A stretch of 64,000 nt of DNA from Chryseobacterium sp. SORGH_AS_0447 (GTDB taxonomy: Bacteria; Bacteroidota; Bacteroidia; Flavobacteriales; Weeksellaceae): contig NZ_JAUTAR010000001.1 of the NCBI RefSeq assembly GCF_030818695.1, positions 310,001 through 374,000 on the forward strand. Direction: 5' to 3'. Under the pieces are notes generated by a model. That model did not search any database. It saw only the letters and a program-made list of their open reading frames with translations, and was not told the DNA's origin. The position numbers and the translations under genes are program-made. This document shows, piece by piece, positions 1-64,000 of this stretch; positions within the stretch are counted from its first letter, which is position 1, and every line of letters starts with the position of its first letter.

Positions 1-1310
1 ATTAGCAGATAATGCAGATTGTGCTCACAAAATTTTTTAAACGCAAAGATGGTTGTTTATACCGCTTATTTTAAGAGACAAAGGCAGATAAATCTGCTGC
101 GCGAAGCGAACGTAACCTTCATCAATCAGCTTGCTGATTCGCCCTTTGTTTCCTTTAAATAATACATTTCGAAAAGGAATCTTTGCGTTAAAGAAAATAG
201 CACGCAGATCTTGCAGGTGACGCAGATTTTTGTCTGTGGAATTTTTCAACGCAAAGATGGTTGTTTTATACCGCTAATTTTAAGAGACAAAGGCAGATAA
301 ATCTGCTGCGCGAAGCGAACGTAACCTTCATCAATCAGCTTGCTGATTCGACATTTGCTTCCTTTAAATAATACATTTCGAAAAGGAATCTTTGCGTTAA
401 AGAAAATAGCACGCAGATTTTGCAGATGACGCAGATTTTTGTTTGCGGAATTTTTTTAAACGCAAAGATGGTTGTTTTATACCGTTTATTTTAAGAGGCA
501 AAGGCAGATAAATCTGCTACGCGAAGCAAACGTAACCTTCATCAATCAGCTTGCTGATTCGACCTTTGCTCACTTTAAATTATACATCCTGAAAAGAAAG
601 CCTTTGCGTTAAAGAAATAGCACGCAGATCTTGCAGATGACGCAGATTTTTGTCCGTGGAATTTTTTTAACGCAAAGATGAATGTTTTATACCGCTTATT
701 TAGAAAGCAAAGGCAGATAAAATCTGCTGCGCGAAGCGAACGTAACCTTCATCAATCAGCTTGCTGATTCGACCTTTGCTCACTTAAAACTATACATAAT
801 GAAAAGGAAACCTTTGCGTTAAAGAAAATAGCACGCAGATTTTGCAGATGACGCAGATTTTTGTCTGTAGAATTTTTCAACGTAAAGATGAATGTTTATA
901 CTGCTTATTTAAGAAGCAAAGGCAGATAAATCTGCTGCGCGAAGCGAACGTAACCTTCATCAATCAGCTTGCTGATTCGCTCTTTGCTCACTTAAAATTA
1001 TACATCATGAAAAGGAATCTTTGCGTTAAAGAAAATAGCACGCAGATCTTGCAGATGACGCAGATTTTTGTTTGTGGAATTTTCAACGCAAAGATGGATG
1101 CTTTATACCTCTGATTTTAAGAAGCAAGGCAGATAAATCTGCTGCGCGACGCGAACGTAACCTTCATCAATCAGCTTGCTGATTCACCCTTTTCTTCCTT
1201 TAAATAATACATTTCGAAAAGGAATCTTTGCGTTAAAGAAAATAGCACGCAGACCTTGCAGATGACGCAGATGTTTTTGTGGAATCCGAAAAGAAATTTT
1301 TGCGTTAAAA
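1..1310. repeat. Tandem array of about six ~209-bp noncoding repeats
   Basis: The marker GTAACCTTC recurs at 112, 321, 532, 742, 950 and 1157, giving periods of 209, 211, 210, 208 and 207 bp; the first and last copies are partial. Each unit contains an inverted pair AACGCAAAG / CTTTGCGTT (for example 248-256 and 390-398), an inner GCAAAGG / CCTTTGC pair, the small palindromes CAGATAAATCTG and AATCAGCTTGCTGATT, and a direct-repeat block built from ACGCAGAT and TTGCAGAT. Copies differ by scattered substitutions and 1-2 nt indels, so the array is not recent. No reading frame is conserved across units. The nested inverted repeats suggest long hairpins or a MITE/REP-like origin; function unknown. 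Confidence 0.9.
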
Positions 1311-1440
1311 ATCTCCGGCGATATCACAAAGCTATTATTTTAAAATTATGGCATACGCAATCCATAAGCCATTTGTCTGATCTATGACCGCAATTTATCT
1401 TTCGTCCCTTTGACTGGGCATGAATTGAAAAAGTTTTCCT

Positions 1441-1448
1441 TATTTTTG
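1441..1448 (+). promoter_or_regulatory. Candidate -7 box for msrA
   Basis: TATTTTTG matches the Bacteroidota -7 consensus TAnnTTTG and lies 63 nt before the msrA start. No TTG is correctly spaced for a -33 element, so this is tentative. Confidence 0.35.
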
Positions 1449-1511
1449 ATATGTTTTTCTCCATTCCTATTCCGTGAACGAGAAAATATTTAAAATCATA
1501 ATCAAACGAAA

Positions 1512-2066
1512 ATGGATAACAATAATTTAGAACAGATCACTTTCGGAGGCGGATGTTTCTGGTGTGTGGAAAGCTGTTTCAATATGCTGAAAGGCGTACA
1601 ATCTGCTATTTCAGGATATTCCGGAGGCCATAAAGACAATCCGACTTATGAAGAAGTCTGTACGGGAACAACAGGCCATGCGGAAGTCGTGCAGATCACC
1701 TATGATCCGGCCGTTATTTCCTATGAACAGCTGATGGACGTTTTCTTCTTCCTTCATGATCCGACCCAGCTCAACAGACAGGGCAATGATGTCGGAACCC
1801 AGTACCGCTCCGTCATTTATTACAAAGATGATGCGGAAAAGGCAAAAGCAGAACAGGCCATCGAAGTTTCCAAGCAATCCGGAAGATGGACAGGAACTTA
1901 CGTTACCGAACTTACGAAATTTGAGAAGTTCTGGCCGGCAGAACAGTATCACCAGGGGTATTATAATGAAAACCCGACACAGCCGTATTGCAGCGCTGTC
2001 GTAGGGCCGAAGATCCAGAAATTCAAAAAGCATTTCGGGGAACTTGGGATGCTGAATGCAGAGTAA
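1512..2066 (+). CDS. msrA: Peptide-methionine (S)-S-oxide reductase MsrA
   Basis: This enzyme repairs the S-epimer of methionine sulfoxide in proteins and free methionine, using a catalytic cysteine that is recycled by thioredoxin. The family signature GGGCFWCVE is at residues 12-20 with catalytic Cys15, followed by the conserved GYSGG and the segment HDPTQLNRQGNDVGTQYRS around residues 77-95. The length, 184 aa, is normal for a stand-alone MsrA without a fused MsrB, and no signal peptide is seen, so it should be cytoplasmic. It is monocistronic: the repeat array lies upstream and a hairpin terminator is shared with the convergent susD-like gene. ATG 1512 puts the first beta strand at the usual position. 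Confidence 0.97.
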   Translation: MDNNNLEQITFGGGCFWCVESCFNMLKGVQSAISGYSGGHKDNPTYEEVCTGTTGHAEVVQITYDPAVISYEQLMDVFFFLHDPTQLNRQGNDVGTQYRSVIYYKDDAEKAKAEQAIEVSKQSGRWTGTYVTELTKFEKFWPAEQYHQGYYNENPTQPYCSAVVGPKIQKFKKHFGELGMLNAE

Positions 2067-2089
2067 TCCTGCATCGATCTTAAAAAAAT

Positions 2090-2119
2090 AAAAGCGAAGA
2101 GACTAATCCCTTCGCTTTT
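2090..2119. terminator. Bidirectional terminator between msrA and the susD-like gene
   Basis: AAAAGCGAAG (2090-2099) pairs with CTTCGCTTTT (2110-2119) around a 10-nt loop. A/T tracts on both sides let it serve both convergent genes. Confidence 0.85.
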
Positions 2120-2159
2120 TGTTTACAAAAATAATCGCTTTATAAAAAGAAATAACCGT

Positions 2160-3923
2160 TTAGTATCCAGGGTTCTGGGTAAAATCTTTTGAGGCATCAA
2201 TGGTAGCCTGCGGAATCGGGAAAATTCTCCGGTAAGGCTGGGTAGCCGGTTTTGCCGTTCCCGCAAGATCAAACTTCCCGAAGCGGATCATGGCTTTTCT
2301 CCTGTACAATTCCCAATACAGCTCATAGCCCGATTCCTTGAATAAAGTATTGGCATCCAGAGAAGTAAGCGCAACTCCCGGAGCATTGCCTTTTAAGGCA
2401 TCATTCGTCCGGCTTAGTCTGAGTTTATTAACATCCGCCAGGGCAGCCGTTATATTTCCGTTTCTGAAATAGGCTTCCGCCCGCATCATATAAATCGTTC
2501 CCAAACGGTATAAAGGGATATCGACACCGCTTGTACCGTTGTTTCCATAGCCGGGATCAAATTCAAATTTGAAGTTTCTTACGCCTCTGTTGATTTGTGC
2601 CTGGGTAAAGACAGCTTCCGAGGGATTATCAAAATTAAGATCAGGCGTAAAATCTGCGGCCAGAGTTGTATTTTTTTCTGTAAAAAGTTTATAAACTTTA
2701 ATTCTGCCATCTGCCGTCATATCAAAATTCCCATTGACGATCTTAGGGCCGTATTGCTGCCCCACCTGCAGGCCTCTGTTGAAATGGAACCAGGGCTTTC
2801 CTGTTCCTTCTACTTTGCTGGTAGAGGGTACGCTTACATCGGTACCGTCGTTTCTGAACCACGTTCCGTCTGAGTACTGATAGCTTCTCTGGAAACGGGG
2901 ATCGTTATGGTTTCCGTCCCAGGAATAATAAAATTCCGGCGTTACGCACGACGCATTTGTCCCGCGGTTGTCAGGTGATGGTTTCTGAATTCTTTCCATG
3001 GACATATAGGCCAGGTCATTATCGGAACCTTTGTCCGAATTCGCAATTTTTTTCTGAACCACCGTAAAGATCATCTCTTTACTCGTATCATTGTCGATGT
3101 CGAAATTGTGGAAATAATTGGATTCCAGGCTGAAAAGGGAATTGTTGATCAGTAAATTGGAATACTGGATCACTTTATCCATATCCGTACCGCCTCCGTT
3201 GATGGCCTGCTCTGTAAAGCTGAAGGTACTGGCTGTTTTAGTTTTCAGAACAGCCCTGTTCAGATACATATCCGCCAGCAGTGCGTAAGCGGCCTGTCTG
3301 GTAAATCTTCCGGCATGGGTATTCTTGGTTTTGATGTCCGCCAAATTGGGGATAAGTCCCTCCACTTCCGTAATCAAAGCATCAATAGTGGTTTCCGCTT
3401 TGCGGATCTGGATAGGAGCATTAATGTTATCCGGATCTCTGTATGGTGCCTGCCCGAACAGATCAATCGTCGTATAGGTATAAAATGCCAGCAGTCCTTT
3501 GGCTTCTGCCAGGAATAAATCTTTATTGGCCGCTGTACTTTTATTGGCGCTCGCGATTGCCGTTAAGGATTTGGTAATCCCGAAATTCAGCTGATTCCAG
3601 GTGTTTTTTACCACATCGCTATTGGCATCCCAGGTAAATTCGTGCATGGCTCTCCATTTTCCGCCGTCGCCCCAGTCACTTCCCCGGGTTGGCAGAATGG
3701 CCTCATCGGTAGAATATTCCTGCAGGGCGAAGACTCCGCCATGATCTACAAAAGTTCCCTCACCCAGCTGGCTGTAAGCTGCCGCCAGAGCCGCTTCAGG
3801 ATCCGCCACTTCAGCGCCCAGCACCTCATCGATTACTTTTTCATCCAGGTTAGTACATCCTACCAGCGCCAGTGCGGCAATGGATAAAACAAGGGTATTG
3901 ATATTTAAAAATTTAGATTTCAT
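2160..3923 (-). CDS. SusD/RagB-family outer-membrane lipoprotein
   Basis: SusD-family proteins are surface lipoproteins that capture a nutrient and form the lid of a SusC-type TonB-dependent channel. The 587-aa product starts with a lipoprotein signal peptide ending ALALVGC (acylated Cys23), then an alpha-helical TPR-like body, and ends with the family-typical tail around RRIFPIPQATIDAS and TQNPGY. The gene follows its susC-like partner after a 12-nt gap, so the two are one transcript. Substrate cannot be read from sequence. No glycoside hydrolase or SusE/F gene is near; the adjacent secreted enzymes are a phospholipase C-like protein and a metallophosphoesterase. Confidence 0.95.
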   Translation of the reverse strand: MKSKFLNINTLVLSIAALALVGCTNLDEKVIDEVLGAEVADPEAALAAAYSQLGEGTFVDHGGVFALQEYSTDEAILPTRGSDWGDGGKWRAMHEFTWDANSDVVKNTWNQLNFGITKSLTAIASANKSTAANKDLFLAEAKGLLAFYTYTTIDLFGQAPYRDPDNINAPIQIRKAETTIDALITEVEGLIPNLADIKTKNTHAGRFTRQAAYALLADMYLNRAVLKTKTASTFSFTEQAINGGGTDMDKVIQYSNLLINNSLFSLESNYFHNFDIDNDTSKEMIFTVVQKKIANSDKGSDNDLAYMSMERIQKPSPDNRGTNASCVTPEFYYSWDGNHNDPRFQRSYQYSDGTWFRNDGTDVSVPSTSKVEGTGKPWFHFNRGLQVGQQYGPKIVNGNFDMTADGRIKVYKLFTEKNTTLAADFTPDLNFDNPSEAVFTQAQINRGVRNFKFEFDPGYGNNGTSGVDIPLYRLGTIYMMRAEAYFRNGNITAALADVNKLRLSRTNDALKGNAPGVALTSLDANTLFKESGYELYWELYRRKAMIRFGKFDLAGTAKPATQPYRRIFPIPQATIDASKDFTQNPGY

Positions 3924-3935
3924 GATTTCTTTTAA

Positions 3936-6900
3936 TTAAAATTTAACGGTTGCGCCCAGGATAAAGGTCTTGGCAGAAGGATAAGTAGTATAATCGATTC
4001 CCAGCGACTGGTTTCCTCCCACCTGCTTGTTGGTATCCACCAACGGATCGTAACCGGAATAATGGGTAATTGTAAATACATTCTGTGCACTTACATACAG
4101 ATTAATGCTTCTCAGGAATTTCAGCTGGTTGATATCGAAAGTGTATCCCAGCCTTACATTATTCAGACGGAGAAAATCCGATTTTTCAAGATATAAGGAA
4201 GACAGCTGAGGCTGATTGGTGAAACTTGCCCCCGATTCGTAAAAGCTTTTCAGCACATTCCTGTCCGAAGCCAGGTTGTTGATGTTTAAATCCAATGCCG
4301 TATTGTTGACCAGATATCCTCCGGTCTGCCCGATGAAGGAGAATGCAAAGTCGAATTTCTTGTATTTCATGTAGGAATTGATCCCGAAAGTGAAATTCGG
4401 AATGGCCCCTTCGAAAATTTTTCGGTCGTTCTGATCGATTCTTCCGTCGCCGTTGAGGTCTTCATAGATATATTTTCCGCTGGCATCCACTCCCAGGTAA
4501 TTGTACATATAAAAGGACCCTGCTTCATAGCCGTTTTTATAAATATTCGCCGTTACCCCGGAAAGTCCCGGTCCGGAAACTTCCCCTGAATAGATTGCTG
4601 AAACCGGAAGATCTTTTACCACGTTGTTTACGGTGGCCCCGTTTACATCGAAGTTCCAGGTAAAGTTTTCATTTCTGATGATTTCGGAGCCTAAGGAAAA
4701 TTCAAACCCTTTGTTTACGATCTGCGCGTCAACGTTTCTCCAGACGTTACTGGTAGGACTTAACGGCCTTGAAGGAATATTCAGGATAGGATCTTTCGTT
4801 GTTTTATGATAGTATTCCAATGATCCGTAGAGCTTGTTTCTGAAGAGGCTGAAATCTGCCCCGATGTTGGTCTGCTCCACCACTTCCCATTTAAGATCCG
4901 GATTTACCGTCCGGTTGATGGCCACCCCGTTGATCAGATTTAAATTATCATATAAATAATATCCCGCCGCCTGGGTAAGAGAAGAACTGGCCTGGGTAAT
5001 TTTGTTCGGAACTTCCTGGTTACCGGTCTGCCCCCAGCTTCCTCTCAGTTTCAATTCATTAATGATCTGTGAGTCTTTCAGGAAATTTTCATTGGAAACC
5101 GTCCAGCCTACCGCTACCGAAGGGAAATATCCGTATTTGTTGTTTTTTCCGAAACGCGTAGAGCCGTCTGCTCTCAGGGAAGCGGTCAGAAGGTATTTTT
5201 TATCAAAATTGTAATTTACCCTTCCGAAATACGACTGCAGTTCATTTTCCTGAGCATAGCCGGCGCCCGGCACAAATGCCGTTCCTGAGTATCCGGGATT
5301 GATTTCCGGAGCAATTCCCGCTCCCTGCGCTGCAATATCTTTTACCCCGAAATAAGTCCCGGTATTTTTAAATTTCTGGTAAGAAAAACCTCCCAAAAGA
5401 CTGAAATTATGTCTTTGAAGATTAAAATCATACGTAAGATAATGCTCCAAAAGCACATTATAGGAATCCAGATTGGCCTGAACGTATACTCCTTTCGGCG
5501 TCCGGTCGGTAATATTCGGATACATGGTGGTATTTCTTTCCGACATGGTTTTATCGATTCCCAGATTGAATTTGTAATTCAGTCCCGGTAAAATCCTCAG
5601 TGTGGCTTCCGTATTCCCCAGCACCCTGAAGGTATTGGTTTTGTCACTGTATACGCTCAGCAAATACAACGGATTGTAGTGGGCATTCATGTTGAAATTG
5701 GTATAATTTCCGTTTTCATCGTATACGGAACGTGTAGGGTTGGCCATCAGCGCATGGATGATCAGCTGCCCGTCGGACCCGGCGTTTCCGCCATTCGGGA
5801 TTCCGGTTTCTTTAATATCACTTGCGGTAAGGTTTACCTTTACTTTCAGCCTTTTGTTATCAAAAAAAGATTCTTCTGCGTTGATCCGGGCGGTGTTTCT
5901 CTTGAAGCTGCTGTTCAGTACGATTCCGTCCTGATCCATGTGGGAAACCGAAGCAAAATAGCTTCCCGTATCCGTCGCTTTGGAAAAGGAAACCGAATGA
6001 TTGGAAGAAACCGCATTTCGGTAGATCTCGTCCTGCCAGTCGGTATTTCCGCCGTGGTCGTACAGCTTATTGATTCCTGCTGCCCGATATTCGTCTGCCG
6101 TCAGCAGATCCAGCTTTTTGATCACCGAAGAAAAGCCCAGATACGTATCATAGGTAAACATCGGCTCTCCTTTCTTTCCTCTTTTTGTCGTCACCAATAC
6201 CACCCCGTTTGATCCTCTGGCTCCGTAGATCGCGGCTGCAGAAGCATCTTTCAAAACGGTGATGAATTCGATATCATTGGTATTTAAAAAATTCAGCGGG
6301 TTTTTTGCCTGTACATTTCCCAGTCCTACGTTCGGGCTTTGGGCACTTACCGGATCATTGTTCAATGGAACACCGTCTACTACGAACAAAGGCGTACTTC
6401 CGCTTCTGATGGATCCGATCCCCCGGATGGAAACATTCACTCCGGCTCCCGGTTCACCGCTTGTCTGCACGATCCGAACCCCGGCTACTTTACCCTGCAT
6501 GAGATTGTCCACAGAAATGTTCATTCCTTCTTTGAAATTTTCCGCTTTCAGCTGGCTGATGGCTCCGGTTAGATCCGATTTTTTCTGCGAACCGTATCCC
6601 ACTAAGGTTACTTCTTCAATGGAAGTTGCAGTTTTTTTAGATTTCAGGCTGATGGAAACCGTCGGGCCTGAAATTTTTACCATCTGCGCGGCATATCCGT
6701 CATAGGAAACGGATAACGTCTGCCCGATTCCTGCCGAAACCGTAAAATTTCCGGAGGCATCTGTGGTTACGGTTTCTCCCGTTTCCACTACGGTTACTTT
6801 CGCCCCTTCTATGGCGGAGCCGTCCTGATCCGATACATTTCCGGTAATCGTTTCATTCGCCTGCGAGGCGACTGCATAACGCGCCGGAAGCTTTTCTGCA

Positions 6901-6980
6901 TGAACCTGATGGCCCACCAGGAAAATCAGGGCGATCGGAATTAGTTTTTTAAACGTAAAAGAATTAATTTTGTGGTACAT
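3936..6980 (-). CDS. SusC/RagA-family TonB-linked outer-membrane transporter
   Basis: A 1014-aa TonB-dependent importer. A signal peptide ends near residue 28 (HQVHA). A carboxypeptidase-regulatory-like beta-sandwich follows (about residues 43-115, beginning ITGNVSDQDG). The plug domain carries the SusC signatures VSIRGIGSIRSG and TPLFVVDGVPL, and the remainder is the 22-strand barrel ending in an aromatic residue (ATVKF). It is the first gene of the susCD pair and diverges from the phospholipase C-like gene across 327 bp. Substrate unknown. The signature order and length are normal, with no truncation. Confidence 0.96.
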   Translation of the reverse strand: MYHKINSFTFKKLIPIALIFLVGHQVHAEKLPARYAVASQANETITGNVSDQDGSAIEGAKVTVVETGETVTTDASGNFTVSAGIGQTLSVSYDGYAAQMVKISGPTVSISLKSKKTATSIEEVTLVGYGSQKKSDLTGAISQLKAENFKEGMNISVDNLMQGKVAGVRIVQTSGEPGAGVNVSIRGIGSIRSGSTPLFVVDGVPLNNDPVSAQSPNVGLGNVQAKNPLNFLNTNDIEFITVLKDASAAAIYGARGSNGVVLVTTKRGKKGEPMFTYDTYLGFSSVIKKLDLLTADEYRAAGINKLYDHGGNTDWQDEIYRNAVSSNHSVSFSKATDTGSYFASVSHMDQDGIVLNSSFKRNTARINAEESFFDNKRLKVKVNLTASDIKETGIPNGGNAGSDGQLIIHALMANPTRSVYDENGNYTNFNMNAHYNPLYLLSVYSDKTNTFRVLGNTEATLRILPGLNYKFNLGIDKTMSERNTTMYPNITDRTPKGVYVQANLDSYNVLLEHYLTYDFNLQRHNFSLLGGFSYQKFKNTGTYFGVKDIAAQGAGIAPEINPGYSGTAFVPGAGYAQENELQSYFGRVNYNFDKKYLLTASLRADGSTRFGKNNKYGYFPSVAVGWTVSNENFLKDSQIINELKLRGSWGQTGNQEVPNKITQASSSLTQAAGYYLYDNLNLINGVAINRTVNPDLKWEVVEQTNIGADFSLFRNKLYGSLEYYHKTTKDPILNIPSRPLSPTSNVWRNVDAQIVNKGFEFSLGSEIIRNENFTWNFDVNGATVNNVVKDLPVSAIYSGEVSGPGLSGVTANIYKNGYEAGSFYMYNYLGVDASGKYIYEDLNGDGRIDQNDRKIFEGAIPNFTFGINSYMKYKKFDFAFSFIGQTGGYLVNNTALDLNINNLASDRNVLKSFYESGASFTNQPQLSSLYLEKSDFLRLNNVRLGYTFDINQLKFLRSINLYVSAQNVFTITHYSGYDPLVDTNKQVGGNQSLGIDYTTYPSAKTFILGATVKF

Positions 6981-7307
6981 ATCATTAAGTAAAGTAATTA
7001 CATGACGTTACCTTGCTTGATAAAAGCCGCTGTTGTTGCCGCAACAGTGGTTTTCATTTCAGGCCGTCGTTAGTTTTATTTCGGGGTACAAAGTAAAAAC
7101 GTTTAAGCGGAAATGATTTTAACCTAATATTATCTTAAAATCAAATAAATATAAATGTTCGTTTTCGGGACGATACCATCCCATTCATCATCAAACACTT
7201 ACAAACAGGGCATTTTATCCATTTACATAACCTTAAAAAAGACTTAACATACTGTATAAGTACGGTCGCACAAAGACTCGTTAATTTCGCTGAATCAATT
7301 TGAATTC
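6981..7307. other. 327-bp divergent intergenic region
   Basis: This gap must hold the promoters of both the susCD pair and the phospholipase gene. The only clear structure is an inverted repeat at 7030-7047, CTGTTG-N6-CAACAG, within a longer imperfect match at about 7028-7050. It would form a hairpin in the susCD 5' leader or act as a regulator site. The motif TTACTTTG (minus strand, around 7090) is one mismatch from a -7 box. No small ORF is convincing. Confidence 0.5.
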
Positions 7308-8375
7308 ATGAAAAAGGCAGTTTTTTTAGTCATGTCCCTCGCCCCGTTCTCACTTTTCTGGTCGCAGGTGCAGCCACTTGATGATCTTAAAATAAATGAG
7401 ATCCAGGTAATCGGCTCTCACAATTCCTATAAAAAGACCCTCCTTCCTGAGGTGTATGAATACCTTTCGAAAAGGGATTCCCAGAATCTTCTCCCGAGGA
7501 TCCAGTATGAGCACATCCCGATTCCCCGGCAGCTGGACCTCGGGCTCCGCAATCTTGAAATTGATGTCTACGCCGACAGCAAAGGCGGAAAATATGCCCA
7601 CCCGAAAATTCTGGACCTGGTAAAAACCGCACAGCCTTTCGATCCGGAAGGAAAGATGAAAAAGCCGGGCTACAAAATGATCCATATTACGGATATCGAT
7701 TACCAGACCCAATATTATACGCTGGAAGACTGCCTCAAGGATCTGAAAAAGTGGTCGGATGCCCACCCTGATCACGACCCGATTTTCATTACGCTGGAAC
7801 CAAAAGATGGCAATGCCAACGCGTACGGTACCGAACCGGAACATTATACGGCCGAACTGTTTAACGACCTGGATGCCGAACTTGTAAAATATTTAGGGAA
7901 AAATAAAATCATCACGCCCGATGAGATCCGTGGCTCCTATCCTACCCTGAATGCAGCGGTTTTAAACAGAAACTGGCCGAAAGTACAAGAGGCAAAGGGC
8001 AAATTCCTGTTCGTGCTCGACAACAACGGCGAAAACCGGGACCTCTATATCAAAGGCCATCCGTCGCTGAAAGGAAGAATGATCTTTACCAATTCGGCTC
8101 CGGGAACTGCTGAAGCGGCGGTTTTATTCCGCAATGATCCGGGTCCCGAAATTACCGGGCTGATAAAACAAGGATACATTGTCCGGACGCGGGCGGATGC
8201 CGATACCATGGAAGCGAGAAAAGAGGATTACTCCAGGTTTGAAAAGGCAAAAGCAAGCGGGGCACAGATCATCACAACCGATTATTATCAGCCGAGCACG
8301 TTGTTTAAGTCAAACTATAAAATCAGTTTTGATCACCGTACCTATGAACGGAAAAATCCTGTAACCGGAAAATAG
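7308..8375 (+). CDS. Secreted Ca2+-dependent phosphatidylinositol-type phospholipase C (PI-PLC C1-like)
   Basis: The 355-aa product has a cleavable signal peptide (about residues 1-19) and a TIM-barrel PLC-like phosphodiesterase domain. Visible motifs are IGSHNSYK near the N-terminus (first catalytic His), LRNLEIDVYAD (acidic metal ligands), and FITLEPKDGN (Glu/Lys near the active site), in the order of the bacterial PI-PLC C1-like family. Such enzymes cleave phosphoinositides or related phosphodiesters outside the cytoplasm. The gene diverges from susCD and is followed by a strong hairpin, so it is probably monocistronic. The actual substrate, and a link to the SusCD pair, are inferences from position only. 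Confidence 0.88.
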   Translation: MKKAVFLVMSLAPFSLFWSQVQPLDDLKINEIQVIGSHNSYKKTLLPEVYEYLSKRDSQNLLPRIQYEHIPIPRQLDLGLRNLEIDVYADSKGGKYAHPKILDLVKTAQPFDPEGKMKKPGYKMIHITDIDYQTQYYTLEDCLKDLKKWSDAHPDHDPIFITLEPKDGNANAYGTEPEHYTAELFNDLDAELVKYLGKNKIITPDEIRGSYPTLNAAVLNRNWPKVQEAKGKFLFVLDNNGENRDLYIKGHPSLKGRMIFTNSAPGTAEAAVLFRNDPGPEITGLIKQGYIVRTRADADTMEARKEDYSRFEKAKASGAQIITTDYYQPSTLFKSNYKISFDHRTYERKNPVTGK

Positions 8376-8403
8376 AACATTTTTTACGATTAGATTTATA
8401 AAG

Positions 8404-8434
8404 GAAAAGGCTGCCGGTTACCGGTGGTCTTTTC
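8404..8434 (+). terminator. Terminator of the phospholipase gene
   Basis: GAAAAGGCTGCCGG (8404-8417) pairs with CCGGTGGTCTTTTC (8421-8434) over 14 positions, three of them G-T, followed by a T-rich stretch. Confidence 0.75.
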
Positions 8435-8436
8435 TG

Positions 8437-8578
8437 ATTTTTAAATACAAATGACAAAAATATTTTCACAAATAACACGGGAAATTTATCCGGATTCAGA
8501 TATGACTTTTTGATTTTGACATGATGCTTTTTAAACACAAATGACCCAAATTTTTTCGCGAATAATACAAGGAAATTA
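8437..8578. repeat. Two degenerate direct copies of a ~50-bp AT-rich sequence
   Basis: About 8437-8487 and 8524-8578 share the order TTTTTAAA, ACAAATGAC, a T-rich stretch, AATAACAC/AATAATAC and GGAAATT. They lie between the phospholipase and the metallophosphoesterase genes and have no coding potential. Confidence 0.6.
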
Positions 8579-8609
8579 AATGCAGAGTGCGAAACCTGTA
8601 GGAACTTAA

Positions 8610-10400
8610 CTATAATTTTCTGATCTCCTGCTTTTTCAGATCGATGATAAAGTGATCTGCCGGATCTCCGGAGGACAGGAGGGAAAGGATATGAAACAGG
8701 GATTTCACCTGCAAAGCAAACGGATCCTGCGGACGGCTTTTCTCATAGAATGCTTCAAGGGTACGGTATTGCTGTAATCTTTCTTTCGGAATGTTCTTTC
8801 TGGCCAGCTCATCCGCCGACTGGAATTTATACAGATCGAGCAACACTTCTTCAGCCTTCCATTTTCTGAATCCTTCGGTGCTGATTCCGTTTTCTCTCCA
8901 CTGCTTTTCAGGCTGAATCAGCAGCAACAGGTTTTCCCCATTCATTTTTTTTAATTTCTGAATGAAATCCTGCGGCCATTCGCCGGGAATCATCCGTAGG
9001 CGGACCAGCTCTTTCAGATGAAACAGCATAAAATCGTGATAGGATTTGGTTTTCAGGATGTCTTTATTCCAGAGGATTTTTGTTTTGTCTTTCTGTAAAG
9101 CCTCGTATTCTTTTTCGTAAAGCGGGAAAAGTTCATCAAAATCCGGAACTTGATCTACGGTTTCCGTCGTTACTTCCAGTTGATCCGGGGAGTTGACGGT
9201 CAGGATTTTATACGCCGGAAGGTAGGCAGCCAGGGAAGGTACCTGAACATTCACCAGCATATGGTCGCCGAATTTCCGGATGCCCGTATCGTTGATGTGC
9301 ATATGCCCGGCAAAATGAACCGTCAGCCCTGCCTCTGCAAAGGCTTTGGCCACTTCTTCTTCCGGAACCCGTTCCAACTGCCATTTCTTCTCACCCAACA
9401 GGCTTTTGATTTCACCGGTGGCCCCGTCATTGAAATCGATCATCGGATAATGGGTAAAGGCAATTACTGTTTTACCGTTCCGTCTGGCTTCGGCGGTAAC
9501 CTTTTTTACCCAGTTGATGAGGTGTTTTTTATGGGTTAAGACGTTATTGTACCCAATGCCTGCGCCTTTGTAATTGGAGGGGTTTCCGGGGTTTTCGTTC
9601 AGGTTTTTCGGGATGTAGGTGTTTCCGTCGATGGCCATCAGCCAGACTCCTTTTACCGGTTCAACCACATAACTCAGGTCGGGAACGGTGAATCTTTCTG
9701 CCACGTCATACATCCTTTTCGAATAGTCGGCGTCCTGTACTGCCTTTTCGTATGAATATCCGTTCTCCGGATTGAAACCGAAAGGCGTGCTCCAGAACAC
9801 ATCTTTCTTTTTCGGATAAAACCCGAAGTCTTTCAGTTCGTGCAGGATTTCCAGATACCCGGATTCGGCAATGTCCCGGGTAATGATTTCAGGATGGGTT
9901 TTCCCGATATTTTCCCGGCTGTAAATTCCCAGGAGATTTCCATCCTGCCCCAGAAAATCGTCCTTTCCGGCTTCCTGGCGGAACGGACCTACCGGATCGT
10001 GGTTTCCGGTGGTGAGGTAAAAATCAATGCCGTACTGCTGATGGTACCGGTCGAGGATCCGGTGCAGCCCGCGGATGTTGTAGGCCTGCCCGTCATCTGA
10101 AAAATCACCGGGCATCGCTACGATCTTAATTCCTTTTGCCGCAATATTGTCCAGTGCTTTCAGGAAAGCGAAATAGTTTTCGTTAAAAATTCGGGTCGAG
10201 TGCAGCTGCGAATCCATGGTCCTGAGGATCGTGGGTTTTCCCGTTCCGGGATTGGTAATTCCTTTAAAATCATTGTCTGAAAAGCTTCCGTACAGATCCT
10301 GGAAATGCACATCCGAAAGGAAAGCGATCCGTACCGGTTTTTGTTGCGCCGGAAACAGGGAAAAAGCCAGCACTAAAAATGAGAATATTCCTTTATTCAT
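8610..10400 (-). CDS. Secreted calcineurin-like metallophosphoesterase
   Basis: A 596-aa protein with a signal peptide (about residues 1-18, ending FPAQQ) and a calcineurin-type phosphoesterase domain. All five metal/active-site blocks are present in order: FLSDVHFQD, MPGDFSDDG, TTGNHDP, FTHYP and FAGHMHI. These bind a dinuclear metal centre that hydrolyses phosphomonoesters or diesters. The C-terminal ~200 residues are helical and not recognised. It converges on the phospholipase C-like gene, and both are exported, suggesting sequential release of phosphate or alcohol from phospholipid-type substrates for uptake. This pathway is inference; the fold assignment is secure. Confidence 0.93.
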   Translation of the reverse strand: MNKGIFSFLVLAFSLFPAQQKPVRIAFLSDVHFQDLYGSFSDNDFKGITNPGTGKPTILRTMDSQLHSTRIFNENYFAFLKALDNIAAKGIKIVAMPGDFSDDGQAYNIRGLHRILDRYHQQYGIDFYLTTGNHDPVGPFRQEAGKDDFLGQDGNLLGIYSRENIGKTHPEIITRDIAESGYLEILHELKDFGFYPKKKDVFWSTPFGFNPENGYSYEKAVQDADYSKRMYDVAERFTVPDLSYVVEPVKGVWLMAIDGNTYIPKNLNENPGNPSNYKGAGIGYNNVLTHKKHLINWVKKVTAEARRNGKTVIAFTHYPMIDFNDGATGEIKSLLGEKKWQLERVPEEEVAKAFAEAGLTVHFAGHMHINDTGIRKFGDHMLVNVQVPSLAAYLPAYKILTVNSPDQLEVTTETVDQVPDFDELFPLYEKEYEALQKDKTKILWNKDILKTKSYHDFMLFHLKELVRLRMIPGEWPQDFIQKLKKMNGENLLLLIQPEKQWRENGISTEGFRKWKAEEVLLDLYKFQSADELARKNIPKERLQQYRTLEAFYEKSRPQDPFALQVKSLFHILSLLSSGDPADHFIIDLKKQEIRKL

Positions 10401-10441
10401 CCTAAAAAAAGACGAAAGTAAAGGAATATCCGGTGAATTGT

Positions 10442-10451
10442 TTTACGTAAA
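10442..10451. promoter_or_regulatory. Perfect 10-bp palindrome upstream of the metallophosphoesterase gene
   Basis: TTTACGTAAA lies 42 nt upstream of the start codon, in a 73-bp gap. Its half-site resembles that of the TTACG-N6-CGTAA repeats at 14354 and 15165 but lacks the spacer. Function unknown. Confidence 0.3.
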
Positions 10452-10473
10452 GTTTAAATCATTGTAAAGAAAT

Positions 10474-11274
10474 TTAATTCTCGGCCAGTTCAGCTAAAGC
10501 ATTTTCGCCGCCATAAGTTTCAACAATGTATTCGGTAGCTACTTTTAAGGTCTTTCCGTTTTCCGGATGTTCCCCATAATTAGTGAAAAATTCTACATGA
10601 TTATCGCTCTTGTCATACCAAACTTTACCCTTCGCATTTTCGATTGTAAGCGTGTCCGGTCGCGTTATTTTTTTCTGATGTACAAATTTAGTGGGATCCA
10701 TGGGAACCACATCAGTCTGAGGATTTATATAACTGCTGTCACTGGCTATGTAGCGGTCTTTATCCCAATACATATAAGGTTTTTCAATGGCCGGAGGTGC
10801 CCAAATTGACGTAAAGCCAAAAATTCTTTTTGGGCCTTTAGAAAATACCACGCCGCCTGTCACGAGAAGTAATACAAAAGCCATTTCTACGATTCCCGGT
10901 CCATTCTTTTTGAGGAAATCAGGCATTGTAAAAATAGGCTTATTGATTATAGTAATCATAATTTTAGAAATCGCTTGCTGAATCGTGTGTTCAATGGTTT
11001 TCCACCCAGCACAATATTCTCTAAAATTGTCATATCCTACATACCTGCTTAGATTATCCAAAATTGGCGTTTTTATTTTGTAATCTACATCATTCTCAAC
11101 GATTGCCTTGTAGTAGTTCTCAAATGATTTATAACTCAGCGGTTCGAAATGATCTTCTAAAGTTCTCTCTAAATGTAAGAGAATTCCATTAAATGAAGTT
11201 TCTGTAGTTGTACTAGAAGCTTTTTCATAAACTTCCTCTAATAGTCTCTTTCTCTCGGGTAAAAATTTTGACAT
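10474..11274 (-). CDS. Hypothetical membrane-anchored protein
   Basis: A 266-aa protein I cannot assign to a family. The N-terminal ~120 residues are helical, with a motif (LDNLSRYVGYDNFREYC, about residues 73-89) that recurs in flavobacterial hypothetical proteins. A single membrane segment (VEMAFVLLLVTGGVVF) lies around residues 129-144. The rest is a Lys/Asp-rich domain of about 120 residues that would lie on the other side of the membrane. There is no N-terminal signal, so the membrane segment itself should direct insertion. It diverges from the structured region at 11.3-11.6 kb and starts the AT-richer accessory stretch. Confidence 0.75.
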   Translation of the reverse strand: MSKFLPERKRLLEEVYEKASSTTTETSFNGILLHLERTLEDHFEPLSYKSFENYYKAIVENDVDYKIKTPILDNLSRYVGYDNFREYCAGWKTIEHTIQQAISKIMITIINKPIFTMPDFLKKNGPGIVEMAFVLLLVTGGVVFSKGPKRIFGFTSIWAPPAIEKPYMYWDKDRYIASDSSYINPQTDVVPMDPTKFVHQKKITRPDTLTIENAKGKVWYDKSDNHVEFFTNYGEHPENGKTLKVATEYIVETYGGENALAELAEN

Positions 11275-11323
11275 ATGTATGATTATTATTAATTCGAAAT
11301 TATAAAGAATTCAATCAACATCA

Positions 11324-11383
11324 TTACGGTTTTCCGCATATCTCACCGAAAAAAACTTTCCAAAAACTTTCCAAAAACTTTCT
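11324..11383 (+). promoter_or_regulatory. Partial operator plus three 11-bp phased CTTTCC repeats
   Basis: TTACGGTTTTCCG at 11324-11336 is identical over 13 nt to the operator at 15165, but its second half-site is degenerate (CGCAT instead of CGTAA). CTTTCC/CTTTCT follows at 11356, 11367 and 11378, one helical turn apart on one face of the DNA. A near-consensus -7 box TTACTTTG is at 11407-11414. It would control transcription toward the small ORF and the kinase. Confidence 0.45.
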
Positions 11384-11419
11384 AACCCTTGCCTTTCCAT
11401 TCGCCGTTACTTTGCCATA

Positions 11420-11550
11420 GAAATCAGTGAGAAACAAACAATTAAAACAAAAGACAAAACCAAAGTTACGAAACTGATTTCAAAAACTACCAGATAAAAC
11501 GGAAGAAAATATCCGGGTTGGGAAGCAGATGTTTCTCTTCCGTTTTTGAA
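11420..11550 (+). ncRNA. Candidate structured leader or small RNA with terminator-like hairpin
   Basis: GAAATCAGT (11420-11428) pairs perfectly with ACTGATTTC (11473-11481), and AACGGAAGA (11498-11506) pairs perfectly with TCTTCCGTT (11536-11544), which runs straight into a T tract. The near-consensus -7 box at 11407-11414 would place transcription start at about 11420, the first base of the first stem. This could be a ~130-nt RNA with an intrinsic terminator or an attenuator for the downstream small gene. No known RNA family is recognised. Confidence 0.4.
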
Positions 11551-11664
11551 GGTTCACTTCCCAAAAAATTTAAGAAGCGCTTCGAAATTTTTCACGTGTA
11601 AAACTATCTGCGATCTGTTTCGCAGGGAAGAGCACGAATGCCTCAACAATTAAATTTTTTGACA

Positions 11665-11880
11665 ATGATCGAATTCATTTTGATGCTATTAGGATTAGCA
11701 TTCGGACACAATAATGCCAATACACAATCATGCAACAGCGATAATAATAACGGAACAGTAACCGTTCAAACCACCAATCCGGGAACGACTGATCCGGGAA
11801 CAGGAATAGATCCAGGAACCGGAGGGTCAGGTGGAGATACGGGAGGTGAAACAGGACCAACACTACCTCCTAAAAAATAA
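11665..11880 (+). CDS. Small secreted or membrane peptide, Gly/Thr/Pro-rich
   Basis: The frame is open from ATG 11638, but ATG 11665 (Met-Ile-Glu-Phe) is the more likely start because it places a hydrophobic stretch (EFILMLLGLAFG) at the N-terminus, giving 71 aa. An Asn-rich segment and a low-complexity repeat of the type PGTTDPGTGIDPGTG follow, ending LPPKK. It has no recognised domain. It lies after a structured leader, ends at a good terminator and precedes the TPR kinase. Short open frames rich in Gly/Thr can occur by chance, so coding status is likely but not certain. Confidence 0.6.
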   Translation: MIEFILMLLGLAFGHNNANTQSCNSDNNNGTVTVQTTNPGTTDPGTGIDPGTGGSGGDTGGETGPTLPPKK

Positions 11881-11890
11881 TAAACAAATG

Positions 11891-11918
11891 AATCCGTCTT
11901 AAATTATTAAGGCGGATT
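11891..11918 (+). terminator. Terminator after the small Gly/Thr-rich gene
   Basis: AATCCGTCTTAA (11891-11902) pairs with TTAAGGCGGATT (11907-11918) around ATTA with one G-T pair, followed by TTTTATTTATT. Confidence 0.85.
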
Positions 11919-12012
11919 TTTATTTATTGTCATTAATATTCATTTATTTATAAAATAATTTTAATAATAAATGATTTAATTACAATACAAATTCTTTTAT
12001 TAATTTAGTGAA

Positions 12013-13644
12013 ATGATAAAATATTTATTAATTATTATGTTTTTTCTGGTTTCTTGTAAAAAGGAAAAACAGCAAAGTTTTGATACAATTAATGGAGATA
12101 AATTTTATGACGAAGGAATTTTATTACTTCAAAAAAATAATATTGAAGCATATAAAAAATTCCAACAAGCAATTAATTATTATAAGAAACAAAAAGATAA
12201 TTCAAATATCTCTAAGAGTTTAATTTGTCAAGCAATTGCTCAACAAGGAAGTGGTGACATATTTGGAGCTGAAGCAACTTTAGTAGAAGCTTTAAAAATA
12301 ATAAAAGATAACGATGAAAGCCTTTATTCTATTTATGATACATTGGGCAACTTAAAATTAGATCAAAAAGAATATGAACAAGCTCTTAAATGGTATAATA
12401 AGGCATTGTCAGAAAATACTATTCCTGAAACATCACGAATCAATATTTTAAGTAATAAATCTGTAGCAGCGTTTAAATTAAAACGCTATGATGAAGCGTT
12501 AGACATTTTATCAAAAATAGATCTTACTAAAGATCTTGATTTAAAATTAAAAAATAGAATAAGAGATAATATTGAATATATAAAATGGTTAAAAAATAAA
12601 AATTATCCTGCTCAAAGAAATATCGAGGCAATCGCAGGACTAAAACAAAAGAATTCTGATTTTTGGGGCCTAAATTCAACATATGCACATTTATCAGATA
12701 TCTATAAAAATATAGATAATGAAAAATCTCTTTTTTACGCAAAAAAGATGTATGAAACAGCAACAAAAATCAAAAGCCCAGATGACAAATTAGAATCTAT
12801 TGAAAGATTAATAATATTGGATAGCCCTGTAAATTCAAAAAATTATTTTAATCAATATAAAAAACTTTCAGACAGTATCCAATCTAGTAGAAATGATTAT
12901 AGAACTAGATTTTCTTTTATAAAATATGATAGTGAAAGAAAAGAATTAGACAATGCACAAAAAGAATTAAAAATTTCAAGACAATACTTTTTCCTAGGTC
13001 TTTTAGGATTAGCAATTATTATATTAATCATCTGGTATACCAAACGACAAAAGCAACTAAAACAGGAAAAAGAACTCGAAGTCAAAAACACCCAGCTTAA
13101 AATGTCCAAAAGGGTTCATGACGTGGTCGCGAACGGGATTTACCAGGTGATGGCGAAGATTGAGAACCAGAAAGATTTTGACCGGGATAAGGCGCTGGAC
13201 GAACTGGAATTTGTGTATGAAAAGTCGAGGGATCTTTCGTATGAGAAAGCCGGGGAGGAAAAAGAGTTCAGCCAGGAAATTTCAGAGCTTATCGCCGGAT
13301 TTAATAATGCAACGGTGAAAACCTTTACGGCAGGCAATGATCCTTCAGTCTGGGAAAAAGTATCTCCGGCCGTGAAAGAAGAAGTCTACCAGATGGTCCG
13401 TGAACTGATGGTGAATATGAAAAAGCACAGCCAGGCCAGCCATGTGGCGGTTAAATTTGAAAAAACCGGTGAAACCGTTGAAATCCAGTACAAAGACAAT
13501 GGTGTAGGGATTTCCGGGGATCTTATTTATAAAAATGGCTTACGGAATACGGCTTCCCGTATTGAAGCGATCGGCGGGACGATTACTTTTGACACAAAAA
13601 TTGAAAAAGGGTTGAAAGTGAATCTCTCCTTCCCTGCTTCGTAA
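12013..13644 (+). CDS. TPR-containing lipoprotein-type sensor histidine kinase (NarL/HisKA_3-like class)
   Basis: A 543-aa kinase. The N-terminus is a lipoprotein-type signal (FFLVSC, Cys15). TPR helices fill about residues 25-280, then a membrane segment (YFFLGLLGLAIIILIIWY, about 325-343) and a cytoplasmic kinase core. The phosphoacceptor region reads KRVHDVVANGIYQVM with His369, and the ATPase domain has a DNGVGISG motif; no separate HisKA helix pair of the OmpR-partner type is seen. It is followed after 10 nt by a response regulator, its probable partner. Base composition changes sharply at about codon 355: the sensor half is extremely AT-rich (10 G/C of 60 at 12121-12180) and the kinase half normal (23 of 60 at 13441-13500), implying a recombined or imported sensor module. 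Confidence 0.9.
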   Translation: MIKYLLIIMFFLVSCKKEKQQSFDTINGDKFYDEGILLLQKNNIEAYKKFQQAINYYKKQKDNSNISKSLICQAIAQQGSGDIFGAEATLVEALKIIKDNDESLYSIYDTLGNLKLDQKEYEQALKWYNKALSENTIPETSRINILSNKSVAAFKLKRYDEALDILSKIDLTKDLDLKLKNRIRDNIEYIKWLKNKNYPAQRNIEAIAGLKQKNSDFWGLNSTYAHLSDIYKNIDNEKSLFYAKKMYETATKIKSPDDKLESIERLIILDSPVNSKNYFNQYKKLSDSIQSSRNDYRTRFSFIKYDSERKELDNAQKELKISRQYFFLGLLGLAIIILIIWYTKRQKQLKQEKELEVKNTQLKMSKRVHDVVANGIYQVMAKIENQKDFDRDKALDELEFVYEKSRDLSYEKAGEEKEFSQEISELIAGFNNATVKTFTAGNDPSVWEKVSPAVKEEVYQMVRELMVNMKKHSQASHVAVKFEKTGETVEIQYKDNGVGISGDLIYKNGLRNTASRIEAIGGTITFDTKIEKGLKVNLSFPAS

Positions 13645-13654
13645 CCGTTTTGTT

Positions 13655-14317
13655 ATGTTTAAAAAAGTATTAATTGTTGAAGACCAGGAAGTCGCCAACC
13701 TGGGCATTCTACGGAACCTGGAAGAATTATCGATTCCCCATTGTGAATTTGCAACCCATTGTGATGAAGCCCTGCAAAGGCTGAAAACCTCAGCCACAGA
13801 AAATAAGCCGTACGACCTGCTGATCGCCGACCTTTCTTTTGAAAAAGACCATGTCCGCCAACACCTGAAAAACGGACAGGAACTGATCCGGGAAGCCAGA
13901 AAGGTCCAGCCCGAACTTAAAGTCGTGGTGTTTTCCGTAGAAAAGCGGGCAAGGATCATAGACGATCTTTATAAAACTTACCGCATCGACGGGTTTGTAA
14001 GCAAGTCCAGAAACGACGGGAAAGAGCTCAGGAATACCATCCGGAAAGTTTTTGAAGGAGAAACCGTGATGTCGCAGGAAATTCTGAATGCCATCCGGAA
14101 TATCCCTTTCGCACTGGATGCCTACGACCTCAAACTGCTGGAGCTACTCGCCAAAGGTTCCAAGCAGCACGAAATCCAGGCTTACCTGAAAGAACACCAG
14201 ATGCAGCCCTACAGCATCCGCTCCATCGAAAAAAGACTGAACGAGCTCCGCGACAGCTTCGGGGCGAAAAACAATATCGAGATGATTGTGATCTGTAAAG
14301 ATATCGGACTGATCTGA
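13655..14317 (+). CDS. Response regulator with receiver and LuxR-like output domain
   Basis: A 220-aa regulator. The receiver domain (about 1-130) has acidic residues after strand 1 (VEDQE), phospho-acceptor Asp59 in LLIADLSFE, VFSVE after strand 4 and a lysine in SKSRN. A C-terminal helical domain (about 150-220) with SIRSIEKRLNELRD resembles the recognition helix region of LuxR/FixJ-type domains but is divergent. It lies 10 nt after the kinase gene and is almost certainly phosphorylated by it. The next gene is a paralogue. The TTACG-N6-CGTAA repeats downstream are candidate binding sites; that link is inference. Confidence 0.88.
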   Translation: MFKKVLIVEDQEVANLGILRNLEELSIPHCEFATHCDEALQRLKTSATENKPYDLLIADLSFEKDHVRQHLKNGQELIREARKVQPELKVVVFSVEKRARIIDDLYKTYRIDGFVSKSRNDGKELRNTIRKVFEGETVMSQEILNAIRNIPFALDAYDLKLLELLAKGSKQHEIQAYLKEHQMQPYSIRSIEKRLNELRDSFGAKNNIEMIVICKDIGLI

Positions 14318-14353
14318 TGTAAAAAGACCGGAATTATCTATTTTTTTCATTAT

Positions 14354-14398
14354 TTACGAGAACCCGTAATGGCGGAATGATAAATGCTTTTACTTTTG
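14354..14398 (+). promoter_or_regulatory. Operator-promoter of the second response regulator
   Basis: TTACG-AGAACC-CGTAA at 14354-14369, then 21 nt, then the exact -7 box TACTTTTG at 14391-14398. No TTG -33 element is present; the inverted repeat sits where it would be, as expected for an activator-dependent promoter. Geometry is identical to 15165-15209. Confidence 0.65.
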
Positions 14399-14436
14399 AG
14401 GTCTTAAACCTATATTTTTAATTAAACCGTATAACC

Positions 14437-15102
14437 ATGTTCAAAAAAATTTTAATTGCCGAAGATCACGAAAGCATCAACATTTCCGTCCAGAAAACCC
14501 TTGAGGATCTGAATATTCCGAAGGTAGACTATGTGTACTACTGCGATGATGCGATCGGGAAAATCCAGAAAGCCCTTCGGGAAGAGCAGCCCTACGACCT
14601 GTTGATCACCGATCTTTATTATGAAGAAGACCACCATACCCAGCATCTTAAAGACGGTAAAGAGCTCATTGAGAAAGCAAGAACCCTTCAGCCCGATCTG
14701 AAAGTGATCGTCTTCTCCGCTGAACGCAAGACCGGCGTCATCGATAATCTTTTTTCCGAGTATCACATCAACGGCTATGTGCAGAAGGCCCGTAATGATT
14801 CCAAAGATTTAAAGAAAGCCATTGCTTCCGTATACATCGGCGAAGATCATATTTCCTTTGAGCTCAAACAGGAAATGAGAAAGTTCAACAATTATGAATT
14901 TTCCGCCTACGATATCGTAATTGTGTCCCTGCTTTCCAAAGGGGTACTGCAAAAAAACATTCCGGCCCACCTCGAAGAAAAGAGCATCCGCCCTTCTAGC
15001 CTCAGCAGCGTGGAAAAAAGACTCAACAGCCTGAAGGAAGACCTCAGCGTCAACAGCAACGAGCAGCTGGTCGCCTTCTGCAAGGATCTCGGAATCATTT
15101 AA
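14437..15102 (+). CDS. Second, paralogous response regulator
   Basis: A 221-aa protein collinear with the preceding regulator. It has the same start (MFKK-LI-ED), phospho-acceptor Asp59 in LLITDLYYE, VFSAE, a conserved lysine in QKARN, and a similar C-terminus ending CKDLGII (CKDIGLI in the partner). The output domain differs more (SLSSVEKRLNSLKE). It arose by tandem duplication but has its own promoter with the shared inverted repeat, 119 nt after the first regulator, and its own terminator. It may be autoregulated or activated by the first regulator, forming a small cascade from a single kinase. Confidence 0.88.
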   Translation: MFKKILIAEDHESINISVQKTLEDLNIPKVDYVYYCDDAIGKIQKALREEQPYDLLITDLYYEEDHHTQHLKDGKELIEKARTLQPDLKVIVFSAERKTGVIDNLFSEYHINGYVQKARNDSKDLKKAIASVYIGEDHISFELKQEMRKFNNYEFSAYDIVIVSLLSKGVLQKNIPAHLEEKSIRPSSLSSVEKRLNSLKEDLSVNSNEQLVAFCKDLGII

Positions 15103-15122
15103 CTTATTTATTTTGTTTACAG

Positions 15123-15143
15123 CCTTTCAAGTTTTTTGAAAGG
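15123..15143 (+). terminator. Terminator after the second response regulator
   Basis: CCTTTCAA (15123-15130) pairs perfectly with TTGAAAGG (15136-15143), followed by seven T. It separates the regulators from the eleven-gene operon. Confidence 0.88.
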
Positions 15144-15164
15144 TTTTTTTATTTTTTGCCGGTT

Positions 15165-15209
15165 TTACGGTTTTCCGTAAAAAAAATTCATCAAGGGGTG
15201 ATACTTTTG
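15165..15209 (+). promoter_or_regulatory. Operator-promoter of the eleven-gene operon
   Basis: TTACG-GTTTTC-CGTAA at 15165-15180 (extended by one further base pair on each side), 21 nt, then TACTTTTG at 15202-15209. The first gene starts at 15231, giving a short leader of about 15 nt. As at 14354 there is no TTG -33 element. The repeat, spacing and -7 sequence match the promoter of the second response regulator exactly. Confidence 0.68.
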
Positions 15210-15230
15210 AAATGTAAAACAAAAACAATC

Positions 15231-15494
15231 ATGGAATACAAAGTAATACCTTTTGTTGCAACAGTGAACCCAAATAATATGAGTTCCAAAAATATTGCAG
15301 AACAGTTAGATCAGTTAGTAAAAACCCACACTGAGAATGGGTGGGAGTATGTAAGGCTTGAAAGCGTATCTACCTACGTACAGCCGGTAGAGGGCTGCTT
15401 TGGAAATACGGAAAAATCCGGATACATGACCTCCTTTCAGATGGTCGTATTTAGTAAAAAAGAAGATGAAAAATCTCCTGCTACTTCCGATTAA
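15231..15494 (+). CDS. Small DUF4177-like protein, first gene of the operon
   Basis: 87 aa. The frame is open upstream to 15156, but that region contains the promoter, so ATG 15231 (MEYKVIPF) is chosen. The pattern of an N-terminal beta strand, a helix with QLDQLVKTHTENGWEYVRLES and a terminal strand FQMVVFSK is typical of DUF4177-like proteins, whose function is unknown. There is no signal peptide. The last 29 nt overlap the yidD-like gene, indicating translational coupling. Confidence 0.75.
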   Translation: MEYKVIPFVATVNPNNMSSKNIAEQLDQLVKTHTENGWEYVRLESVSTYVQPVEGCFGNTEKSGYMTSFQMVVFSKKEDEKSPATSD

Positions 15495-15753
15495 AATGTA
15501 TTGGCGGATCATTCCACCGTCAAAAAGAAGAAAATGTATTTTCAGAACAAGCTGTTCAAAATATGTATATGAGAAAACAACAGCAGATGGATTTGTTTCA
15601 GGACTAAAAGCATTGAAATACCGCTTCCAAAACTGCAGATCCGGAGCCTGTATCATCGAAAACCTGACAGGAGAAACCTATATTATCCTGCCGAATCAAC
15701 AGATTCTGAACGAATCAGAAATTTCAGAACGATTTATTAAAAATAAAAATTAA
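15466..15753 (+). CDS. YidD-family membrane protein insertion efficiency factor
   Basis: 95 aa. The family signature is clear: a basic, hydrophobic N-terminus with WRIIPPSKRRKCIF, then TSCSKYVYE, a Gly-containing helix (GFVSGLKALKYRFQNC) and a final Cys. YidD is a small inner-membrane-associated protein that assists YidC-dependent insertion. Elsewhere it is usually encoded in the rpmH-rnpA-yidD-yidC block; here it is the second gene of an accessory operon, so it is probably a specialised copy. The C-terminus extends about 30 residues beyond the core with a strand-rich segment (ETYIILPNQQIL). Confidence 0.88.
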   Translation: MKNLLLLPIKMYWRIIPPSKRRKCIFRTSCSKYVYEKTTADGFVSGLKALKYRFQNCRSGACIIENLTGETYIILPNQQILNESEISERFIKNKN

Positions 15754-15758
15754 TAACC

Positions 15759-16112
15759 ATGGGAAAATTTGTCATTACCCGAAGAGTAAACAACGAATAT
15801 CAGTTTAATCTGAAAGCCGGAAACGGCGAAATTATTTTAACCAGCGAAGGCTATGTCCAGAAAGTTTCCTGCCAGAAAGGAATCGAATCGGTAAAAGCCA
15901 ATGCTCAGGATGATTCCCGATACGACAAAAGAACAGCCGTTAACGGAAAAGTATATTTTGTTCTAAAAGCAAGGAACGGCGAAATTATCGGAAAAAGCCA
16001 GCTGTACAGTTCAAAATCCGGCATGGAAAGCGGAATTGCTTCCGTAAAGTACAATGCGCCCACCGCAGAAATCGTTGATGAAACCGTAAAAACCAATGAA
16101 TATGGATCTTAA
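15759..16112 (+). CDS. YegP/DUF1508-family protein
   Basis: 117 aa made of two tandem DUF1508 units (about residues 7-55 and 62-110). Each has the pattern F-L-K-A-NGEII--S--Y-SK-----GI-SV: compare FNLKAGNGEIILTSEGY with FVLKARNGEIIGKSQLY. Family members such as E. coli YegP are small cytoplasmic proteins without an established biochemical role. It begins 5 nt after yidD and overlaps the nuclease-like gene by 17 nt. Confidence 0.92.
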   Translation: MGKFVITRRVNNEYQFNLKAGNGEIILTSEGYVQKVSCQKGIESVKANAQDDSRYDKRTAVNGKVYFVLKARNGEIIGKSQLYSSKSGMESGIASVKYNAPTAEIVDETVKTNEYGS

Positions 16113-17172
16113 AATTAAACTTGAGCAGCTGCACCAGAAAGTCGTTGGCCTGAAAGACCAGATCGGAACGGAAGAGGCTACCAAAAATGCATTCGTCATG
16201 CCTTTTATCCAGATTTTAGGCTATGATATTTTCAATCCTACAGAAGTAGTTCCTGAGCACGTTTGTGATATCGGAACGAAAAAAGGGGAAAAAGTGGATT
16301 ATGTGATCCGTCACAACGATGCTCCGATATTCATTATTGAATGCAAGCACTGGAAAGAAAGCGCCGATGCCCACAATTCGCAGCTTCACCGGTATTACCA
16401 TGTTTCGAAAACCCGATTCGGCGTGCTCACCAACGGAATTGTCTATAACTTCTACACGGATCTGGAAAAACCGAATATTATGGATGAAAAGCCATTTTTC
16501 ACCATTAATATCGAAGACATTAAAGACAGTTCCATTAAGATTCTGGAGAAATTCACCAAGAAAGATTACAATCTTGAAGAGATCCTGGATTCTGCAGAAG
16601 CCCTGAAATACATCAAAGCGATCCGCAAGGAATTTGAAAAGGAAATAGAAAATCCTTCGGATGAGATGGTTAAACTGTTGGTCAGCCGTTTTTTCGAAAA
16701 ACCGATTACCGCCAACCGGATGGTTCCGTTTAAGGAATATACCAAAAAAGCACTCACGACTTCCATTAATGAGTCTATCAGTTTCAGGCTGAAGTCGGCT
16801 TTAAGCATTAATGAACAGATCGAAAAGCAGGACGATGCGGTAAAAACACAGCAGCCGGTTGATGAGAATAACGAATCGAAAATCGTAACTACCGAAGAGG
16901 AATTGGAGGGCTTCCAGATCGTAAAAGCAATTCTGCGCGAGAAAATTCCTTCGACCAGGATCGCCTACCGCGATACCCTATCGTATTTCGGGATCCTGCT
17001 GGACGACAACAACCGTAAACCGCTCTGCAGGCTTCATTTTAATACAAATAACAAATATCTGGAAACCTTCCATAACGGAAAGGAAGCCGGCGAAAAAATC
17101 CTGCTGGGCACGCTGGATGAAATTTATAATTACCGTGATAAACTCCTGATGACCCTGGAGAACTATAACTAA
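16096..17172 (+). CDS. Solitary type I restriction HsdR-N-like nuclease-domain protein
   Basis: 358 aa. The N-terminal ~150 residues match the HsdR N-terminal (PD-(D/E)xK) fold: Glu26 in GTEEATKN, the catalytic set Asp68 (GEKVDYVI), Glu82 and Lys84 (IIECKHW), then HRYYHVSKTRFGVLTNG. All nuclease residues are intact. There is no helicase domain, and no hsdM or hsdS gene is near. The middle is helical and charged; the C-terminal ~90 residues look like a separate small alpha/beta domain (SYFGILLDDNNRKPLCRLHF). Such stand-alone proteins are common, poorly characterised, and often labelled restriction enzymes. Here it belongs to a putative stress or defence operon rather than a modification system. 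Confidence 0.85.
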   Translation: MNMDLKIKLEQLHQKVVGLKDQIGTEEATKNAFVMPFIQILGYDIFNPTEVVPEHVCDIGTKKGEKVDYVIRHNDAPIFIIECKHWKESADAHNSQLHRYYHVSKTRFGVLTNGIVYNFYTDLEKPNIMDEKPFFTINIEDIKDSSIKILEKFTKKDYNLEEILDSAEALKYIKAIRKEFEKEIENPSDEMVKLLVSRFFEKPITANRMVPFKEYTKKALTTSINESISFRLKSALSINEQIEKQDDAVKTQQPVDENNESKIVTTEEELEGFQIVKAILREKIPSTRIAYRDTLSYFGILLDDNNRKPLCRLHFNTNNKYLETFHNGKEAGEKILLGTLDEIYNYRDKLLMTLENYN

Positions 17173-17182
17173 ACTGATAACC

Positions 17183-17692
17183 ATGAAAAAACTAATACCC
17201 TTCATCATAATCACTTTCAGTGTATTTATTTTAAATTCTTGTTTTAAAGCCAACGACAATGTAGGCCATGACGGTAGATGCACCGGCTCTGCCAATTGTT
17301 CTGCGTGCTCCAACTGTTCAGGGTGTGGACATTGCAACAGTGGAGGGTCCTGCGGAGTCTGCGGTGGAGGATCTTCCGGAAGAAGTTCGTCTTCCGGGAG
17401 TTCTTCCAAAAAAAGCAGCTCTAAAAAACACAAAACCTCAAAATCAAAATCCAGCAAGCCGCCAAAAGTTCGTATTGATAAGATAGATATCAATATCAAT
17501 TCTAACAACAGGTACTTTGCAGGAGTTGCGGGAGTCAGCATTTATGAACGTCCTTCCGAAAAATCGAAGATCTTAATTAATGTTACCAGAAATGACCGGC
17601 TGATTAAGCTGCAGGAGATGAAAGACTGGTATAAGGTAAAAGTAGAGCCCGCCAATAAAACAGGATATATTAAACGAAAGGATGTGAAATAA
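17183..17692 (+). CDS. Cys-rich lipoprotein with a bacterial SH3 domain
   Basis: 169 aa. A lipoprotein signal ends ILNSC (Cys20). Residues about 32-60 form a dense cysteine cluster of the CxxCxxC type (NCSACSNCSGCGHC), followed by a Ser/Lys low-complexity linker (about 65-92) and a C-terminal SH3b domain (about 105-169) with GVSIYERPSEKSKIL and DWYKVKV. SH3b domains often bind peptidoglycan. The cysteine cluster could bind metal or form disulfides outside the cytoplasm, which is unusual. The role is unknown; its position suggests the envelope arm of the operon. Confidence 0.82.
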   Translation: MKKLIPFIIITFSVFILNSCFKANDNVGHDGRCTGSANCSACSNCSGCGHCNSGGSCGVCGGGSSGRSSSSGSSSKKSSSKKHKTSKSKSSKPPKVRIDKIDININSNNRYFAGVAGVSIYERPSEKSKILINVTRNDRLIKLQEMKDWYKVKVEPANKTGYIKRKDVK

Positions 17693-17707
17693 TCAAAAAC
17701 AAATATC

Positions 17708-18334
17708 ATGAATTTAAAGAAATTTTTAAATGAAGAGCAGGATCCACAAGCTGTCGAAAAGCTTTTGGGAAGGATCAACAGCCTGCTGACTTCGCAGGAA
17801 ACAGTGGAATATATTGCGGTTCAGAAGAAACCGATCCTCAATTTTTCTCCCGAATGTATTGCACTTACCAACAGAAGAATTATCTTCTGCAGACCGAGAA
17901 CCTTCGGGTTATCAATGGATTTCCAGGATTACCGATGGGTAGAGGTCTTAGACTGCCACATTAAAGAAGGAATTGTCGGTTCTACCTTTATGATGAAAAC
18001 TACAAAAAACTTCACCAATATGGTGGATTATCTTCCAAAAAACCAGGCCAGAAAACTTTATCAGTTCGCACAGGAAGTGGAAGAAAGAATGCACGGAGTG
18101 AGAAGAGAAAAAAGTCTGGAAACCCTCAGGGCCTCCGCCGGAGGTGTGACGGTAAACAATGCCACTCCGATTATCACTCAGCCACAGCAATTTCAGCAGG
18201 AGAACAAACCTTTATTGATTGAAAATGAGGACCCCTTTGCATTATTGCAGAAATTAAAAGATTTAAAGGAGAACGAAATAATTTCTTCTGAAGAATTTGA
18301 AACAAAAAAGAACGAAATCTTATCAAGAGTTTAA
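17708..18334 (+). CDS. Bacterial PH-domain protein with C-terminal SHOCT motif
   Basis: 208 aa. Residues about 20-120 resemble bacterial PH (YokE-like) domains: ALTNRRIIFCRPR in the middle, then DYRWVEVLDCHIKEGIVGSTF. A flexible Gln-rich linker leads to a terminal SHOCT helix pair (DPFALLQKLKDLKENEIISSEEFETKKNEIL, the canonical layout). SHOCT motifs are short oligomerisation or tethering elements commonly attached to membrane or stress proteins. No signal peptide or membrane segment is present. It sits 3 nt before the TM2 gene. Confidence 0.87.
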   Translation: MNLKKFLNEEQDPQAVEKLLGRINSLLTSQETVEYIAVQKKPILNFSPECIALTNRRIIFCRPRTFGLSMDFQDYRWVEVLDCHIKEGIVGSTFMMKTTKNFTNMVDYLPKNQARKLYQFAQEVEERMHGVRREKSLETLRASAGGVTVNNATPIITQPQQFQQENKPLLIENEDPFALLQKLKDLKENEIISSEEFETKKNEILSRV

Positions 18335-18337
18335 GTT

Positions 18338-18553
18338 ATGAAATCAAAATCTACCACCGTTTTACTTACCTTTTTCTTAGGAGGATTAGGCATTCACAGA
18401 TTTTATTTAGGACAGAATGGTATGGGAATACTTTATCTTGTCTTTTGCTGGACTTTTATTCCTGCATTTATTGCACTTATTGATTTTTTTGTGTTCCTTT
18501 TTATGTCTGAATATCGTTTTAATAACAAATATAACCTTAAAACAGGATTTTAA
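18338..18553 (+). CDS. TM2-domain membrane protein
   Basis: 71 aa, essentially only a TM2 domain: a first membrane helix (TVLLTFFLGGLG), the conserved connector HRFYLGQ, and a second helix (LVFCWTFIPAFIALIDFFVFLF), then a cytoplasmic-type tail. TM2 domains pair two helices around a conserved polar turn; their biochemical role in bacteria is unknown. A second TM2 protein, with an added N-terminal domain, is encoded at 21.7 kb just outside the operon. Confidence 0.93.
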   Translation: MKSKSTTVLLTFFLGGLGIHRFYLGQNGMGILYLVFCWTFIPAFIALIDFFVFLFMSEYRFNNKYNLKTGF

Positions 18554-18561
18554 ATCACATC

Positions 18562-18963
18562 ATGAAACCACTTCTCACCTTCTGTGCGCTGTGTTGTTTC
18601 ATCGGTATTTTCAAACTTCCTATCGAATATTATACTTTTCTGAGAATTCTCGTTTCCGCCGGAGCTTTATTGGTTTTATACCATACGATAACTTCGAGAC
18701 AGCCTTATTTCAGTATCGTATTTCTTGTCATCCTCATTCTTTTCAATCCTGTTTTCCCGATCTATCTCTACCGGAAAGGCATCTGGATTCCGATTGATAC
18801 CATAACGGGGATCCTGTTCCTGCTGATCAATTTCATTGAGAAACAGGTACCTGAAAAAGAAGAGGAAATAACCGAAGAAACACAGGAACATACATTACCG
18901 ATACATCAGCGAGCTGTTTCCAGAGACCGAATTATTAACCCTAAAAAACTAAAAGAACAATAA
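18562..18963 (+). CDS. DUF6804-like small membrane protein
   Basis: 133 aa with four hydrophobic segments: residues about 1-20, 23-44, 50-75 and 78-95. The N-terminal part, with LPIEYYTFLRILVSAGALLVLY and ILFNPVFPIYL, resembles the DUF6804 family of unknown function. The C-terminal ~35 residues are charged and Glu-rich. It lies 8 nt after the TM2 gene and 4 nt before the TerB-like gene. Confidence 0.72.
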   Translation: MKPLLTFCALCCFIGIFKLPIEYYTFLRILVSAGALLVLYHTITSRQPYFSIVFLVILILFNPVFPIYLYRKGIWIPIDTITGILFLLINFIEKQVPEKEEEITEETQEHTLPIHQRAVSRDRIINPKKLKEQ

Positions 18964-18967
18964 CCGT

Positions 18968-19375
18968 ATGGAAAACAATCAGATAACGGAAAACCTTAAA
19001 GCCCATTTTTTAAGACTGTATCAAATGGCAGTCTGTGACGATGATTTCAGCGCACTGGAATTGAAAATGCTTTACAGATGTGCCGAAGAAAGAGGGATTT
19101 CTCCTAAAAATCTGGATGAAATACTGATGAACCCGATCAATTTAAAATCATGGGTGCCACAGACCATTGAAGAAAAAGTGGATTATCTCTATGATCTTAC
19201 CGCCATGATCTGGGCAGACGGCACGGTTTCCCCGAATGAATATAGTGCCATGCAGAAATATGTGGTCATGTTCGGATTCCTGGAAGAAAATGCAACGGCT
19301 ATTGTAGACTATCTTATTGAAGCTGTAAAAACCGGAAAAAACAAAAGTGAAATTTTATACGAACTCAAAAACTAA
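18968..19375 (+). CDS. TerB-like helical protein
   Basis: 135 aa, all helical, with two acidic turns typical of TerB/DjlA-type domains: AVCDDDFSALELKMLY (about 18-33) and AMIWADGTVSPNEYSAMQKY (about 78-97). TerB-type domains are associated with tellurite and general stress responses and with membrane-linked complexes; acidic residues in these turns bind metal in characterised members. There is no signal peptide. It immediately precedes a coiled-coil membrane protein that could anchor it. Confidence 0.78.
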   Translation: MENNQITENLKAHFLRLYQMAVCDDDFSALELKMLYRCAEERGISPKNLDEILMNPINLKSWVPQTIEEKVDYLYDLTAMIWADGTVSPNEYSAMQKYVVMFGFLEENATAIVDYLIEAVKTGKNKSEILYELKN

Positions 19376-19380
19376 GCATT

Positions 19381-20721
19381 ATGGATACATCCAACATAAA
19401 AAATTTATTCCGGCTGAAGCCGGCTCCTGCAGAACCAGCACAGGAAGAGCTTCCCAAAACCGAAGTGAACCCTGATGATGAATCTCTTGAAGAAAGCAGG
19501 AGAAGAACCTATCACGAATCGGGATACCGCGACAGTTCGCGCACCAGCGGAAACCACTCTACCCTTTCTATCTGCCTGGATGCGGTATATTCCAAATTCC
19601 AGAATGAAGAAAAAGAAATGGTCGAAAAGCAGCAGAAGCTGAAAGAATCTTACGTCAATGAACAGAAAAACAGGGAAACGGAAATCAAAGCATTAACGGT
19701 CTCCCAAGAGACTAGAGAGGAACAGCTGAAAACAAAGAACACAGAAATTGAAAACCATCAGCATACGATTGAAAACTTAAAAGCTGAAATCCTTGATTTA
19801 CCCAGAAATCCAGAAAAGTATAATGTGAAAGCAGGAAGGGGAGCTTCTGCCAAATTCTGGATCGGTACGATTCTTTTGATTCCTATCACATTATACCTGG
19901 CTACTTTTTATATATCGACCTCATATTCAGCTTTCTTCAAAAGTTTTGATGCAAAAAGTACGGTTATCCAAAGTGTACTGGATGCCAATGCCTGGATGAA
20001 AGCGTGGAATGACGGGTTTATTGAAGTGGCATTCGTCACCCTTATTCCATTTGTTTTCTTAGGATTAGGATTTCTGATTCATATGTTCGGAGAAAATAAA
20101 ACCAAAATCAATTATATTAAACTTGCCCTATTATTCATCGTAACTTTTATTTTTGATGCTATTCTAGCATATGAAATCGAGTCAAAATTATACGAATTAA
20201 ACAAGACTTTCGAATCTCCTCCATTCGACCTTAAAATAGCTTTTACGAAGATTCAATTCTGGGGAATTATCTTTGCGGGATTCGTTGTATATGTTATCTG
20301 GGGGCTGGTTTTTGATTTTATCATGAAAGAGCACCGTGAAAAAGACAGGATTAAAAACGAACAGGAAATCCGGCAGAAAAAAGTGGAATTCTTTCAGGAA
20401 AAGATCAACACCCTGAAAAAAGAAATTGAAGAGATTATAGCCAATATCGGAAGCACCAAAGAACTTATTATCAAAACCCGTGGCAGAATCGAAGAACTGC
20501 AGAACATCATAGACGGCGTTATTATCCCTACCAAAGATTATAAACTCTATGCTTCGGAATATGTGCAGGGCTGGATTACATTTATCGGAGAAAAAATCGC
20601 TGTATCCAAAACGGAAAAGCAAACCATGATCGACACCTGTATTGAAACTTACAACACGAATCTGGAAACCGTCGGAGCCAATTCGGATAACCAGAACCTG
20701 GTTTATTTATCATCTCTTTAA
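19381..20721 (+). CDS. Coiled-coil protein with four membrane helices, unknown function
   Basis: 446 aa, not recognised. The order is: charged, disordered N-terminus (about 1-65); coiled coil (about 70-145, rich in Glu/Lys/Gln); membrane segments near 160-182, 217-240, 248-268 and 293-315; a second coiled coil (about 318-385) with an ELQNIIDG break; and a soluble tail. This layout suggests an inner-membrane scaffold with long cytoplasmic rods on both sides of the membrane block. It lies between the TerB-like and vWA-like genes, with 5- and 9-nt gaps, and may bring them together at the membrane. Confidence 0.8.
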   Translation: MDTSNIKNLFRLKPAPAEPAQEELPKTEVNPDDESLEESRRRTYHESGYRDSSRTSGNHSTLSICLDAVYSKFQNEEKEMVEKQQKLKESYVNEQKNRETEIKALTVSQETREEQLKTKNTEIENHQHTIENLKAEILDLPRNPEKYNVKAGRGASAKFWIGTILLIPITLYLATFYISTSYSAFFKSFDAKSTVIQSVLDANAWMKAWNDGFIEVAFVTLIPFVFLGLGFLIHMFGENKTKINYIKLALLFIVTFIFDAILAYEIESKLYELNKTFESPPFDLKIAFTKIQFWGIIFAGFVVYVIWGLVFDFIMKEHREKDRIKNEQEIRQKKVEFFQEKINTLKKEIEEIIANIGSTKELIIKTRGRIEELQNIIDGVIIPTKDYKLYASEYVQGWITFIGEKIAVSKTEKQTMIDTCIETYNTNLETVGANSDNQNLVYLSSL

Positions 20722-20730
20722 ATCTACTTT

Positions 20731-21618
20731 ATGAAAAAAATATTCTACTTGCTATCAATCGTTTTTGTGGTTTCTTGCTGTAAAAAAGGAGGAGAAAATA
20801 CAGAAGGAAATAAAACAGACACCGTTGTTGCTGATCCAAACAATATCAATGTCAGTATTTTGATCGACCTTTCAGACCGGATAGATCCTGCAACCAATCC
20901 CAATCATGCAATGCCATATTTTCAACGGGATACCGAATACATCAAAGCCATCGAAAAAGGATTTCTCAATCATATGAAATCCAAAAGAATCATCACCTAT
21001 GACGATCAGATGCAGGTGTTTTTCAATCCGGAGCCTTCCGATCCCAAGATCAATGATTTCACAAAAGAACTAAAGGTTTCTTTTGATAAAAATACGTCGA
21101 AAGAATATTTTGCAGCCGTTGAAAAGAAATATTCCGAAATTCCGTCATACATTTATCAATCAGCCATTAAAGATAAAAATTATATAGGCTCCGACATCTG
21201 GGAGTTTTTTAGAAATAAGGTCAAAGATTACTGCGTAAAAAATGATAAAAGAAATATTCTTTTTATCCTGACAGACGGTTATATGTATCATGATGATTCT
21301 AAATTTTCACAGGAAAATAAAACCTCCTATTTAACTTCAAAACTGATAAAATCAAATAATCTTACGACAACAGATTTTAAAAAGATTATCGAAAAGAACA
21401 AATACGGCTTTGTAAAGGCAAACGATGGCCTTAGCAATCTTGAGGTAGTCGTTTTAGGAATTAACCCTGAAAAAGGAAACCCCTTTGAAGAAGCCGTTAT
21501 CAAAGAATATTGGGAGAACTGGTTTAAAGAAATGAAAATCAAAAGCTATCAGATCAAATCGGCTGATCTGCCTTCCAATCTGGAACCGATTATTATGAAA
21601 GTGGTTACGGGAAAATAA
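20731..21618 (+). CDS. vWA-like lipoprotein, last gene of the operon
   Basis: 295 aa. A lipoprotein signal ends VVSC (Cys16). The body looks like a von Willebrand A-type alpha/beta fold: the first strand and metal-site loop read VSILIDLSDR (Asp46, Ser48), and a later strand reads NILFILTDGYMY, matching the central TDG of vWA domains. The usual DxSxS site is imperfect because the last Ser is replaced, so metal binding may be altered. No catalytic motif is visible. It would present a protein-binding domain at the outer face of the membrane. Confidence 0.75.
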   Translation: MKKIFYLLSIVFVVSCCKKGGENTEGNKTDTVVADPNNINVSILIDLSDRIDPATNPNHAMPYFQRDTEYIKAIEKGFLNHMKSKRIITYDDQMQVFFNPEPSDPKINDFTKELKVSFDKNTSKEYFAAVEKKYSEIPSYIYQSAIKDKNYIGSDIWEFFRNKVKDYCVKNDKRNILFILTDGYMYHDDSKFSQENKTSYLTSKLIKSNNLTTTDFKKIIEKNKYGFVKANDGLSNLEVVVLGINPEKGNPFEEAVIKEYWENWFKEMKIKSYQIKSADLPSNLEPIIMKVVTGK

Positions 21619-21624
21619 AGAATA

Positions 21625-21667
21625 GCTTACCGCTTTAAATTAAAATCAGCAATCCTTGAAGGTAAGC
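21625..21667 (+). terminator. Weak hairpin after the operon
   Basis: GCTTACC (21625-21631) pairs with GGTAAGC (21661-21667) over a 29-nt loop. There is no good T tract, so it may be a leaky terminator or a regulator site before the next gene. Confidence 0.3.
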
Positions 21668-21709
21668 GTATTTCTGCATTTTTATTAACTTGCAGGCTTT
21701 AAAATAATC

Positions 21710-22396
21710 ATGACAAATCATTCGCTTGTTTCCAATCCAAAAAAGAGCATAATAGTAGATTTTCCTTTAGAAAAAATCAGGGAAAGTGTTAAAAACATCT
21801 CATTGCTTGATCATAAGTATGAGCCTGGTCAGCAAGACGATGTTTTTAACCAGTATATATTTAAAGCAAGTGAATTTTTAAGTTGGGGAGCCGTTATTCT
21901 TATCAATTTAAGCCGTGTTTCTGAAAATAAGACTGAAATAAGCATTGAAGTAATGAGAAATTTTGGTGCTTTTGATTCTTCTGTGGAAATTCAAGATGCA
22001 AATAGACACCTTATTAATGTTGTAAACTATATTTCTCGCTTAACAACATTGTCTTCTCAAGAAATTGCAGGAATGAAAACCCGGCTTCAGCAGGTTGAGG
22101 CAGAACGAGAACGTGAAAAAAGGAAAAAGTCAGAAGAAAGAGCGGAAAGAATTGAAGTTATGAAAGTAAGATTTCATCGGAGAAATAAAACGGCAGCCGC
22201 TGTTCTGGCTTTATTCTTAGGATTTGCCGGTGCACACCGTATCTATCTGGGACAGCGCACCAAAGGATATATCAGTGCTTTCTTTTTTTGGACTTTAATC
22301 CCTTCAGTAATTGGCATAATAGATTTTTTTTCCTTCATCTTCATGTCTCAGGAAAAATTTGATGCTAAATACAATTCAGAAAATATTCTAAAGTAA
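21710..22396 (+). CDS. TM2-domain protein with N-terminal soluble domain
   Basis: 228 aa. Residues about 10-115 form an alpha/beta domain I cannot name (start IIVDFPLEKIRESVKNI; later strands VILINLSRVSENKTEISIEV). The strand pattern is compatible with a small START/SRPBCC-like fold. A charged helix (about 120-155) leads to a C-terminal TM2 domain (about 160-220) with FAGAHRIYLGQ and FWTLIPSVIGIIDFF. It is closely similar to the stand-alone TM2 gene at 18.3 kb. A 91-nt gap separates it from the operon, so it may have its own promoter. Confidence 0.82.
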   Translation: MTNHSLVSNPKKSIIVDFPLEKIRESVKNISLLDHKYEPGQQDDVFNQYIFKASEFLSWGAVILINLSRVSENKTEISIEVMRNFGAFDSSVEIQDANRHLINVVNYISRLTTLSSQEIAGMKTRLQQVEAEREREKRKKSEERAERIEVMKVRFHRRNKTAAAVLALFLGFAGAHRIYLGQRTKGYISAFFFWTLIPSVIGIIDFFSFIFMSQEKFDAKYNSENILK

Positions 22397-22422
22397 AAAG
22401 CGAAGAGTGGTTCTTCGCTTTT
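22396..22422. terminator. Bidirectional terminator
   Basis: AAAAGCGAAGA (22396-22406) and TCTTCGCTTTT (22412-22422) form an 11-bp stem between convergent genes. The stem sequence is nearly the same as that at 2090. Confidence 0.88.
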
Positions 22423-22423
22423 A

Positions 22424-22873
22424 TTATTTTCTAAACATTTCCGTGTGCGGAATATTGTCTTCGAGGTATTTTTTTCCGGTATCTTCAAAACCGAATCCGC
22501 CGTAGAACCGCAGCAGATAGTCTTGTGCAGAAATTCTGATCTCCGAAGTACGGAAACGGTTTTCAATGGCTTGTACAGCATAAGCAATCAACTGTTTCCC
22601 CAGGCTTTTGCCTCTTGCCTTTTCCGTGGTCAGAACCCTTCCGATTGATGCTTCATTATACTTGATCCCTTTATCGAAGATTCTGCAGTAAGCCAGCACT
22701 TCCCCATCCTCTTCAGCCCAGAGGTGAACAGCTTTCTGATCGTAACCATCCAGGTCCGGATAGGGGCAATCCTGCTCTACAACAAAAACATCTACCCTCG
22801 CTTTGATAACGGCATACAGTTCGGGAACGGTAAATTCCTCAAACGTTTTTATTTTCCAGATTATATTACTCAT
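22424..22873 (-). CDS. GNAT-family N-acetyltransferase, ElaA-like
   Basis: 149 aa from ATG 22873. The start ELYAVIKARVDVFVVEQ, the segment CPYPDLDGYDQKAVHLW and the acetyl-CoA loop GRVLTTEKARGKSLGKQLI (Arg/Gly-rich, between strand 4 and helix 3) are characteristic of the ElaA subgroup, whose substrate is not established. It overlaps the end of engB by 8 nt on the same strand, so the two are co-transcribed with engB first. Confidence 0.88.
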   Translation of the reverse strand: MSNIIWKIKTFEEFTVPELYAVIKARVDVFVVEQDCPYPDLDGYDQKAVHLWAEEDGEVLAYCRIFDKGIKYNEASIGRVLTTEKARGKSLGKQLIAYAVQAIENRFRTSEIRISAQDYLLRFYGGFGFEDTGKKYLEDNIPHTEMFRK

Positions 22874-23489
22874 CAAAACTTACATTGTTGTTAACCAGGA
22901 ACTCATTGGTCTTTTGGATAAAACGCAGGATTTCGTCACAGCCTTCTTTCTTTTCCGCAGAGGTAACATAGATTTCCGGCAGGTCTTCCCAGGTCTTATG
23001 CAGTTCCGCTTTATAATTTTCTACATTCTGTATCGCGGCATTGGGTTTCAGCTTATCCACTTTCGTAAAAACAATCGAAAAAGGAACCCCGCTTTCCCCG
23101 CACCACTGGATAAACTCCAAATCGATCGCCTGGGGCTTATGCCTGGAATCTACCAGTACGAAAAGGTTAACCAGGTTTCTTCGGTTCAAGATATAATTGG
23201 TAATCAGTTTTTCAAAATCCTTACGGATGGATTTGGAAACTTTAGCATATCCGTATCCCGGTAAATCGGTGAGATACCAGTTTTCATTCACCAGAAAATG
23301 ATTGATGAGCTGTGTTTTTCCGGGAGTTCCGGAAGTTTTCGCAAGATCCTTATGGTTCATCATTGCATTGATCAAAGAAGATTTTCCTACGTTGGATCTC
23401 CCGATAAATGCATATTCCGGCATATTCGGCTCCGGACATTCCTGCCATTTTCCGCTGCTCTTTACAAACGTTGCTGTTTTAATAACCAT
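22866..23489 (-). CDS. engB: Ribosome biogenesis GTPase EngB (YihA/YsxC)
   Basis: 207 aa. All GTPase motifs are visible: G1 GRSNVGKSS, G2 in TPGKTQLINHF, G3 DLPGYGYA, G4 FTKVDKLK and G5 TSAEK. EngB binds the large ribosomal subunit during late assembly and is essential in many bacteria. The length is at the family norm. The start ATG 23489 (MVIKTATFVKSS) matches the family. Confidence 0.97.
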   Translation of the reverse strand: MVIKTATFVKSSGKWQECPEPNMPEYAFIGRSNVGKSSLINAMMNHKDLAKTSGTPGKTQLINHFLVNENWYLTDLPGYGYAKVSKSIRKDFEKLITNYILNRRNLVNLFVLVDSRHKPQAIDLEFIQWCGESGVPFSIVFTKVDKLKPNAAIQNVENYKAELHKTWEDLPEIYVTSAEKKEGCDEILRFIQKTNEFLVNNNVSFDE

Positions 23490-23704
23490 TTCTTTGCATA
23501 TTTTAATTCTTCAAATATCGGAATAAAAAAGCCGACATGAAAACTTAGCCTTCTCTTATAAAATAGTAAGGAGCTTTCAACAGTTTTATTTAATTATAAA
23601 ACAACAGGTTAGATAAAATTATAGAAATTTTTAAATAGGATAAGTGTAAAATGGAAAAGAGTAATAAATGTTACGCTTGTGATAGGTTGATGTTTAGCAA
23701 AAAA

Positions 23705-23729
23705 ATAGGAAGTAAAACTTACCTCCTAT
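23705..23729 (-). terminator. Terminator of the alpha/beta hydrolase gene
   Basis: ATAGGAAGTAA (23705-23715) and TTACCTCCTAT (23719-23729) pair over 11 bp with one G-T, followed on the minus strand by a run of T. Confidence 0.85.
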
Positions 23730-23737
23730 CCTATATT

Positions 23738-24499
23738 TTAAACTTTATCTTTCAGCCAGCTGTAAAGAATTTCATTGAATTCGTCTGCCTTTTCCATCAT
23801 CGCTGCGTGGCCGCATTTATCGATCCAGAACAGCTCCGAATTCGGAATAAATTTATGCATGTCTTCCGCAACTTCCGGAGGAGTTACATTATCGTTTCTT
23901 CCCCAGATCAGGCAGGTAGGCGTTTTGATCTTCGGCAGATCGTTCAGCATATTATGCTTGATGGCACTTCTGGCCAGCATAACCGTTTTAATGCCTTTCA
24001 TCCTGTCATTTACCACAGAAAAGACCTCGTCCACAAGATCTTCGGTAGCTACGGCAGGATCATAAAAGACCTCTTCTGTTTTTTTTCTGATATAGGAACG
24101 GTCGTTCTTTCTCGGGAAACTGTCCCCGAAAGTCCTTTCATACAGGCCCGAACTTCCCGTAAGTACAAGATTTTTAACCAAATCCGGCCTCGCCAGGGTC
24201 AGGATAAGTCCGATGTGTCCGCCCATAGAGTTCCCGACAATTGTTGCAGGACCTTCCACATGGGTTTCCAAAAATTTGGCGATATACTTGGCCAAAGTCG
24301 TAAGATTGGTATTAAGTACCGGCAACTCGTAGATCGGTAGCTGGGGAACATATACTTTGAATCCCCTGTCTGAAAAAAAATCCACCATCTTATCGAAATT
24401 GCTCAATCCTCCCATCAAACCATGAAGCAACACCAATGGATGTCCCTCTCCCGCCTCTATAAAGGTATATTTCTTTTCTTTTTTTGTACTAAATATCAT
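23738..24499 (-). CDS. Alpha/beta hydrolase
   Basis: 253 aa from ATG 24499; an upstream in-frame start at 24544 is rejected because it would place the -7 box inside the gene. Visible motifs are the oxyanion-hole segment LLHGLMGG, the nucleophile elbow GNSMGG, an Asp in IWGRNDNVTPPE and the catalytic His in DKCGHAAMMEKADEF. The fold is secure, but substrate cannot be deduced; homologues are annotated as hydrolases or esterases. No signal peptide, so cytoplasmic. Confidence 0.9.
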   Translation of the reverse strand: MIFSTKKEKKYTFIEAGEGHPLVLLHGLMGGLSNFDKMVDFFSDRGFKVYVPQLPIYELPVLNTNLTTLAKYIAKFLETHVEGPATIVGNSMGGHIGLILTLARPDLVKNLVLTGSSGLYERTFGDSFPRKNDRSYIRKKTEEVFYDPAVATEDLVDEVFSVVNDRMKGIKTVMLARSAIKHNMLNDLPKIKTPTCLIWGRNDNVTPPEVAEDMHKFIPNSELFWIDKCGHAAMMEKADEFNEILYSWLKDKV

Positions 24500-24521
24500 A
24501 AAATGCCTTAATAAAGCCTTG

Positions 24522-24529
24522 CAAAAATA
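24522..24529 (-). promoter_or_regulatory. -7 box for the hydrolase
   Basis: On the minus strand TATTTTTG matches TAnnTTTG, 23 nt before ATG 24499. It supports that start over 24544. Confidence 0.5.
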
Positions 24530-24723
24530 CAAATTAAACCTCAAAAATATTTTGAATACTCTAATTTAAAATAAAAATAATATACCAAACTCCTTTTTCC
24601 TCACTTTTTTGTGAAACTCTTTTCTATGGGTCAAATAATACTTCCCACAACCCCCATCATATCAGAATATTAAACCCCCGAAATTAAATCTTTAATAAAA
24701 CTTATTAACATTAAGGCAAAAAG

Positions 24724-24765
24724 TGGTAAAAAGTGGGAGGATTTAGAAATTATTATATAAATTTG
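24724..24765 (+). promoter_or_regulatory. mraZ promoter with MraZ-type boxes
   Basis: TGGT at 24724 and TGGG at 24734 repeat with a 10-bp period, in the sequence AGTGGTAAAAAGTGGGAGG. MraZ is known to bind tandem TGGG-type repeats spaced 10 bp apart. The exact -7 box TAAATTTG lies at 24758-24765, so the boxes overlap the expected -33 region and would allow autorepression. The start ATG 24772 is only 6 nt after the box, implying a leaderless or nearly leaderless transcript. Confidence 0.7.
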
Positions 24766-24771
24766 TCCCAA

Positions 24772-25230
24772 ATGAAAAGTTTCATTGGGACATATGAGTG
24801 TAAAATTGACGACAAAGGCCGCTTAAAAGTTCCCTCCTCTTTAATCAAACAGATGGAGAACTTCGATGATAAGGCATTTGTGGTCAAAAGATCTGTGTTC
24901 CAGTCCTGCCTGGAAGTTTACCCCATTACGGCATGGGATAAAATGATGGGCAAGATCAACAAACTGAATCGTTTTGTAAAAAAGAATGCTGATTTCATCA
25001 GAATGTTTACGGCAGGAGTAAAAACGGTAGAATTGGATAATGCAGGAAGGTTACAGATCTCAAAAGACCTTACGGTATTCGCCGGTCTTCAGAAAGACAT
25101 CGTGATTACCGGGGCGGGAGAACTTTTCGAGGTCTGGGACAAAGAAGCGTACGAAAAGGTAATATCCATAGACGAAGCCGATTTTGCCAGCCTTGCCGAA
25201 GATGTAATGGGCTCTTTAGATGAAGAATAA
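24772..25230 (+). CDS. mraZ: MraZ transcriptional regulator
   Basis: 152 aa. Two tandem AbrB-like MraZ units are visible: GTYECKIDDKGRLKVPSSL (about 5-23) and VELDNAGRLQISKDL (about 85-99), each with the DxxGR-x-(L/I) DNA-binding signature. MraZ is the first gene of most dcw clusters and controls that operon. The frame is open upstream through a GTG at 24733, but that lies inside the promoter; ATG 24772 (MKSFIGTYECK) fits the family start. Confidence 0.96.
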   Translation: MKSFIGTYECKIDDKGRLKVPSSLIKQMENFDDKAFVVKRSVFQSCLEVYPITAWDKMMGKINKLNRFVKKNADFIRMFTAGVKTVELDNAGRLQISKDLTVFAGLQKDIVITGAGELFEVWDKEAYEKVISIDEADFASLAEDVMGSLDEE

Positions 25231-25266
25231 CCGCCGGATAAGGCGATAAAAAAACACACCTTAAGC

Positions 25267-26160
25267 ATGTATCATAACCCCGTTTTGTTGAAGCAAAGTG
25301 TTGATGATTTGGTAACGAATCCAGACGGAACCTATGTAGACTGTACTTTTGGTGGCGGAGGCCATTCAAGAGAAATATTGAGCCGGCTTTCCGATAAAGG
25401 GAGACTGTTCAGTTTTGATCAGGATCTGGATGCGCTGAAAAATGCCATCGACGATCCGAGATTTACACTGATCAATCAGAATTTCCGGTTTCTGGAAAAC
25501 TCGCTGCTGATCTACGGCGTTTCCCAGGTCGACGGAATTCTGGCAGATTTGGGGGTTTCCTCGCATCAGTTTGATGAAGCCGACAGAGGATTCTCCACGA
25601 GGAGCAATGCGCCGCTGGACATGCGGATGAATGTGATGCAGGGCCTTGATGCCAAAAGAGTGATCAACGATTACGATGAAGAGCAGCTTGCCGATATCTT
25701 TTATTACTACGGCGAACTGAGAGAAGCAAGAAAGCTGGCAAGGGATATTGTTCATCACCGGAAAACGAAGAGCATCAATACCACGGAAGACCTGAAAAAA
25801 CTCTTCAGCTATCTTCCGCCGCATAAAGTGAATAAATTTTATGCCCAGCTGTTTCAGGCGATCCGGATCGAGGTGAATCAGGAGCTGGAAGTTTTAAAAG
25901 AAATGCTTGTTCAGGCATATAACGTTTTAAAGCCTGAAGGAAGGCTGGTCGTAATCTCCTACCACTCCCTGGAAGACAGGCTGGTAAAAAGATTTTTGAA
26001 AAACGGAATGTTTGAGGGGGAACCCGAAAGAGACATTTACGGAAATTATAAAAAAGCATTCGAGCTGGTAAAGAGCAAAGCCATCGTTCCCGACGACAGG
26101 GAAATCGAGGAAAATTCCAGAGCCCGAAGTGCTAAAATGAGAACAGGAATTAAAGTGTAA
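25267..26160 (+). CDS. rsmH: 16S rRNA (cytosine-1402-N4)-methyltransferase RsmH (MraW)
   Basis: 297 aa. The protein starts MYHNPVLLKQSVD, followed by the SAM-binding loop VDCTFGGGGHSREIL and FDQDLDA, the ADLGVSSHQFD segment, the RGFSTRSNAPLDMRM block, and a C-terminal VISYHSLEDRLVKRF. These are the full family signatures. It modifies the P-site nucleotide of 16S rRNA. It lies 36 nt after mraZ, in the standard dcw order. Confidence 0.97.
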   Translation: MYHNPVLLKQSVDDLVTNPDGTYVDCTFGGGGHSREILSRLSDKGRLFSFDQDLDALKNAIDDPRFTLINQNFRFLENSLLIYGVSQVDGILADLGVSSHQFDEADRGFSTRSNAPLDMRMNVMQGLDAKRVINDYDEEQLADIFYYYGELREARKLARDIVHHRKTKSINTTEDLKKLFSYLPPHKVNKFYAQLFQAIRIEVNQELEVLKEMLVQAYNVLKPEGRLVVISYHSLEDRLVKRFLKNGMFEGEPERDIYGNYKKAFELVKSKAIVPDDREIEENSRARSAKMRTGIKV

Positions 26161-26169
26161 TGGTGAATA

Positions 26170-26212
26170 GTGAATGGTGAATAGTCAATTGTAAATTAAA
26201 TTGACCATTCAC
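26170..26212. repeat. Hairpin-forming repeat between rsmH and ftsL
   Basis: GTGAATGGT (26170-26178) pairs with ACCATTCAC (26204-26212), and an inner TCAATT (26185-26190) with AATTGA (26199-26204). GTGAATAGTGAATGG-type short words are reiterated just before it. It lies directly upstream of the ftsL-like start. Confidence 0.75.
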
Positions 26213-26251
26213 AGGCAACGCGAATTCACTGCAAAGCAAATTGACAATAAA

Positions 26252-26620
26252 TTGGCAAAAAGAGCAACAACAAATCGTCCTCAGAAGAGACTTACTTTTA
26301 TAGACATTATAAAAGGAAATTTCCTGAACCGTGACGAGATCAAGATGCACTACAAATACTTTTTGCTGCTGTTTATCCTGATGATGGCGATGATTTACAG
26401 CAACCATCTGGTAAATAAAAAAATTAAAATCGTTAACGCTTTAAAAGAAGAAACGGAAGAATATAAATCACGGAACGCTTACGCACAGAGTAAGCTGATA
26501 AAAGTAAAAATGGAATCGGAACTGGGGAAGGAAGTCGCACGGGATTCTCTGATGACGCTGGAAAACCATCCTCATAAATTGCTAATCAAACTGGACAGTA
26601 CAGATGCAAAAGCAAAATGA
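26252..26620 (+). CDS. ftsL: FtsL-like division protein
   Basis: The frame is open from 26201, but no ATG exists before the conserved segment. The TTG at 26252, giving AKRATTNRPQKRLTFIDI after the initiator Met, is the likeliest start (122 aa). A cytoplasmic basic stretch is followed by one membrane helix (HYKYFLLLFILMMAMIYSNHL) and a short periplasmic coiled-coil region (LKEETEEYKSRNAYAQSKLIK). Sequence identity to classical FtsL is low; the call rests on topology, size and position between rsmH and the class B penicillin-binding protein. It overlaps ftsI by 17 nt. Confidence 0.78.
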   Translation: MAKRATTNRPQKRLTFIDIIKGNFLNRDEIKMHYKYFLLLFILMMAMIYSNHLVNKKIKIVNALKEETEEYKSRNAYAQSKLIKVKMESELGKEVARDSLMTLENHPHKLLIKLDSTDAKAK

Positions 26621-28595
26621 ATACGACAACAAACGTAAGAAAACCTTACGGTGGGGCTACCTCTTCGCAGTGGTGGCTTTGTGCGTGTTTACCCTGTTCC
26701 TTGCAAGAATCGTCATCCTTCAGAATACCAACGTCCAGGAAATAAAAGACGATTACATCAACAAAAATTACCGGGAAGCGACCTTAAAAGCCGCCAGAGG
26801 GAACCTGTTTGCTTCAGACGGCTCTATCCTTGCCACAACCGTGATGCGGTACGACATTTACCTGGATTTCAAAACAATGAGGGACACGATATACACCAAT
26901 AATATCGGCGCTCTCACCGATTCTTTGAGCAAAATGTTCGGAAAGCCGAGAGGAGAATTCAGAAAGAAATTTGACGAGCAGCGTAAGAAGAAAAACCAGT
27001 ATTATACCTTGGTAAAAGGCCTGGATTTCGATCAGTATGACAGGATCCGTAAATTCCCGATTTTCAGAAGAGGTAAAAACAAAGGCGGTTTCATCGTAGA
27101 CCGCAACTACAAAAGAGAACTTGCCACCTCGGAGATCGGAGCAGGAACTATCGGGATGGACGACGGTGTACACACAGCCGGTCTTGAAGGTGCTTTCTCA
27201 AAATACTTAAGAGGCACAGACGGCAAAAGACTGGAACAGAGAATCAATTCATCCCAATGGAAACCAATTGACTTCTGGAAAGTTCAGGAACCGATCGACG
27301 GTGAAGATGTATATACGACTTTAGACCTTCGGATTCAGGACATTGCGCACTCTGCATTACAGAAACAGCTGATTAATTTCGAAGCGAAACACGGAACCGT
27401 GATTGTCATGGAAGTGGCAACCGGGAAAGTCCGCGCTATGGTAAATCTAAGAAAAACCGACGATGGTGATTATGTGGATTCCTATAACTACGCCCTGAAA
27501 GATAATATAGAACCGGGTTCCACTTTTAAAACCATTTCTCTGCTTGCCGCAATGGATGATGGATTTATCGACGAAAACACAACCGTGGATGTAGGAAACG
27601 GTGTCTGGGTATATGCCAAACAGCGGATTTCAGACGGTCACGGTCACGGGGTGTATGACATCAGTGATGTGCTGGCCAAATCCAGCAACGTAGGTTCCGC
27701 AAAATTAATTACGAAATACTACGCCGAAAAGCCACAGATTTTCCTGGATCACCTGAAACGATGGAAATTATTCGACAAAATGGATATCGAGCTTCCGGGA
27801 ATCACCAAACCCCGGTTTGTAACCCCGGAAAGCAAAAGATGGAATCCTGCAGCCCTTGCATCCCTGGCGTATGGATATGCTTCCAACATCAATTTATTGC
27901 AGTTAGCCACTTTCTACAACGGGGTTGCCAACAACGGTAAAATGCTGAAGCCTCTTTTCATCGATAAAATTATGAAAGACGGCAAGGTATCGTATACGGC
28001 AAAACCTGAAGTGATGGTAAGCAAAATGGCTTCTGAAAAAGCGATCAGGATGATGACCCACGCGCTTACCAAAGCCGTTGAAAAGGGAACCGGAAAAAGC
28101 ATCTTTACTCCTAACCTGAAAATGGCCGGGAAAACCGGAACCGCAAGGTTTGAATACTGGCTGCCCGGTCCGATGAAGTACCGCGCCTCATTCGCCGGCT
28201 TCTACCCTGCGGATAGTCCGAAATACACCTGCTATGTGATGATCAGCGAACCGAATACTGCGAAAGGCTTTTACGGAGCTACCGTTGCCGCACCGGTATT
28301 TAAGGAAATCGCAGGGAAAACCTTCCTAAAGACACCACAGAATGTTGAAAAAGAAATGCTGGTCGACAAAAAGGTAAACCTCAACAAGATGGTGGAACCG
28401 AATGTAAAAGTCGCCGTAAATCATAAACAGATGCCTAATGTAGTGGGATTAATCGGTAAAAACGTAATTCCGCAGCTGGAAAACCTGGGCTACCGGGTAG
28501 ATTATAAAGGAGTCGGCAGAATTACGGAACAGTTTCCGACGGAAGGGACGACCATCAGCAAAAACCAGCGGATTTATTTATCCCTGCAGAATTAA
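26604..28595 (+). CDS. ftsI: Septal peptidoglycan transpeptidase FtsI (PBP, SpoVD-like)
   Basis: 663 aa class B penicillin-binding protein. An N-terminal membrane helix (about 14-32) precedes the dimerisation domain. The transpeptidase domain has the active-site motif STFK (Ser about 306), SSN in LAKSSNVGS, and KTGT (about 510). The C-terminus carries a single PASTA domain (about 605-663, MPNVVGLIGKNVIPQL), as in SpoVD-type proteins and most Bacteroidota homologues. It cross-links septal peptidoglycan in complex with FtsW. Confidence 0.96.
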   Translation: MQKQNEYDNKRKKTLRWGYLFAVVALCVFTLFLARIVILQNTNVQEIKDDYINKNYREATLKAARGNLFASDGSILATTVMRYDIYLDFKTMRDTIYTNNIGALTDSLSKMFGKPRGEFRKKFDEQRKKKNQYYTLVKGLDFDQYDRIRKFPIFRRGKNKGGFIVDRNYKRELATSEIGAGTIGMDDGVHTAGLEGAFSKYLRGTDGKRLEQRINSSQWKPIDFWKVQEPIDGEDVYTTLDLRIQDIAHSALQKQLINFEAKHGTVIVMEVATGKVRAMVNLRKTDDGDYVDSYNYALKDNIEPGSTFKTISLLAAMDDGFIDENTTVDVGNGVWVYAKQRISDGHGHGVYDISDVLAKSSNVGSAKLITKYYAEKPQIFLDHLKRWKLFDKMDIELPGITKPRFVTPESKRWNPAALASLAYGYASNINLLQLATFYNGVANNGKMLKPLFIDKIMKDGKVSYTAKPEVMVSKMASEKAIRMMTHALTKAVEKGTGKSIFTPNLKMAGKTGTARFEYWLPGPMKYRASFAGFYPADSPKYTCYVMISEPNTAKGFYGATVAAPVFKEIAGKTFLKTPQNVEKEMLVDKKVNLNKMVEPNVKVAVNHKQMPNVVGLIGKNVIPQLENLGYRVDYKGVGRITEQFPTEGTTISKNQRIYLSLQN

Positions 28596-28600
28596 AACGG

Positions 28601-28648
28601 GTCCTGAAGGAACGATTTAAAACAGAACGGGATGCAGTCCTGTTAAAA
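28601..28648. repeat. Double-hairpin interspersed repeat, copy 1
   Basis: Just after the ftsI stop. It has a first small hairpin around GAAGGAACGA and a second, AACGGGA-TGCAG-TCCTGTT, with one G-T pair. It is homologous to 34484-34532 after ftsW: both have the order AAGGAACGA, TTAA, ACAG, a purine-rich arm, a loop and a pyrimidine-rich arm. Confidence 0.7.
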
Positions 28649-28678
28649 TAAAATATTAAAAGATAAAGCATCAGAGAA

Positions 28679-30139
28679 ATGCAGCTAAATGAATTATTAA
28701 AAAGAATACCGGTATTAGAGATCCTTGGCAATGACAGTCAGGAAGTTTCCGACCTGGTTTTCGACAGCAGAAAGGTTACGGAAAACTCCTTATACATTGC
28801 GGTGAGGGGAACCGTTGTGGACGGACATTCATTTATTGCATCATCGGTAGAAAAAGGAGCAACAGCTATTGTCTGTGAAGAATTTCCTGAAAATCCGGAT
28901 GAGAACATCACCTATGTGAAAGTAAAAGATTCATCCAAAACTTTAGGCCAGCTGGCCTCCAACTTCTATGGGAATCCTTCCGAAAAGTTAAAATTAATCG
29001 GTGTTACCGGAACCAATGGGAAAACTTCGGTTTCCACACTGCTTTTCGATGTCTTTAAAAATCTGGGGTATGATTCAGCCTTATTGTCTACCGTGGAAAT
29101 CAGAATTGCCGACCAGGTGATTCCGGCAACCCACACCACTCCGGATATCATTACCATCAATAAAATCCTGGCCCAGGCTGTTGAAGAAGGCTGCGAATTT
29201 GCCTTCATGGAAGTTAGCTCCCACGGGATTGCCCAAAACAGAATCGAAGGGCTTCATTTTAAGATCGCAGGTTTCACCAATCTTACCCACGATCACCTGG
29301 ATTATCATAAAACGTTTGACGAATATCTGAAAACGAAGAAAAGGTTTTTCGATGAACTCGATCATACAGCCGTTGCCATTACCAATGTAGATGATAAAAA
29401 CGGAAATGTCATGCTTCAGAATACGAAGGCTGCTAAAAAGTCCTATGCCCTGAAAACCATGGCCGATTATCATGGAAAACTCCTGGAAGTTGACTTCAAC
29501 GGAATGCTGCTGAATTTCAACGGAAAAGAATTTTGGACAACTCTTACAGGAAAATTCAATGTATACAATCTACTGTTGGTATTCGGAATTGCTGCTGAGC
29601 TTGGCTTTGAGCAGGAAAAAATCCTTCAGGCCATCAGTCAGTTAAAAAGGGTTTCCGGAAGATTTGAAACCTTCAAATCGGATGGCGGAATTTTCTTCAT
29701 TGTAGATTATGCCCATACTCCGGATGCCCTGGAAAATATTCTGGACAGCATCAACGATATCCGAACCAAAAACGAAAGGTTAATCACCGTTTTTGGCTGT
29801 GGCGGTGACCGGGATCATGCAAAAAGACCGGAAATGGGAAATATTGCCACGAAAAAATCGACGTTGGCCATCATCACTTCAGATAACCCGAGAACGGAAG
29901 ATCCGGCAGCCATCATTAAAGAAATTGAAGCCGGTGTTGAACCGCAGAACTTCAGCAAATACACATCTATTCCGGATCGGAAAGAAGCCATCAAAATGGC
30001 CATAAAATTTGCCGAGCCGAAAGACATCGTCCTTGTAGCCGGAAAAGGACACGAAAACTATCAGGAAATCAATGGCGTAAAACATCATTTTGATGATAAA
30101 GAAACAATTAATGAGCTTTGGAAATTAATGAGTAAATAA
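28679..30139 (+). CDS. murE: UDP-MurNAc-L-Ala-D-Glu:meso-diaminopimelate ligase MurE
   Basis: 486 aa. The ATP loop GVTGTNGKTSVSTLL is at about 106-120 and the Mur-ligase segment FTNLTHDHLDYHKT near 200. The motif SDNPRTEDP (about 400-408) contains the DNPR sequence typical of meso-diaminopimelate-adding enzymes, so the peptidoglycan is predicted to be the mDAP type. It adds the third residue of the stem peptide. The order ftsI-murE-mraY is standard, but a small extra gene interrupts murE-mraY here. Confidence 0.97.
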   Translation: MQLNELLKRIPVLEILGNDSQEVSDLVFDSRKVTENSLYIAVRGTVVDGHSFIASSVEKGATAIVCEEFPENPDENITYVKVKDSSKTLGQLASNFYGNPSEKLKLIGVTGTNGKTSVSTLLFDVFKNLGYDSALLSTVEIRIADQVIPATHTTPDIITINKILAQAVEEGCEFAFMEVSSHGIAQNRIEGLHFKIAGFTNLTHDHLDYHKTFDEYLKTKKRFFDELDHTAVAITNVDDKNGNVMLQNTKAAKKSYALKTMADYHGKLLEVDFNGMLLNFNGKEFWTTLTGKFNVYNLLLVFGIAAELGFEQEKILQAISQLKRVSGRFETFKSDGGIFFIVDYAHTPDALENILDSINDIRTKNERLITVFGCGGDRDHAKRPEMGNIATKKSTLAIITSDNPRTEDPAAIIKEIEAGVEPQNFSKYTSIPDRKEAIKMAIKFAEPKDIVLVAGKGHENYQEINGVKHHFDDKETINELWKLMSK

Positions 30140-30148
30140 ACATAAATG

Positions 30149-30579
30149 ATTATTGATAATTGATTAATGATGGAAAATAATTACAACCAGATTTTTGCCA
30201 AGAGAACAAAGGCTTTAGCAATAAGAATAATCAATGACTTATCAGACTTGCCATATTCTGATAAGGTATCTGTAATCAGAAAACAAATATTTCGTTCAGC
30301 AACTTCGGTAGCAGCAAATTACAGAGCAATGTGCAGAGCGAGATCTGAGAAGGAGAAATACGCTAAAATCTGTATCGTTGTTGAAGAAGCTGATGAGACA
30401 GTATTTTGGCTTGAAGTCATTGAAGAAATAAATATGATTTCTAAAGAGATTGCAGATGTTCTCATGAAAGAATGTTTAGAAATTTTAAAAGTAACATCAA
30501 CTTATAAAAGTAAATTAAAGAGTAAAGTAGCATAATATTACTTTCAGAGATCAATCATCAATTATCAATCATCAATAAT
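30149..30579. mobile_element. Inverted-repeat-flanked cassette carrying a four-helix-bundle gene
   Basis: The left arm 30149-30171 and the right arm 30550-30579 are inverted complements: ATTATTGAT matches exactly, and then 12 of 14 positions match after a 7-nt insertion in the right arm. The cassette exactly fills the murE-mraY gap. Both arms are built of reiterated TTGAT/ATCAA words. In mRNA the arms would form a long stem enclosing the gene, like intervening sequences that carry S23 genes in 23S rRNA. No transposase is present. Confidence 0.6.
30167..30535 (+). CDS. Four-helix-bundle protein (S23/Avd-like family)
   Basis: 122 aa, from ATG 30167 or 30170. Its layout is family-typical: [19 protein letters not shown], then [24 protein letters not shown] (the conserved RQ-RS-SV--N--E/R core), the short [26 protein letters not shown] segment, and a final amphipathic helix. 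Relatives are encoded within 23S rRNA intervening sequences of several bacteria or serve as accessory proteins of diversity-generating retroelements; no reverse transcriptase is nearby. It is foreign to the conserved dcw order, and its start codon lies inside the left inverted-repeat arm, so pairing could hide its initiation site. Confidence 0.92.
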
Positions 30580-30585
30580 AAAGAA

Positions 30586-31827
30586 ATGTTATATTATCTA
30601 TACGAATATCTAACCCAACACGGCATCCATGTTCCAGGACTGGGACTGCTGAGATACATCTCGTTCCGTGCCGGAATGGCGGTTCTGTTTTCCCTGACCA
30701 TCGCTCTTGTATTTGGTAAGAGAATCATCAACTACCTGCGGGCAAAACAAATGGGTGAGCTGGTTCGTGATCTTGGACTGGACGGACAGAAACAGAAAGA
30801 AGGAACCCCTACCATGGGAGGCCTTATTATCATTCTGGCGACGTTAATTCCGGTTCTGCTTTTCACAAGAATTACCAATGTCTATATCGTTCTTCTGATT
30901 GTGTCGGTCATCTGGATGGGGGCGATCGGTTTCCTGGATGATTATCTGAAGAAGATTAAAAAAAATAAAGACGGCCTGAGCGGTAAATTCAAAATCGTAG
31001 GACAGGTCGGCCTGGGAATGATTGTCGGAGTTACCATGTATTTCCACGCTGATGTTACGGTAAAAAGAAAATACTCGGATGCCAAAGTGGTAAACAGAAA
31101 TAATGTGGAGCAAAATTTTATGCCTACTGAAAAAATCACGGTTTCCACAGTTCCTTTTGCTAAAAACAACGAATTCGATTACAGCGGGATACTCTTCTGG
31201 ATGAATGATAAAGATGCCCACGAATGGGCCTGGGTGGTTTTCATCCCGATCGTTATTTTTATTGTAACGGCCGTATCCAACGGAGCCAACATCACCGATG
31301 GGATTGATGGCCTTGCCGCAGGAACCAGTACCGTCATTTTATTGGCACTCGGCCTGTTTGCTTACCTCTCCGGAAACATCATTTTTGCAGACTATCTGAA
31401 CATTATGTTCCTTCCGAACATGGGAGAAACCACCATTTTCGTAGTGGCCATGGTAGGAGCCGTGATCGGATTCTTCTGGTACAATACCTACCCTGCCCAG
31501 GTTTTTATGGGCGATACCGGAAGTCTCATGCTAGGCGGTGTCATTGCCGTTTTAGCAATTATTTTAAGAAAAGAACTGATGATCCCTGTGCTGTGCGGAA
31601 TTTTCTTAATTGAAAATATTTCCGTGATGCTTCAGGTGGTTGTATTCAAATACAGAAAAAGAAAATTCGGGCTGGAATATGCCCAGAACAACAGGCTGTT
31701 CAGGATGTCCCCTTTGCATCACCATTATCAGAAGGGTGGCTTCCATGAGAGCAAAATAGTAAACCGAATGATCATTATCGGGGTAATGCTGGCGATTGTA
31801 TGCCTGATTACTTTGAAGATGAGATAA
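30586..31827 (+). CDS. mraY: Phospho-MurNAc-pentapeptide transferase MraY
   Basis: 413 aa integral membrane enzyme that forms lipid I on undecaprenyl phosphate. Visible signatures are GTPTMGG (about 65-71), FLDDYLKK (about 117-124), the [12 protein letters not shown] loop (about 235-246) and the His-rich cytoplasmic segment LHHHYQKGG near the C-terminus. It is longer than E. coli MraY (360 aa) because of an insert at about 150-215 that contains polar residues; such inserts are usual in Bacteroidota. The start is 47 nt after the four-helix gene. Confidence 0.97.
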
Positions 31828-31887
31828 AATTAATTTAAAAATTGAATGATTCTAACCGGATTGTTCAGTCATTAAATCAGAAATTAT

Positions 31888-33222
31888 ATGAAAATAGTTG
31901 TTTTAGGAGGAGGAGAAAGCGGTTGCGGAGCTGCCTATCTGGCGAAAAAGAAAGGCATGGAAGTCTTTCTTTCGGATAAAGGCGCCATCAAAGACAATTA
32001 CAGGCAGTTTCTTACCGACCATGAAATTGAATTTGAAGAAGGGAATCACGACGAAGAAAGGATTCTAAATGCAGACTGGATCGTAAAAAGCCCGGGTATC
32101 CCGAAAAAGGCCGATATGATTCAGAAAATCCAGCAGAAAGGCATAAGACTTTCCTCTGAGATCGAATTTGCTTCAGAGTTTACCGATGCTAAAATTATCG
32201 CGATTACCGGAAGCAACGGAAAAACAACAACCACATCCCTGATCTACTATATCCTGAAAAATGACGGATTAAACGTAGGCCTGGGCGGAAATATAGGATA
32301 CAGCTTTGCAAGACACGTAGCCGATGAAAACCATGAGTATTACGTACTGGAAGTAAGCTCCTTCCAGCTGGATGATATTCAGAATTTCAGGCCGTACATT
32401 TCTTTGCTGCTGAATCTGTCTCAAGACCATTTGGACCAGTATAATTACAATTATGAGGAATATGCACTGGCCAAATTCAGGATTACGGAGAACCAGGAGA
32501 ATGATAATTTTTTCATCTACAACAAAGATGATGAAATGAGCAAGAACATTCTCGAAAAATTAGAGGTCAAAGCGAAAATGATCCCTTTTTCTACCAAAGA
32601 ACAACTGGCTGAAGGAGGTTTCATCAACGAAGATAAAATAGAAGTGAAGCTGAAAGATAATTTCTCCATGAAAATTGATGAATTATCTCTTTTAGGCACC
32701 CACAATGTAGCCAACAGCCTGGCGGCGTCGATCGCCGGTAAAATACTGGAAATCAATAATGAAAGCATTAGAAATTCTTTAATGACCTTCCAGGCGGTAG
32801 AACACCGGTTAGAGCTGGTAACCGAAATTGACGGTGTAAAGTTCATCAACGACAGTAAGGCAACCAATGTGAACGCGACCTATTATGCCTTGGAAAGCAT
32901 GAAAACACCGACCGTATGGATTGTCGGCGGCGTAGATAAAGGAAATGACTATACTGAAGTAGAAGAATTAGTCAAAAGAAAAGTAAAGGCCATTGTCTGC
33001 CTGGGAATAGATAACGATAAGATTATCAACTTCTTTAAAGACAAAAAAGAATATATTTACGACACCTCAAGCATGGAAAAAGCTGTGGAAATAGCAAAAT
33101 CCCTGGCTAAAAAAGGTGATACGGTATTACTGTCTCCCTGCTGTGCAAGCTTTGATTTATTCAAAAGCTATGAAGACAGAGGCCGTCAGTTTAAAGATCA
33201 GGTATTAAAGGAAATCCGCTAA
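31888..33222 (+). CDS. murD: UDP-MurNAc-L-Ala:D-glutamate ligase MurD
   Basis: 444 aa. The N-terminal Rossmann segment is VVLGGGESGCGAAYLAKKKG, the ATP loop ITGSNGKTTTTS is at about 108-119, SQDHLDQY is near 176, and HRLELV and NDSKATN are in the central and C-terminal parts. All Mur-ligase blocks are intact. It adds D-glutamate to UDP-MurNAc-L-Ala in the cytoplasm. It follows mraY after 60 nt. Confidence 0.97.
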   Translation: MKIVVLGGGESGCGAAYLAKKKGMEVFLSDKGAIKDNYRQFLTDHEIEFEEGNHDEERILNADWIVKSPGIPKKADMIQKIQQKGIRLSSEIEFASEFTDAKIIAITGSNGKTTTTSLIYYILKNDGLNVGLGGNIGYSFARHVADENHEYYVLEVSSFQLDDIQNFRPYISLLLNLSQDHLDQYNYNYEEYALAKFRITENQENDNFFIYNKDDEMSKNILEKLEVKAKMIPFSTKEQLAEGGFINEDKIEVKLKDNFSMKIDELSLLGTHNVANSLAASIAGKILEINNESIRNSLMTFQAVEHRLELVTEIDGVKFINDSKATNVNATYYALESMKTPTVWIVGGVDKGNDYTEVEELVKRKVKAIVCLGIDNDKIINFFKDKKEYIYDTSSMEKAVEIAKSLAKKGDTVLLSPCCASFDLFKSYEDRGRQFKDQVLKEIR

Positions 33223-33244
33223 CCTCAAATAGCGAACACGAATT

Positions 33245-34483
33245 ATGAACGAACAGGACACAGAAAACAGATTTGAATTTCTAAAGGGCGATAAAGTACT
33301 TTGGATGGTCATTCTTGTGATCTCCATCTTCTCTATTTTCCCTGTATACTCCGCAAGTTCGAATCTGGAATATATCGTTAATAACGGGACCACGACCGGT
33401 CACGTCATCAAGCATATGTTCTTTGTGGTCTTAGGATTGGGGATCATGAGAGTGGTCGGAATGATCAAGTACGAGTACATTGGAAAGCTCAGCAGCATTC
33501 TGCTTGGGCTGATGGTGGTGTTATTGATTGTCACCATGTTTACCGGCCAGACCATCGATGGGGCAAGTGCTTCCCGATGGCTGAAAATCCCCGGAACACC
33601 GATTTCTTTCCAGCCTTCTTCGTTCGCTTTCCTAATGCTGATTATCTATCTGTGTCGGTATTTAACCAAAAAAATTACCCGTGAAAGGCTTCCGATAGAA
33701 AACATCATGTACATTTTCGGGCCGATTTTACTTGTTTTTGTCCTGGTGGCCAAAGACAACGGTTCCACGGCATTGATGATCCTGATGGTTTCCGTGATTG
33801 TGCTTATTATTGGGCAGCTGCACTGGAAATATATCGCAGGATTTATTTCTGCTTCGTTCATCGCTATCGTACTGTTTTTAGTCGTTGCCTTGAATACCAA
33901 CCTCATCGGCGGAAACCGGGTGCATACCTGGATGAGCCGGATCGAAACCTTTACCTCCAGCAAAGCGAAAACCGCTGATGTAGATGATGAAAGCGTAAAA
34001 GCCAAAAACTACCAGGTGATGCAGGCCAAAGCGGCCATCGTTCATGGGGGAATTACCGGAATGGGACCTGGCAAAAGTGCTTTGAAGCAAATGCTTCCGC
34101 AGTCCGCCTCCGACTTTATCTTCGCGGTAATTGTAGAGGAATATGGGGTAATCGGAGCTGTTTTTTTAGTGAGCTTATATTTAATCATGATTATCCGTAT
34201 TGTGATGATCGCCAGCAAGATGCCTGCCTTCTTCGGTTCTCTGCTGGTACTTAGCCTGGGAGTTATGATTTTCGTACAACTTTCGGTAAATATTGCCGTT
34301 GCCGTCAATCTCATCCCGGTTACAGGGCAGCCGCTGCCACTGATCAGTTACGGGGGAACCTCGATGCTGGTCACCTACCTGCAGCTGGGAATCATCCTGA
34401 ACATCAGCTCAAGGATTCAGATCTACGATGAAGAAGGAATGGGTAAAAAACAGAGCATCGCCGAGATAAACGATATTGCTTAA
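33245..34483 (+). CDS. ftsW: SEDS peptidoglycan glycosyltransferase FtsW
   Basis: 412 aa with about ten membrane helices. SEDS-family landmarks are present: GASASRWLKIP (about 100), FQPSSFAFLM, a catalytic-type Asp in LVAKDNGSTALMIL (about 170), and the C-terminal PVTGQPLPLISYGGTSML. It polymerises septal glycan strands together with FtsI. The start is 22 nt after murD. Confidence 0.96.
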   Translation: MNEQDTENRFEFLKGDKVLWMVILVISIFSIFPVYSASSNLEYIVNNGTTTGHVIKHMFFVVLGLGIMRVVGMIKYEYIGKLSSILLGLMVVLLIVTMFTGQTIDGASASRWLKIPGTPISFQPSSFAFLMLIIYLCRYLTKKITRERLPIENIMYIFGPILLVFVLVAKDNGSTALMILMVSVIVLIIGQLHWKYIAGFISASFIAIVLFLVVALNTNLIGGNRVHTWMSRIETFTSSKAKTADVDDESVKAKNYQVMQAKAAIVHGGITGMGPGKSALKQMLPQSASDFIFAVIVEEYGVIGAVFLVSLYLIMIIRIVMIASKMPAFFGSLLVLSLGVMIFVQLSVNIAVAVNLIPVTGQPLPLISYGGTSMLVTYLQLGIILNISSRIQIYDEEGMGKKQSIAEINDIA

Positions 34484-34532
34484 AGTTCCAAAGGAACGAC
34501 TTAACACAGGATAGGATGAAATCCTATCAAAA
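34484..34532. repeat. Double-hairpin interspersed repeat, copy 2
   Basis: Just after the ftsW stop: GTTCC-AAA-GGAAC (34485-34497) and GATAGGAT-GAA-ATCCTATC (34510-34528), both perfect stems. Compared with copy 1 at 28601, the second stem differs by paired changes, which points to conserved secondary structure. Confidence 0.75.
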
Positions 34533-34561
34533 TTGAATAAATAAATTTTTGATAAATAAAA

Positions 34562-35687
34562 ATGGACAATCATTCAGTCAATAGCCAAAAGCCAACAGCC
34601 ATCCGCGTTTTATTATCGGGCGGAGGAACGGGAGGACATATCTTTCCGGCCATTGCTATTGCCGATGAGATCAGAAAAAGATATCCGGATGCCGTTTTCC
34701 TCTTTATCGGGGCCAATGGCAAAATGGAAATGGAAAAGGTTCCGCAGGCGGGTTATCCTATCGAAGGAATCGACATTGCCGGAATCGACAGGGGAAATAT
34801 GCTGTCGAATCTGGGTCTGCCTTTTAAAATTCTGAAAAGCCTGTCCCGATCGAAAAAGATCATTAAGAATTTCAACCCCGATTTTGCTGTGGGAACCGGA
34901 GGTTTTGCCAGCGGACCGGCCTTGTACGAAGCCAGTAAACTGGGAATTCCGATTTTTATTCAGGAGCAAAATGCCCACGCCGGTGTAACGAACAAAATTT
35001 TAAGTAAAAAGGCAAAAGCCGTATTTACGGCCTATCCTAAAGTGGAAGGCTTCCCGGCTGACAAAATAAAATTCCTCGGCAACCCGATCCGTGAAAATAT
35101 TGTTTCCGGAATGCAGGATCCTGTTCTTGCCAAAGAGAAAATGGGACTTGCCAAAGACAAGCTGACCATTTTATCCGTTGGCGGCTCTTTGGGTTCAAGA
35201 ACTCTGAACAACGGGTGGAAAGACAATCTGGAACACCTGAAAGAAAAAGGCTACCAGCTAATCTGGCAGACCGGGAAACTGGATTACAGCGAACTGTCCT
35301 CCAGCCTCCAGCTTTCAGCTTCCATCCAGCTAAAAGAATTTATTAAGGAGATGGAAACGGCCTACTCGGCAGCCGATGTAATTGTTTCCCGTGCGGGTGC
35401 TATCGCCATTTCCGAACTGGCCGTGGCTCAGAAACCGGTCTTATTGGTACCTTTTCCTTTTGCTGCAGAAGACCACCAAACTAAAAATGCCTTAAATACT
35501 GGTAGAAAAAAATGCGGCCCGGATGGTAAAAGATACCGAGATGAAAGATACATTCTGGAATACGCTTTCAGAGATTTGTGAAAATGAAGATTTAAGAAAA
35601 GAAATGTCGGACAATCTAAGGTATTTTGCCAAGCCCAACGCGGCTAAAGAGATTGTGGATGAGATTTTTGAAGCAATGTCTATCTGA
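34562..35687 (+). pseudogene. murG: murG, interrupted by a single-base frameshift near the 3' end
   Basis: MurG transfers GlcNAc to lipid I to make lipid II and is essential. The frame from ATG 34562 has LSGGGTGGHIFPAIAIA, VGTGGFASGP, IQEQNAHAG, SVGGSLGSR and the donor-binding DHQTKNAL. At 35495-35498 the frame breaks: the conserved continuation LVEKNAARMVKDTEM is read from CTG 35499 in the +1 frame and runs to TGA 35687 (ending DEIFEAMSI). As read, the protein stops at 35581 after 339 aa with an unrelated tail; the restored length is about 375 aa. One extra base, A or T, between 35494 and 35499 explains this. A sequencing or assembly error is most likely, given that the gene is essential. 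N-terminal residues about 2-13 come from a short low-complexity stretch. Confidence 0.88.
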
Positions 35688-35790
35688 GAAGAAAAGACAA
35701 TATATTGAACTTGGCATTAAGAAAAGCCATTTATAGCCTTTGAAAAGGTAATTTGGAAAAGAAAGAGATTATAAAGATTTAAAATATAAA

Positions 35791-37164
35791 ATGAACCGTT
35801 TAAAAACATATCAGAATTTTTACTTCGTTGGAATCGGAGGTATCGGGATGAGTGCGCTGGCACGTTATTTCCATGCCTCAGGCAAAAAAGTTTTGGGCTA
35901 TGATAAAACCAATACCAAGCTTACGCAAGCGCTGATGAATGAAGGAATCGATATCGTTTTTGAAGATACCGTTGATGAAAAAATCACCCAGCTTCAACAG
36001 GAAAACACATTGGTAATCTATACGCCCGCCATTAAGGCTTTAGGGATTTTAGATTATTTTAATGAAAATCAGTTCGAAGTATTGAAGCGGGCAAAGGTAT
36101 TAGGTTTAATTACGGAAAATACCGACTGTATCGCTGTTGCCGGAACCCACGGAAAAACAACGACTTCCACGCTTGTTTCTCACCTGTGTAAAGAAGCGGA
36201 TCTGCCTTTTTCATGTTTCCTGGGAGGAATTTCCGAGAATTTTAAATCGAATTTCCTCTACAATGGCTCCCAATACTCTGTGGTGGAAGCCGATGAGTAC
36301 GACCGAAGTTTCCTGAACCTTTCTCCGGATTGGGCTGTGATTACTTCTACCGATGCGGATCATCTGGATATCTACGGCGATAAAAACACCATTGAAGAAG
36401 GATTCAGGCAGTTTGCAGCCTTGGTTCCTGACGACAAACAGCTGTTTGTACGAAAGGGAATTGAAATCGGAAGGCCGGCGCTGACGTATGCCGTCAACGA
36501 AGAAGCCGACTATTATTCGGATAACCTGAGAATGGAAGGCGACCAGATTTATTTTGACTTCCACACCCCTACTGAAACGGTAAAGGATTTCATCTGGGAT
36601 ACACCGGGCATCCACAATGTAGAAAATGCAACCGTAGCGTTGGCAATTCTTCACAACATAGGCGTGGATTTCGACACCCTGAAAAAAGCAATTGCCAGTT
36701 TTAAGGGCATTAAAAGAAGATATACCAAACACCGCTATGAGAACGGTAAAATTTACATCGACGATTATGCGCACCATCCAACGGAAATCAATGCCGTGAT
36801 GGGCTCGATCCGTACGTTTTACCCTGATAAAAAATTGCTGGTGGTTTTTCAGCCGCATCTCTTCAGCAGAACACGTGATTTTGCAGATGGATTTGCCGAA
36901 AGCCTCAGCCAGTCGGACGAATTGATTTTACTGGATATTTATCCCGCCAGAGAAATTCAGGAAAATTTTCAGGAAATTACTTCCGAATGGTTGTTAAAAA
37001 AAGTAACTTTAAATAAAAAGGAGGTTTCACCACTAAATGAAGCTTTCTCTAAAATAAAAGAAAAAGATTTCGATATCCTCCTCACCATCGGTGCCGGAAA
37101 CATCGACACCCTATATGATCCTGTTTGTGAGTGGATAAATGAAATGCAAAGTGAACAAAAATAA
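35791..37164 (+). CDS. murC: UDP-N-acetylmuramate:L-alanine ligase MurC
   Basis: 457 aa. The start FVGIGGIGMSALARYF is the dinucleotide-fold glycine loop; VAGTHGKTTTSTL is the ATP loop (about 118); VEADEYDRSFL, DDYAHHPTEI and FQPHLFSRT are later family blocks. It adds the first amino acid to UDP-MurNAc. It lies 103 nt after the restored murG end, in canonical order. Confidence 0.97.
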   Translation: MNRLKTYQNFYFVGIGGIGMSALARYFHASGKKVLGYDKTNTKLTQALMNEGIDIVFEDTVDEKITQLQQENTLVIYTPAIKALGILDYFNENQFEVLKRAKVLGLITENTDCIAVAGTHGKTTTSTLVSHLCKEADLPFSCFLGGISENFKSNFLYNGSQYSVVEADEYDRSFLNLSPDWAVITSTDADHLDIYGDKNTIEEGFRQFAALVPDDKQLFVRKGIEIGRPALTYAVNEEADYYSDNLRMEGDQIYFDFHTPTETVKDFIWDTPGIHNVENATVALAILHNIGVDFDTLKKAIASFKGIKRRYTKHRYENGKIYIDDYAHHPTEINAVMGSIRTFYPDKKLLVVFQPHLFSRTRDFADGFAESLSQSDELILLDIYPAREIQENFQEITSEWLLKKVTLNKKEVSPLNEAFSKIKEKDFDILLTIGAGNIDTLYDPVCEWINEMQSEQK

Positions 37165-37211
37165 AAACTAAAAAAGAAAAAACTTGGTGAACTCTGTGTT
37201 CAAAAAAGAAA

Positions 37212-38180
37212 ATGAAAAATAAATACAGAATATTAAAAATTGCTATTACGGTAATCCTTCTTGGGTTTCTGCTGAGTTTTTCGTTAAAGAAATTCAGCGG
37301 TCAGAAGATTACGGATAAGCAGATTTCTGTAAAAATGAATGAAAAAACACCGGTGTATTTCGTCGATGAGAAAGACATCCGTGAGATTGTAAAAAAGGAA
37401 AACCCTTCCGGAGAAGTAGGTGACCTGGATATTCCGGCGCTCGAAAAGAAGATCAACAACCTTCCGGCAGTAGACAGCGCCAATGTTTATCTGAATCTGA
37501 ACGGAAAACTGAACCTCGACATCAAGCAGAGGGTTCCGGTGTTCAGGCTGAATAAAGAAGGAAGAGACTTTTATGTGGATGATAAAGGCGTGGAATTCCC
37601 TATCTCGAAAACCTATTCTCATCCCTGCATGCTGGTGACGGGAAATGTGAAGAAAGAAGAATATGAAAAGCTGGCTGAGCTGGTGGAAAAAATCGATAAG
37701 GATGATTTCAGTAAAAAATACTTCATCGGGATTTCCAAAGATCGCCACGGCGATTATAATCTGCTGACCAGCGAAGGGAATTATAAAGTAGAAATAGGAG
37801 ACCTGGAAAGTATTGAGTTTAAAGTAAAGGGCTTTAAGACTTTTGTAGAAAAGTACCTTGTGTATCAGGATCCGGAAAAATACAGCATGGTTTCCGTGAA
37901 ATACCAGAACCAGATTGTGACCACTTTAAACCCCTATTTTAAAGAGAACGACAGCATCCTGGAGGCCGGTAACAAAGAACTGGCAAAAGCACCTGTACTC
38001 ACTGCAAAAGCAGTTGAGAATAGAACCAAGCCGACAGAAAATAAAAGAATAAACACCGCTTCAGCAAGAACAGCGGGGAACATAAAGAAAACTGTAACCA
38101 AACCGAAACCAACCAGAAAAACAGAGAAAAAACCTACGGCTGCAAAGCCGAAAACCAAGGCAACCGTTAAAATAGAATAA
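37212..38180 (+). CDS. ftsQ: Cell division protein FtsQ/DivIB-like
   Basis: 322 aa. There is one N-terminal membrane helix (about 8-27) and then a periplasmic POTRA/FtsQ-like domain with a region of the kind INNLPAVDSANVYLNLNGKL (about 87-106) and the QRVPVFRLN strand. The C-terminal ~55 residues are Lys/Thr/Pro-rich and probably disordered. Identity to E. coli FtsQ is low; the position between murC and ftsA, topology and length support the call. It scaffolds the divisome. Confidence 0.88.
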   Translation: MKNKYRILKIAITVILLGFLLSFSLKKFSGQKITDKQISVKMNEKTPVYFVDEKDIREIVKKENPSGEVGDLDIPALEKKINNLPAVDSANVYLNLNGKLNLDIKQRVPVFRLNKEGRDFYVDDKGVEFPISKTYSHPCMLVTGNVKKEEYEKLAELVEKIDKDDFSKKYFIGISKDRHGDYNLLTSEGNYKVEIGDLESIEFKVKGFKTFVEKYLVYQDPEKYSMVSVKYQNQIVTTLNPYFKENDSILEAGNKELAKAPVLTAKAVENRTKPTENKRINTASARTAGNIKKTVTKPKPTRKTEKKPTAAKPKTKATVKIE

Positions 38181-38199
38181 AAATCAAATCGATATAAAA

Positions 38200-39591
38200 A
38201 TGGAAAATCAAGAGTATTCAGTAGGTCTGGACATCGGGACGACGAAAATTGTCGCGATTGTCGGAAGGAGGAATGCACACGGGAAGATAGAAGTTCTCGG
38301 TGTAGGAAAGGCGAAAAGTCTTGGGGTTCACAAAGGTATTGTGAATAATATTTCGCAGACCATTAATTCAATTAAGGCTGCGGTGTTAGAAGCACAGTCC
38401 AGTGCAGGTGTTCCGATCCGTAAAGTAACGGTAGGAATTGCAGGAAAACATATCCGTTCCCTGCAGCATTCGGATTATATTATGCGTGAGCACCCCGACA
38501 AGTTTATTACAGATGACGACATTGAAGCATTAAAAGACCAGGTCAAGAAGCTGGTCATGCTCCCTGGTGAGGAAATTATCCATGTTCTTCCCCAGGAATA
38601 TAAAGTGGATTCCGAAGGTGAAATTCAGGAGCCTGTAGGAATGCACGGAAAACGTTTAGAAGCCAACTTCCATGTAGTCGTAGGGCAGATGGGAAGCATC
38701 CGCAATATTGCAAGATGCGTCCGTGAAGCCGGGCTGGAAATGGAAGCGCTTACCTTGGAACCGCTGGCATCTTCAGAAGCGGTTCTTACCAAAGAAGAAA
38801 AAGAAGCCGGTGTGGCAATTGTAGATATCGGTGGCGGAACAACGGATATTGCGATCTTTAAAGACAATATCATCCGTCATACCTGTGTAATCCCTTACGG
38901 CGGCGGCATCATTACGGAAGACATCAAAGAAGGATGCTCCATTATCGAAAAGCATGCCGAGCAGTTAAAAGTTAAATTCGGTTCTGCGGTTCCGGAATTG
39001 GAAAAAGACAGTACCTATGTTACCATTCCGGGGCTTCACGGAAGACCGGACAAAGAGATTTCTTTGAAAACCCTGGCGCAGATCATCAATGCACGGGTAG
39101 AGGAAATTCTTGAGATGGTAAATACTGAATTAAAAGCCTACGGCGCCTTTGAACAGAAGAAAAAGCTGATTGCGGGAATCGTCCTGACAGGAGGCGGATC
39201 CAACCTGAAACACCTTCGTCAGCTCGCTAATTATACGACGGGTTTTGACAGCAGAATCGGTTTTGCCAATGAGTATGTAGCGAACGATAAAAATCAGTAT
39301 CTTAAAGGCCCGGAATTTGCTACTTCGATCGGGTTATTAATGGAAAGTTTAAAGATCCGTGATAAAAAGCAGAATGCCGAAGCGCAACAGCCTATGGAAG
39401 AGGAAGTACAGCCGCAGCCGAAAGCTGAAACTGTAACTGTTCCGGCCGAAAGCGTACAGCAGATCCAGCAGCCGGAACCTGTTCAGCAACAGGAAACGAT
39501 GCAGGAACAGCAGCAGAAAAGAGCGGCAAAGCTGACCTTCGGACAGTCGCTGATGGAAAAAGTGAAAAAATTTTTTGAGGAAGTAGAGTAG
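38200..39591 (+). CDS. ftsA: Cell division protein FtsA
   Basis: 463 aa actin-like ATPase that tethers FtsZ to the membrane. Motifs are VGLDIGTTKIVAIVG (phosphate 1), VDIGGGTTDIAIF (phosphate 2) and GIVLTGGGSNLKHL (adenosine site). A Gln/Glu/Pro-rich linker (about 385-435) leads to a C-terminal amphipathic helix (LTFGQSLMEKVKKFFEEV) that should bind the membrane. It lies 19 nt after ftsQ. Confidence 0.97.
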   Translation: MENQEYSVGLDIGTTKIVAIVGRRNAHGKIEVLGVGKAKSLGVHKGIVNNISQTINSIKAAVLEAQSSAGVPIRKVTVGIAGKHIRSLQHSDYIMREHPDKFITDDDIEALKDQVKKLVMLPGEEIIHVLPQEYKVDSEGEIQEPVGMHGKRLEANFHVVVGQMGSIRNIARCVREAGLEMEALTLEPLASSEAVLTKEEKEAGVAIVDIGGGTTDIAIFKDNIIRHTCVIPYGGGIITEDIKEGCSIIEKHAEQLKVKFGSAVPELEKDSTYVTIPGLHGRPDKEISLKTLAQIINARVEEILEMVNTELKAYGAFEQKKKLIAGIVLTGGGSNLKHLRQLANYTTGFDSRIGFANEYVANDKNQYLKGPEFATSIGLLMESLKIRDKKQNAEAQQPMEEEVQPQPKAETVTVPAESVQQIQQPEPVQQQETMQEQQQKRAAKLTFGQSLMEKVKKFFEEVE

Positions 39592-39661
39592 AAATTATAA
39601 ATGAGAAGTGATAAGATGTGAATGATGCCTCAATTATCATTAATTATTAAAAAGAAAAGTT

Positions 39662-41560
39662 ATGGAAAATATAGGTACACAGGGGTTTTCGTTTGATTTG
39701 CCAAAGGGAAATTCGTCGATCATCAAGGTAATTGGTGTAGGAGGCGGCGGAAACAATGCACTCAAGCACATGTACGAGAAAGGAATTCACGGGGTAGATT
39801 TCGTGATATGTAATACGGATGCACAAACTTTAGATAATAACCCGGTTGCCAACAAAGTACAGTTGGGAACTACCATCACCGAAGGTCTTGGTGCCGGTGC
39901 GGATCCTGAAGTAGGGGAAAAATCGGCCATTGAAAGCATCGAAGACATCAAAGCAGCCATGGGTCAGAATACCAAGATGGTATTCATTACTGCCGGAATG
40001 GGCGGTGGTACGGGAACCGGTGCGGCGCCCGTAATCGCCAAGGTAGCGAAAGATATGGGTATTCTGACGGTGGGAATCGTTACCGTGCCTTTTAGCTTCG
40101 AAGGTAAAAGAAGGCTGGAACAGGCAGAAAACGGCCTTGATAAATTAAGAAACAATGTTGACTCACTGATTGTCATCAACAACGATAAATTAAGACAGCA
40201 ATTCGGAAACCTTGGGTTCAAACAGGGATTCTCAAAAGCCGATGAGGTATTGACAAACGCCGCTAAAGGAATGGCGGAAGTAATTACCGGTTACTTCGAT
40301 GTAAACATCGACTTTAGAGATGCTAAATCCGTATTGCAAAACTCCGGTACCGCATTGATGTCTACCGGAATTGCTTCCGGCGAAAACAAAGCTGAGGAAG
40401 CCGTTAGAAAAGCGCTGGATTCTCCATTATTGAACGATAATAAGATTACAGGAGCCAAAAATGTACTGTTGCTGATTAGAAGCGGTGCAGAAGAGGTAAC
40501 AATGGACGAAATTGGGGTGATCATGGATCATATCCAGAAAGAAGCCGGACATACGGCCGATATTATCTTCGGGGTAGGTGCTGATGAAGAACTGGGAGAC
40601 TCTGTAAGTGTACTGGTTATTGCAACAGGATTTTCAAACGATAACAAGAAGTTTGCAGGACCTACTGAGAAAATCAAAATCAGCCTGAACGACAGTTTTG
40701 AATCTCCGAAGGAGTCGCCTTTTAAAACAAGAGAAGAAAGAGAATCTTCCGATCACAGCTATGATTTCGGTGGAAAAAGCCTCTTCAGACTGGATGACGA
40801 AGACAGCGATATCCCGCAGTTCGGAAGCACGGCTACTGAAAAAAAAATGACTATTGGCAGCGAAGAGACTAAAACGGAAATAAAATTCTTTGATAAAGAG
40901 GAAGATAGAAACAATCCTGCCCAGCAATGGAGAAATGAGGAAGAGGAGCAGGAGTCTTTCAGCCTGTTTTCGCTGGACGACGAAGCCGAAGATCCGAATG
41001 ACCTGGAAATCGAATCTTTTACCTTTGATTTCGACAGCAAGAAGGACGAACCGCAACAAAACAATTCATTCGGCAATCCTTACACAGAGGAAAAGCCTGT
41101 AGAGTTTAACTTTTTCGTGAATGAGCCGAAGAACGATTCAAAATCCGATTACGGCCAGCCGAAAGCGGAGTTTACCTCTTCTACAGAAGTAAACCAGCTT
41201 ACCGAAGAGCCCCTTCAGAAAGTGGAACATTTCTTCCAGCACCTGAAAGAAGAACCGGTGATTGAAGATAAAGCGGAAACACAGGCTCCGAAACCGGCGG
41301 AAGAAGAATTTACGTTCGTTAATAAAACCGTGGATCAGGAAAGAGTGATGGAAAGAAGAAACAAGCTGAAAGAGTTCAACTCGCGCTACCAGAACTTCGA
41401 CAGCTCAAGCGAATTTGAGTCTGTTCCTGCTTTCAAGAGAAAAAATATTTCCATTGACGGCAATAATGCCTCAGACCAGAATATCAACACGTATCTGTCT
41501 GACAACAACGGAAACATGCAGATCAGAGAGAACAGGTTTTTAAATAAAGACGTAGACTAA
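39662..41560 (+). CDS. ftsZ: Cell division GTPase FtsZ, long C-terminal linker
   Basis: 632 aa tubulin-like GTPase that builds the Z ring. The GTPase core (about 15-330) has VGGGGNNA, the tubulin signature [18 protein letters not shown] and NNDKLRQQ. Unlike the ~380-aa E. coli protein, about 300 residues of acidic, low-complexity linker follow, with a conserved-looking patch VPAFKRKNI (about 590-598) resembling the C-terminal peptide that binds FtsA. An unusual ~35-residue tail follows this patch. Long linkers are common in Flavobacteriia. Confidence 0.97.
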
Positions 41561-41569
41561 GAAATATAA

Positions 41570-41637
41570 CAATGTAGAAATGTACCAATGTAACAATGCC
41601 TATCATTTGGTAAGCTGTTACATTGATACATTGTTAA
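41570..41637. repeat. Short-word inverted repeat between ftsZ and the yqeY-like gene
   Basis: The left arm has AACAATGTA and CAATGTAACA; the right arm has TGTTACATTG and TACATTGTT. They would form a stem with an internal insertion in the left arm. It is built from reiterated ACAATGTA words, like the other repeats in dcw gaps. Confidence 0.7.
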
Positions 41638-41646
41638 ATTAAAATC

Positions 41647-42093
41647 ATGAGTTTAGAAAATACCATAAGTGAAGCAATAAAAACAGCCATGAGAGCTAAG
41701 GATAAAGTAGCTTTGGACTCCCTTCGTGCTGTAAAATCACAGATATTATTGCTGAAAACCGAAGCATTAGGTGCAGAAGTTTCAGCCGAGCAGGAAATCG
41801 CCATTCTTCAGAGAATGGTAAAACAGCGTAAAGATTCCCATGACCAGTTTGCCGCACAGGGAAGAAACGATCTTGCCGAAGTGGAAGAAGCACAAATGAA
41901 AATCATTGAGCAGTTCCTGCCAAAGCAACTTTCTGCAGAAGAACTGGAAGCAGAAATGAAAAATATTATCGCTGATACCGGCGCCGAATCGATGAAAGAT
42001 TTGGGAAAGGTAATGGGAATAGCATCAAAATCTTTAGCCGGAAAATCGGATGGAAAAAGCATTTCCGAAATGGCGAAGAAGCTGCTTTCCTAA
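41647..42093 (+). CDS. GatB/YqeY domain protein
   Basis: 148 aa. Two helical segments form the YqeY fold: an N-terminal part (MRAKDKVALDSLRAVKSQIL) and a C-terminal tail like that of the GatB amidotransferase (DLGKVMGIASKSLAGKSDGKSISEMAKKLL). Stand-alone YqeY proteins have been linked to tRNA-dependent amidation but are not well defined. It is the last gene of the dcw run and is followed by a strong terminator. Confidence 0.92.
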   Translation: MSLENTISEAIKTAMRAKDKVALDSLRAVKSQILLLKTEALGAEVSAEQEIAILQRMVKQRKDSHDQFAAQGRNDLAEVEEAQMKIIEQFLPKQLSAEELEAEMKNIIADTGAESMKDLGKVMGIASKSLAGKSDGKSISEMAKKLLS

Positions 42094-42186
42094 TATAATT
42101 GATATTTGATGATTGACAAAGTCATCATTTACCGTTATTTTTATTTATTGTTGGATATTCAACCTTTGCATATCGATTTGATTAAA

Positions 42187-42217
42187 GAAGCCCGGAACTT
42201 TTTAAGTTCCGGGCTTC
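42187..42217 (+). terminator. Strong terminator ending the dcw cluster
   Basis: GAAGCCCGGAACTT (42187-42200) and AAGTTCCGGGCTTC (42204-42217) form a perfect 14-bp stem with a TTT loop, followed by ATTTTTGTG. Confidence 0.95.
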
Positions 42218-42451
42218 ATTTTTGTGTTCAGATTTTATTTAATAATGATGATTCTCATTCAGAATTAATCATTTAAATAAAACTGAGGGAAATAGTAAAC
42301 GTTTTTTCATTCTCCATTGTTTTCAGAATCATTTCAAATTTACTAATATTTTATGGATATTAACATATTTAATTCACAAAATAACAAATATGATTATACA
42401 ATTAATACTCAGTGCATTCTGTTTAACAAAAACATCGATAGTTTTTATATA

Positions 42452-42482
42452 TTGATGAAGAGCGGGGAATTCCTTAAATTTG
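42452..42482 (+). promoter_or_regulatory. Promoter of the bacilliredoxin gene
   Basis: TTG at 42452-42454, 20 nt, then TAAATTTG at 42475-42482, a full match to the Bacteroidota -33/-7 arrangement. The start codon is 22 nt downstream of the -7 box. Confidence 0.75.
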
Positions 42483-42503
42483 TACTTTACAAAAAACAAA
42501 AAT

Positions 42504-42914
42504 ATGTATCCACAAGATTTAGTAATGCCGATGAAGGCTGAACTTACAGATAAAGGCTTTGAGGATCTGACCACACCGGTGCAGGTAGAAGAAGCATTAA
42601 AACAATCAGGAACCACGCTTTTGGTAATCAATTCTGTATGCGGATGTGCTGCAGGAGCGGCAAGACCGGGCGTTGTTTATTCTTTAACAGGAGATAAGAA
42701 GCCAGATCATTTAACAACGGTTTTCGCAGGTTTTGATACAGAAGCTGTTGTAGAAGCCAGAAAACATTTGGCACCATTCCCTCCAAGCTCTCCTTGTGTA
42801 GCACTTTTCAAAGACGGAGAATTGGTTCACATGCTGGAAAGACACCATATCGAAGGAAATCCTGCTGGAGCAATTGCTGCAAACCTTCAGGCTGCTTATG
42901 ATGAGTACTGTTAA
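42504..42914 (+). CDS. Bacilliredoxin, BrxA/BrxB (YphP/YqiW) family
   Basis: 136 aa from ATG 42504 (MYPQDLVMPMKAEL); the upstream in-frame extension overlaps the promoter. The CGC active site is at Cys46-Gly-Cys48 (SVCGCAAGAARPG), with the family segment SPCVALFKDGELVHMLERHHIEG. These proteins reduce mixed disulfides of low-molecular-weight thiols such as bacillithiol on proteins. The sequence thus hints at a bacillithiol-type redox buffer. Confidence 0.93.
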   Translation: MYPQDLVMPMKAELTDKGFEDLTTPVQVEEALKQSGTTLLVINSVCGCAAGAARPGVVYSLTGDKKPDHLTTVFAGFDTEAVVEARKHLAPFPPSSPCVALFKDGELVHMLERHHIEGNPAGAIAANLQAAYDEYC

Positions 42915-43122
42915 GAATAGAACGGAACTTTAAGTATAGAAACCGCTGCCAGTTGGCAGTGGTTTTTTGCTTCCCAAAATTTTCATTAATAATTTTTACC
43001 CGTAAATATTTAGCTACCACACTTTCTTTAGGTCTTGTACGACTCTGCATAAAACACGCAAAAAACACTATAAAATTTACATTTTTACGTCAGAAAAAAT
43101 TCCTGGAAAATCCAATTATTGT

Positions 43123-43130
43123 TATATTTG
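43123..43130 (+). promoter_or_regulatory. -7 box of the GH3 gene
   Basis: TATATTTG matches TAnnTTTG exactly and is 5 nt before ATG 43136. Transcription would start at or next to the start codon, giving a leaderless message. No -33 TTG is seen. Confidence 0.5.
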
Positions 43131-43135
43131 TTGGA

Positions 43136-44650
43136 ATGGCAACGAAAGCACTTTTCAATACGGTGGTCAATTGGTTTATCCGTCAGCGGATAGATCAGAT
43201 CCAGAATTTTATGGATCATCCTATTGAGACTCAGAAAGGTATCTTATTCTCTCAGTTGTTTCATGCTGAAGATACGGAATACGGAAAGAAATATGGTTTT
43301 AATTCCATTTTGAGTTATCAGGACTTTAAAAACAAAGTTCCGATCATTACCTACGAGGAAATGGAGCCGTACATTGAAAAAGCGAGACAGGGTCAGAAGG
43401 ATATCAGCTGGCCTGGCTACATTAAGCATTTTGCAAAATCTTCCGGAACAACAAACGCCAAAAGCAAGTTTATCCCGATTTCAGCCGAAAGCCTTGAATA
43501 CTGCCATATGAAAGCGGGAAAGGATATGGTTTCCATTTATGCCAACAATCACCCCGAAAACCAGCTTTTTAATTATAAAAATCTTCGTCTGGGCGGCAGC
43601 TCTGAACTGTATGCCGACTTCAACACCAAATTTGGGGATTTATCGGCTATTCTGATTGATAATCTTCCGTTTTGGGTGGAAGTTACCACAACCCCAAGTA
43701 AGAAGGTTTCTTTGATGGGAGAATGGGAAAGCAAGCTGAAAGCCATTACTTCTGAAGTGAAAAATGAAGATGTCGGAAGTATCCTGGGCGTTCCGAGCTG
43801 GATGATGGTGCTTCTTCAGCGGGTACTCAAAGAAACCGAATTCAATAATATATCGGAATTATGGCCGAATCTGGAAGTGTTTTTCCACGGTGGAATCAGC
43901 TTTAAGCCATACCGCGAACAATACAGGCAGATCATCGGGAAGAGCATTAATTACTACGAGATTTACAATGCCTCCGAAGGCTTCTTCGGAATCCAGGACC
44001 GATCAAACAGTGACGAAATGCTTTTGATGCTGGATTACGGTATTTTTTATGAATTTATTCCGATGGACCAGTTCCATTCCTCTAATCCGAATGTGGTAAA
44101 CCTTGAGGATGTGGAGGTAGGAAAAAACTATGCAATGGTTATCACAACCAATGGAGGTTTATGGAGATACCTGATCGGAGACACGGTCGTTTTCACCTCT
44201 ACAAACCCTTTCAGGATTAAAATTACGGGAAGGACGAAGCATTACATTAATGCCTTCGGAGAAGAGCTTATGATTACCAATGTGGAATCTGCCTTAACCA
44301 AAGCCTGCGAGGAAACCAATGCAGCGGTTTCGGACTTTACAGGGGCTCCTGTTTTCATGAAAGAAAATGAAAGCGGCGCACACGAATGGATTTTCGAATT
44401 CTGCAAAAAGCCGGATGATTTGGACCGTTTTACTGATATTTTCGACAATCATTTAAAGTCCATCAATTCGGATTACGAGGCGAAACGCTACAACAATATT
44501 ACGCTGAAAAGGCCGATTGTCCACATTGCCAAACCCAACCTTTTCTATTGCTGGCTGGAATCCAAAGGCAAGCTCGGCGGGCAGAATAAAGTACCGAGGC
44601 TCAGCAACGATAGGGAATACATCGATCCTTTGCTGGAACTGAACCGATAA
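43136..44650 (+). CDS. GH3 auxin-responsive-family acyl-adenylating protein
   Basis: 504 aa from ATG 43136 (MATKALFNTVVNWF). GH3 proteins belong to the adenylate-forming superfamily and, in plants, conjugate amino acids to plant hormones. Seen here are the P-loop-like segment FAKSSGTTNAKSKFIPIS, YEIYNASEGFFGIQ (A5-like, substrate and ATP), and GLWRYLIGDTVVF with KITGRTKHYINAFGEEL (hinge region). The length matches bacterial members, whose substrate is unknown. An open extension to 42953 would overlap the -7 box and is rejected. Monocistronic. Confidence 0.9.
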   Translation: MATKALFNTVVNWFIRQRIDQIQNFMDHPIETQKGILFSQLFHAEDTEYGKKYGFNSILSYQDFKNKVPIITYEEMEPYIEKARQGQKDISWPGYIKHFAKSSGTTNAKSKFIPISAESLEYCHMKAGKDMVSIYANNHPENQLFNYKNLRLGGSSELYADFNTKFGDLSAILIDNLPFWVEVTTTPSKKVSLMGEWESKLKAITSEVKNEDVGSILGVPSWMMVLLQRVLKETEFNNISELWPNLEVFFHGGISFKPYREQYRQIIGKSINYYEIYNASEGFFGIQDRSNSDEMLLMLDYGIFYEFIPMDQFHSSNPNVVNLEDVEVGKNYAMVITTNGGLWRYLIGDTVVFTSTNPFRIKITGRTKHYINAFGEELMITNVESALTKACEETNAAVSDFTGAPVFMKENESGAHEWIFEFCKKPDDLDRFTDIFDNHLKSINSDYEAKRYNNITLKRPIVHIAKPNLFYCWLESKGKLGGQNKVPRLSNDREYIDPLLELNR

Positions 44651-44655
44651 AAATA

Positions 44656-44679
44656 AAACCGCAGTGATGACTGCGGTTT
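44656..44679. terminator. Terminator between the GH3 gene and a convergent lipoprotein gene
   Basis: AAACCGCAG (44656-44664) pairs with CTGCGGTTT (44671-44679) around TGATGA, followed by seven further T. Confidence 0.9.
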
Positions 44680-44687
44680 TTTTACGA

Positions 44688-45059
44688 TTATTTTTTTAAA
44701 TCTTCTTTCAGCTTTCTGGCGCCCTCCTCTACTTTGGAAGCTCCTTTCGCTGCGGCATCCTTTACATCCTGCCCAGCCTGATGAAGATCGGCTTTTGCTT
44801 TATCTGCAGTCGCATCGATTTTATTTTTCGCGTCTTCTGCAGCATTGTCGATTTTCCGTCCGGTTTCATCAATCTTTGCCTCGGCATTTTCTTTTGCCTG
44901 ATTGATCTTGGCGGTATCTACGCCCAGTCCTGTTTCGGTAGTCGTGGTAGTGGTTACGGTTCCGTCCGCGTTTTCTACCTGTTCTGTCTTAGATTTCGAT
45001 TTTGTACAGGATATCACCACTGCGGCAATCATAAGTCCTGATAAAATGCTTTTTTTCAT
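44688..45059 (-). CDS. Small lipoprotein with amphipathic Ala/Lys/Asp repeats
   Basis: 123 aa. A lipoprotein signal ends VVISC (Cys18), followed by a Thr-rich stretch (about 38-50) and then a long continuous helix of 11-residue-like repeats rich in Ala, Lys and Asp (KIDETGRKIDNAAEDAKNKI), similar to LEA/YtxH-type stress proteins. No enzymatic motif. It lies 33 nt after the next lipoprotein gene (reading leftward) and may be co-transcribed with it. Confidence 0.85.
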   Translation of the reverse strand: MKKSILSGLMIAAVVISCTKSKSKTEQVENADGTVTTTTTTETGLGVDTAKINQAKENAEAKIDETGRKIDNAAEDAKNKIDATADKAKADLHQAGQDVKDAAAKGASKVEEGARKLKEDLKK

Positions 45060-45092
45060 ACGTATTGAAATTTTTAAAATGTATTCTGTGTC

Positions 45093-45455
45093 TTATTGTT
45101 CTGCTTTTGTTTCTCCGGCCGATGGTATTTCAGGTGTTTTCGGCTTGTTCTTTTCTTCCGCTTTCTTTTCTTCCTGCGCTTTATTCTTATTTTCTTTTTC
45201 CAGCTCTTCTTTCAACTTCTTTTCCTGCTCCTGGAGTTTTAGTGCTTCTTTCACAGAATCCTGATATTTCTGGGAAGACATCCTGATCTGGCGCACCACA
45301 TCGATGGAAGTCGCTCCATTGGAAAAGGAATCAATGGCCGTAGTGTCGTAATTCGCTTTTTGGCTGTCTGCAGGATAAAGGTCTGCCGGTTCTTTTTTGG
45401 AACAGGATACCAGTAAGGCTGAAAAAACAAATGCGGCAAAAGATAAATTTTTCAT
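45093..45455 (-). CDS. Small charged lipoprotein, unknown function
   Basis: 120 aa. A lipoprotein signal ends LLVSC (Cys18). After an Asp/Ser segment comes a strongly charged coiled-coil-like helix (about 58-105) made of Lys/Glu and a Pro-rich end. Not recognised beyond this. It starts 4 nt after the stop of the upstream EEP-family gene, so it is probably the last or next-to-last gene of a transcript that begins at mutL. Confidence 0.8.
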   Translation of the reverse strand: MKNLSFAAFVFSALLVSCSKKEPADLYPADSQKANYDTTAIDSFSNGATSIDVVRQIRMSSQKYQDSVKEALKLQEQEKKLKEELEKENKNKAQEEKKAEEKNKPKTPEIPSAGETKAEQ

Positions 45456-45459
45456 GGAA

Positions 45460-46512
45460 CTAATTTAACAGAAATTCCGCAATTACAGGATAATGATCTG
45501 ACAATTCAACGGAATTATCCACTTTATAGCTTAAAGGGATGATGGATTTCGAGCTGAAAATATAATCGATCCTCAATGGTACTTTATAATCGTGGAAACT
45601 GGAGGAATTGCCGTTTCCTGCTGCTAAAAAAGCATCCTGAAGGTCTTTCCCCAGATTATAATATTCATAAGAATTCGGGACGGAATTGAAGTCACCGGCC
45701 AGAATTACCGGATACGGTGAAAGATCTACGGCTTTCCTTATTTTTTTGATCTGGTCTTCATGCGCCTTAAACGTTGGGGTCATATGCGAAAGAAGGGTAT
45801 TTATTTTATTTCCTTCTTTGCTGAAACCGTCAAACTTAAGCATGGATTTCTGCAAACGGAAAGGTTCAAGATATACATTGATGATCCTGATGATTTTCCC
45901 GTTGATGTCTACATCGGCATAGAAAGAATTTCCTCTCGACTTATCGGTAATGAGTTCTTCCTGCCTTACGATTTTATGCTTTGTTTTCAGAATAACGGAA
46001 GGGTATTTTACCATATCCTGCTTTAGGGCATGGTTGGTATCCTTTTCCTGCACTAAGATGATATCCGCATCCTGATCGGTAATGTATTTCTTTACTTTTT
46101 CCCATCCTGATTCTCCGTATTTTACATTAAAAGTTATTACTTTAATATCCCTTACCGATTTTGTATTTTCCGTTTTCGGCGTAAAATTAATCCATCTTCT
46201 GATTGGATTATAAAAGAGGAAAGTGCCTAACACAAAAGCAATGGCAAATTTCTTTCTTCGGATGATCCAGAATAATGTAAAAATAATGTGAAGAGAAATA
46301 AGATAGGGAAATCCCAGCGACAGAAGGTTGAGAACACTTAAAAGGTTAGGAGGTACCCATGCGTTTCCTAAGGTACACAGCAGCAAAACAGCAATGGTAA
46401 TGTGGGCAAATAACAATATCTGGCTCAGCTTCATGAAAAACAGTATAAGGTACCGTGGCAATTTCTGCAAAAATCCTACCACAGCCAAAACTTTAACGGT
46501 TTTTATGATCAC
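45460..46512 (-). CDS. Membrane-anchored endonuclease/exonuclease/phosphatase (EEP) family protein
   Basis: 350 aa. Three hydrophobic N-terminal segments (about 8-28, 35-60, 67-100) precede an EEP domain with ITFNVKYGE (first strand), ILVQEKDT (metal-binding Glu), ILAGDFNSVPNS (Asp/Asn pair) and LSDHYPVIAEF (terminal Asp-His). All catalytic elements are present, so phosphodiesterase or nuclease activity is likely, outside the cytoplasm by topology. The ATG overlaps the stop of the upstream paralogue (ATGA), indicating coupling. Confidence 0.9.
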   Translation of the reverse strand: MIIKTVKVLAVVGFLQKLPRYLILFFMKLSQILLFAHITIAVLLLCTLGNAWVPPNLLSVLNLLSLGFPYLISLHIIFTLFWIIRRKKFAIAFVLGTFLFYNPIRRWINFTPKTENTKSVRDIKVITFNVKYGESGWEKVKKYITDQDADIILVQEKDTNHALKQDMVKYPSVILKTKHKIVRQEELITDKSRGNSFYADVDINGKIIRIINVYLEPFRLQKSMLKFDGFSKEGNKINTLLSHMTPTFKAHEDQIKKIRKAVDLSPYPVILAGDFNSVPNSYEYYNLGKDLQDAFLAAGNGNSSSFHDYKVPLRIDYIFSSKSIIPLSYKVDNSVELSDHYPVIAEFLLN

Positions 46513-47495
46513 TTTTCGAGCTTAAAGGTTGCCACCACCGGAAAATGATCGGAAATCTTTACGGAACGGTCCACTTTGTAACTGAGTGCCTTAATTGATT
46601 TTGAAGTGAAAATATAATCTATTCTGATCGGGAACTTATAGTCGTGAAAGCTGGTGCCACTTCCCCGCCCTGCTTCTAAAAAGGCATCTTGCAGCCCTTC
46701 TGAAAGATGATAATATTCATAAGAATTGGGAACGGAATTAAAGTCGCCCGTCAGGATCACCGGATAAGGGGAATTTTCCACAGCTTTTTTAATGACCTCC
46801 ACCTGTTCCTGATGAATCTTAAAAGTAGGAATCAGCCTTTTGATGATATCTTTTATTTTTTCTTCATCCTCTTCGTTGTTTCCATTAAGTTTGACCATAC
46901 TTTTTTCAAACCTGAAAGACTCAAGATGGATTCCTATAAACCGGTATATTTTCCCTTTAATTTCGATATCAGCCTGTAGAGCAGGATTAATAAACTCGTT
47001 ATTACTCAAACCTATCGATTGTATATTAATTATCTTATATTTCGATAAAATAGTTAGGTCGCCTTTAACGATAAGGTTATAGCCCGAAGACTTATAAGCT
47101 GTTCCGAGATCTTCCTGAAGAAGAATAACATCTGCACCGGAATTTTTTAGATAATTTTCTATCTCGGCCTTTGCGTTACCTCCTGATCTTGTATTGAAAG
47201 ACATTACTTTCAGATCAGGCACTTCAGTTTTCACTGAAGAATAATTTACCCATTTCAACACCGGATTAAAAAAGAGCAATCCCAGAAAAAAGAAGACAAA
47301 AGCCCTTTTCTTCCAACAAATGATCCAGAAAAGAGTGAGGGCTACATATCCGAAGATCAATCCCGGAAAAGCCAGGGACAGCAAATTAAACCACGGGAAA
47401 ACTTTCGGTGAAATATAATCATTGAGAAGCATTCCTACTAAAAGCAGAAAGATCCCCAGGTGCAGCAACAGAAAAATAAGGCGGACGATTTTCAC
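46509..47495 (-). CDS. Paralogous membrane-anchored EEP-family protein
   Basis: 328 aa with the same architecture as its downstream neighbour: N-terminal membrane helices, then MSFNTRSGG, ILLQEDLG, ILTGDFNSVPNS and SDHFPVVATF. Stretches such as YPVILTGDFNSVPNSYEYY are nearly identical in the two, so they arose by tandem duplication. The start is a GTG at 47495 (no ATG in frame), 10 nt after the rhomboid gene. Confidence 0.9.
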   Translation of the reverse strand: MKIVRLIFLLLHLGIFLLLVGMLLNDYISPKVFPWFNLLSLAFPGLIFGYVALTLFWIICWKKRAFVFFFLGLLFFNPVLKWVNYSSVKTEVPDLKVMSFNTRSGGNAKAEIENYLKNSGADVILLQEDLGTAYKSSGYNLIVKGDLTILSKYKIINIQSIGLSNNEFINPALQADIEIKGKIYRFIGIHLESFRFEKSMVKLNGNNEEDEEKIKDIIKRLIPTFKIHQEQVEVIKKAVENSPYPVILTGDFNSVPNSYEYYHLSEGLQDAFLEAGRGSGTSFHDYKFPIRIDYIFTSKSIKALSYKVDRSVKISDHFPVVATFKLEK

Positions 47496-47505
47496 AGGAT
47501 CTTAA

Positions 47506-48261
47506 TTAATTAAATCTGTATAAATGCCTTTTCCATATTTTTGCCAGAATGAAGCCTGCCACCGCCCCACCTACGTGCGCCAGATGAGCAACCCCTCCGG
47601 CATTTCCGGAAATTCCTAAATATATAGACCCGATGACAACAACCGGCAAAACATATTTTACTTTAACCGGAATAGGAATAAACATAATTGCAATTTTTGC
47701 TTCAGGATATAGCGTAGCAAAAGCAGCTATTACTCCGAATATTGCACCGGAAGCCCCAAGCATAGGAGTTCGTAAAGCGATATAAAGCTGTTGTGATAAA
47801 GCCTGCCCCTCTGCAGTTGTCGCGCTAATTTTTAAGTCTCCCGAATAATCAATGGCTGATTTAGCATAAATTTCAGAGGCATTCAATCCTAGCGCTTCAA
47901 GCCCAGATACAATCTGGCGAATCTCAATAAAATTCCACAAATTGAATAAGAAGAAAGCTCCCAATCCACTTACAAAATAGAGAATGATATATCTTCTTTC
48001 ACCTAGACTTTGTTCCAGTACAGGACCAAAACTAAATAAAGTGAACATATTAAACAAAATATGCATAATACCTATACCTTCCCCTATCTGAGCATGCATA
48101 AACATATGAGTGATAATCTGCCAGGATCTGAAATTCGGCGAAAACGGATAAAATGCAGATAAGGTATTATATAACTGTGGAAAAAGAAAATTGGATATAA
48201 TATAAACTACAATGTTTATAATAATTATATTCCTTGTAACTGGAGGTATAGTATTAAACAT
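47506..48261 (-). CDS. Rhomboid-family intramembrane serine protease
   Basis: 251 aa with six or more membrane helices. The catalytic dyad is visible: Ser171 in MLGASGAIFG and His229 in HLAHVGGAVAGF. HMFMHAQIGEGIGIMHILFN (about 52-71) is the family HxxxH-type helix. A polar insert of ~50 residues (about 112-162) lies between helices near the active site. It cleaves membrane proteins within the bilayer; substrate unknown. It lies 3 nt after mutL on the same strand. Confidence 0.93.
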   Translation of the reverse strand: MFNTIPPVTRNIIIINIVVYIISNFLFPQLYNTLSAFYPFSPNFRSWQIITHMFMHAQIGEGIGIMHILFNMFTLFSFGPVLEQSLGERRYIILYFVSGLGAFFLFNLWNFIEIRQIVSGLEALGLNASEIYAKSAIDYSGDLKISATTAEGQALSQQLYIALRTPMLGASGAIFGVIAAFATLYPEAKIAIMFIPIPVKVKYVLPVVVIGSIYLGISGNAGGVAHLAHVGGAVAGFILAKIWKRHLYRFN

Positions 48262-48264
48262 CTT

Positions 48265-50055
48265 CTAAAATTTATTCTTAAAATCATTAAACGGAACCTC
48301 GAAAAAGCATCTTTTCCCGTCCGGTAAAAATTCCGGAAAGCCCAAAGCCGTAAAATCCCGGATCAGCTGTTCCGCATCTTTTTTGTAGATAAAATCGAAC
48401 CTGGATTTGGACTGCATCTTATTCCATTGGTTCTGATAATAATGCAGGAATTCTTCTTCCGATTTGTATTCCAGGATCTCGAAAAGGTTTTCCAAGAATT
48501 TCATCACCTGAGTTTCCTTCAGTCCTTCGGGTACGGCGTCGATTCTTAATACGCTTTCATGTGCCACACTCATTTCGAAGCCTAATTCCGGAAGGTATTT
48601 TTTTATGGAGTTGTATTTCGCTTTCTCAATTTCATTCATGTGGTATTCCAGGGAGAAGAGCAGCGAATGGCTGTTTGTAACTCCCCTTTTTGAAGGTTTT
48701 GTATTTTCCGAAACCCAAAGCCTGTGCATTCTTCCCAGATCTAGCATCAGGGTTTTATCGCCTTTATTGAAAAGCCAATACCCGTTTGGCAGCCGCATTA
48801 AATCCTCATCGAAATCTTCATCTTCAAAGAGGTTGATCTTCGAAGGTTCTGCCGTCGAAATATTCTGATGGTACATTTCCGTCAGATTTTGGATCTCGGT
48901 GTGGGTTACTTCGCGCTCTTCCAAGAAAGGATTATAATCCCGGTCTACAATGATCTCGGGCATTTTTATAACGGTATTTCCACCGCCATTGCTTTTGCTA
49001 GGAAAGGTTTTCTGCATCATATCATCCAGCTCGGGATCCCTTTCAAAATCAAGGCTTGGAGACACATTATAAATCCCCAGCGATCTTTTGATGGTGGATC
49101 GAAGCAGGGCGAAAATCAAATGCTCATCTTCAAATTTAACTTCCGTTTTCTGCGGATGGATATTCACGTCGATTTTCTCTGGATCAAGCTCAAGGAAAAG
49201 GAAAAAAGTAGGAACATAACCCGGCAGCAGCAGCCCTTCAAAAGCTTCCTGAACCGCCTTGTTGAAGTAGGCACTTTTAAAATACCTTCCGTTCACGAAT
49301 AGGAACTGTTCGCCCCTGGTCTTTTTTGCCCCTTCCGGCTTCGCTACAAACCCGTGAAGCTTACACCAGATAATATCTTCTTTGATCGGAACGAGCTGCG
49401 GCTGAAGTTTCCTCCCGAAAATATCCACAATCCGCTGCATCTGGCTTCCTTTTCTTAGCCTGAATACCGCATCGTCATCATGGAAAAGGGAAAATTCCAG
49501 GTTTTCATGTGCCAGGGCCACTCTTTGAAATTCATCGATCACGTGCCTGAATTCCACATTGTTGTTTTTCAAGAATTTTCTCCTGGCCGGAACGTTATAG
49601 AACAAGTTTTTTATCAAAAAATTAGAACCGTCTGCCGTCTGGACCGGATCCTGAAACTGGAATACACCGCCTTCTATGTAAATATTAGTGCCGATGGTTG
49701 CTTCCGGCTGTTTTGTCCGCAGTTCAACCTGAGAAACGGCTGCAATAGAAGCCAAAGCCTCACCGCGAAAACCCTTGGTGGCAATCTTGAAAATATCTTC
49801 AGTAGCTCTGATCTTTGAAGTGGCATGTCTTTCAAAAGCCATGCGCGCATCGGTCTCAGACATTCCTTTGCCATTGTCGACAACCTGAATCAGATTTTTT
49901 CCGGCATCCCGAATAATCAACTCGATTTTGGTAGCTTCCGCATCAATCGCATTTTCCAAAAGTTCTTTTACAATGGACGCAGGCCTCTGCACGACTTCTC
50001 CTGCCGCAATTTGGTTGGCTACATGATCCGGTAAAAGCTGAATAATATCTGACAT
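48265..50055 (-). CDS. mutL: DNA mismatch repair protein MutL
   Basis: 596 aa. The N-terminal GHKL ATPase is intact: GEVVQRPASIVKELLENAIDA, VDNGKGM and GFRGEALASIAAV. The C-terminal dimerisation domain (about 400-596) lacks the metal-binding endonuclease motif DQHA-x2-E-x4-E found in most bacterial MutL proteins; the matching region reads MLDLGRMHRLWVSE, and the CPHGRP block near the end is also absent (LPDGKRCFFEVPF). It may therefore not nick DNA itself. It is the first gene of a run with the rhomboid and EEP genes. Confidence 0.93.
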   Translation of the reverse strand: MSDIIQLLPDHVANQIAAGEVVQRPASIVKELLENAIDAEATKIELIIRDAGKNLIQVVDNGKGMSETDARMAFERHATSKIRATEDIFKIATKGFRGEALASIAAVSQVELRTKQPEATIGTNIYIEGGVFQFQDPVQTADGSNFLIKNLFYNVPARRKFLKNNNVEFRHVIDEFQRVALAHENLEFSLFHDDDAVFRLRKGSQMQRIVDIFGRKLQPQLVPIKEDIIWCKLHGFVAKPEGAKKTRGEQFLFVNGRYFKSAYFNKAVQEAFEGLLLPGYVPTFFLFLELDPEKIDVNIHPQKTEVKFEDEHLIFALLRSTIKRSLGIYNVSPSLDFERDPELDDMMQKTFPSKSNGGGNTVIKMPEIIVDRDYNPFLEEREVTHTEIQNLTEMYHQNISTAEPSKINLFEDEDFDEDLMRLPNGYWLFNKGDKTLMLDLGRMHRLWVSENTKPSKRGVTNSHSLLFSLEYHMNEIEKAKYNSIKKYLPELGFEMSVAHESVLRIDAVPEGLKETQVMKFLENLFEILEYKSEEEFLHYYQNQWNKMQSKSRFDFIYKKDAEQLIRDFTALGFPEFLPDGKRCFFEVPFNDFKNKF

Positions 50056-50380
50056 AAAAAACGTAAATCAACTTACAAAAATAGTCATTCAAATTAAGAA
50101 TTAAAACTATAAATGCCTGAATTAAAATTTAATTATCAACATTTCAACAAAGTGAAACATGAACAGTCTACAGCAAAAAAGCCCTGATCACAACCCTTTA
50201 TTAAAACACAATCCCCCAATTGCACAGGGGCAACAGGAGGATTGATTCACAGCTAGTTTACACAAAATTAATACTGATATTTATATCTCTTAATTAACAT
50301 TCTATTTTTATATCTGCAGTCCGGGCAATGAACCGGAAAATTTTTATCAACAAGTTTCCGCTCTTTTACTTCATTCTGTT
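50056..50380. other. 325-bp gap upstream of mutL
   Basis: Apart from the candidate mutL -7 box at 50076-50083 (and a second CAAAnnTA match at 50263-50270), it is featureless AT-rich sequence. No hairpin terminator for the DUF1275 gene was found. Confidence 0.5.
50076..50083 (-). promoter_or_regulatory. Candidate -7 box for mutL
   Basis: On the minus strand TATTTTTG, 20 nt before the mutL ATG. No correctly spaced TTG is seen. Confidence 0.45.
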
Positions 50381-51226
50381 TTATTCATCGAAAACAAGTT
50401 TCCCTTTTTTCTGCCTTACAGACCGCTCCTTAATTTCCGGAACGCCATGGATTTTATGATACAGATAAGCGATTGCATTCGGCTTTTTATAAATCTTACT
50501 GTATCTGTATTTGGTATAAAAATGTCTGATATGAATTTTATAGGCGTCATACCCAATAACCACCAACAGACATGCACTGATTACATAAAACACCCTGAAT
50601 TCGAGGTAAAAGTAGGTAAGTCCCGAGAAAACCGCTCCCAAAATATACGAAAGCATAATGCTCATCAACAGTTTTGCCCTGGCTACCAGTTCACCGTTAT
50701 TTCTGAATTCCTTTTTGGTGAACATCGAGAATAAAATCCCAAGATCGGTAGTGGTTCCCGTAAGGTGGGTGGTTTTTACAGAGAAGTTGGAAATACTTGC
50801 CGTCAAACCATTCTGCAGACCTGTTGCAAACAGCATCAATGCGACCAGCCATTCTGTTTCTTCCAGTGTTTTGCGGTAATAAAACTGTCCGTAGATCCCC
50901 ACAAACAGAAGACAGGCGATTTCCAGCACCAACGGCATGGCATGGGCGAAATATTTGCTCTTCTTATTAAACGTGATAACGATAAAATTCGAAACAAATC
51001 CTCCGAAGAAGAACAGGAAAATCCAAAGTCCCACCACCGCAACCTGCGACCAGTTTCCTTTACTGATCTCTGCTGCGAAAATAGCGTAATGCCCCGTTAC
51101 GTTCGATGTAAAAGAGAGGAATATCAGAAGAGAGGCAATGTTTATAGTACCCGCGGTAAAGGCGGTCAGCGTCCCCAATCTGATGTTGTCTCCCAACGTT
51201 CTGCTGTTACTATAATTCCTTAACAT
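50381..51226 (-). CDS. YoaK/DUF1275-family membrane protein
   Basis: 281 aa with six membrane segments over residues about 15-225. Family landmarks are FTAGTINIASLLIF, FTSNVTGHYAIFA, ATGLQNGLTASIS and THLTGTTTDLGI. DUF1275 proteins are of unknown transport or signalling role. The C-terminal ~50 residues are basic and cytoplasmic. It follows a small USP-like gene after 22 nt on the same strand. Confidence 0.92.
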   Translation of the reverse strand: MLRNYSNSRTLGDNIRLGTLTAFTAGTINIASLLIFLSFTSNVTGHYAIFAAEISKGNWSQVAVVGLWIFLFFFGGFVSNFIVITFNKKSKYFAHAMPLVLEIACLLFVGIYGQFYYRKTLEETEWLVALMLFATGLQNGLTASISNFSVKTTHLTGTTTDLGILFSMFTKKEFRNNGELVARAKLLMSIMLSYILGAVFSGLTYFYLEFRVFYVISACLLVVIGYDAYKIHIRHFYTKYRYSKIYKKPNAIAYLYHKIHGVPEIKERSVRQKKGKLVFDE

Positions 51227-51248
51227 TTTTTAAATTTTTAAAGTTTAT

Positions 51249-51743
51249 TTAAGCTTCCACAAAGATCTCCGCCAGCCTTCCTTTTTCCGGAAGACGACCC
51301 CGTACTTCTAGAGAGATTTCCTGAGACTTCAGGTCTTTGCATTTTTTGATATAAGGAATCAGGTCGAATTTGCCCTTACCCTTGCTTCTGATCGATGGAG
51401 AATAATAAGCCTCCTCAATATTCTCAGCTTTCACATAATTGTTGAAAGTCCTCTGGAAGCTGCCGGTGAAAATGTCACAGACAATCTTGCCGATCAGATG
51501 AGGATATTTATTCCTGATAATTCCATAAGCATCGCAAAACTCCTGCGGCCTCAGCTTATTGAAAATCGTACTTTTCGTATTAAACAGAAGGTCTCTAATG
51601 GAATCTCCTGTATCATATCCCGAAACCAAAAGAATATTGTATTGATTCTGATCTTCCGAAGCGTCCTTTTCTCTCAATACTTTCTTCAAAATATTTAAAG
51701 ATTCAAGAGAATAATCGGTGGCTATTAAAATCGTCTTGGTCAT
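51249..51743 (-). CDS. Small UspA-like protein
   Basis: 164 aa from ATG 51743 (MTKTILIATDYSLESLNILKKV); an upstream in-frame start at 51803 is rejected because it would include the -7 box. The first strand and loop, ILIATDYS, and the following helix resemble universal stress proteins, but the nucleotide loop G-x2-G-x9-G(S/T) is not evident. The C-terminal half is not recognised. Possibly a stress regulator paired with the DUF1275 protein. Confidence 0.7.
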   Translation of the reverse strand: MTKTILIATDYSLESLNILKKVLREKDASEDQNQYNILLVSGYDTGDSIRDLLFNTKSTIFNKLRPQEFCDAYGIIRNKYPHLIGKIVCDIFTGSFQRTFNNYVKAENIEEAYYSPSIRSKGKGKFDLIPYIKKCKDLKSQEISLEVRGRLPEKGRLAEIFVEA

Positions 51744-51785
51744 ATTGTTGAGATTTAGGTTCGTATTGTATCTTTTTCGATAATA

Positions 51786-51793
51786 CAAAACTA
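51786..51793 (-). promoter_or_regulatory. -7 box for the USP-like/DUF1275 pair
   Basis: On the minus strand TAGTTTTG matches TAnnTTTG, 42 nt before ATG 51743. It supports the shorter start. Confidence 0.45.
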
Positions 51794-51976
51794 AAGAGAC
51801 CAAATTAGAACACCTTTGGAACGGAATTAAAATGTGATTAAAGAGATTAGAATGTGATTAGAAAATTTGAGGCGAAGATTTGGATAAGCCGGAAGAGGGG
51901 AAGCTGGAGGCTGGAAGTTTTTCTTAGATATTATTTGCCTCACTACTTTTGCATTTAACTGTATTAATAAAGCCGT

Positions 51977-53389
51977 TTAACTATTTTCCTTATCCTCTGC
52001 CTGTGCATTATAGAAATTCGGGAAACGCAGTTGTACGGTAGTTCCCTGGTTTTCGTATGAACTTACGATCAGCTCGCCCTGATGCATCCTGACAATATTT
52101 CTTGCCAGCGGAAGTCCGATGCCATAACCTTCGTAATTTTTGGTGTTGGAGGCCCGGAAAAAAGGATCGTAAATTTTATTCATTTCTTCTTCGGGAATTC
52201 CGATCCCATTATCTTTTACAATGATATAAACATCGGTATCAGTGGCTCCTAACGAAACTTTAACCTGCTGGAAATCGGAATATTTACAGCCGTTCTGAAT
52301 AATATTCGTTACTGCAAGATGCAGCAACTGTTCATTCCCCTGCACTTTCAGTTTTTTGGGATTATCCGGAAGCATGCTGATGTCCAGATAAATATTGTTT
52401 CTGAAATCGATTTTCCGCAGGGTTTCAATAACATCCCAAAGCAGCTGATCGATCCTTATCATGTCTACTCTCTGGATTTTTCCATTGAAACCGGTCTGAG
52501 CGATCATCAGCAGGGCTTTTATTTTTTTGTCCAGTTTTTCCGCTTCATCCAGAATAATCCCCAGGGTTTCTTTATATTCTTCATTGGTCCTGGAGATGGA
52601 AAGCGCTACATCCGCCTCCCCCATAATTGAAGTGAGCGGTGTCCTCAATTCGTGGGACACGTTTCCGATCAGATGGTTCTGGGTTTCAAAAGAAGTCTCG
52701 ATACGGTTCAGCATACCGTTGAAAGTATCGATAAGCTCATTCAGTTCTTTATTATCCGGCTGAGGCTCAAGGCGCAGATGGAGATTTTCCGAACTGATTT
52801 CCTTTACTTTTCCCGTAATTTTTAAAATAGGCTTGAATAAGGTTTTGGAAAGATAAAACGAGAAAATCATGCTGAAGAACAGCGAAAGAACAATACAGGT
52901 AATCAGTGTCCGTTTCAGGAACCCGAGATAATACACCACATAATGGTTCTTGGCTGAGGCGATGGCAATGTAATTTTTATCATCATGCTTGAAAGTCTGC
53001 CCGATGTAATAAAACTCTTTATCGTTGTAATTGGCCTCTCCTTTTTTAACAATGCTTTTAAAAAAGTAAGAAGGAATATGAATTTCGTTTGAAATTTTCT
53101 GAAAGTTGGAATCTGCCGGAACCGCAAAAACATAATCCCGTTCCCTGGGTAGCTCTTCATCGTTCAACCCATTTAAGATATAGTTTTCCGGAAGATCCAG
53201 ATCATCTTTTCCTTTTTCGATCTGGATGATGGTTGTGGTACGGATTTTCAGCAGCTCATAAAATCTTTGATGCGAGAAGTTGACAATCGAAAAATACACC
53301 AATCCACTGAACAGCAAGATAATGGCGGTAAAAACCAACATCAGGAGCACCATGGTTTTGGTCTGATTCGTGATCACTCTATTAAACAT
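51977..53389 (-). CDS. Two-component sensor histidine kinase (HAMP, HisKA, HATPase)
   Basis: 470 aa. Membrane helix 1 is at about 12-33, a periplasmic sensor follows (about 34-150), then membrane helix 2 (about 155-175), HAMP (about 178-230), HisKA with NVSHELRTPLTSIMGE (His about 248), and the ATPase domain with NIIQNGCKYSD (N box), VKDNGIGIPEEE (G1) and GYGIGLPLARNI (G2). It lies 3 nt after its response regulator. The signal is unknown; the pair resembles the CusRS-like class in domain order. Confidence 0.95.
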   Translation of the reverse strand: MFNRVITNQTKTMVLLMLVFTAIILLFSGLVYFSIVNFSHQRFYELLKIRTTTIIQIEKGKDDLDLPENYILNGLNDEELPRERDYVFAVPADSNFQKISNEIHIPSYFFKSIVKKGEANYNDKEFYYIGQTFKHDDKNYIAIASAKNHYVVYYLGFLKRTLITCIVLSLFFSMIFSFYLSKTLFKPILKITGKVKEISSENLHLRLEPQPDNKELNELIDTFNGMLNRIETSFETQNHLIGNVSHELRTPLTSIMGEADVALSISRTNEEYKETLGIILDEAEKLDKKIKALLMIAQTGFNGKIQRVDMIRIDQLLWDVIETLRKIDFRNNIYLDISMLPDNPKKLKVQGNEQLLHLAVTNIIQNGCKYSDFQQVKVSLGATDTDVYIIVKDNGIGIPEEEMNKIYDPFFRASNTKNYEGYGIGLPLARNIVRMHQGELIVSSYENQGTTVQLRFPNFYNAQAEDKENS

Positions 53390-53392
53390 CTT

Positions 53393-54097
53393 TTAAGGTT
53401 TTTTCAAAACATATCCCATTCCTATAACGGTATGGATCAATTTATCTTCGTAATGATCCAATTTTTTTCTTAGATAATTTACATATACATCAACGACATT
53501 CGTACCCAGCTCGTAGTTTACACCCCAGACCGCATCGAGAATTTCCGCGCGGGAAATCACTTTCTCAGGGTTATTTAAAAAATATAAAAGCAGTTTGTAT
53601 TCGGTGGAAGTGAGTGAGATGTCTTCGCCTGCCCGCGTTACTTTTTTGGTGTAATCATTAAGTACAAGATCCGAAAACTGGAATATATACTCCTGATCCA
53701 CTTCCGGCTCGGCAATTTCGGGAGAACTTCCGTTGCCGCTCCTCCTCAGGAGAGATTTAATTCTGGCCACCAATTCAATAAACTTAAAAGGCTTTACGAG
53801 GTAATCATCCCCTCCGCTCTCCAGGCCAAGGACAATATTTTCTGAAGTCCCCAATGCCGTCAGAAATAAGATCGGCACATGCTCATTGGTCTTCCGGATT
53901 TCCTTACAGACATCCAGACCATTCATTTCCGGCAGCATAATATCCAGGATCACCAGATCGAAATCATTTGACTGTACCAGCTGCACCCCGGTTCTGCCGT
54001 CGAATGCCACAGAAACTTCATAGCCATTCTCCTGCAATCCTTTTTTGATAAAGGACACCACACTGGTTTCGTCTTCGATGAGGATAATTTTTTTCAT
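53393..54097 (-). CDS. OmpR-family response regulator
   Basis: 234 aa. Receiver domain (about 1-120): LIEDE acidic pair, phospho-acceptor Asp52 (VILDIMLPEMNG), Thr in FLTALG, Lys in LVKPFKFIEL. C-terminal winged helix (about 140-234): LTSTEYKLLLYFLNNPEKVISR and VDVYVNYLRKKL. It should bind direct repeats upstream of its targets when phosphorylated by the kinase encoded next to it. Confidence 0.96.
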   Translation of the reverse strand: MKKIILIEDETSVVSFIKKGLQENGYEVSVAFDGRTGVQLVQSNDFDLVILDIMLPEMNGLDVCKEIRKTNEHVPILFLTALGTSENIVLGLESGGDDYLVKPFKFIELVARIKSLLRRSGNGSSPEIAEPEVDQEYIFQFSDLVLNDYTKKVTRAGEDISLTSTEYKLLLYFLNNPEKVISRAEILDAVWGVNYELGTNVVDVYVNYLRKKLDHYEDKLIHTVIGMGYVLKKP

Positions 54098-54115
54098 AAG
54101 AAACTGGGACTTTCA

Positions 54116-54146
54116 CAAAAGTAGGAAAAACTAAGGAAGGGTGCAA
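54116..54146 (-). promoter_or_regulatory. Promoter of the OmpR/HK pair
   Basis: On the minus strand: TTG at 54146-54144, 20 nt, then TACTTTTG at 54123-54116, 19 nt before the start codon. A full match to the Bacteroidota -33/-7 arrangement. Confidence 0.75.
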
Positions 54147-54154
54147 AAATCAAA

Positions 54155-54186
54155 AAACCTCCTTAATGAATGAATTACGAAGGTTT
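54155..54186 (-). terminator. Terminator after tRNA-Leu(CAG)
   Basis: AAACCTCCTTAAT and ATTACGAAGGTTT form an imperfect stem around 54165-54175, with a T run on the minus strand. Confidence 0.65.
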
Positions 54187-54195
54187 ATAATCCTG

Positions 54196-54277
54196 TGCGG
54201 ATGAAGGGACTCGAACCCCCATGCCTTGCGGCACCAGATCCTGATTCTGGCGTGGCTACCAATTACACCACATCCGC
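54196..54277 (-). tRNA. tRNA-Leu (anticodon CAG)
   Basis: 82 nt. The acceptor stem GCGGATG/CATCCGC with discriminator A, anticodon stem CCAGA/TCTGG with loop ATCAGGA (anticodon CAG) and T-loop GGTTCGAGTCC are clear. The long variable arm (GTGCCGCAAGGCAT) is the class II Leu type. CCA is not encoded. Confidence 0.95.
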
Positions 54278-54470
54278 ATCGAAGCGATAGTCGCCAAGAC
54301 TGCAAATATAGGACATTTTAAAGAAAGAATGTAAAAGCAGTTATAAATTTATATAGTAAAATTAATGCAAGTAAAACCTCATTGTTCGGCACGCTCAGCA
54401 TGAAGCAGATCTGAAGTTAAAATTTAATTGATCGTTAAGAAAGATCAATGCACAACAGATAAAAACAAAA

Positions 54471-54499
54471 AACCTCCGTAACGAATCATTACGGAGGTT
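54471..54499 (-). terminator. Terminator of the three-tRNA transcript
   Basis: AACCTCCGTAA and TTACGGAGGTT form a perfect 11-bp stem around CGAATCA, with T runs on both sides. It serves Leu(TAG)-Gly-Leu(TAA) on the minus strand. Confidence 0.85.
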
Positions 54500-54505
54500 T
54501 TTTAG

Positions 54506-54589
54506 TACCCCAGGCGGGACTTGAACCCGCACGCCAAAAGAGGCACAGGATTTTAAGTCCTGCGTGTCTACCAGTTCCACCACCAGGGC
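54506..54589 (-). tRNA. tRNA-Leu (anticodon TAA)
   Basis: 84 nt. Anticodon stem CAGGA/TCCTG with loop CTTAAAA (anticodon TAA), variable arm with TGCCTCTTTTGGCGT and T-arm GCGGGTTCAAGTCCCGC. The acceptor stem has a terminal G-T pair. Confidence 0.95.
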
Positions 54590-54597
54590 AGGCGTGG

Positions 54598-54670
54598 AGC
54601 GAAAAACGGGATTCGAACCCGCGACCCCAACCTTGGCAAGGTTGTGCTCTACCAGCTGAGCTATTTTCGC
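54598..54670 (-). tRNA. tRNA-Gly (anticodon GCC)
   Basis: 73 nt. Acceptor GCGAAAA/TTTTCGC, D-arm AGCTCAGCTGGTAGAGC, anticodon stem CAACC/GGTTG with loop TTGCCAA (anticodon GCC), T-arm GCGGGTTCGAATCCCG. Discriminator T. Confidence 0.96.
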
Positions 54671-54676
54671 AAACTG

Positions 54677-54758
54677 TGCGGATGAAGGGACTCGAACCCC
54701 CACGCCTCACGGCACCAGATCCTAAGTCTGGCGTGGCTACCAATTACACCACATCCGC
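54677..54758 (-). tRNA. tRNA-Leu (anticodon TAG)
   Basis: 82 nt. Same body as the Leu(CAG) tRNA at 54196; anticodon loop CTTAGGA (anticodon TAG). The two differ at only a few positions, implying duplication of one Leu tRNA gene. Confidence 0.95.
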
Positions 54759-54936
54759 AGTTTTTATTAAGTTGTATTTTTAAAGAACTTGTTTCGTTTT
54801 CAGTGGTGCAAAGATAGGATAAATTCTTTTAACTCCAAATTTTTCACCAAAAAAAATTAAAATTTTTAGATTTTTTTTTCGGCATACCCTTTATTACAAT
54901 TGATTTTATTACTTTTACATCGTTAATTAATATGAT

Positions 54937-55314
54937 ATGGAATTACAAGGAACGGTAAAGAAAATATTTGATGCTCAGACTTTTGCGAGCGGTTTCCAAA
55001 AGAGAGAAATGGTGATTCTGACGCAGGAGCAGTATCCGCAGCCGATAAACATAGAATTTTTGTCTGACAAGATCGGTTTATTAGATAATTTGAAAGAAGG
55101 CGAGAATGTAAAGGTGGGAATCAACATCCGGGGCAGAGAATGGGTTTCTCCTCAGGGCGAGACCAAATACTTCAACTCTATTACAGGATGGAGAGTAGAG
55201 AAAGTTTTTGATAACGGTTCAGAACCTACCCAGGCTGCACCTTCTCAATCCGCATCTCCGGTTTCTAATGAGAATCCATTTGCAGGAGACGACGATGATG
55301 ATCTTCCTTTCTAA
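54937..55314 (+). CDS. DUF3127 protein with SSB-like acidic tail
   Basis: 125 aa. The N-terminal ~95 residues form an OB-fold-like DUF3127 domain: beta strands LQGTVKKIFDAQTF, MVILTQEQYPQPINIEFL and EGENVKVGINIRGREW. A Gln/Ser/Pro linker leads to DDDDDLPF, closely matching the acidic C-terminal tip (DDDIPF) by which single-stranded DNA-binding protein recruits partner proteins. It is thus probably an SSB relative acting in DNA repair or replication. It is alone upstream of aat and ends in a hairpin. Confidence 0.88.
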   Translation: MELQGTVKKIFDAQTFASGFQKREMVILTQEQYPQPINIEFLSDKIGLLDNLKEGENVKVGINIRGREWVSPQGETKYFNSITGWRVEKVFDNGSEPTQAAPSQSASPVSNENPFAGDDDDDLPF

Positions 55315-55336
55315 TTAAAAGATAACACAATACATG

Positions 55337-55358
55337 AATCCTGCTTTTAAGCGGGATT
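55337..55358 (+). terminator. Terminator after the DUF3127 gene
   Basis: AATCCTGC (55337-55344) pairs with GCGGGATT (55351-55358) with one G-T, followed by six further T. It lies just before aat, so read-through may also occur. Confidence 0.75.
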
Positions 55359-55371
55359 TTTTTTCCTTAAA

Positions 55372-56025
55372 ATGGTCCGATTAGACGAAAATGAGATTTC
55401 ATTTCCCGATCCGCTGCTTTACGACGGGTACGAAGGAATTGTGGCTGTCGGCGGCGATCTTTCGGTGGAACGCGTCTGGTTTGCCTACCAGCTGGGCATT
55501 TTTCCCTGGTACAATCCCGGGGAAGAAATTCTCTGGTGGTGCCCCGATCCGAGATTTGTGCTGTTCCCGGATGCGCTGAAAGTTTCCAAATCGATGCAGA
55601 AAATCCTGAACCGTAATGTTTTTACCTTTTCCGAAAATCAGAATTTCCGGGAAGTGATTAAAAACTGCCAGGAAATTAACCGCCGCGGGCAGGACGGAAC
55701 CTGGCTTTCCGAAGAGCTGATGCAGACTTTCATTAAGCTGCATGAATACGGGTTGGCAAAAAATCTCGAAGTATGGCAGGACGGGGAACTGGTCGGCGGA
55801 TTTTACGGACTTCAGATCGGCAGGGTGTTTTGCGGGGAAAGCATGTTTGCCAAAGTGAGCAATGCTTCAAAAGCCGGATTTATCCATTTTGTGGAGACCC
55901 ACAAGGATAGCCTTCAGATCATTGACTGCCAGTCGCACACGGATCACCTGGAAAGCCTTGGGGCGACCATGATCCCTAAAAAAGAATTTTTAAAAATTTT
56001 ATACGAAAATAATGAACGCAGATAA
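55372..56025 (+). CDS. aat: Leucyl/phenylalanyl-tRNA-protein transferase Aat
   Basis: 217 aa. It adds Leu or Phe to N-terminal Lys/Arg, making N-degrons for the ClpS/ClpAP pathway. Family motifs are seen: GIVAVGGDLSVERVWFAYQLGIFPW, WWCPDPRFVL and GGFYGLQIGRVFCGESMFA, then IDCQSHTDHLESLGA. The length is normal. Its 3' end overlaps the transporter gene by 14 nt. Confidence 0.96.
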   Translation: MVRLDENEISFPDPLLYDGYEGIVAVGGDLSVERVWFAYQLGIFPWYNPGEEILWWCPDPRFVLFPDALKVSKSMQKILNRNVFTFSENQNFREVIKNCQEINRRGQDGTWLSEELMQTFIKLHEYGLAKNLEVWQDGELVGGFYGLQIGRVFCGESMFAKVSNASKAGFIHFVETHKDSLQIIDCQSHTDHLESLGATMIPKKEFLKILYENNERR

Positions 56026-56902
56026 AGAGAAGTGGGTTCTTCTTATTGTACTCAGCCTGATCTGGGGATCATCTTTTATCTTAATTAAAAAATCCCTGGA
56101 ACATTATAATCCTTATCAGGTCGGTGCCTTAAGGGTTCTGATTGCCGGGCTTATTCTGATGCCGGTTGCCATCTCAAAGTACAGGCTGTTTCCCAAGAAG
56201 CATCTGAAATGGCTTATCCTGGCCGCTTTTACAGGAAACTTCATCCCCATGTTCCTGTTTCCGATTGCAGAAACGGAAGTAAGCAGCAGCATTGCAGGAA
56301 TCATCAATTCGATGATGCCGATTTTTGTCATCATTGTGGGCGCTCTGGTATGGAAATTTGAAACGACGAAACAACAGATCATCGGGACATTCATCAGCTT
56401 CACCGGCGTCTGCCTCCTGGCTTTCGGCGGAAACGGCGATGAGGGGCAGTTTAAGCTGATCCCTATTCTTCTGCTGTTACTCGCCACTTTATGCTATGCT
56501 GTAAGCACCACTACTGTGAAATCCAAACTGATGGAAGTTTCCTCTACGGTGTTGTCTGCTTTTGTGTTTTCTTTTGTGCTATTTTTCCCTTCACTCATCG
56601 CTTTGGCAGGTACCGGATTTTTTTCCACCTTCAGCTTTGATGAAAACCATCTGACCGGACTGATGTTTGTTGGCCTGTTATCCGTATTCGGAACCGGGCT
56701 GGCCATGATGATGAATTACCGCCTTTTGAAAGTCTCTTCTCCCCTGTTTGCCTCAACAGTAACTCTGCTTATGCCGATCGTAGCAATTATCTGGGGTATT
56801 TTAGACGGCGAAAAGCTCTCTGTGATGCAATTTGTAGGCGCAGGGATTATTATTGCCGGACTGATCTTTTTGCGGGCAAAACCTAACGTTGTTAAAAAAT
56901 AA
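56012..56902 (+). CDS. EamA/DMT-family transporter
   Basis: 296 aa with ten membrane helices in two repeats of five: the first EamA unit spans about 8-135 (WGSSFILIKKSLEHYNPYQVGALR), the second about 150-290. Such carriers export amino acids or metabolites; substrate cannot be told. Co-translated with aat. Confidence 0.92.
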   Translation: MNADKEKWVLLIVLSLIWGSSFILIKKSLEHYNPYQVGALRVLIAGLILMPVAISKYRLFPKKHLKWLILAAFTGNFIPMFLFPIAETEVSSSIAGIINSMMPIFVIIVGALVWKFETTKQQIIGTFISFTGVCLLAFGGNGDEGQFKLIPILLLLLATLCYAVSTTTVKSKLMEVSSTVLSAFVFSFVLFFPSLIALAGTGFFSTFSFDENHLTGLMFVGLLSVFGTGLAMMMNYRLLKVSSPLFASTVTLLMPIVAIIWGILDGEKLSVMQFVGAGIIIAGLIFLRAKPNVVKK

Positions 56903-56926
56903 AAATCCTGCATTGCTGCAGGATTT
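56903..56926 (+). terminator. Terminator after the EamA gene
   Basis: AAATCCTGCA (56903-56912) and TGCAGGATTT (56917-56926) form a perfect 10-bp stem around TTGC. Confidence 0.85.
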
Positions 56927-56978
56927 AATAAAATTCATAATCATAGGCTTGAATAAGCACTTTCGTACGTTTTCAGGT

Positions 56979-58361
56979 CTATGAATTTTTCTTTTTCACT
57001 TTAGCCTTCACCTTTTTTACCTCGTCTTTAATAAAAGGATATTTTTTCTGCATATCCGTTACCAGGGTAGGATCAAGATCCAATGCTTTATGAAGCGATT
57101 CAATACCTTTTTCCTGATCTTTCAAGTTCAGGTAGCAATTGCTCAGCTGATAGTATAATTCGGCCCTATTGTGCGCTTTTACCGCTTCATTCAGAAGTGT
57201 TACGGCTTCTTCATATTCACCCAACAGCATCAGGACTTCAGAATAGGCATACCAGTTATAAAATCTTGTCGGCTCCGCATCCACCAGTTTTTTCAGGCAG
57301 GAAAGGCTTTCTTCAAACTTCCCGGAATCGATGAATAAAAAAGCCAGCCGTTTCTGGTAATCCAGATTGTTCTCATTCAGATGGGTTGCTTCTTTAGCAA
57401 AATGCAGGGCTTCTGTCATTCCGCCCATTTCCTCATAAATGTAAGACTGCTCCATCATCGCCAGATAAAACTGGGGATCTTCCCTCAGCGACTTCTGGAA
57501 AGCATTTAAAGCTACAATCGGCTGTTTTAATGCTTTATAGCACAATCCGATTTTATAAAAGGTAAATGCTTTGGTATATTCCAGCTCAAGCATTTCCTCA
57601 TAGACTTCAATGGCTTTTTTGTATTGCCCCAACGCTTCATAACAGGCCGCTTTGTTGGCATATACGCCTACGGAATTGGAGTTGATGGCCAATAAATAGT
57701 CGTACCCTTTAATGGCTTCGTCATAATTTTTCCGGTTGAAGTAAAACTGTCCGTACTCGAACCAGGCTACTTCCGAATAAGCAAACTCATCCAGGTATTC
57801 ATTAAGGAAGGCGATTGCCTCATCATTCTTATTCAGGTCAGCAAAGCACACCATGCAGTTTTCCAGGGAATATTCATCCGTCGGATCTTCTTTCAGTGCT
57901 TTCTTATAATGTTTAAGAGCGTTAAAAGGATCTCCTAAATTTACATATTCATCCGCAATAAAGTTGTGAAGGAAATTTTCTTCTTCCCTCAGCTCTAATG
58001 CTTTTTTACAAATTTCAATGGATTTTTTAGGATTTCCCAGATTCGAATAATACTTCGCATAGCACACCAGAAAGTCGGTGTTTTCCATAGAAGAACCTTT
58101 CAGCTCATCGATAAGTTCTTTTGAAGTATTATAGTCTTCCCATTCCAACAGGATTTCAAGCTTTTTGATCTTGATATCCAAAGAATTGGGGTGAAGCTTG
58201 AGAGCATAATTAACGGCTACATCGGCATAATTAAAATCTCCCAACTCCAGATAATAAACAATAATGTCTTCCAGCTCTTCGGTATCGAAGTAAAATTCAT
58301 CATTGTTATCCATCATTTCTTCGAACTTCTTCACAAGTTCATTTCCAAAATACTCTTCCAA
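56979..58361 (-). CDS. Tetratricopeptide-repeat protein
   Basis: 460 aa, almost entirely TPR helices (about 12 repeats, for example the GVYANKAACYEALGQYKKAIEVYEEML type). No signal peptide; a Lys-rich tail ends VKAKVKKKNS. It starts at TTG 58361 (MEEYFGNELVKKFEE): no in-frame ATG precedes it before a stop, and none follows until residue 16. It is probably a cytoplasmic scaffold conserved in flavobacteria. Role unknown. Confidence 0.88.
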   Translation of the reverse strand: MEEYFGNELVKKFEEMMDNNDEFYFDTEELEDIIVYYLELGDFNYADVAVNYALKLHPNSLDIKIKKLEILLEWEDYNTSKELIDELKGSSMENTDFLVCYAKYYSNLGNPKKSIEICKKALELREEENFLHNFIADEYVNLGDPFNALKHYKKALKEDPTDEYSLENCMVCFADLNKNDEAIAFLNEYLDEFAYSEVAWFEYGQFYFNRKNYDEAIKGYDYLLAINSNSVGVYANKAACYEALGQYKKAIEVYEEMLELEYTKAFTFYKIGLCYKALKQPIVALNAFQKSLREDPQFYLAMMEQSYIYEEMGGMTEALHFAKEATHLNENNLDYQKRLAFLFIDSGKFEESLSCLKKLVDAEPTRFYNWYAYSEVLMLLGEYEEAVTLLNEAVKAHNRAELYYQLSNCYLNLKDQEKGIESLHKALDLDPTLVTDMQKKYPFIKDEVKKVKAKVKKKNS

Positions 58362-58701
58362 TACTTGTATCCTTAGTCAATCAATGTCTGAATATGCTTA
58401 CAAACCTCGACAAACTTTTTTAAATTAATATTACTTCTGAAATTTAAGATTCAAAAGGTATGCAAAGTTGCGAATTTTTTTCGACATTCCTCTTCGTAAA
58501 TTTCTATTTTAAAGATAGTAAAAAGAATAGTATCCTCAAATAATTGTGGATAAAAACAGGGGATTTATAAATAATTTAACATACCAGTAAAAGCCATTAT
58601 TACAAAATTTAAAATTTTCAGTAATCCTGAATCTTGAGCCGTTTACAGATCCGGTATGAACAAAAAGAACGAGACTTGTAAGCCTCGTTCCTTTTATTTC
58701 A
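58362..58701. other. 340-bp gap
   Basis: It contains the glmM terminator at 58667-58690. The rest is AT-rich and must hold the TPR gene promoter, but no convincing -7 box was found. No small ORF. Confidence 0.5.
58667..58690 (-). terminator. glmM terminator
   Basis: GAACGAG (58667-58673) pairs with CTCGTTC (58684-58690), extended by an inner CTT/AAG pair; a T run follows on the minus strand. Confidence 0.8.
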
Positions 58702-60084
58702 TTAGATCAGACTTCTGATCTTTGCGATGATATCATCTCCCAATTGATCGGCTTCTTCCTGAGATTTAGCTTCGGTATAGATTCTGATAATCGGCTCCGT
58801 ATTTGATTTTCTAAGGTGCACCCAGTTATTTTCGAAATCAATTTTTACCCCGTCTACTGTAGATACTTCTTCGTTCTGGTATTCTTTCTCCATTTTTGAT
58901 AAAATATCGTCTACGTTGATTTCAGGGGTAAGCTCAATTTTCTTTTTCCCCATAAAATAGCTTGGGTAACCTGCTCTTAGTTCGGAAACCGCTTTATTTT
59001 CCTTTGCCAGGTGGGTTAAAAACAAAGCAACTCCTACCAATGAGTCTCTTCCGTAGTGAAGATCCGGATAAATGATTCCCCCGTTTCCTTCACCGCCGAT
59101 CACGGCATTTTTTTCTTTCATTAAAGTAACTACGTTTACTTCCCCTACGGCACTCGCAAAGTATTCTGAGTGATGTCCCTGAGCAACATCCCGTAAGGCA
59201 CGGCTTGAAGAAAGGTTTGAAACAGCTACTCCGTTTTTATGTTTTAATAAATAATCCGCCACGGCAACCAGGGTATATTCTTCCCCGAACATTTCTCCTT
59301 TTTCGTCAATCAACGCCAGTCTGTCTACGTCCGGATCTACAACAACTCCGAAGTCGGCTCCTTCTTTTTTTACCAGCTCGCAGATATCTCCCAAATGTTC
59401 TTTCAACGGTTCCGGATTGTGCGGGAAATGGCCTGTCGGTTCACAGTACAATTTTACCGTTTCACAACCTAACTGATCCAGCAGCATCGGGATGGCAATC
59501 CCTCCGGTAGAGTTTACGGCATCCAGCACCACCTTGAATCTCTTTGATCTGATGGCTTCCACATCAACCATCGGTAAATTTAGAATCTGCTGAATATGGA
59601 TATCAAAAGCATCATCTCTAGTTTCATATTTTCCGAGGTCATCTACTTCTGCATAGTTGAAATCTTCACTTTCCGCCAGTGCCAGTACTTCCGCTCCGTT
59701 TTCTCCGCTGATGAATTCTCCTTTGTCGTTCAGAAGCTTCAGGGCGTTCCATTGTTTCGGGTTATGGGAAGCGGTGAGGATGATTCCGCCGTCTGCTTTC
59801 AGCTCGGGCACCATAATTTCGACCGTCGGTGTTGTAGACAACCCTAAGTCTACCACATGGATTCCAAGCCCCTGCAACGTTGCAGAAACTAATGAGGAAA
59901 CCATCTGCCCTGAGATTCTGGCATCTCTTCCAATCACCAGGGTCAGGTCTTTTTTATTTTTATTGTTCTGCAGCCAGGTTCCGAACGCGGAAGCGAATTT
60001 TACCACATCCAGCGGCGTCAGGTTATCATTCACTTTTCCGCCAATGGTTCCGCGGATTCCTGAAATACTTTTTATTAATGACAT
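58702..60084 (-). CDS. glmM: Phosphoglucosamine mutase GlmM
   Basis: 460 aa, alpha-D-phosphohexomutase family. The phosphoserine loop is LTASHNPKQWNALK (Ser106), the metal loop VDPDVDRLALID and the sugar loop GEGNGGIIYPD, and the C-terminal phosphate loop RKSNTEPIIRIYTEA. It converts glucosamine-6-phosphate to glucosamine-1-phosphate for UDP-GlcNAc. Bacteroidota commonly use this longer form. The annotation phosphomannomutase is possible, but the KQWNALK region fits the GlmM-like subgroup. Confidence 0.88.
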   Translation of the reverse strand: MSLIKSISGIRGTIGGKVNDNLTPLDVVKFASAFGTWLQNNKNKKDLTLVIGRDARISGQMVSSLVSATLQGLGIHVVDLGLSTTPTVEIMVPELKADGGIILTASHNPKQWNALKLLNDKGEFISGENGAEVLALAESEDFNYAEVDDLGKYETRDDAFDIHIQQILNLPMVDVEAIRSKRFKVVLDAVNSTGGIAIPMLLDQLGCETVKLYCEPTGHFPHNPEPLKEHLGDICELVKKEGADFGVVVDPDVDRLALIDEKGEMFGEEYTLVAVADYLLKHKNGVAVSNLSSSRALRDVAQGHHSEYFASAVGEVNVVTLMKEKNAVIGGEGNGGIIYPDLHYGRDSLVGVALFLTHLAKENKAVSELRAGYPSYFMGKKKIELTPEINVDDILSKMEKEYQNEEVSTVDGVKIDFENNWVHLRKSNTEPIIRIYTEAKSQEEADQLGDDIIAKIRSLI

Positions 60085-60157
60085 GAATTATGTTTTTATT
60101 TATACATTCCTAGTAAACCCATTTTGCCAATGCTGGAAAAATGGTGTTAATTTTATT

Positions 60158-60165
60158 CAAAAATA
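60158..60165 (-). promoter_or_regulatory. Candidate -7 box for glmM
   Basis: On the minus strand TATTTTTG, 73 nt before the start codon. No -33 TTG at the usual distance. Confidence 0.4.
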
Positions 60166-60268
60166 CAAATAAAACTGCGGATTGATGTCGGAAAATAAAG
60201 CATTCGATTTGTTGCAAATGAAAAGCCTCACTAAAGCGGTCTATCTATTTTTAGTAGAATCAGTTAAG

Positions 60269-60421
60269 CTAAGAACACCCGCAATCTTTATCGCAGCCGG
60301 TTCTTTTGGAGCTGAATTTTTTCGGTGCAAAATTCTTCCTGAGTATCCTGAATAAAGAATAACAAGCGAATGCAACGATCAGTAAAACAACTATGTATTG
60401 TAAGATTAATGAAGAATCCAT
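60269..60421 (-). CDS. FeoB-associated Cys-rich membrane protein
   Basis: 50 aa from ATG 60421, overlapping the feoB stop by one base (TAATG), so translation is coupled. One membrane helix (LILQYIVVLLIVAFACYSLF), a basic stretch and a C-terminal cysteine motif (TGCDKDCGCS) match the small protein encoded next to feoB in many bacteria. It is presumed to aid ferrous iron transport. Upstream in-frame extension is inside feoB and rejected. Confidence 0.88.
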   Translation of the reverse strand: MDSSLILQYIVVLLIVAFACYSLFRILRKNFAPKKFSSKRTGCDKDCGCS

Positions 60422-62454
60422 TATTTTAAGATCTGATAGGCTATCATGGACACAAAGTATGCCAAACCGGTCATCATCGCTACCTGCAGGCCGGTCCATT
60501 TCCAGCTTTTGGTTTCTCTGTAGACTACTGCCAGTGTGGAGACACACTGCATTGCAAATGCGTAAAACAAAAGTATGGAAACCCCTGTGGCAAAACTGAA
60601 GACTTTTTCGCCGTTCGGTTTTACGTCCCGCCTCATTTTATCGATTACTTTTACTTCAGGAGCATCATCTTCCAGGCTGTACAAGGTAGACATGGTTCCT
60701 ACGAATACCTCTCTTGCCACGAAGCTGGTGAGAATTCCCACACCCATTTTCCAGTCATAACCTAGTGGTGCAATAACAGGTTCAATTCCTTTCCCCATTT
60801 TGGCCAGGTACGAATGATCCAGTTCCACATTGGTGGCTACAAACTGATCCGGATTCTGTTTCGGTCCAAAATAGCTGAGAAACCAGATGATGATACTGAC
60901 GATGAAAATAATTTTTCCCGCTCCGGTAATAAAATCCCATACTTTGCCAAGTACCATTTTGAAGTCATAGAGAAAAAGAGGTTTCTTATACGTTGGCAGA
61001 TCCATTACCAGATAGGTTTTTCCTTTATTCCTGATAAATTTTTTAAGAACTGCTGCAGAAAGCAGGGCTACCACAAAGCCCAGCAGATACATTCCCATCA
61101 GCACCAATGCTTTATATTTTATTCCTAAAAAGGAGCGGTCTGAAATAATCAGCCCGATAATAATACTGTATACGGGAAGCCTTGCGGAACACGTCATGAA
61201 AGGCGTTACAAGGATCGTCAGCAGCCTTTCCTTCAGGTTTTCTATATTCCGGGTTGAGATTACTGCCGGAATCGCGCATGCCGTCCCTGAAACCAGGGGA
61301 ACGATACTTTTTCCGTTTAATCCGAATGGCCGCAAAAGCCGGTCCATCAGGAAGACCACCCTGGCCATATATCCTGAGTCTTCAAGGAGATACAGGAAAT
61401 ATAATAAAATACCGATCTGTGGCGCAAAAACCACAATTCCACCGATCCCCGGCACAATTCCATTGGAAACCAAAGAATTGATCGGGCCCTCCGGTAAATG
61501 TTCCGATGTAAAAGCGGTAAGCCAAGAGAAGAAACTGTCGATCCAGTTCATCGGGTATTCAGCCAGGAAGAAAACACTCTGGAAAATCACCAGCAAAATC
61601 ATCAGGAAAACCACATACCCCCAGAATTTATGAACTAGGACCTTATCCAGTTTCTCGGTTAATAATTCTTTGAACTGCGGTTTTTTAGAAATAACATCGG
61701 CTAAAATCTTATCGACATTCTGATACCGACGGACGGTTTCCTGCACCTGAAGCCTTTTGGGCACCAGACTGGTGGAATCCGGTTCCTCGATCAGTCCGAC
61801 AATCGATTCTATTCTGTTTAAGTTTGTTCCTAAGGAAAGGCTCATCCATGCTTTATATTCATTATCAAAACCTTTGTGGGAAGCTAATTTTTGGATAAAG
61901 TCTTTATGCTCATTGGGTGTTTCAAAAGAAACACGGTTTGTTTTTACGAAATCATTACGAAGAACAGCCTCCTTGATATCATCGATCCCGATTTGCTCTT
62001 TCGCATTGGTCTGGATGATTTTAATTCCTAAAGCCTCGGAAAATTTCTGAATATCAATGGTAATTCCCCTTCTCTCCGCCTGGTCGATCTGGTTTACGAC
62101 CAAGATCATCGGAATCCCGAGATCCTGAATTTGCTGAAACAGCAACAGTCCCCTTTTTAGGCTTAGTGCTTCAAGAATATAAATAACTCCGGCGTAGTTC
62201 TGCTGTTCGTCGATCAGGAATTTGGAAAAAATGGCTTCGTCCTCGGAACTCGGGTAAATACTGTAAGAACCCGGAAGGTCGATAATTTCTACTTCCTCGT
62301 CTTTATAGGTATAGGTTCCCGAATGGCTGGCCACGGTAACACCGGCATAGTTCCCGGTCTTCTGCTTTTTGTTGCTCAACGCATTGAAAACCGTTGATTT
62401 CCCGACATTCGGGTTTCCCACCAAAAGCACCTGTTTTTTCTGACTGTCCTGCAT
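60421..62454 (-). CDS. feoB: Ferrous iron transport protein FeoB
   Basis: 677 aa from ATG 62454 (MQDSQKKQVLLVGNPN). The cytoplasmic G domain has GNPNVGKST, IDLPGSYS and NQIDQAE; the membrane part has Gate motifs (GTACAIPAVISTR, TPFMTCSARLPVY) and about ten helices. It imports Fe2+ across the inner membrane. The initiation codon overlaps the feoA stop by one base (TGATG). Order feoA-feoB-small protein. Confidence 0.96.
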   Translation of the reverse strand: MQDSQKKQVLLVGNPNVGKSTVFNALSNKKQKTGNYAGVTVASHSGTYTYKDEEVEIIDLPGSYSIYPSSEDEAIFSKFLIDEQQNYAGVIYILEALSLKRGLLLFQQIQDLGIPMILVVNQIDQAERRGITIDIQKFSEALGIKIIQTNAKEQIGIDDIKEAVLRNDFVKTNRVSFETPNEHKDFIQKLASHKGFDNEYKAWMSLSLGTNLNRIESIVGLIEEPDSTSLVPKRLQVQETVRRYQNVDKILADVISKKPQFKELLTEKLDKVLVHKFWGYVVFLMILLVIFQSVFFLAEYPMNWIDSFFSWLTAFTSEHLPEGPINSLVSNGIVPGIGGIVVFAPQIGILLYFLYLLEDSGYMARVVFLMDRLLRPFGLNGKSIVPLVSGTACAIPAVISTRNIENLKERLLTILVTPFMTCSARLPVYSIIIGLIISDRSFLGIKYKALVLMGMYLLGFVVALLSAAVLKKFIRNKGKTYLVMDLPTYKKPLFLYDFKMVLGKVWDFITGAGKIIFIVSIIIWFLSYFGPKQNPDQFVATNVELDHSYLAKMGKGIEPVIAPLGYDWKMGVGILTSFVAREVFVGTMSTLYSLEDDAPEVKVIDKMRRDVKPNGEKVFSFATGVSILLFYAFAMQCVSTLAVVYRETKSWKWTGLQVAMMTGLAYFVSMIAYQILK

Positions 62455-62714
62455 CAATTCAATTCTTCAACAATAATATAATCTCCTTCTTCTTCACGAA
62501 GGGCGATACGGCTTTTCTCATCGCCGAATTCCACATACATCGGTCCGCTGAAAGGTGCCTGGTACAAAATCCTGAAATACGTCTCGGGAAGAAGTCCCAT
62601 TTCGATGATTTTGTTGGGCATCTTCAGGCTGTCGTTATCATACCCCAATATCTTTCCCATCCTATTTCTGGGAAATCCGCTCAACTTATGTAAACCCTTA
62701 TCTTTCAAAGCCAA
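62454..62714 (-). CDS. feoA: Ferrous iron transport protein FeoA
   Basis: 86 aa SH3-like domain that supports FeoB. The start is TTG 62714 (no ATG before the conserved region). Motifs are GKILGYDNDSL and EMGLLPET, then an RIAL strand. It is translationally coupled to feoB and preceded by a short leader and a palindromic operator. Confidence 0.88.
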   Translation of the reverse strand: MALKDKGLHKLSGFPRNRMGKILGYDNDSLKMPNKIIEMGLLPETYFRILYQAPFSGPMYVEFGDEKSRIALREEEGDYIIVEELN

Positions 62715-62728
62715 GATTTTTGTGTCTG

Positions 62729-62760
62729 CAAATATACGCTATTTAAATTTAATCTAAATA
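62729..62760 (-). promoter_or_regulatory. feoAB promoter with 21-bp palindromic operator
   Basis: The -7 box TATATTTG is at 62736-62729 (minus strand), 15 nt before the TTG start. A near-perfect palindrome (9 of 10 base pairs complementary around a central T) at 62740-62760 covers the expected -33 region. It resembles targets of iron-responsive repressors (Fur or DtxR type; one half reads TTTAGATT). Which regulator binds is not known. Confidence 0.7.
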
Positions 62761-62779
62761 ACGTTATTCTATGAAAAAA

Positions 62780-62813
62780 ATCAACCCAAATGCATGAAAA
62801 CATTTGGGTTGAT
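62780..62813 (-). terminator. Terminator of the GLPGLI gene
   Basis: ATCAACCCAAATG (62780-62792) and CATTTGGGTTGAT (62801-62813) form a perfect 13-bp stem with a T run on the minus strand. Confidence 0.92.
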
Positions 62814-62839
62814 CCTATATAATTTAGTTAGTATGAATG

Positions 62840-63748
62840 TTACTTTTTCTTTTTCTCAGGGGCAGGCTGAGAAATCTCGATCGGGTTGTTGTTGGCATTA
62901 AAGAAATCTTTGTACATCTTTTCCTGTTTCTTCATCATATCGCCGATGGTGCCATCCATTCCCGGGATTGTTCTGGACATGATCTCCTGCGTCATCATAG
63001 GTCTTGCCGATGCAAATGGATCTTTTTTGAAATCATTGAATGTCTTTTCGAATTTTTCACGTGGCATTTCCGTTACTTTAGTTCCTACGTTGGAAAGTTT
63101 TTCCATGTAAGTCAGCTCTTCCCAATTAGGAACCTGCTTATTTCCCTGAAGTACCCAGGAGTAGTTTTTATCCTGATCTTCAATTTTTACAATTAGCCCC
63201 GGAAGTCCTGAAAATTTATACGGCCCGTCCTGAAATGGAAGATCGGTACTGAACCATGCCGTCCATGTTCTTCCACCGAATTCAGTGGTTGCTTTCTGAG
63301 CATTATAGGCTCCAATTTTTGCTTTATCGTTGGAAATTTTCCAGTCGAATTTTATAGTTTCAGTATACCCGAGGTTCATGGGTGTAAATCCGTTTGCTAC
63401 TCTTTCGATATACTGCATTTTCATATCAGGATACGTTTTCACGATTTTTTCCGAAAACTTAGGCATTTTAAAAGATTTGGATAAATCCTTGAAAACTCCT
63501 GCTTTCTGCATGGCATCAAACTGAACTTTAAGGATAGAATCCTGTCCGATGGCCGTATAATCTCTGTATATGGATTTGTCTTTAACGATATCCAAAGCCA
63601 TGATTACTTTTTCCAGTTTCGCAGAATCTTTTTTCGGCTTAAAGGTAAGCTCATAGAAAAACCGGTTGGCTGTTTCTTTGGAATCATTATTCTGAGCACT
63701 TACAAATGCAAAAAGTGCGATAAAGAATATTGAGAATAGTTTTTTCAT
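62840..63748 (-). CDS. GLPGLI-family secreted protein
   Basis: 302 aa. A signal peptide (about 1-18, ending AFVSAQ) and the family signature FSGLPGLIVKI (about 178-188) identify this Bacteroidota family, which is secreted or periplasmic and of unknown function. A W-x3-FST pattern precedes the signature. The C-terminus is Lys-rich. It lies next to a TonB-type barrel gene, a common neighbour for this family. Confidence 0.92.
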   Translation of the reverse strand: MKKLFSIFFIALFAFVSAQNNDSKETANRFFYELTFKPKKDSAKLEKVIMALDIVKDKSIYRDYTAIGQDSILKVQFDAMQKAGVFKDLSKSFKMPKFSEKIVKTYPDMKMQYIERVANGFTPMNLGYTETIKFDWKISNDKAKIGAYNAQKATTEFGGRTWTAWFSTDLPFQDGPYKFSGLPGLIVKIEDQDKNYSWVLQGNKQVPNWEELTYMEKLSNVGTKVTEMPREKFEKTFNDFKKDPFASARPMMTQEIMSRTIPGMDGTIGDMMKKQEKMYKDFFNANNNPIEISQPAPEKKKK

Positions 63749-63917
63749 TTTAATAATAATGTTTGATCTATTAGTTTACGGTTTGCGGTTTTTGTTACAG
63801 TTTTTTTGTTTTTTATTTTTTTTATCCGTTTACCTTCTAATTTTCAGCTCATTTCAGAAGTTTTAAAAACAAGATAGAAATAATAAGCGCATCCCGCTAA
63901 AAAATTATTCTCATAAA

Positions 63918-63944
63918 AAAACCAACCTCGGTGAGATTGGTTTT
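63918..63944 (-). terminator. Terminator of the outer-membrane protein gene at the right edge
   Basis: AAAACCAA (63918-63925) pairs with TTGGTTTT (63937-63944), with an inner CTC/GAG pair. It lies between that gene's stop and the GLPGLI start. Confidence 0.8.
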
Positions 63945-63951
63945 TGCTGTT

Positions 63952-64000
63952 TTATTTAAAGTTAAATTTTACGGTAAACATGACCTGGCTTGGGCGAAGC
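63952..64000 (-). CDS. C-terminal end of an outer-membrane beta-barrel protein, probably TonB-dependent (partial)
   Basis: The minus-strand frame at the edge reads LRPSQVMFTVKFNFK and a stop. The alternating hydrophobic pattern ending in Phe before a terminal Lys is typical of the last barrel strand of TonB-linked proteins. The rest is outside the window. Confidence 0.7.
   Translation of the reverse strand, partial: LRPSQVMFTVKFNFK

Follow-up and report, generated by a model that had tools for sequence, protein, structure and literature searches.

An RcsB-like two-component system predicted to activate a modular, defence-rich regulon in Flavobacteriales

Introduction

An RcsB-like two-component system of Chryseobacterium is proposed here, with a probability of about 0.8, to activate directly a modular regulon that is rich in defence genes. 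The proposal is carried by the sites of a shared operator, their spacing, their conservation, their co-occurrence with the regulator and the enrichment in defence genes downstream of them. The earlier note on this DNA had limited the reach of the operator to the two-component system itself and an eleven-gene operon; the regulon turned out to be far larger and rich in anti-phage genes. Its range is best read as Flavobacteriales, perhaps with Sphingobacterium, for which the evidence consists of two loci. Taken together, this suggests that a single sensor governs part of the antiviral defences of these bacteria.

Gene products of the locus

The window, i.e. the whole stretch of 64,000 nucleotides that was analysed, contains a sensor histidine kinase gene (12013..13644, plus strand), whose product carries a putative lipoprotein signal, TPR repeats (Pfam TPR_2, 2.3e-10), a transmembrane segment and a HATPase_c domain (4.8e-08), with the lipobox, the membrane segment and the H-box assigned by eye and a C-terminus that is NarQ/LiaS-like at scores under the curated cut-offs. 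The genes for response regulator 1 (RR1, 220 aa; 13655..14317, plus strand; Response_reg, 2e-08) and response regulator 2 (RR2, 221 aa; 14437..15102, plus strand) follow, and the two proteins are 44% identical. Downstream lies the eleven-gene operon (15231..22396, plus strand), drawn from open reading frames and Pfam matches and presumably co-transcribed, which encodes DUF4177-like, YidD, DUF1508, HSDR_N nuclease-like, SH3, bPH_3 + SHOCT, DUF6804 and TerB-like proteins, a coiled-coil membrane protein, a lipoprotein and a TM2 protein, the DUF4177 and TerB matches scoring under the curated cut-offs. A 227-nt gap within the operon (18335-18561), in which no inverted repeat with up to two mismatches was found, may contain a terminator or an additional promoter.

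The regulator has a receiver domain (Pfam Response_reg, 2e-09), in which E9, D10, D59, S94 and K117 are invariant among 15 aligned sequences; these residues are taken to provide the phospho-acceptor Asp and the acidic, Ser/Thr and Lys positions. A C-terminal four-helix helix-turn-helix of the GerE type is also found, and the Pfam GerE model itself gave no match in the regulator at E 0.1. The predicted model of RR2 (pLDDT 86.6) has an RcsB-like full-length fold and aligns over 198 residues with DNA-bound RcsB. By this modelled fold, the regulator is an RcsB-like response regulator of the LuxR/NarL type.

Four operator modules

Scanning the window for whole modules (inverted repeat, spacer of 18-24 nt and TAnnTTTG box) resolves the locus into four units of operator and -7 box, each with a spacing of 21 nt. 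Two of them are the TTACG-N6-CGTAA repeats previously described at 14354-14369 and 15165-15180, which are indeed present on the plus strand as TTACGAGAACCCGTAA (operator 2) and TTACGGTTTTCCGTAA (operator 3) and are followed, exactly 21 nt further on as had been claimed, by the same -7 box, TACTTTTG (14391..14398 and 15202..15209, plus strand). Their positions agree with the assignment of the former to RR2, a corresponding 21-nt site being found in two-regulator loci, and of the latter to the first gene of the operon. A site absent from the earlier note, operator 1 (ATACGGCTTCCCGTAT; 13547..13562, plus strand), emerged from the sequence scan inside the kinase gene and 5' of RR1, and is predicted to drive RR1 from a further copy of TACTTTTG (13584..13591, plus strand) that lies 21 nt past it.

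Operator 4 (11324..11339, minus strand), which reads ATGCGGAAAACCGTAA-N21-TAATTTCG with its box at 11295..11302 on the minus strand, had been reported as a third, degraded site upstream of the kinase region. The identity over 13 nt holds, its first 13 nt being shared with the site at 15165-15180; its role as a kinase promoter is ruled out, since the module points the other way, toward a minus-strand gene (10474..11274) whose ATG lies about 20 nt downstream of the box. This predicted target encodes a 266-aa protein without a Pfam match above cut-off. An operator-like site also precedes its counterparts, matched by place and orientation alone, in C. soli, an uncultured Chryseobacterium, C. oryctis, two Sphingobacterium, F. 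salmonis and Muricauda.

Promoter architecture

The distinct sites of the genus, 96 in number, define a better consensus, TTACGG-NWWN-CCGTAA, the two central bases being A/T in nearly all of them. In F. psychrophilum, the -7 box occupies -12..-5 (PMC9723704); with the start site taken from that box, the palindrome covers about -49 to -34 and is centred near -41.5. An operator placed 21 nt before a TAnnTTTG box is thus at the position of a class II activator. The phase is fixed as well, and a good -33 element is lacking: a TTG anywhere in -36..-28 was found at six of the 96 distinct sites (21-nt spacing), in line with the previous claim that a -33 TTG is missing.

The constancy of the spacing extends to the sites away from the regulator. 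Among those listed in the genus, 100 located elsewhere than immediately behind RR2 were retrieved (four further listed sites were left out), 97 with and three without a downstream frame. Although 13-29 nt were permitted, 96 of the 97 have the box at 20-23 nt (21 nt in 78, 22 in nine, 20 in seven and 23 in two), the last one at 14 nt. RmuC-family genes (one of which was scanned) are found at 22 rather than 21 nt in four genomes, including the source genome (L138, L187, L194 and L255).

A palindrome lying across the -35 region could also block the polymerase, so that the regulator would repress at these sites. We consider this unlikely, since there is almost no -33 TTG to block and a strict 21-nt spacing is typical of polymerase contact rather than of occlusion; activation is the reading retained in the following.

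Near-exact sites and chance

How loosely the motif may be read was decided by controls. The inverted repeat by itself, with up to two mismatches, shows no enrichment in the window (25 occurrences versus 21.5 expected), and the full pattern with up to three mismatches shows no excess in the source genome (81 versus 112 for the reversed control); both counts were dropped as evidence and, because of the latter, only near-exact sites were counted. In the source genome (4.37 Mb), the module occurs four times exactly and six times with one mismatch, against about 0.006 and 0.25-0.27, respectively, expected from base composition at a GC content of 0.36-0.38 (that of the window is 0.41). Of the 59 genomes of the genus, 57 contain the exact module, with a spacing of 13-29 nt allowed, and not one contains the reversed control; both genomes that lack the module (G028 and G030) also lack a regulator orthologue. 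The failure of the loose versions to show enrichment could be held in favour of a chance or compositional artefact. Such an artefact is, however, ruled out for practical purposes by the controls in the own genus, the family and the order, and by the reversed and wrong-spacing patterns in the viral contigs described below.

In three genomes, the regulator gene is broken by a stop (G053, C1:775113-775773; G142; G235), with five, two and no exact sites, respectively.

Conservation of the regulator locus

Conservation of the repeat and of the 21-nt spacing in related loci had been set beforehand as the check on the operator, and it was passed: an operator with 21 nt follows RR2 in all 44 genus loci, i.e. 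those of the best 44 RR2 matches, operator 3 being the representative in the window. Sites also recur around the regulator in 14 named loci, including two Sphingobacterium, Flavobacterium salmonis, Leeuwenhoekiella, Muricauda and Zobellia, one of the 14 (L268) having no site after the regulator. A minus-strand site matching operator 4 (up to three mismatches overall) is found in seven of the 14; its arms are perfect in Sphingobacterium micropteri, and the minus-strand sites of F. salmonis (20 nt) and Muricauda are weak.

In four loci of other species (L154, L111, L120 and L132), the module recurs about 2-7 kb past the regulator, in L154 ahead of a DUF1508-like gene, a layout suggestive of an adjacent operon broken up into units under separate control.

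A promoter within the codons of the kinase

Operator 1 is embedded in the codons of the kinase G2 box (NTASRI). When kinases were picked by protein motif only, 43 were found in the 44 genus loci, and all 43 carry a repeat with no more than two mismatches to NTACGGNNNCCCGTAT, a 21-nt spacer and a TAnnTTTG box. Codons inside the palindrome are frozen (Thr ACG in 37/37, Ser TCC in 40/40, Asn AAT in 28/28 and Thr ACT in 24/24), whereas the same residues nearby vary, the Thr codon at +19 being ACA in 10, ACG in 11, ACC in 14 and ACT in four. The embedded site is also kept in two Sphingobacterium kinases.

Co-occurrence of regulator and operator

The joint distribution of the two elements is the strongest evidence that the RR2-type regulator reads the operator. 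Among 296 genomes of the order sampled, which from the named loci and their taxonomy we take to be Flavobacteriales, 62 have both, nine the regulator only, none the operator only and 225 neither; in other words, the exact module occurs in 62/71 regulator-positive and 0/225 regulator-negative genomes, the corresponding figures in the other families of the order being 25/31 and 0/216. In the family (246 genomes, regulator called at E<=1e-20), the regulator is present in 172 genomes and the operator in 156, with 154 having both, 18 the regulator only, two the operator only and 72 neither (154/172 versus 2/74; 400 versus two sites). The two regulator-negative family genomes have one exact operator each, and without the own genus the operator is found in 63/77 regulator-positive versus 2/70 regulator-negative genomes. 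The p-values (1e-54 for the order and 4e-42 for the family) are inflated by relatedness, and the two samples overlap; the more independent part of the evidence is that regulator and operator are present in the same 12 of the 33 genera of the family, plus a second family.

Another regulator with the same specificity might be the true binder, in which case the genes of the locus would merely be targets. The source genome has another weak homologue (G000:C1:3271996, E 1.8e-5), and one genome (G038, 87% complete) has sites while no regulator orthologue was found in it. We regard this as quite improbable in the face of the shared set of genera and the second family, of the order sample, in which not one of the regulator-negative genomes is an exception, and of the site kept at the regulator's own locus in each of the 44 best RR2 matches. 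The local RR2-type regulator is thus preferred as the reader of the operator.

Genes behind the operator

In the source genome, the operator precedes cas9 (followed by cas1 and cas2), genes for GmrSD/Orf5-like, OLD-like ATPase and DUF4062/PDC-S60 proteins, a type III restriction gene and, behind DUF3606, a PDC-M22B/LmuB-like gene, along with DUF4236-like genes, RmuC and lipoproteins. Matches to defence proteins were obtained there for Cas9, Cas1, the Orf5/GmrSD-like protein, a piece of OLD, type III restriction, PDC-S60 (partial) and PDC-M22B, the type III restriction and PDC-M22B genes not being the first frame behind their sites. The OLD-like ATPase gene (L242:5706-7506, minus strand) apparently consists of two overlapping frames.

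Across the genus, the 97 targets of the listed sites fall into 55 families. They include a CBASS cyclase (3.7e-110), GajA of Gabija (3.5e-198), a type III methyltransferase (7.3e-190), HamA of Hachiman (3.5e-108) and JetA of Wadjet (1.4e-213), and also PDC-M62A, PDC-S71, DUF4297, type I restriction, modification or restriction proteins of types I, II and III, and candidate systems; these PADLOC matches are to single proteins rather than whole systems, and the methyltransferases among them may be orphans. Matches at E<=1e-40 were found for at least 19 of 66 targets (14 sequence families), as compared with none of 66 random genes, whose best match was 3.1e-31 (p 8e-7), so that the presence of several unrelated defence genes among the targets exceeds chance. 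In this count, the 66 are the 97 targets minus 31 repeats, 29 were scanned singly after being chosen by eye, the remaining 37 were scored as misses and RmuC is not among the 19; the random genes, taken from ten of the same genomes, are shorter (mean 272 versus 344 aa) and may include spurious reading frames. A bulk scan at 1e-10 gave 241 models matched by the targets versus 26 by the random genes. In other genera, 40 sites were annotated and ten targets scanned: DrmD (4.1e-203), GajA twice (1.3e-250 and 3.8e-198), PDC-S46 (1.9e-240) and AriA (7.5e-42) were matched at E<=1e-40, and of the other targets two gave weaker matches and three none.

Among the targets of the listed sites, the TerB_C family (10 sites) and the DUF4236 family (nine sites) recur most often, one member of each having been scanned; bestrophin-like proteins, RmuC, DUF3606, lipoproteins and many proteins of no known kind complete the non-defence targets. 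Eight of the ten members of the commonest family, whose proteins are about 480 aa long and which gave the TerB_C domain in the member scanned, start 83-88 nt past the box (the ten comprise L117, L128, L148 and seven more).

This composition leaves room for a general envelope or DNA-damage stress regulon, which defence genes would have joined since phage attack is one stress among several, a possibility that we take seriously without expecting it to hold. RcsB controls an envelope stress response, the kinase has TPR repeats, the prominence of TerB_C and DUF4236 together with TerD, RmuC, TM2 and YidD fits a broad stress output, and the site is found at RmuC and bestrophin-like genes of several species. 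With many targets not being known defence genes, a stress or envelope regulon of which defence is one part is almost as good a reading. However, in several genera the operator is immediately followed by many distinct defence genes of unrelated families, the random genes gave no strong matches, and Ter-type genes themselves frequently go together with phage defence. The number of the defence targets, their lack of relationship and their variation from species to species shift the weight, on the evidence of gene content, toward an immune role.

The reciprocal search from cas9 and gajA

Starting from the defence genes instead of the operator, an operator-like site (up to four mismatches) that ends 18-30 nt before the ATG was found at 18 of 23 full-length cas9 genes of the genus (17/22 without that of the source genome), with about 0.05 per gene expected by chance. 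All 18 sites have a box with one mismatch (TAnnTTTA) and one to three further mismatches in the repeat; at some cas9 sites (L320, L328, L333 and L334), symmetric changes of the arms, TTATGG..CCATAA, preserve the dyad. In other genera, the site is present at 6/14 cas9 starts in regulator-positive genomes versus 0/7 in regulator-negative ones. No site was seen beside the start of five of the 23 genus genes and eight of the 14 others. At 12 of 24 gajA-like loci, a site lies within 420 nt; these 12 include the two sites that had supplied the query, and the 5' end is missing from two of the 24 loci.

The palindrome before cas9 in the source genome (L241:2583-2598) is flanked on either side, at a distance of 21 nt, by a -7 box and could therefore fire in both directions.

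The module on viral contigs

The exact module also occurs on viral contigs of IMG/VR, where 71 sites were found in 70 stretches of 69 contigs (L367-L436), several of which are near-identical; the reversed pattern gave no stretch, the 16-nt spacer one and the 26-nt spacer two. The central bases are A/T in 68 of the 71 sites. The genes behind them are mostly small and of no known function, with families of 66 and 65 aa recurring. Compared with PHROGs, ten of these genes gave three CI-like repressors, one head maturation protease-like protein, one member of a function-less family and one weak match to another such family, the other four having no match. The occurrence of the module on viral contigs leads to the prediction that phages respond to the defence alarm of the host.

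Proposed mechanism

The envelope-anchored TPR sensor kinase would phosphorylate one or both of the adjacent RcsB-like regulators, which, as may be read from the dyad symmetry of the operator, would bind as a phosphorylation-dependent dimer. The phosphorylated dimer would occupy TTACGG-NWWN-CCGTAA at about -49 to -34, replacing the -33 element, and would recruit the housekeeping RNA polymerase to the TAnnTTTG box 21 nt downstream, i.e. class II activation. RR1, through the promoter inside the kinase gene, and RR2 would be activated in an autoregulatory manner, and the adjacent eleven-gene operon, the divergent gene at 10474-11274 and a scattered, species-variable set elsewhere would be activated as well. 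Since anti-phage and anti-plasmid genes are strongly over-represented in the scattered set, the system may be regarded as a transcriptional immune switch, whose targets would join by gaining one portable 45-bp promoter. The suggestion in the earlier note that the geometry fits activation by the local LuxR-type regulators finds support in the spacing, the co-occurrence and the RcsB fold; binding by the regulator, activation, phosphorylation and the inducing signal are what we infer from these sequences.

We lean, by a little, toward a broader reading as well, namely that of a plug-in immune regulon. The 45-bp cassette, read by one conserved two-component system, would have been acquired repeatedly by exchangeable defence systems, phages and prophages in Flavobacteriales and some Sphingobacterium, and would be found even in the catalytic codons of the sensor kinase; phages would thereby put lysogeny repressors and small proteins, possibly superinfection-exclusion or counter-defence factors, under the alarm of the host.

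Significance and comparison with known systems

The timing of bacterial defence-system expression is a largely open subject, coordinated control being described for the Gac/Rsm pathway of Pseudomonas (PMC11888443). The present system would be a second case, mechanistically direct and testable and in another phylum, with one regulator, one operator and predicted defence promoters that include that of cas9. The operator could be used as a guilt-by-association probe for new defence genes, e.g. TerB_C, DUF4236 and the eleven-gene operon, and the signal of the TPR kinase is a candidate bacterial danger signal. A literature search, limited to top-ranked matches and with most subscription journals outside its coverage, gave no paper that deals with this operator or with any defence regulon under a two-component system in Bacteroidota; the nearest published concept found was the Gac/Rsm defence regulon of Pseudomonas (PMC11888443).

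Several known systems share single features with the one proposed. In Bacillus subtilis, a LuxR-type response regulator binds the ComA box, TTGCGG-N4-CCGCAA, which presumably differs from TTACGG-N4-CCGTAA by one base per half-site; a literature search on the ComA box gave no match, and the phylum and the output are different here. WYL-domain defence regulators, which as far as is known sit in and control single systems, are alike in the transcriptional control of defence genes, whereas here one system serves many unrelated loci. Riemerella anatipestifer, which we take to belong to the same family as the source organism, offers a closer relative. According to passages of a study of this bacterium, a two-component mutant, in which about one third of the genes change, shows altered CRISPR gene expression, the system being of the PhoP/PhoR type by the authors' KEGG analysis (PMC5399024). 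The likeness thus lies in a two-component system that affects CRISPR genes in a related bacterium and the difference in its PhoP/PhoR type; those passages report no operator (PMC5399024).

RcsB, NarL and LuxR class II activators resemble the present regulator in the receiver and four-helix helix-turn-helix, in the fold match to DNA-bound RcsB and in a palindrome near -41.5, and differ from it in that here there is no Pfam GerE match (E 0.1), the -7 box is that of Bacteroidetes and the regulon is rich in defence genes. GacA is a LuxR/NarL-type regulator, and Gac/Rsm control runs via the Rsm pathway, i.e. RNAs and an RNA-binding protein. In Pseudomonas, the Gac/Rsm pathway coordinates defence against both viruses and other bacteria (Brinkley et al., PMC11888443), and it is alike in that a two-component system stands over a large, species-variable set of factors including phage defence. 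Unlike Gac/Rsm, the system described here, which belongs to Bacteroidota, would act through a DNA operator at a fixed distance before each target promoter and from a kinase-regulator locus that is itself autoregulated.
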